From: an uncultured Clostridia bacterium
GTDB lineage: Bacteria; Bacillota_A; Clostridia; TANB77; CAG-508
DNA length: 8,977 nt
Reading direction: 5' to 3'
Assembly (NCBI GenBank): GCA_948852375.1
Contig: CAQOYX010000062.1
Location: forward strand, 1 to 8,977
Positions 1 through 8,977 of this stretch are shown one piece after another. A model generated the notes under the pieces. The model worked only from the letters and a program-made list of their open reading frames with translations, did not search any database and had not been told where the DNA came from. A program made the translations under genes and the position numbers. The first letter of the stretch is position 1, and the number at the start of each line of letters is the position of its first letter.

Positions 1-1434
1 TATTTTCTTGTTTACACTTGCTGTATATGATGTACTGTCTACAACCATTCTTTGTATATTTACAATATTATTTTGCTTATAAGCATAAAATTCTACTATA
101 TTCACATTTATATCTGAAAAAAATTCTTCTTTACTTATAACTTTAATTTGTCTCATTTCTTCTATATTATTTGTACTCTTTTCTATATTGTTCAAATCTT
201 CATTTACTTCACTAATCGCCTTATTATTTGTCAAACTTACCTCTATCTCTGCTCCATCTCTATTATACACTGTTGTTTCTTCATCATATTGTACAATTTT
301 GTTAGAACATTCGATATCTTCTTCAACTGGTGTTATTAATGATGTAATAAATATAAGTTTTTTCTGTTTTAATTCATCTTTAAAGGCATTTACAGTATTA
401 AATCTAGAGTCTTTTACAATAAAACCGCTATTACCAACTATGTAACTGCTGTCGACTATCTCAGTATTTCCTATTTTGTATTTATTGCAATTAGATGTTT
501 GTTTTTCTGGTATTGATACTTTATAATTTGTTGGTTTATTTATATAAAATCTATTATAATTTGCATCAAACTCCCAATCTTCATCTTCACTGCCATCAAA
601 AACAATATATCCACATTCTCTATGTACTTTTTTATTTGTATAATCAATATAATCTTGTGCTATTATATTGTTTTGTTCGTCTTTTAAGTAGCAAAGTGGA
701 CTATTTGTATATGTTATATTAGAACTTGTATTTGTACCATTTTTTGAAATTGTTTCTATTTTTTTTAACTTATTTTGTATTCTAAATTCATATTTTTTCA
801 TTTCATCAGGTGTAATATTTGACTCATCTTGCTTTTTTACTCCAATTCCTAAATATCCATCTTGAAAAATCTCAATAGTTATTTCATTTTTAGTCTGCCA
901 TCCACTATCTGCTAACAAAGGTCCTGGTGCTGGATATGGAGTATCTGAAGCTGCAAATGATATATTATATTTACTAAAATCTAAATTAGTAATAACTGTA
1001 TAAGAACCTTTCTCGACTTTAATATCACTAGCTGAAAATACACGTGTTAACATTGTGTTATTACTGTAAGCACCTTGTCTCCACTTTTCATCAAACAAGT
1101 TTACATCATCACCTACGCATTTTAGTTCATACGGATTATCTGGGCTTTTTTCTCCTGCGCCTATTTCTTCTGTTTTGCCATATAATTTATTTATTCTGCC
1201 ATATCCTTCTATCGTAGGTGCTGTTATATTTGTGCCTATGTATGTTTTGCTCATGTCGTCTACTACTTCTTGTTGTGCTTGGTTCAAATTATATGCTGTA
1301 AGAGGTGTTTTGCTTTCTTTTAATATATTATCTGGGTCTTCTTGCAACTCTAAATTAATCATTTCATTTGTATTCATATTTTTGAATACTTTTTTTCGTG
1401 GATTTATGTATTCTATATCTTCCCAATTAAACAT
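1..1434 (-). CDS. Large tail fibre / receptor-binding protein, 5' part
   Basis: Reading the minus strand from the ATG at 1434-1432, no stop occurs down to base 1, so at least 478 residues are encoded and the C-terminus lies beyond the window. The start overlaps the 64-residue gene by eight bases and follows GAGGAGGAG. Residues 1-60 (MFNWEDIEYINPRKK and on) look like an attachment region. About 65-113 contain a YGRINKLYGKTEE segment and the end VGDDVNLFD (105-113), a pattern seen in clostridial phage tail proteins. A beta-rich, carbohydrate-binding-like part follows to about 390 (with FAASDTPYPAPGPLL), then a TNNKAISEVNEDLNNIE helical segment that looks like a trimerisation stalk. No catalytic motif is visible. 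Together with the preceding fibre it probably determines host binding. Confidence 0.72.
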   Translation of the reverse strand, partial: MFNWEDIEYINPRKKVFKNMNTNEMINLELQEDPDNILKESKTPLTAYNLNQAQQEVVDDMSKTYIGTNITAPTIEGYGRINKLYGKTEEIGAGEKSPDNPYELKCVGDDVNLFDEKWRQGAYSNNTMLTRVFSASDIKVEKGSYTVITNLDFSKYNISFAASDTPYPAPGPLLADSGWQTKNEITIEIFQDGYLGIGVKKQDESNITPDEMKKYEFRIQNKLKKIETISKNGTNTSSNITYTNSPLCYLKDEQNNIIAQDYIDYTNKKVHRECGYIVFDGSEDEDWEFDANYNRFYINKPTNYKVSIPEKQTSNCNKYKIGNTEIVDSSYIVGNSGFIVKDSRFNTVNAFKDELKQKKLIFITSLITPVEEDIECSNKIVQYDEETTVYNRDGAEIEVSLTNNKAISEVNEDLNNIEKSTNNIEEMRQIKVISKEEFFSDINVNIVEFYAYKQNNIVNIQRMVVDSTSYTASVNKKI

Positions 1435-1621
1435 TTTCTTTTGACTCCTCCTCTTTTTTACTAGTTATAACTTGTTGATATTGTTGTTGTTCTAATAAAT
1501 TTAATTGTTCAAATATCTCTTTAAATGTTGGCTTTAATATAAAAGCTGGTAATCCACTTTCACTAATTAATTGTGTTAATTTTTCTTTAAATTCTCTATC
1601 TTTTAAAATAATTTCTTCCAT
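1427..1621 (-). CDS. Small hypothetical tail-operon protein
   Basis: This 64-residue acidic, helical protein has a central GLPAFILKPTFKEIFEQL stretch and a Gln-rich segment (LEQQQYQQ), ending in a Lys/Glu-rich tail. Its ATG overlaps the stop of the fibre gene by one base (TAATG), with AAAGGAAG upstream, and its stop overlaps the next gene's start by eight bases. Tight coupling on both sides and codon use like its neighbours argue that it is a real gene. I do not recognise a function. A fibre-assembly chaperone or small tip component would fit the place between two fibre genes but is a guess. Confidence 0.7.
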   Translation of the reverse strand: MEEIILKDREFKEKLTQLISESGLPAFILKPTFKEIFEQLNLLEQQQYQQVITSKKEEESKENV

Positions 1622-3045
1622 TATCTTATCTTCCTTTCTACGATTTCAAGACGTTCTATTACCTGTTGTAAAGCTCTCCAGTTAATAGAAGACATAGTAT
1701 AGCTTTCTATTGCTTCTCCTGTACTTGATTTTACTATGTTCGGTGTATTATACTTGTCTCCTATAACAAAACCAACATGTTTTTTATCTGTGTCTTTTTC
1801 TGTTTTAAAATTGTACTCATATATTTCAGAGTTCTTAATTATTTCTAATGCATCATTAAACTTTGTTATATTTTTCTTTATATTTTCTAATGAAGTATTA
1901 TTAAAATTTTTCGCATAAACAACACCTGTATTACCATTAATTTTTACTCCAAAATTAGGGTCTAGACTAGAGCTTACTCCACAAACGATATTTTGTGCTG
2001 TAAGTATATGTGTATTAATACCTCCTACGCCAATTGATACAGCTAAATTATTTTCATTTTTTATAGAAATAAAATTTTTTGGATTATTTGTATTTATTTG
2101 AAATGTTCCTGAAATTTGTTTTGTATTAGTTTTTTTATTGTTGATAATATCTAGCATTGCTTGTGCATCCATAATATCAACTGAACCATCATTATCTATA
2201 TCATATAAAGTAGATGTAATAGATGTATTACTTATATTTCCAAAATATATAGCTGCAGAATTAGCTACATCATAAATATTATAATCATAAAGTCCATTAA
2301 TTGTTGTTGTAAATGTAGTTGCTCCTAGTGTAAATCCACCTATTGTTCCACTTTTAGCTACAATGTTTCCATTTTTATCTACACTAAAATTTGTACTTTT
2401 GAGTGTCATATTTTTAGTTGTAAAATTTATTTCATTATTTGCTAATATGTTTAAAACATCATTAGCTGTTAATGTAATCATATCTGCATTTATTTTAGCT
2501 TCAGATTTATTTTCATTTATTCTTAAGATAATACTAGCTCCTGTCAATTTGTCATCATCTACTTTTTTTATCAATTCTAATGCAATTTGGTCTGATAATA
2601 ATTTAATAATTGATTTTGTTTCTTCTGTTGTACTATAACTTTCTAGTTTCTGTTCTACTGATAATTCTATCTCTTGTGACGTTTCCTCTATTTTTGACTT
2701 CATTTCTAGTTTAGTCACATACATATCTGTAAAATCACTTTTTACAATATATTCAGCACACATTTGATTGTTATATTCATCTTTTACATAGATATAGTTA
2801 TCACCCTCAAACAATTGAAGTTTTGCTTCTCCTAATTCTTCTATTACTTCATTATCTAATACACTTGTTACATTGTATTTTGATAATGCAATACGTCTTA
2901 TTACTTTTGCCTGTCCATTTTCTATTATAAAATCATCATGTACATCACCTTTTTTTCGTAATTCGTCTATTTCAAATGTTATTTCTCTTTTCTCATTTGA
3001 TGGATTTGTACGTGATTGTTTATCTACTACTATTATGTACTTCAT
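1621..3045 (-). CDS. Tail fibre-like protein with dockerin-like loop and possible S74-type C-terminus
   Basis: This 474-residue protein starts after a full AGGAGGTGAT SD, one base past the hub stop. Residues 1-115 are a compact N-terminal domain, probably for attachment to the hub. About 110-190 are helical and charged. A beta region with a DKNGNIVAKSGTIGGFTLG stretch from residue 223 is typical of clostridial phage tail proteins. Residues 282-293 form a calcium-loop motif (Asp282, Asp284, Asp286, Gly287, Asp290, Asp293) like one dockerin type I repeat. The last 90 residues (about 383-474), with TSLENIKKNI, a KHVGFVIGD strand and a final NWRALQQVIERLE helix, resemble the S74 intramolecular chaperone that trimerises and sometimes cleaves itself from phage fibres. 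Ser385 sits where the cleavage Ser would be, but the usual following Asp is Leu. It likely helps recognise the host surface. Confidence 0.75.
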   Translation of the reverse strand: MKYIIVVDKQSRTNPSNEKREITFEIDELRKKGDVHDDFIIENGQAKVIRRIALSKYNVTSVLDNEVIEELGEAKLQLFEGDNYIYVKDEYNNQMCAEYIVKSDFTDMYVTKLEMKSKIEETSQEIELSVEQKLESYSTTEETKSIIKLLSDQIALELIKKVDDDKLTGASIILRINENKSEAKINADMITLTANDVLNILANNEINFTTKNMTLKSTNFSVDKNGNIVAKSGTIGGFTLGATTFTTTINGLYDYNIYDVANSAAIYFGNISNTSITSTLYDIDNDGSVDIMDAQAMLDIINNKKTNTKQISGTFQINTNNPKNFISIKNENNLAVSIGVGGINTHILTAQNIVCGVSSSLDPNFGVKINGNTGVVYAKNFNNTSLENIKKNITKFNDALEIIKNSEIYEYNFKTEKDTDKKHVGFVIGDKYNTPNIVKSSTGEAIESYTMSSINWRALQQVIERLEIVERKIR

Positions 3046-3046
3046 G

Positions 3047-4399
3047 TTATATCACCTCCTGGTTTGGATAAATTTCACTTGGAAACAAATTTTCCTGTGG
3101 AAACAAATAATTATTGTATTCTTTTGCTCCACATACATTAAATTTCATTAAATCTGTTGCTTGGCATTCTGTTAAGTAGAGCTGGTTTTTATTACATTGT
3201 TTACGTTTGTAGTCTATTGTGTTTGAGACAGATTGCTTAAGTCCATTTATGTCCTGCTCATGCTTTACTAGTGTTTCTTCGTGTTCTTCTGTTTCTTGGA
3301 CTAATTGGGTTATTTTTTGGTTTTGTTTATCTACAATGATATATGTTTGATTTATTCTTTTATCTGTTTCATCAGCATATCTATAGTCTGTTTCAGTTTC
3401 TGGTGGTTTGTCTGTATAAATGTCTTCTGATAAACCATCTTCAAATGTTGTTTCGTCATTTAATAGTATTGTTGTATATGTTTTTCCTCCCAATACAAAA
3501 CTAAATCTATCACATGCCTCTAGAAACAATATTCCTTTAGTTTTTACATCAAAAATATAAAATTCAAAAGTCTTTAAATAATTAAACATTTCATCTATGT
3601 ATAAATCTCTGTCATTTGTACTTAGTAATTGATTATCAGCTATTCTAAACTCATGTAATCCATTTACTTCAATACTATTATTGTCTTTTCTATATATATT
3701 GTCGCTTTCTTCTGCTCTACTAAACACTAAAGAATTTATAAAATACTTTTCTCCTATGGTAACATCATCTTCATCCAAATAGCTTTCATCTATATTTTCA
3801 TTTGTTTCGGTAGGATAAATCATACAAAACTCATCATTTATAAATAATAAAAAACTGCAAGTTATAGTTGCAATTTCATCTAACACATCTCTAAAAGTGT
3901 ACCCTATTCTTACATGTAGTGTAGGGTCTATTAGTTTTTCAGAATTTATAAAAGTAGTTGGAATATTTTTTGTATTCCAATTTAATCTTTGACATACTCT
4001 TATTAAATACTGCCTTACAGTTATTTTTTCTGTTAATTCTAAATCATAATCAATCATTGCTTCAATCATTTTATCATATGCTTTAATTATGTATGATGAT
4101 GTATCTTCTTGCCTTTCGCAACTATTAACAGTATAAGTATTGTAATTTATATATTCATAATCTGGTTCGTTTACTTTAACTCCTGCTTTTATATTTATTG
4201 TTGTTTTCTTTTCTAGTTCATTTTTAGCATCTATTTCAATTTCATGCATTACCGTTTTAAATAAATCTGTATGAAATGACGGTTTTAAATAATTAAAATC
4301 ATCTGTATCTGCCTCTATTTTATTTATTTTGATTTTATAATCTAATTGTCTTCCATAGGTTCTAATATCTTGTTTGAAATTATCTGTTACATTTCTCAT
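3047..4399 (-). CDS. Tail hub / tail-associated protein
   Basis: This 450-residue protein begins with a segment (QDIRTYGRQLDYKIKINKIE, residues 9-28) typical of Gram-positive phage tail hub proteins that follow the tape measure genes. About residues 1-330 look like a mixed beta hub similar in kind to gp27/Tal N-terminal regions. From about 340 a charged helical, coiled-coil-like linker follows (IIVDKQNQKITQLVQETEE), and the C-terminus carries a short FPQENLFPSEIYPNQ repeat-like tail. No peptidase or lysozyme motif is visible, so it looks like a structural hub rather than a tail lysin. It would close the tube tip and carry the fibres. SD GAGGGAG precedes the ATG, which overlaps the upstream stop by four bases. 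The 3' end contains the perfect SD of the next gene. Confidence 0.75.
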   Translation of the reverse strand: MRNVTDNFKQDIRTYGRQLDYKIKINKIEADTDDFNYLKPSFHTDLFKTVMHEIEIDAKNELEKKTTINIKAGVKVNEPDYEYINYNTYTVNSCERQEDTSSYIIKAYDKMIEAMIDYDLELTEKITVRQYLIRVCQRLNWNTKNIPTTFINSEKLIDPTLHVRIGYTFRDVLDEIATITCSFLLFINDEFCMIYPTETNENIDESYLDEDDVTIGEKYFINSLVFSRAEESDNIYRKDNNSIEVNGLHEFRIADNQLLSTNDRDLYIDEMFNYLKTFEFYIFDVKTKGILFLEACDRFSFVLGGKTYTTILLNDETTFEDGLSEDIYTDKPPETETDYRYADETDKRINQTYIIVDKQNQKITQLVQETEEHEETLVKHEQDINGLKQSVSNTIDYKRKQCNKNQLYLTECQATDLMKFNVCGAKEYNNYLFPQENLFPSEIYPNQEVI

Positions 4400-4779
4400 A
4401 CATAATGCTCCCTCTTTTTATTTGAAATTACAGCACAACTATATCCTTGTATTTTTCCTAAATATTCTTGGTCGTATTCTTGGTCATTTGAATAACAAGA
4501 CATGTTCACTATTTCCTTTTTAAGGTCTGGATTATAGAAAGTAACTTTATTTTCAGCTTTATTAAAAAGAGATAGAATAATTCCTATCTCTTCTTCATTT
4601 AATCTTCTAAATGTCATTGTTATTTTGGGATATATCCCCTTTAGTGTTCCAGAATTATCCCCTGATAATGCTCTGCCTGTATCTTTCCCCCATATTTTGT
4701 GGTAACCAAACTTCGCTTTTGTTAGATATGGAGCCATTTTTACACCATCTATAATCAAACTATCTTTATCTATTAGCAT
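4396..4779 (-). CDS. Small tail protein between tape measure and hub
   Basis: This 127-residue protein starts two bases after the tape measure stop, with GGGAGG as SD. It overlaps the hub gene by four bases (ATGA). The N-terminus has an IIDGVKMAPYLT stretch and the middle a KITMTFRRLNEEEIGIILSLF stretch that suggests alternating strands and a helix. This layout resembles small phage proteins such as DUF6711 found at this place in other Gram-positive phages, but the match is from memory and not certain. The gene occupies the usual position of the distal tail protein (Dit), whose members are usually about twice as long. It could be a minimal tail-tip ring protein or a tape-measure-associated adaptor. 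Confidence 0.6.
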   Translation of the reverse strand: MLIDKDSLIIDGVKMAPYLTKAKFGYHKIWGKDTGRALSGDNSGTLKGIYPKITMTFRRLNEEEIGIILSLFNKAENKVTFYNPDLKKEIVNMSCYSNDQEYDQEYLGKIQGYSCAVISNKKREHYV

Positions 4780-4781
4780 AA

Positions 4782-6896
4782 TTACCTCCCATTCTTAGCA
4801 AAAGCAAGTTCTTGCTGTCTTTTTACTATTCCTCTTTGAATTGTCCTACTGTCCATATTGATTATATAAGCTCCTCCGCCTATATCTATTTTATTTGCTA
4901 TTTTTGTTGCTAGGATATCTAACCATTCTAAATTGTTTTCTAATGGCATAACCGCTTCTTTTCCTGCTTCACCTATAATTGCTGTTGTAGGTTGAGAAAT
5001 TACACCGCCTTTAGCTAAAAGAGGAATTTGTTGAATATTAAAACCAAATGTTTTTCCTCCAAAACCTGGAACCCAATCTGGTATATCAAAATGTATTTTA
5101 TTTGCTCCTTTTATCAATGAGTTAATTCCTTTTATTATTAGATTTAGTGGTGCTTTTGCAATACTCCATAATGCATCAAACACTCCTTTAAATATCTGTT
5201 TAAAGCCTTCCAGAACTAATTTCATATCACCAGTAAATATTCCTTTGAATACATTGTATACTCCTTTTATTGCCGTTTTTAATCCATTAAATAATTCATC
5301 TGCTGATATTCCTATTAGGCTAAGTGGATATTTTGCTATTCCATATAAAGCATCAAATACACCTTTGAATATTTGTTTAAAGCCTTCAAGTACCAATTGC
5401 ATATCTCCTGTGAAAATCCCTTTAAATATACTTATAATTCCATCTAGTATTTCTTTAACGCCTGTAAATAGTCCATCAAATGCATCTAGTATACCTTGTA
5501 AACATTCTACAAAACTATCGTAAATATCTCCTACAGTATCTCCAAACATTTCATGAACCCAATCACTCTTGCTTGCAAGCCAGTCTATACCACTTTGAAG
5601 AAAATTTTTGATTTGCTTCCAATATTTAATTATTGTTCCTACAATTAATACTATAGCTCCTATTACAATTAATGGTACATTTCCAATCAAGATTCCAAGT
5701 CCTATAACTGCTACACCTATACTTTGTATAATTTTCCCAAAATTTTTCCAAGACGGATCTTTCAAATATGCTAATAAACTTTGTACTGTATAAATTATAC
5801 CAGTAATTAAAACACCAATTCCTAATGCTTTTATTCCACCAAGCCCAAGCTTTATTGCTAGTATTCCAGATGCAATTCCTGCTAAAATTGATAAAATCAA
5901 ATCTTTATTATCTGTAATCCATTTTAACCAACTTGGCACTTCTCCTTGTATATTACTTAAATCAGTGTTTGGAGCTGATATACCTGTTCCAGTATTCCCA
6001 GATACACTTCCATCATCTTGTAAAACATTCATTTCATCAAAACTTTCTCTAGATTTATTTATTTCTTTCATTGCTTTTGCTGTTCCACTTGCACTTTTTT
6101 GCATTTTTTGAAAATTCTTAGCACTAGAATTGCTAAATAAATTAATACCAAACCATGCACTTGCTATTGCATTTACATAACTTAATGCTGTATATAATAA
6201 TTTAGTTAGCCATTGTACAGCAGGAGCTAGTAAATTAGCAATGCAGTATCGCATATATTCAAGGTCTGCTGAAATTTGTGGGTTATATTGTGCAACTATA
6301 TTCATCGCTTGTCTAACTGCGTTAAAAGCTGTTCTAATACCAAATACTGCCATAGTCATTTTCCCTAATTTACTTACAGTACCTTGTATCTTTTGCCCTA
6401 CATTATCTATTCCAGATTGAACTTTCTTTAAATTTATTTGCTCTATCTTTTGCTTGAATTGTTCTATCTTAGTATTATTTTCAGTTTGTTTTGACTTTAC
6501 CTTGTCTAATTTAGTTCTTACCTTTTCTATTTTAGGTGATTGTTTATCAATCTCATTTACTGCTTGAGCATATTTTTGTTGTATTTCACCTATCTTTACT
6601 TTTATGTTTTCATATTCTTGCATATTTCCTTGAAAAGCAAGAGCTGGATTAGATTTAAAAATCATATCTTTTTCAGCTTGTAGTTCTTTTATTTTATGTC
6701 TGTATGCATCTGCTTTTTGTTGTAATTGCTCATAACTATCTATCTCCCTTTGTAATGAACTTTGTTCTTCACTTGCTTTTGAATTATCTTCTTGCAATTT
6801 CTTTATTTTATTTTCTAACTCAATAATTCCTTTATCTACATCTTTATTATCTATTTTTGTTTTTATTTTTAAATAACCATCCACTTTTAATACCAT
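4782..6896 (-). CDS. Tail tape measure protein
   Basis: This 704-residue protein sets tail length and lies inside the tail tube; during infection such proteins are ejected and can help DNA cross the membrane. About residues 20-165 are a charged coiled coil rich in Lys, Glu and Gln. Hydrophobic, membrane-like segments follow around 175-260 and most strongly at 333-425. Two near-identical segments lie at 491-528 and 550-587. The C-terminal part has the common motif GEAGKEAVMPLE (642-653), often seen near the end of Gram-positive tape measure proteins. The ATG at 6896 sits in a purine-rich GAGGGGAGGGA context with short spacing; a GTG four codons later is a possible alternative. The gene ends two bases before the next ATG and its last codons carry that gene's SD. 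At 704 residues it is on the short side, suggesting a fairly short tail. Confidence 0.93.
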   Translation of the reverse strand: MVLKVDGYLKIKTKIDNKDVDKGIIELENKIKKLQEDNSKASEEQSSLQREIDSYEQLQQKADAYRHKIKELQAEKDMIFKSNPALAFQGNMQEYENIKVKIGEIQQKYAQAVNEIDKQSPKIEKVRTKLDKVKSKQTENNTKIEQFKQKIEQINLKKVQSGIDNVGQKIQGTVSKLGKMTMAVFGIRTAFNAVRQAMNIVAQYNPQISADLEYMRYCIANLLAPAVQWLTKLLYTALSYVNAIASAWFGINLFSNSSAKNFQKMQKSASGTAKAMKEINKSRESFDEMNVLQDDGSVSGNTGTGISAPNTDLSNIQGEVPSWLKWITDNKDLILSILAGIASGILAIKLGLGGIKALGIGVLITGIIYTVQSLLAYLKDPSWKNFGKIIQSIGVAVIGLGILIGNVPLIVIGAIVLIVGTIIKYWKQIKNFLQSGIDWLASKSDWVHEMFGDTVGDIYDSFVECLQGILDAFDGLFTGVKEILDGIISIFKGIFTGDMQLVLEGFKQIFKGVFDALYGIAKYPLSLIGISADELFNGLKTAIKGVYNVFKGIFTGDMKLVLEGFKQIFKGVFDALWSIAKAPLNLIIKGINSLIKGANKIHFDIPDWVPGFGGKTFGFNIQQIPLLAKGGVISQPTTAIIGEAGKEAVMPLENNLEWLDILATKIANKIDIGGGAYIINMDSRTIQRGIVKRQQELAFAKNGR
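5136..5426 (-). repeat. Internal tandem duplication in the tape measure gene
   Basis: Two 38-residue segments, 59 residues apart, match at 33 of 38 positions: residues 491-528 (5426-5313) and 550-587 (5249-5136). Each begins FKGIFTGDM and continues with EGFKQIFKGVFDAL. At the DNA level they differ at many third positions, so the duplication is old and kept by selection on the protein. Confidence 0.85.
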
Positions 6897-7467
6897 TCCC
6901 TCCCCTCAATTGTTTTTCAAATAACTCATCTAGTCTTTTTTCTTCTGCTGTTTTTATATTATTTTGTTTTAATGCTACTTGCTTTTTTTGTTTAATCCAT
7001 TTTTCTTTTTCTCTGATGTCTTTTATTTGTTCTATATCAAAATTTCTAACAAATCTTACTCTATTTAAAATACACTTGTCAGATAGTCCACAAAGTAAAT
7101 TGTAAAATTCCCACCAGTGCATATATGTTCCTTGTTCTAATTTAACATTATAGTCATAAAAAAAAGAAGTACGAATATACTCCCAGTCTTGTTCAAAATC
7201 CATGTCAATTTCTTGTTCTTCTTCGTCATTATCTGCTTTTTCTTTTCCACAGTTTAAATATTTTAATGCTATTTTTAATAACTCTTGCCAATCTTGACTA
7301 TTTTCTAATCCTTTATCTCCAAATAAAAGATAAATTATTGCTAATGCTCTTTCTTCATCTTCTACATTTGATTTTGCTAACTTTTCACACTCTAATGCTG
7401 TTCTAAAATCTGTATTTATTGCATATTTTTTATCTTTTACATGTGCATATTTAGGATAACTATTCAT
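6847..7467 (-). CDS. Gp15-like phage tail assembly protein
   Basis: This 206-residue protein resembles the Gp15 family (Pfam Gp15 type) found between the chaperone and tape measure genes of many Gram-positive siphophages. The first half has helical segments and an acidic linker (DNDEEEQEIDMDFEQ). The middle carries the typical MHWWEFYNLLCGL region at about residues 116-128 and a basic helix (EKEKWIKQKKQ). The role is probably in tail assembly; the exact biochemical action is not known. The start codon overlaps the stop of the frameshift frame (ATG 7467-7465, TAG 7462-7460). No strong SD precedes it, only a weak AAAGTGAT, which suggests translational coupling. Its last 50 bases overlap the tape measure gene. 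Confidence 0.75.
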   Translation of the reverse strand: MNSYPKYAHVKDKKYAINTDFRTALECEKLAKSNVEDEERALAIIYLLFGDKGLENSQDWQELLKIALKYLNCGKEKADNDEEEQEIDMDFEQDWEYIRTSFFYDYNVKLEQGTYMHWWEFYNLLCGLSDKCILNRVRFVRNFDIEQIKDIREKEKWIKQKKQVALKQNNIKTAEEKRLDELFEKQLRGGNGIKSGWLFKNKNKNR

Positions 7468-7607
7468 TAGTCAACACATCACTTTCAGTTACTTTATATT
7501 TTTCTTTTATTCTATCTGTCATATCATTAATTGTTAATTTCATTTTGCTATAGTATGGCTTCAACATTTCATCTATATCATCCCACATTTCCCAATATGG
7601 TTTTTTT
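7460..7607 (-). CDS. Frameshift extension of the tail assembly chaperone (lambda T-like)
   Basis: From the CCA codon at 7600-7598 a second frame encodes 46 residues beginning PYWEMWDDIDEMLKPYY and ending at TAG 7460-7462. It has no start codon of its own in a sensible place, but it reads as real protein: aromatic and acidic start, then a helical segment. In its own frame a TAA lies just before the A run, and the zero frame ends at TGA 7578-7580. The only shared open stretch is therefore about 30 bases around the seven As at 7601-7607. The fused product would be about 166 residues. By analogy with lambda gpGT it would bridge the tape measure and the tube protein. The shift needed is +1 (equivalently -2), not the usual -1. 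Confidence 0.75.
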
Positions 7608-7961
7608 CCGATTTAAAAACTTCTTGGTTCCTCCTTGCCCTAAGAATAAATCCATTGCTATTTCCATGTCTTTATAGAATTGTTTAGTAGCTTTTACTTT
7701 TTCTACTTCGTTAGAACTTAAAAGTTGCTTTCCTTTATAGTCTTGTTTTTTATCTATAATAATAAATTGTGCTTTTAAGTTCTTTCTAGCCTGCTCTATT
7801 TGATTTATGCATTTATTGTACTTTAGAGGTAATTCTATATCTCCTAAATCAAACTCTATAAAAACTTCTTTACCTTTTTCATCTTTTAAAATATTATCGT
7901 CTTTATCCTTAAATCCTAATTGTAATATATCTTTTCTCTCTTTTAAATTAATATATTCCAT
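7578..7961 (-). CDS. Tail assembly chaperone, short form (lambda G-like)
   Basis: This 127-residue charged, mostly helical protein starts at an ATG preceded by AGGAGGG at good spacing. It ends in a short out-of-phase tail (TILGNVG) after the run encoded by AAA AAA. Its position, straight before a second overlapping frame, Gp15 and the tape measure gene, identifies it as the abundant tail assembly chaperone by analogy with lambda gpG. Such proteins coat the hydrophobic tape measure before tube polymerisation and are not in the finished tail. Sequence identity between these chaperones is low, so position and the frameshift carry the call. An internal GGAGG lies about 22 bases before the A run (7630-7634); this is further than usual for a stimulatory SD. 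Confidence 0.78.
   Translation of the reverse strand: MEYINLKERKDILQLGFKDKDDNILKDEKGKEVFIEFDLGDIELPLKYNKCINQIEQARKNLKAQFIIIDKKQDYKGKQLLSSNEVEKVKATKQFYKDMEIAMDLFLGQGGTKKFLNRKKTILGNVG
7583..7607 (-). promoter_or_regulatory. Frameshift or slippage site: A7 run with abutting hairpin
   Basis: The minus strand reads CGG AAA AAA ACC in the zero frame. A Lys tRNA on the second AAA can move forward one base and still pair with AAA. Loss of one A in the RNA, by polymerase slippage, would give the same frame. Directly after the run, CCATATT (7600-7594), loop GGGA and AATGTGG (7589-7583) form a 7-bp stem with one U-G wobble and a GNRA-type tetraloop. There is no spacer, unlike most -1 frameshift stimulators. 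An eighth A would instead create a classic -1 site, A AAA AAC, so a homopolymer miscall must be kept in mind. Confidence 0.6.
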
Positions 7962-7972
7962 AATTCCCTCCT

Positions 7973-8005
7973 ACAATAAAAGACACCAGTTAATACTGAT
8001 GTCTT
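7973..8005 (-). terminator. Second, tandem intrinsic terminator
   Basis: On the minus strand AAGACATCAGT (8005-7995), loop ATTA and ACTGGTGTCTT (7990-7980) give an 11-bp stem with one U-G wobble, followed by the U-rich TTTATTGT. The wobble again favours minus-strand RNA. It lies five to six bases before the SD of the tail chaperone gene, so the next gene has no room for its own promoter after the terminator. Confidence 0.75.
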
Positions 8006-8010
8006 GTTAC

Positions 8011-8041
8011 AAAAATAAAAACACCTACCTATGTAAGTGTT
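8011..8041 (-). terminator. First intrinsic terminator after the DUF4352 gene
   Basis: On the minus strand AACACTTAC (8041-8033), a 4-base loop and GTAGGTGTT (8028-8020) form a 9-bp stem with one U-G wobble. It is followed by TTTTATTTTT (8019-8011). The wobble pair works only in the minus-strand RNA; the plus-strand copy would have an A-C mismatch, so the terminator is oriented with the genes. It starts 10 bases after the stop codon. Confidence 0.85.
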
Positions 8042-8051
8042 GTTTAATTTA

Positions 8052-8576
8052 TTATTGTAATTTTATTTTCAATTCTTTTGAACTCCATATATTATCGCTA
8101 TATATTAACAATAATCCATTGTCTCCTTTTGGTTGCTCAAATGTTACAGTTCCTGTTACTTTTCCTCCTGGTATTAATTCTCCACTATGTAACGCCGTAT
8201 CTTTATCTATTGTTGTAAAAGTCATACTTTCTTGTTGTCCTTGTGAATTTTGCATTTTAAAATACAATGGATTATAGCTCAAATTACTGTTTCCTTTGTT
8301 TTCAATTGTCACATATACTATAACAAATTCTTTTCCACTTTTAGGTTTATCAAATTGGTTTCCTTGTGATTTTTCTACTTTTGTAACTATAATTGCACCA
8401 TTCCCTAACATCGCTTCTTCGCCTTGATTATATTCTGTTTTTTCACTGATACTTGATGTAGCTGGAGTAATTGTATTTTCATCACTTGTTCCAGCAACTG
8501 CAATCCCTATTATTAATATAGTAATTATCACCCAAAACCACCATTTTTTATATATTGGCTTCTTTCCTTTTTCCAT
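8052..8576 (-). CDS. DUF4352-type one-pass membrane protein (phage moron cargo)
   Basis: This 174-residue protein starts with a short basic segment (MEKGKKPIYKKWW). One hydrophobic helix follows at about residues 12-29, then a Ser/Thr-rich linker (about 30-50) and a beta-rich domain to the end. The pattern fits DUF4352: an extracellular immunoglobulin-like domain with the central stretch EFVIVYVTIENKGNSNL and a late GKVTGTVTFE strand. It contains no cysteine, so it is not a lipoprotein; it is probably anchored in the membrane with the domain outside. It is not a tail component by sequence. It has its own SD site, promoter-like hexamers and two terminators, and it splits the tail tube gene from the tail chaperones. 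The cellular role is unknown. A superinfection-exclusion or surface-modifying role is a guess from its membrane location and phage context. Confidence 0.82.
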   Translation of the reverse strand: MEKGKKPIYKKWWFWVIITILIIGIAVAGTSDENTITPATSSISEKTEYNQGEEAMLGNGAIIVTKVEKSQGNQFDKPKSGKEFVIVYVTIENKGNSNLSYNPLYFKMQNSQGQQESMTFTTIDKDTALHSGELIPGGKVTGTVTFEQPKGDNGLLLIYSDNIWSSKELKIKLQ

Positions 8577-8585
8577 ACAAAAATT

Positions 8586-8612
8586 CCTCCTTTTATTTTA
8601 TTATAAAAGGAG
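8586..8612 (-). promoter_or_regulatory. Hairpin that masks the ribosome-binding site of the DUF4352 gene
   Basis: On the minus strand CTCCTTTTAT (8612-8603) and ATAAAAGGAG (8596-8587) form a perfect 10-bp inverted repeat with a 6-base loop. The right arm contains all but the last G of the SD sequence AAAGGAGG, which ends nine bases before the ATG at 8576. In a transcript coming from the tail gene the SD would be paired. In a transcript starting at or after the TATAAT at 8605-8600 the left arm would be missing and the SD free. The pairing is seen directly; its regulatory effect is inferred from known SD-masking hairpins such as those of T4 late genes. Confidence 0.6.
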
Positions 8613-8615
8613 TTT

Positions 8616-8644
8616 ATCATATACAATATGTCATATATTGTAAT
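8616..8644 (-). promoter_or_regulatory. Possible sigma-A-type promoter for the accessory gene
   Basis: On the minus strand, ATTACA (8644-8639, four of six matches to TTGACA) is followed after 17 bases by TATGAT (8621-8616, five of six matches to TATAAT). Transcription would start near 8609. A second -10-like TATAAT lies at 8605-8600 but has no good -35 at normal spacing. Promoter look-alikes are common in AT-rich DNA. The placement between a tail gene and a gene with its own terminators is the main support. Confidence 0.35.
8622..8642. repeat. 8-bp inverted repeat, operator-like
   Basis: The arms TACAATAT (8622-8629) and ATATTGTA (8635-8642) are perfect reverse complements around a 5-base centre. 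The spacing resembles a dimeric repressor site. It shares one base with the preceding hairpin and fills most of the spacer of the best promoter-like pair for the accessory gene. AT-rich DNA makes such palindromes fairly easily, so its role is inferred. Confidence 0.4.
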
Positions 8645-8669
8645 AATTTGTCGAAAAACACAAATTATT
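8642..8669 (-). repeat. 10-bp perfect inverted repeat just after the tail gene
   Basis: The arms AATAATTTGT (8642-8651) and ACAAATTATT (8660-8669) are perfect reverse complements with an 8-base loop. The repeat begins right at the stop codon of the tail protein gene. The stem is almost all A-T and has no clear U-tract after it on the minus strand, so it is a poor intrinsic terminator. It could be a weak terminator, an RNA end-protecting hairpin or a protein-binding site. Confidence 0.6.
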
Positions 8670-8977
8670 TTATGCAGTTTTTTCTGTAAATGTTGGTACT
8701 CCATTTGTAAATGTAACTGTACCAAATGTTGGGTCACCTTGTACTTGTATTTTGTATTTTACCTTTAAGGCATTTCCACCCTCTCTAGAATCTGTATCTG
8801 GTACTATTAATACATTTAGTAATCTTGCATCATATTTAGGTATATTTTCTGTTTCATCAACTCTATATTTATATATTTCGAGTTTAGTTGTCTCACAATC
8901 AGTTCCTTTTTTCATATAATACATAATATCGTCTACAAATTCAAAGACACCATCTCCTTTATATGCTGTTTGTTCTA
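8670..8977 (-). CDS. Major tail (tube) protein, 3' part only
   Basis: The reading frame is open to the window edge at 8977 and stops with TAA at 8670-8672, so only about the last 101 residues are present. An internal Met at 8924 is not needed as a start: in-frame codons continue upstream of it (Glu-Gln-Thr-Ala-Tyr-Lys-Gly-Asp-Gly and on). The visible part reads like the C-terminal half of a phage tail tube protein: an acidic stretch, then alternating hydrophobic beta-strand-like segments with the ending GTVTFTNGVPTFTEKTA. Its place just before the tail chaperone genes is where the major tail protein sits in siphophages. By family knowledge it would polymerise into hexameric rings around the tape measure. 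The family call rests on position and general look rather than a diagnostic motif, so another late structural protein cannot be fully excluded. Confidence 0.68.
   Translation of the reverse strand, partial: EQTAYKGDGVFEFVDDIMYYMKKGTDCETTKLEIYKYRVDETENIPKYDARLLNVLIVPDTDSREGGNALKVKYKIQVQGDPTFGTVTFTNGVPTFTEKTA

What the first reader, a model, noticed from the sequence alone, without database searches (positions are those of the whole stretch)
8586..8612. Perfect hairpin hides the SD of the accessory gene in read-through transcripts
A 10-bp perfect inverted repeat pairs AAAAGGAG with CUCCUUUU just upstream. A TATAAT overlaps the left arm and loop, so a transcript starting downstream of it would lack the left arm and expose the SD, while late read-through RNA would be masked. 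That would let the protein be made from its own promoter but not during late tail expression, a logic known from T4 genes with early and late transcripts. The hairpin is seen; the switch is inferred.
Basis: partly seen in the sequence, partly recalled or inferred. Interest (0 to 1): 0.72.

Follow-up and report, generated by a model that had tools for sequence, protein, structure and literature searches.

The report
Prophage accessory gene with self-masking leader
A phage accessory gene carries a small leader that, by its sequence, should let it be made from its own promoter but hide its ribosome site when the phage reads through it while building tails; the same leader is found on many unrelated accessory genes and often carries likely binding sites for the host's sporulation master switch.

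Summary
The hairpin is real: minus strand 8612-8603/8596-8587, 10 bp, right arm covering the Shine-Dalgarno (SD) of a DUF4352 membrane-protein gene inside a phage tail operon. Among relatives found by protein similarity the SD is predicted masked in read-through RNA in 15 of 17 tail-operon copies, 5 of 17 other copies and 20 of 106 control genes; shuffled leaders reach this 35% of the time. The same -10/hairpin/SD leader precedes at least eight cargo types, nearly all in tail operons. New here: TTCGACA boxes, about 230-fold enriched, often 10 bp apart. Their reverse complement is the Spo0A box core, also found near spoIIAA in 9 of 13 host genomes. Best reading: an insulated moron cassette, made from its own (often Spo0A-linked) promoter and translationally locked during late tail transcription, working like the T4 e/soc lock. 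Start sites, translation and Spo0A binding are unmeasured. Tail-operon relative L001 lacks the hairpin.

The parts
8649..8655 (-). TTCGACA, exact reverse complement of the Spo0A box core TGTCGAA; degenerate copies (5 of 7 letters) follow at 10-bp steps (8645-8639 TATTACA, 8635-8629 TATGACA)
   Evidence: on its own not beyond chance in the window (42 of 200 shuffles have one); enrichment is in the relatives
8611..8619 (-). extended -10 TGATAAACT; no -35 match (2 of 6 at best); predicted start about 8604
   Evidence: kept in position in relatives; start inferred from canonical spacing
8603..8612 (-). left arm CTCCTTTTAT (its first two bases are the last two of the -10)
8587..8596 (-). right arm ATAAAAGGAG, containing most of the SD
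8586..8591 (-). Shine-Dalgarno AGGAGG
8052..8576 (-). accessory gene: N-terminal membrane anchor (KKPIYKKWWFW...) plus DUF4352 domain, 174 aa
8020..8041 (-). terminator-like hairpin AACACTTACATAGGTAGGTGTT with T-rich tail
   Evidence: same CACTTAC..GTAGGTG type behind cargo genes of L033, L304, L290
7980..8005 (-). second terminator-like hairpin AAGACATCAGTATTAACTGGTGTCTT
   Evidence: CATCAG..CTGGTG type behind cargo of L037, L296, L299, L285
8670..8975 (-). upstream co-directional gene, cut by the window's end (phrog_3099, no assigned function; a phrog_3099 protein of L038 also matches a major tail protein family weakly, E 2e-4)
7578..7961 (-). downstream co-directional gene, taken as a tail assembly chaperone from its position and its close homologue in L031
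   Evidence: no PHROG match here or in L031

Best explanation
This is the leader of an insulated moron cassette. The gene sits inside the tail operon of a (probably temperate) phage but has its own promoter: an extended -10 with Spo0A-type boxes, phased at 10 bp, in place of a -35. RNA from that promoter should start near the top of the hairpin, lack its 5' arm and show a free SD. RNA that reads in from upstream tail genes contains both arms, folds, and hides the SD, so the protein should not be made in bulk during late expression. Shown: the sequence features, their recurrence on unrelated cargo, predicted pairing in most tail-operon copies, the box enrichment, and matching boxes near host spoIIAA. 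Inferred: the start site, translational silencing, Spo0A binding, and expression in lysogens.
For: SD unpaired probability in the window 0.20 (read-through) versus 0.87 (assumed own start); the own-start value was higher in 26 of 26 cassettes with a recognisable -10, of 29 folded. SD masked (<=0.35) in 15 of 17 protein-selected tail-operon copies and 5 of 17 other copies (Fisher P 0.0013, rank test P 0.013), and in 20 of 106 control genes (Fisher P 4e-8). Own left arms pair better than other cassettes' left arms (-8.4 versus -7.2 kcal/mol, permutation P 1.5e-4, 16 cassettes). A different arm pair keeps the layout in L299 (CTTCTAT/ATAGGAG read by eye; SD unpaired 0.04, own arm ranks first). Exact arms-plus-SD pattern: 7 of 7 IMG/VR hits (6 distinct leaders) and 9 of 10 places in 390 genomes lie in tail operons by eye; reversed-pattern control 0 in the genomes. 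TTCGACA/TGTCGAA: 31 copies in 3.6 kb upstream of 29 tail cassettes versus 6 in 160 kb of the rest of 28 of those loci. It lies within 250 nt of spoIIAA in 9 of 13 hosts; all 13 have a Spo0A_C domain, strong (E 2e-33 or better) in 11; SRVERAIRHAIEVAW of the solved Spo0A (1fc3) is found in all 11 of those.
Against: L001 (bajarodcaudo virus 4) has the gene in a tail operon with SD but no hairpin and no -10 element. L304, in a tail operon, masks its SD only partly (0.46) although a 7-bp CCTTATA/TATAAGG stem can be drawn. L032 has a weak local stem (-3.3 kcal/mol); L037, L038 and L300 have a mismatch. In the arm-swap test five of 16 (L032, L037, L038, L300, L309) pair worse than the median foreign arm and L296 about equally. 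Five copies outside recognised tail operons also mask the SD (L041, L043, L295, L303, L316). AT-rich shuffles reach the threshold 35% of the time, and local folding energy differs from control genes only at P 0.02. 4 of 16 protein-selected and 2 of 13 pattern-selected tail cassettes lack an exact box, and 3 of 16 other copies have one. Distant DUF4352 genes of viral contigs (L111-L114) do not mask the SD (0.56-0.91).
Confidence: 0.65

Rival explanations
1. By-product: an AT-rich promoter next to a strong AAAAGGAGG site pairs by chance, and the leader spread by descent and recombination rather than by selection for pairing.
For: Shuffled upstream sequence masks the SD in 357 of 1020 trials; most arms are near-identical; five of 16 cassettes pair worse with their own arm than with the median foreign one; L001, L042 and most chromosomal copies do without it.
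Against: 15 of 17 against a 35% baseline; a different arm pair that still masks the SD (L299); P 1.5e-4 for own-arm pairing; 12 of 17 copies outside tail operons do not mask the SD.
Confidence: 0.16
2. A DNA operator: the inverted repeat around the start point binds a dimeric repressor, and RNA pairing is incidental.
For: A dyad centred at the expected start is a usual operator position (recalled).
Against: Many copies have CTCTTTTTAT opposite ATAAAAGGAG, a G-U pair in RNA but a broken palindrome in DNA; loops vary between cassettes; the arms differ in L299.
Confidence: 0.08
3. A terminator or attenuator that ends the upstream tail transcript before the accessory gene.
For: The scan lists it as terminator-like on both strands; 5 such sites in the window against 1.4 expected.
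Against: Only 3 G-C pairs and the stem is followed by GAATTTTT rather than directly by a U run; the downstream tail genes need read-through; longer terminator-like hairpins lie behind the gene.
Confidence: 0.05
4. The hairpin lock is right, but the TTCGACA boxes bind some other regulator (phage or host), not Spo0A.
For: No binding data; only 1 of 11 host spo0A leaders has a box within 250 nt (start codons uncertain in some); a second promoter class has a TTGnnn-like -35 and no phased boxes; tandem boxes elsewhere in 8 host genomes (27 with up to one mismatch, control 5) mostly lie beside genes not recognised as sporulation genes.
Against: The 7-mer is the published 0A core (PMC3485338), lies near spoIIAA in 9 of 13 hosts, and 9 of 14 same-strand neighbour distances are 10 bp; two of the host tandem sites lie near an AbrB/SpoVT-like and a YabG-like gene.
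Confidence: 0.3

Closest known systems
Translational lock of phage T4 genes e, soc, 49 and I-TevI (review PMC3014915, passages read)
   Same: SD or AUG in a helix in long read-through RNA; for e, promoters just upstream give RNA without the 5' strand that is well translated.
   Different: For T4 e the early long RNA is silent and the late RNA is translated; here, by inference, the late RNA is silent and the gene's own RNA is translated. Here one leader is shared by many unrelated accessory genes in phages of Clostridia, often with Spo0A-type boxes.
Prophage morons (term and expression in lysogens as in PMC7067206, passages read; promoter-plus-terminator layout recalled)
   Same: Single accessory gene with own promoter-like element and often a terminator-like hairpin, placed between genes that are neighbours in relatives.
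   Different: The leader adds an RNA device that should block translation from the co-directional late transcript.
Tha/Ith prophage defence of Staphylococcus aureus (PMC11087260, abstract and passages read)
   Same: An accessory gene on in the lysogen and off after induction.
   Different: Tha is switched off through an overlapping antisense gene and its protein, not by an SD hairpin in read-through RNA.
Spo0A-controlled promoters, 0A box TGTCGAA (PMC3485338, passages read)
   Same: Same 7-mer core close to the promoter; also found near spoIIAA of these hosts.
   Different: Here on prophage accessory genes; binding untested.
ISPpu9 transposase leader (PMC8450116, passages read)
   Same: A 5' UTR structure that buries the ribosome site.
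   Different: There an antisense RNA is proposed to open it; here the start point would leave the structure out.

Membership tests
T4 e/soc-type translational lock | SD or start codon paired in read-through RNA | tested here: met
   prediction only: 15 of 17 tail-operon copies; window 0.17-0.20 unpaired
T4 e/soc-type translational lock | internal promoter whose RNA lacks the 5' arm | tested here: inconclusive
   a -10-like hexamer ends 29-35 nt before the start codon in 31 of 31 cassettes given to (eight hexamers picked by hand; L001, L041, L042 and most chromosomal copies not given); starts inferred, not mapped
T4 e/soc-type translational lock | measured loss of translation in long RNA | not testable with these tools
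   needs reporter or ribosome data
Moron | extra gene between otherwise neighbouring phage genes | tested here: met
   cargo follows the phrog_3099 gene in the window, L031 and L033; in L038 (PHROG-checked) and L034 (by eye) that site is empty and cargo follows the gp15-like gene
Moron | own promoter and terminator | tested here: inconclusive
   promoter-like element present; terminator-like stem of 9 or more pairs with T-rich tail behind 10 of 17 protein-selected and 6 of 11 pattern-selected cassettes given (of 13; one of the 11 runs off its contig), no shuffle control for these
Moron | expressed in the lysogen | not testable with these tools
   no RNA data
Spo0A regulon | 0A box core TGTCGAA near the promoter | tested here: met
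   exact core in 12 of 16 and 11 of 13 tail cassettes, window included; about 230-fold enriched; L001, not in that count, has one
Spo0A regulon | Spo0A in the host | tested here: met
   13 of 13 genomes of relatives over the Pfam cut-off, strong in 11, weak only in G003 and G010; the window's own host is unknown
Spo0A regulon | Spo0A binds and changes expression | not testable with these tools
   no binding data

The most novel reading that the evidence does not exclude
Temperate phages of gut Clostridia share a plug-in expression module for accessory genes: tandem Spo0A boxes, an extended -10, a self-masking SD hairpin whose 5' arm is left out of the module's own RNA, a cargo slot and a terminator. 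It lets unrelated membrane proteins be placed in the tail operon, made in lysogens under the host's sporulation/stationary-phase regulator, and kept silent while virions are built.
Probability: 0.42. Interest if true: 0.85.

Novelty: new variant of a known kind. Interest (0 to 1): 0.72.

Why it matters
It would show how a phage can put lysogeny genes inside a late structural operon without making them at the wrong time, using well under 100 bases of leader. The leader is a searchable signature for unknown accessory genes in AT-rich phages of Clostridia, and it would tie prophage accessory genes to the host's sporulation decision, a link that can be tested directly in Bacillus subtilis.

Tried and rejected
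ATTACA-17-TATGAT (8644-8616) is another weak candidate in the window; its TATGAT is not kept in L031. L292 matched the relaxed pattern (1 of 11 loci) without a promoter and was treated as spurious. Not analysed further: L002-L030 from viral contigs and most low-identity genome loci (L044-L110), many of which match only the short N-terminal motif; the distant phage hits H2-H7 (about 30% identity); L129-L131 (41-44% identity). L044-L047 were looked at and L111-L114 folded (SD not masked; tail context not checked) but none was put in the group counts. PADLOC gave no match for the window protein and only weak 2TM effector matches (E 2.5e-4 and 8e-4) for the 203-aa cargo. PHROG superinfection-exclusion matches (E 3e-7 and 8e-6) cover the N-terminal part; the best match has no function, so a role in exclusion is only a guess. 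Counting choices: near-duplicates L039, L287, L302 and L311 were left out of group counts; L001 and L041 were missing and were added; tail context was judged by eye from translations, with PHROG run for 10 neighbours, of which 8 matched something. The 0.35 threshold was set after the folds had been seen. The six-cassette exact test (6 of 720) used a subset chosen afterwards and is not relied on. Relatives are not independent, so all P values are optimistic. Pattern-selected cassettes were chosen for the hairpin and are no evidence for it.

Full report
1. What is there. The window is a stretch of a phage tail operon read on the minus strand: a phrog_3099 gene cut by the window's end (8975-8670), the accessory gene (8576-8052, DUF4352, E 1.4e-29), a probable tail chaperone, a gp15-like gene (7467-6847), a tape-measure gene (6896-4782) and further genes. 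It folds at z -3.58 against shuffles.

2. Relatives by protein. A genome scan gave 13 relatives of 60-88% identity (L031-L043, best of 80 loci) and the phage collection one (L001, 81.5%). Reading their leaders showed a block kept in most: -10 (TATACT, TAAACT, TATAAT or TATTAT), then the left arm, a short A/T loop, then ATAAAAGGAGG or similar and the start codon. The -10 touches or overlaps the first bases of the arm. From the end of the -10 to the start codon is 29-35 nt in all 31 cassettes measured (29 tail-operon ones plus L295 and L303). With usual spacing, RNA would start near the top of the stem. Folding gives SD-unpaired 0.20 for the window in read-through RNA and 0.87 in own RNA; the own value is higher in 26 of 26 cassettes with a -10, of 29 folded, which follows in part from cutting the arm off.

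3. The leader is not tied to the gene. The pattern ACTCTTTTTATN{2,9}ATAAAAGGAGG in IMG/VR gave 7 contigs (L252 and L253 with the same leader), all in tail operons by eye and in front of different genes: a bPH_2 protein (L144), a TM2-SHOCT protein (L145), a protein without family (L252/L253), proteins with a weak DUF4190 match below its cut-off (L254, L256) and one cut off by the contig end (L255). In 390 genomes of one family a slightly wider pattern gave 10 places in 9 genomes, none with the reversed pattern; 9 of 10 are in tail operons by eye; L283 (=L043) is beside ArsC/YjbR-like genes (names by eye). A relaxed pattern in IMG/VR gave 11 loci: the same 7, L290/L291 (a zinc-ribbon-like protein, below cut-off), L293, and the spurious L292. 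Further cargo: KKWWFW-type anchors with other domains (L280, L281/L282, L285) and an unassigned protein (L288); Pfam names none of L280, L281, L285 and L288. Sites used: after the phrog_3099 gene, after the gp15-like or chaperone gene, after the tape measure or further down. In L033 and L304 tail genes were seen only upstream, with repressor-like genes downstream.

4. Less biased test. Because pattern hits are chosen for the hairpin, I searched the 203-aa cargo of L256 by protein in 380 genomes: 22 relatives. Six lie in tail operons (L296, L297, L299, L300, L304, L309), the others look chromosomal (by eye). Together with the DUF4352 set, SD-unpaired <=0.35 holds for 15 of 17 tail-operon copies (exceptions L001 at 0.93 and L304 at 0.46) and 5 of 17 others (L041, L043, L295, L303, L316): Fisher P 0.0013, rank test P 0.013. 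Of other SD-bearing genes in the tail-cassette loci 20 of 106 reach it (P 4e-8). A harsh control, shuffling the upstream DNA but keeping the SD, gives 357 of 1020 (35%), so base composition explains part of it. Pairing can survive arm change: L299 has CTTCTAT/ATAGGAG (by eye) with SD-unpaired 0.04; L304 can form CCTTATA/TATAAGG, the left strand overlapping its -10 TATAAT, but covers the SD only partly. Across 16 cassettes own arms pair better than swapped arms (P 1.5e-4), though five (L032, L037, L038, L300, L309) do worse than the median foreign arm. Distant DUF4352 genes in viral contigs L111-L114 do not mask the SD (0.56-0.91); their operon context was not checked.

5. Boxes upstream. TTCGACA/TGTCGAA is the most common 7-mer with three or more G/C upstream of the 29 tail cassettes: 31 copies in 3.6 kb, in 23 of 29, against 6 in 160 kb of the rest of 28 of those loci, and first among the 630 permutations of its letters. 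Of 16 copies outside tail operons 3 have one. For the core CGACA, same-strand neighbours are 10 bp apart in 9 of 14 cases (32 leaders). In one promoter class (window, L031-L033, L296, L299, L300, L144, L252, L254-L256, L293, L281, L282, also L295 and L303) box starts fall at about -19, -29 and -39 from the -10 (-41 in L254 and L256) and no -35 exceeds 3 of 6; in the window only the -39 box is exact. The other class (L034-L038, L040, L297, L309, L145, L290, L280, L285, L288, L304) has mostly TTGnnn near 17 nt (3 to 6 of 6), with a box elsewhere or none. The 7-mer is the published Spo0A core (PMC3485338, passages read). All 13 genomes of relatives have a Spo0A_C match, strong in 11; those 11 proteins share SRVERAIRHAIEVAW with the solved Spo0A. 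9 of 13 carry the exact 7-mer within 250 nt of the spoIIAA start taken (some starts are uncertain), three as TGTCGAA-N12-TTCGACA; the spoIIAA-spoIIAB-sigF naming is by eye. The tandem motif with up to one mismatch occurs 27 times in 8 host genomes (control 5), a few of these being the cassettes themselves; most neighbours are not recognised sporulation genes. Only 1 of 11 spo0A leaders has a box. Whether Spo0A acts on the cassettes is inference. The window's own host is not known.

6. The 3' end. Terminator-like stems of 9 or more pairs with a T-rich tail follow the cargo in 10 of 17 protein-selected and 6 of 11 pattern-selected cassettes given, in two recurring types, of which the window has one each. 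Late RNA must pass them to reach the tape measure; how is not known.

7. What it works like and what it is. The logic matches T4 e (and soc, 49, I-TevI; PMC3014915, passages read): long RNA folds over the SD, RNA from a promoter just upstream lacks the 5' strand. The timing is reversed and the device is shared by unrelated genes. As a gene arrangement it is a moron with a lock. Paper searches for such a device on morons or for Spo0A boxes on prophage accessory genes (open-licence library; first 1, 15, 10, 12, 10 and 15 rows seen) showed none that I recognised; this is not proof of absence.

8. Weak points. L001 is a true exception. L043, L295 and L303, apparently outside tail operons, carry the leader; L316 and L041 mask the SD otherwise, and L041's context is unclear. 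Start sites, translation and binding are untested. Sequences are related, so the P values overstate.

Noticed in passing
window 7470-7961 (minus): The probable tail-chaperone reading frame is broken near 7610 compared with L031, where it is one open frame; a sequence error, a decayed gene or recoding cannot be told apart.
   Followed up: partly
L298, L301, L306, L310, L312, L313, L315 leaders: Chromosomal copies of the 203-aa cargo family share another upstream motif, about TGCATAACAAAnGTATTGCAAA, instead of the TTCGACA boxes (by eye).
   Followed up: no
L035, L037, L038, L280, L285, L287, L290 leaders: In several cassettes the -10 region also pairs with the start-codon region, giving an outer stem that would hide the AUG as well.
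   Followed up: no
genomes G001, G004, G007, G008, G009, G011: Besides Spo0A, these hosts encode further stretches with weaker Spo0A_C matches, possible second readers of the boxes; G003 and G010 show only weak ones.
   Followed up: no
L300 and L303: A neighbouring gene starting MK[IL]KIPKPY occurs beside the cargo in both, perhaps another accessory gene.
   Followed up: no
window 1621-3045 (minus): Gene with a C-terminal peptidase S74 (chaperone of endosialidase) domain.
   Followed up: no
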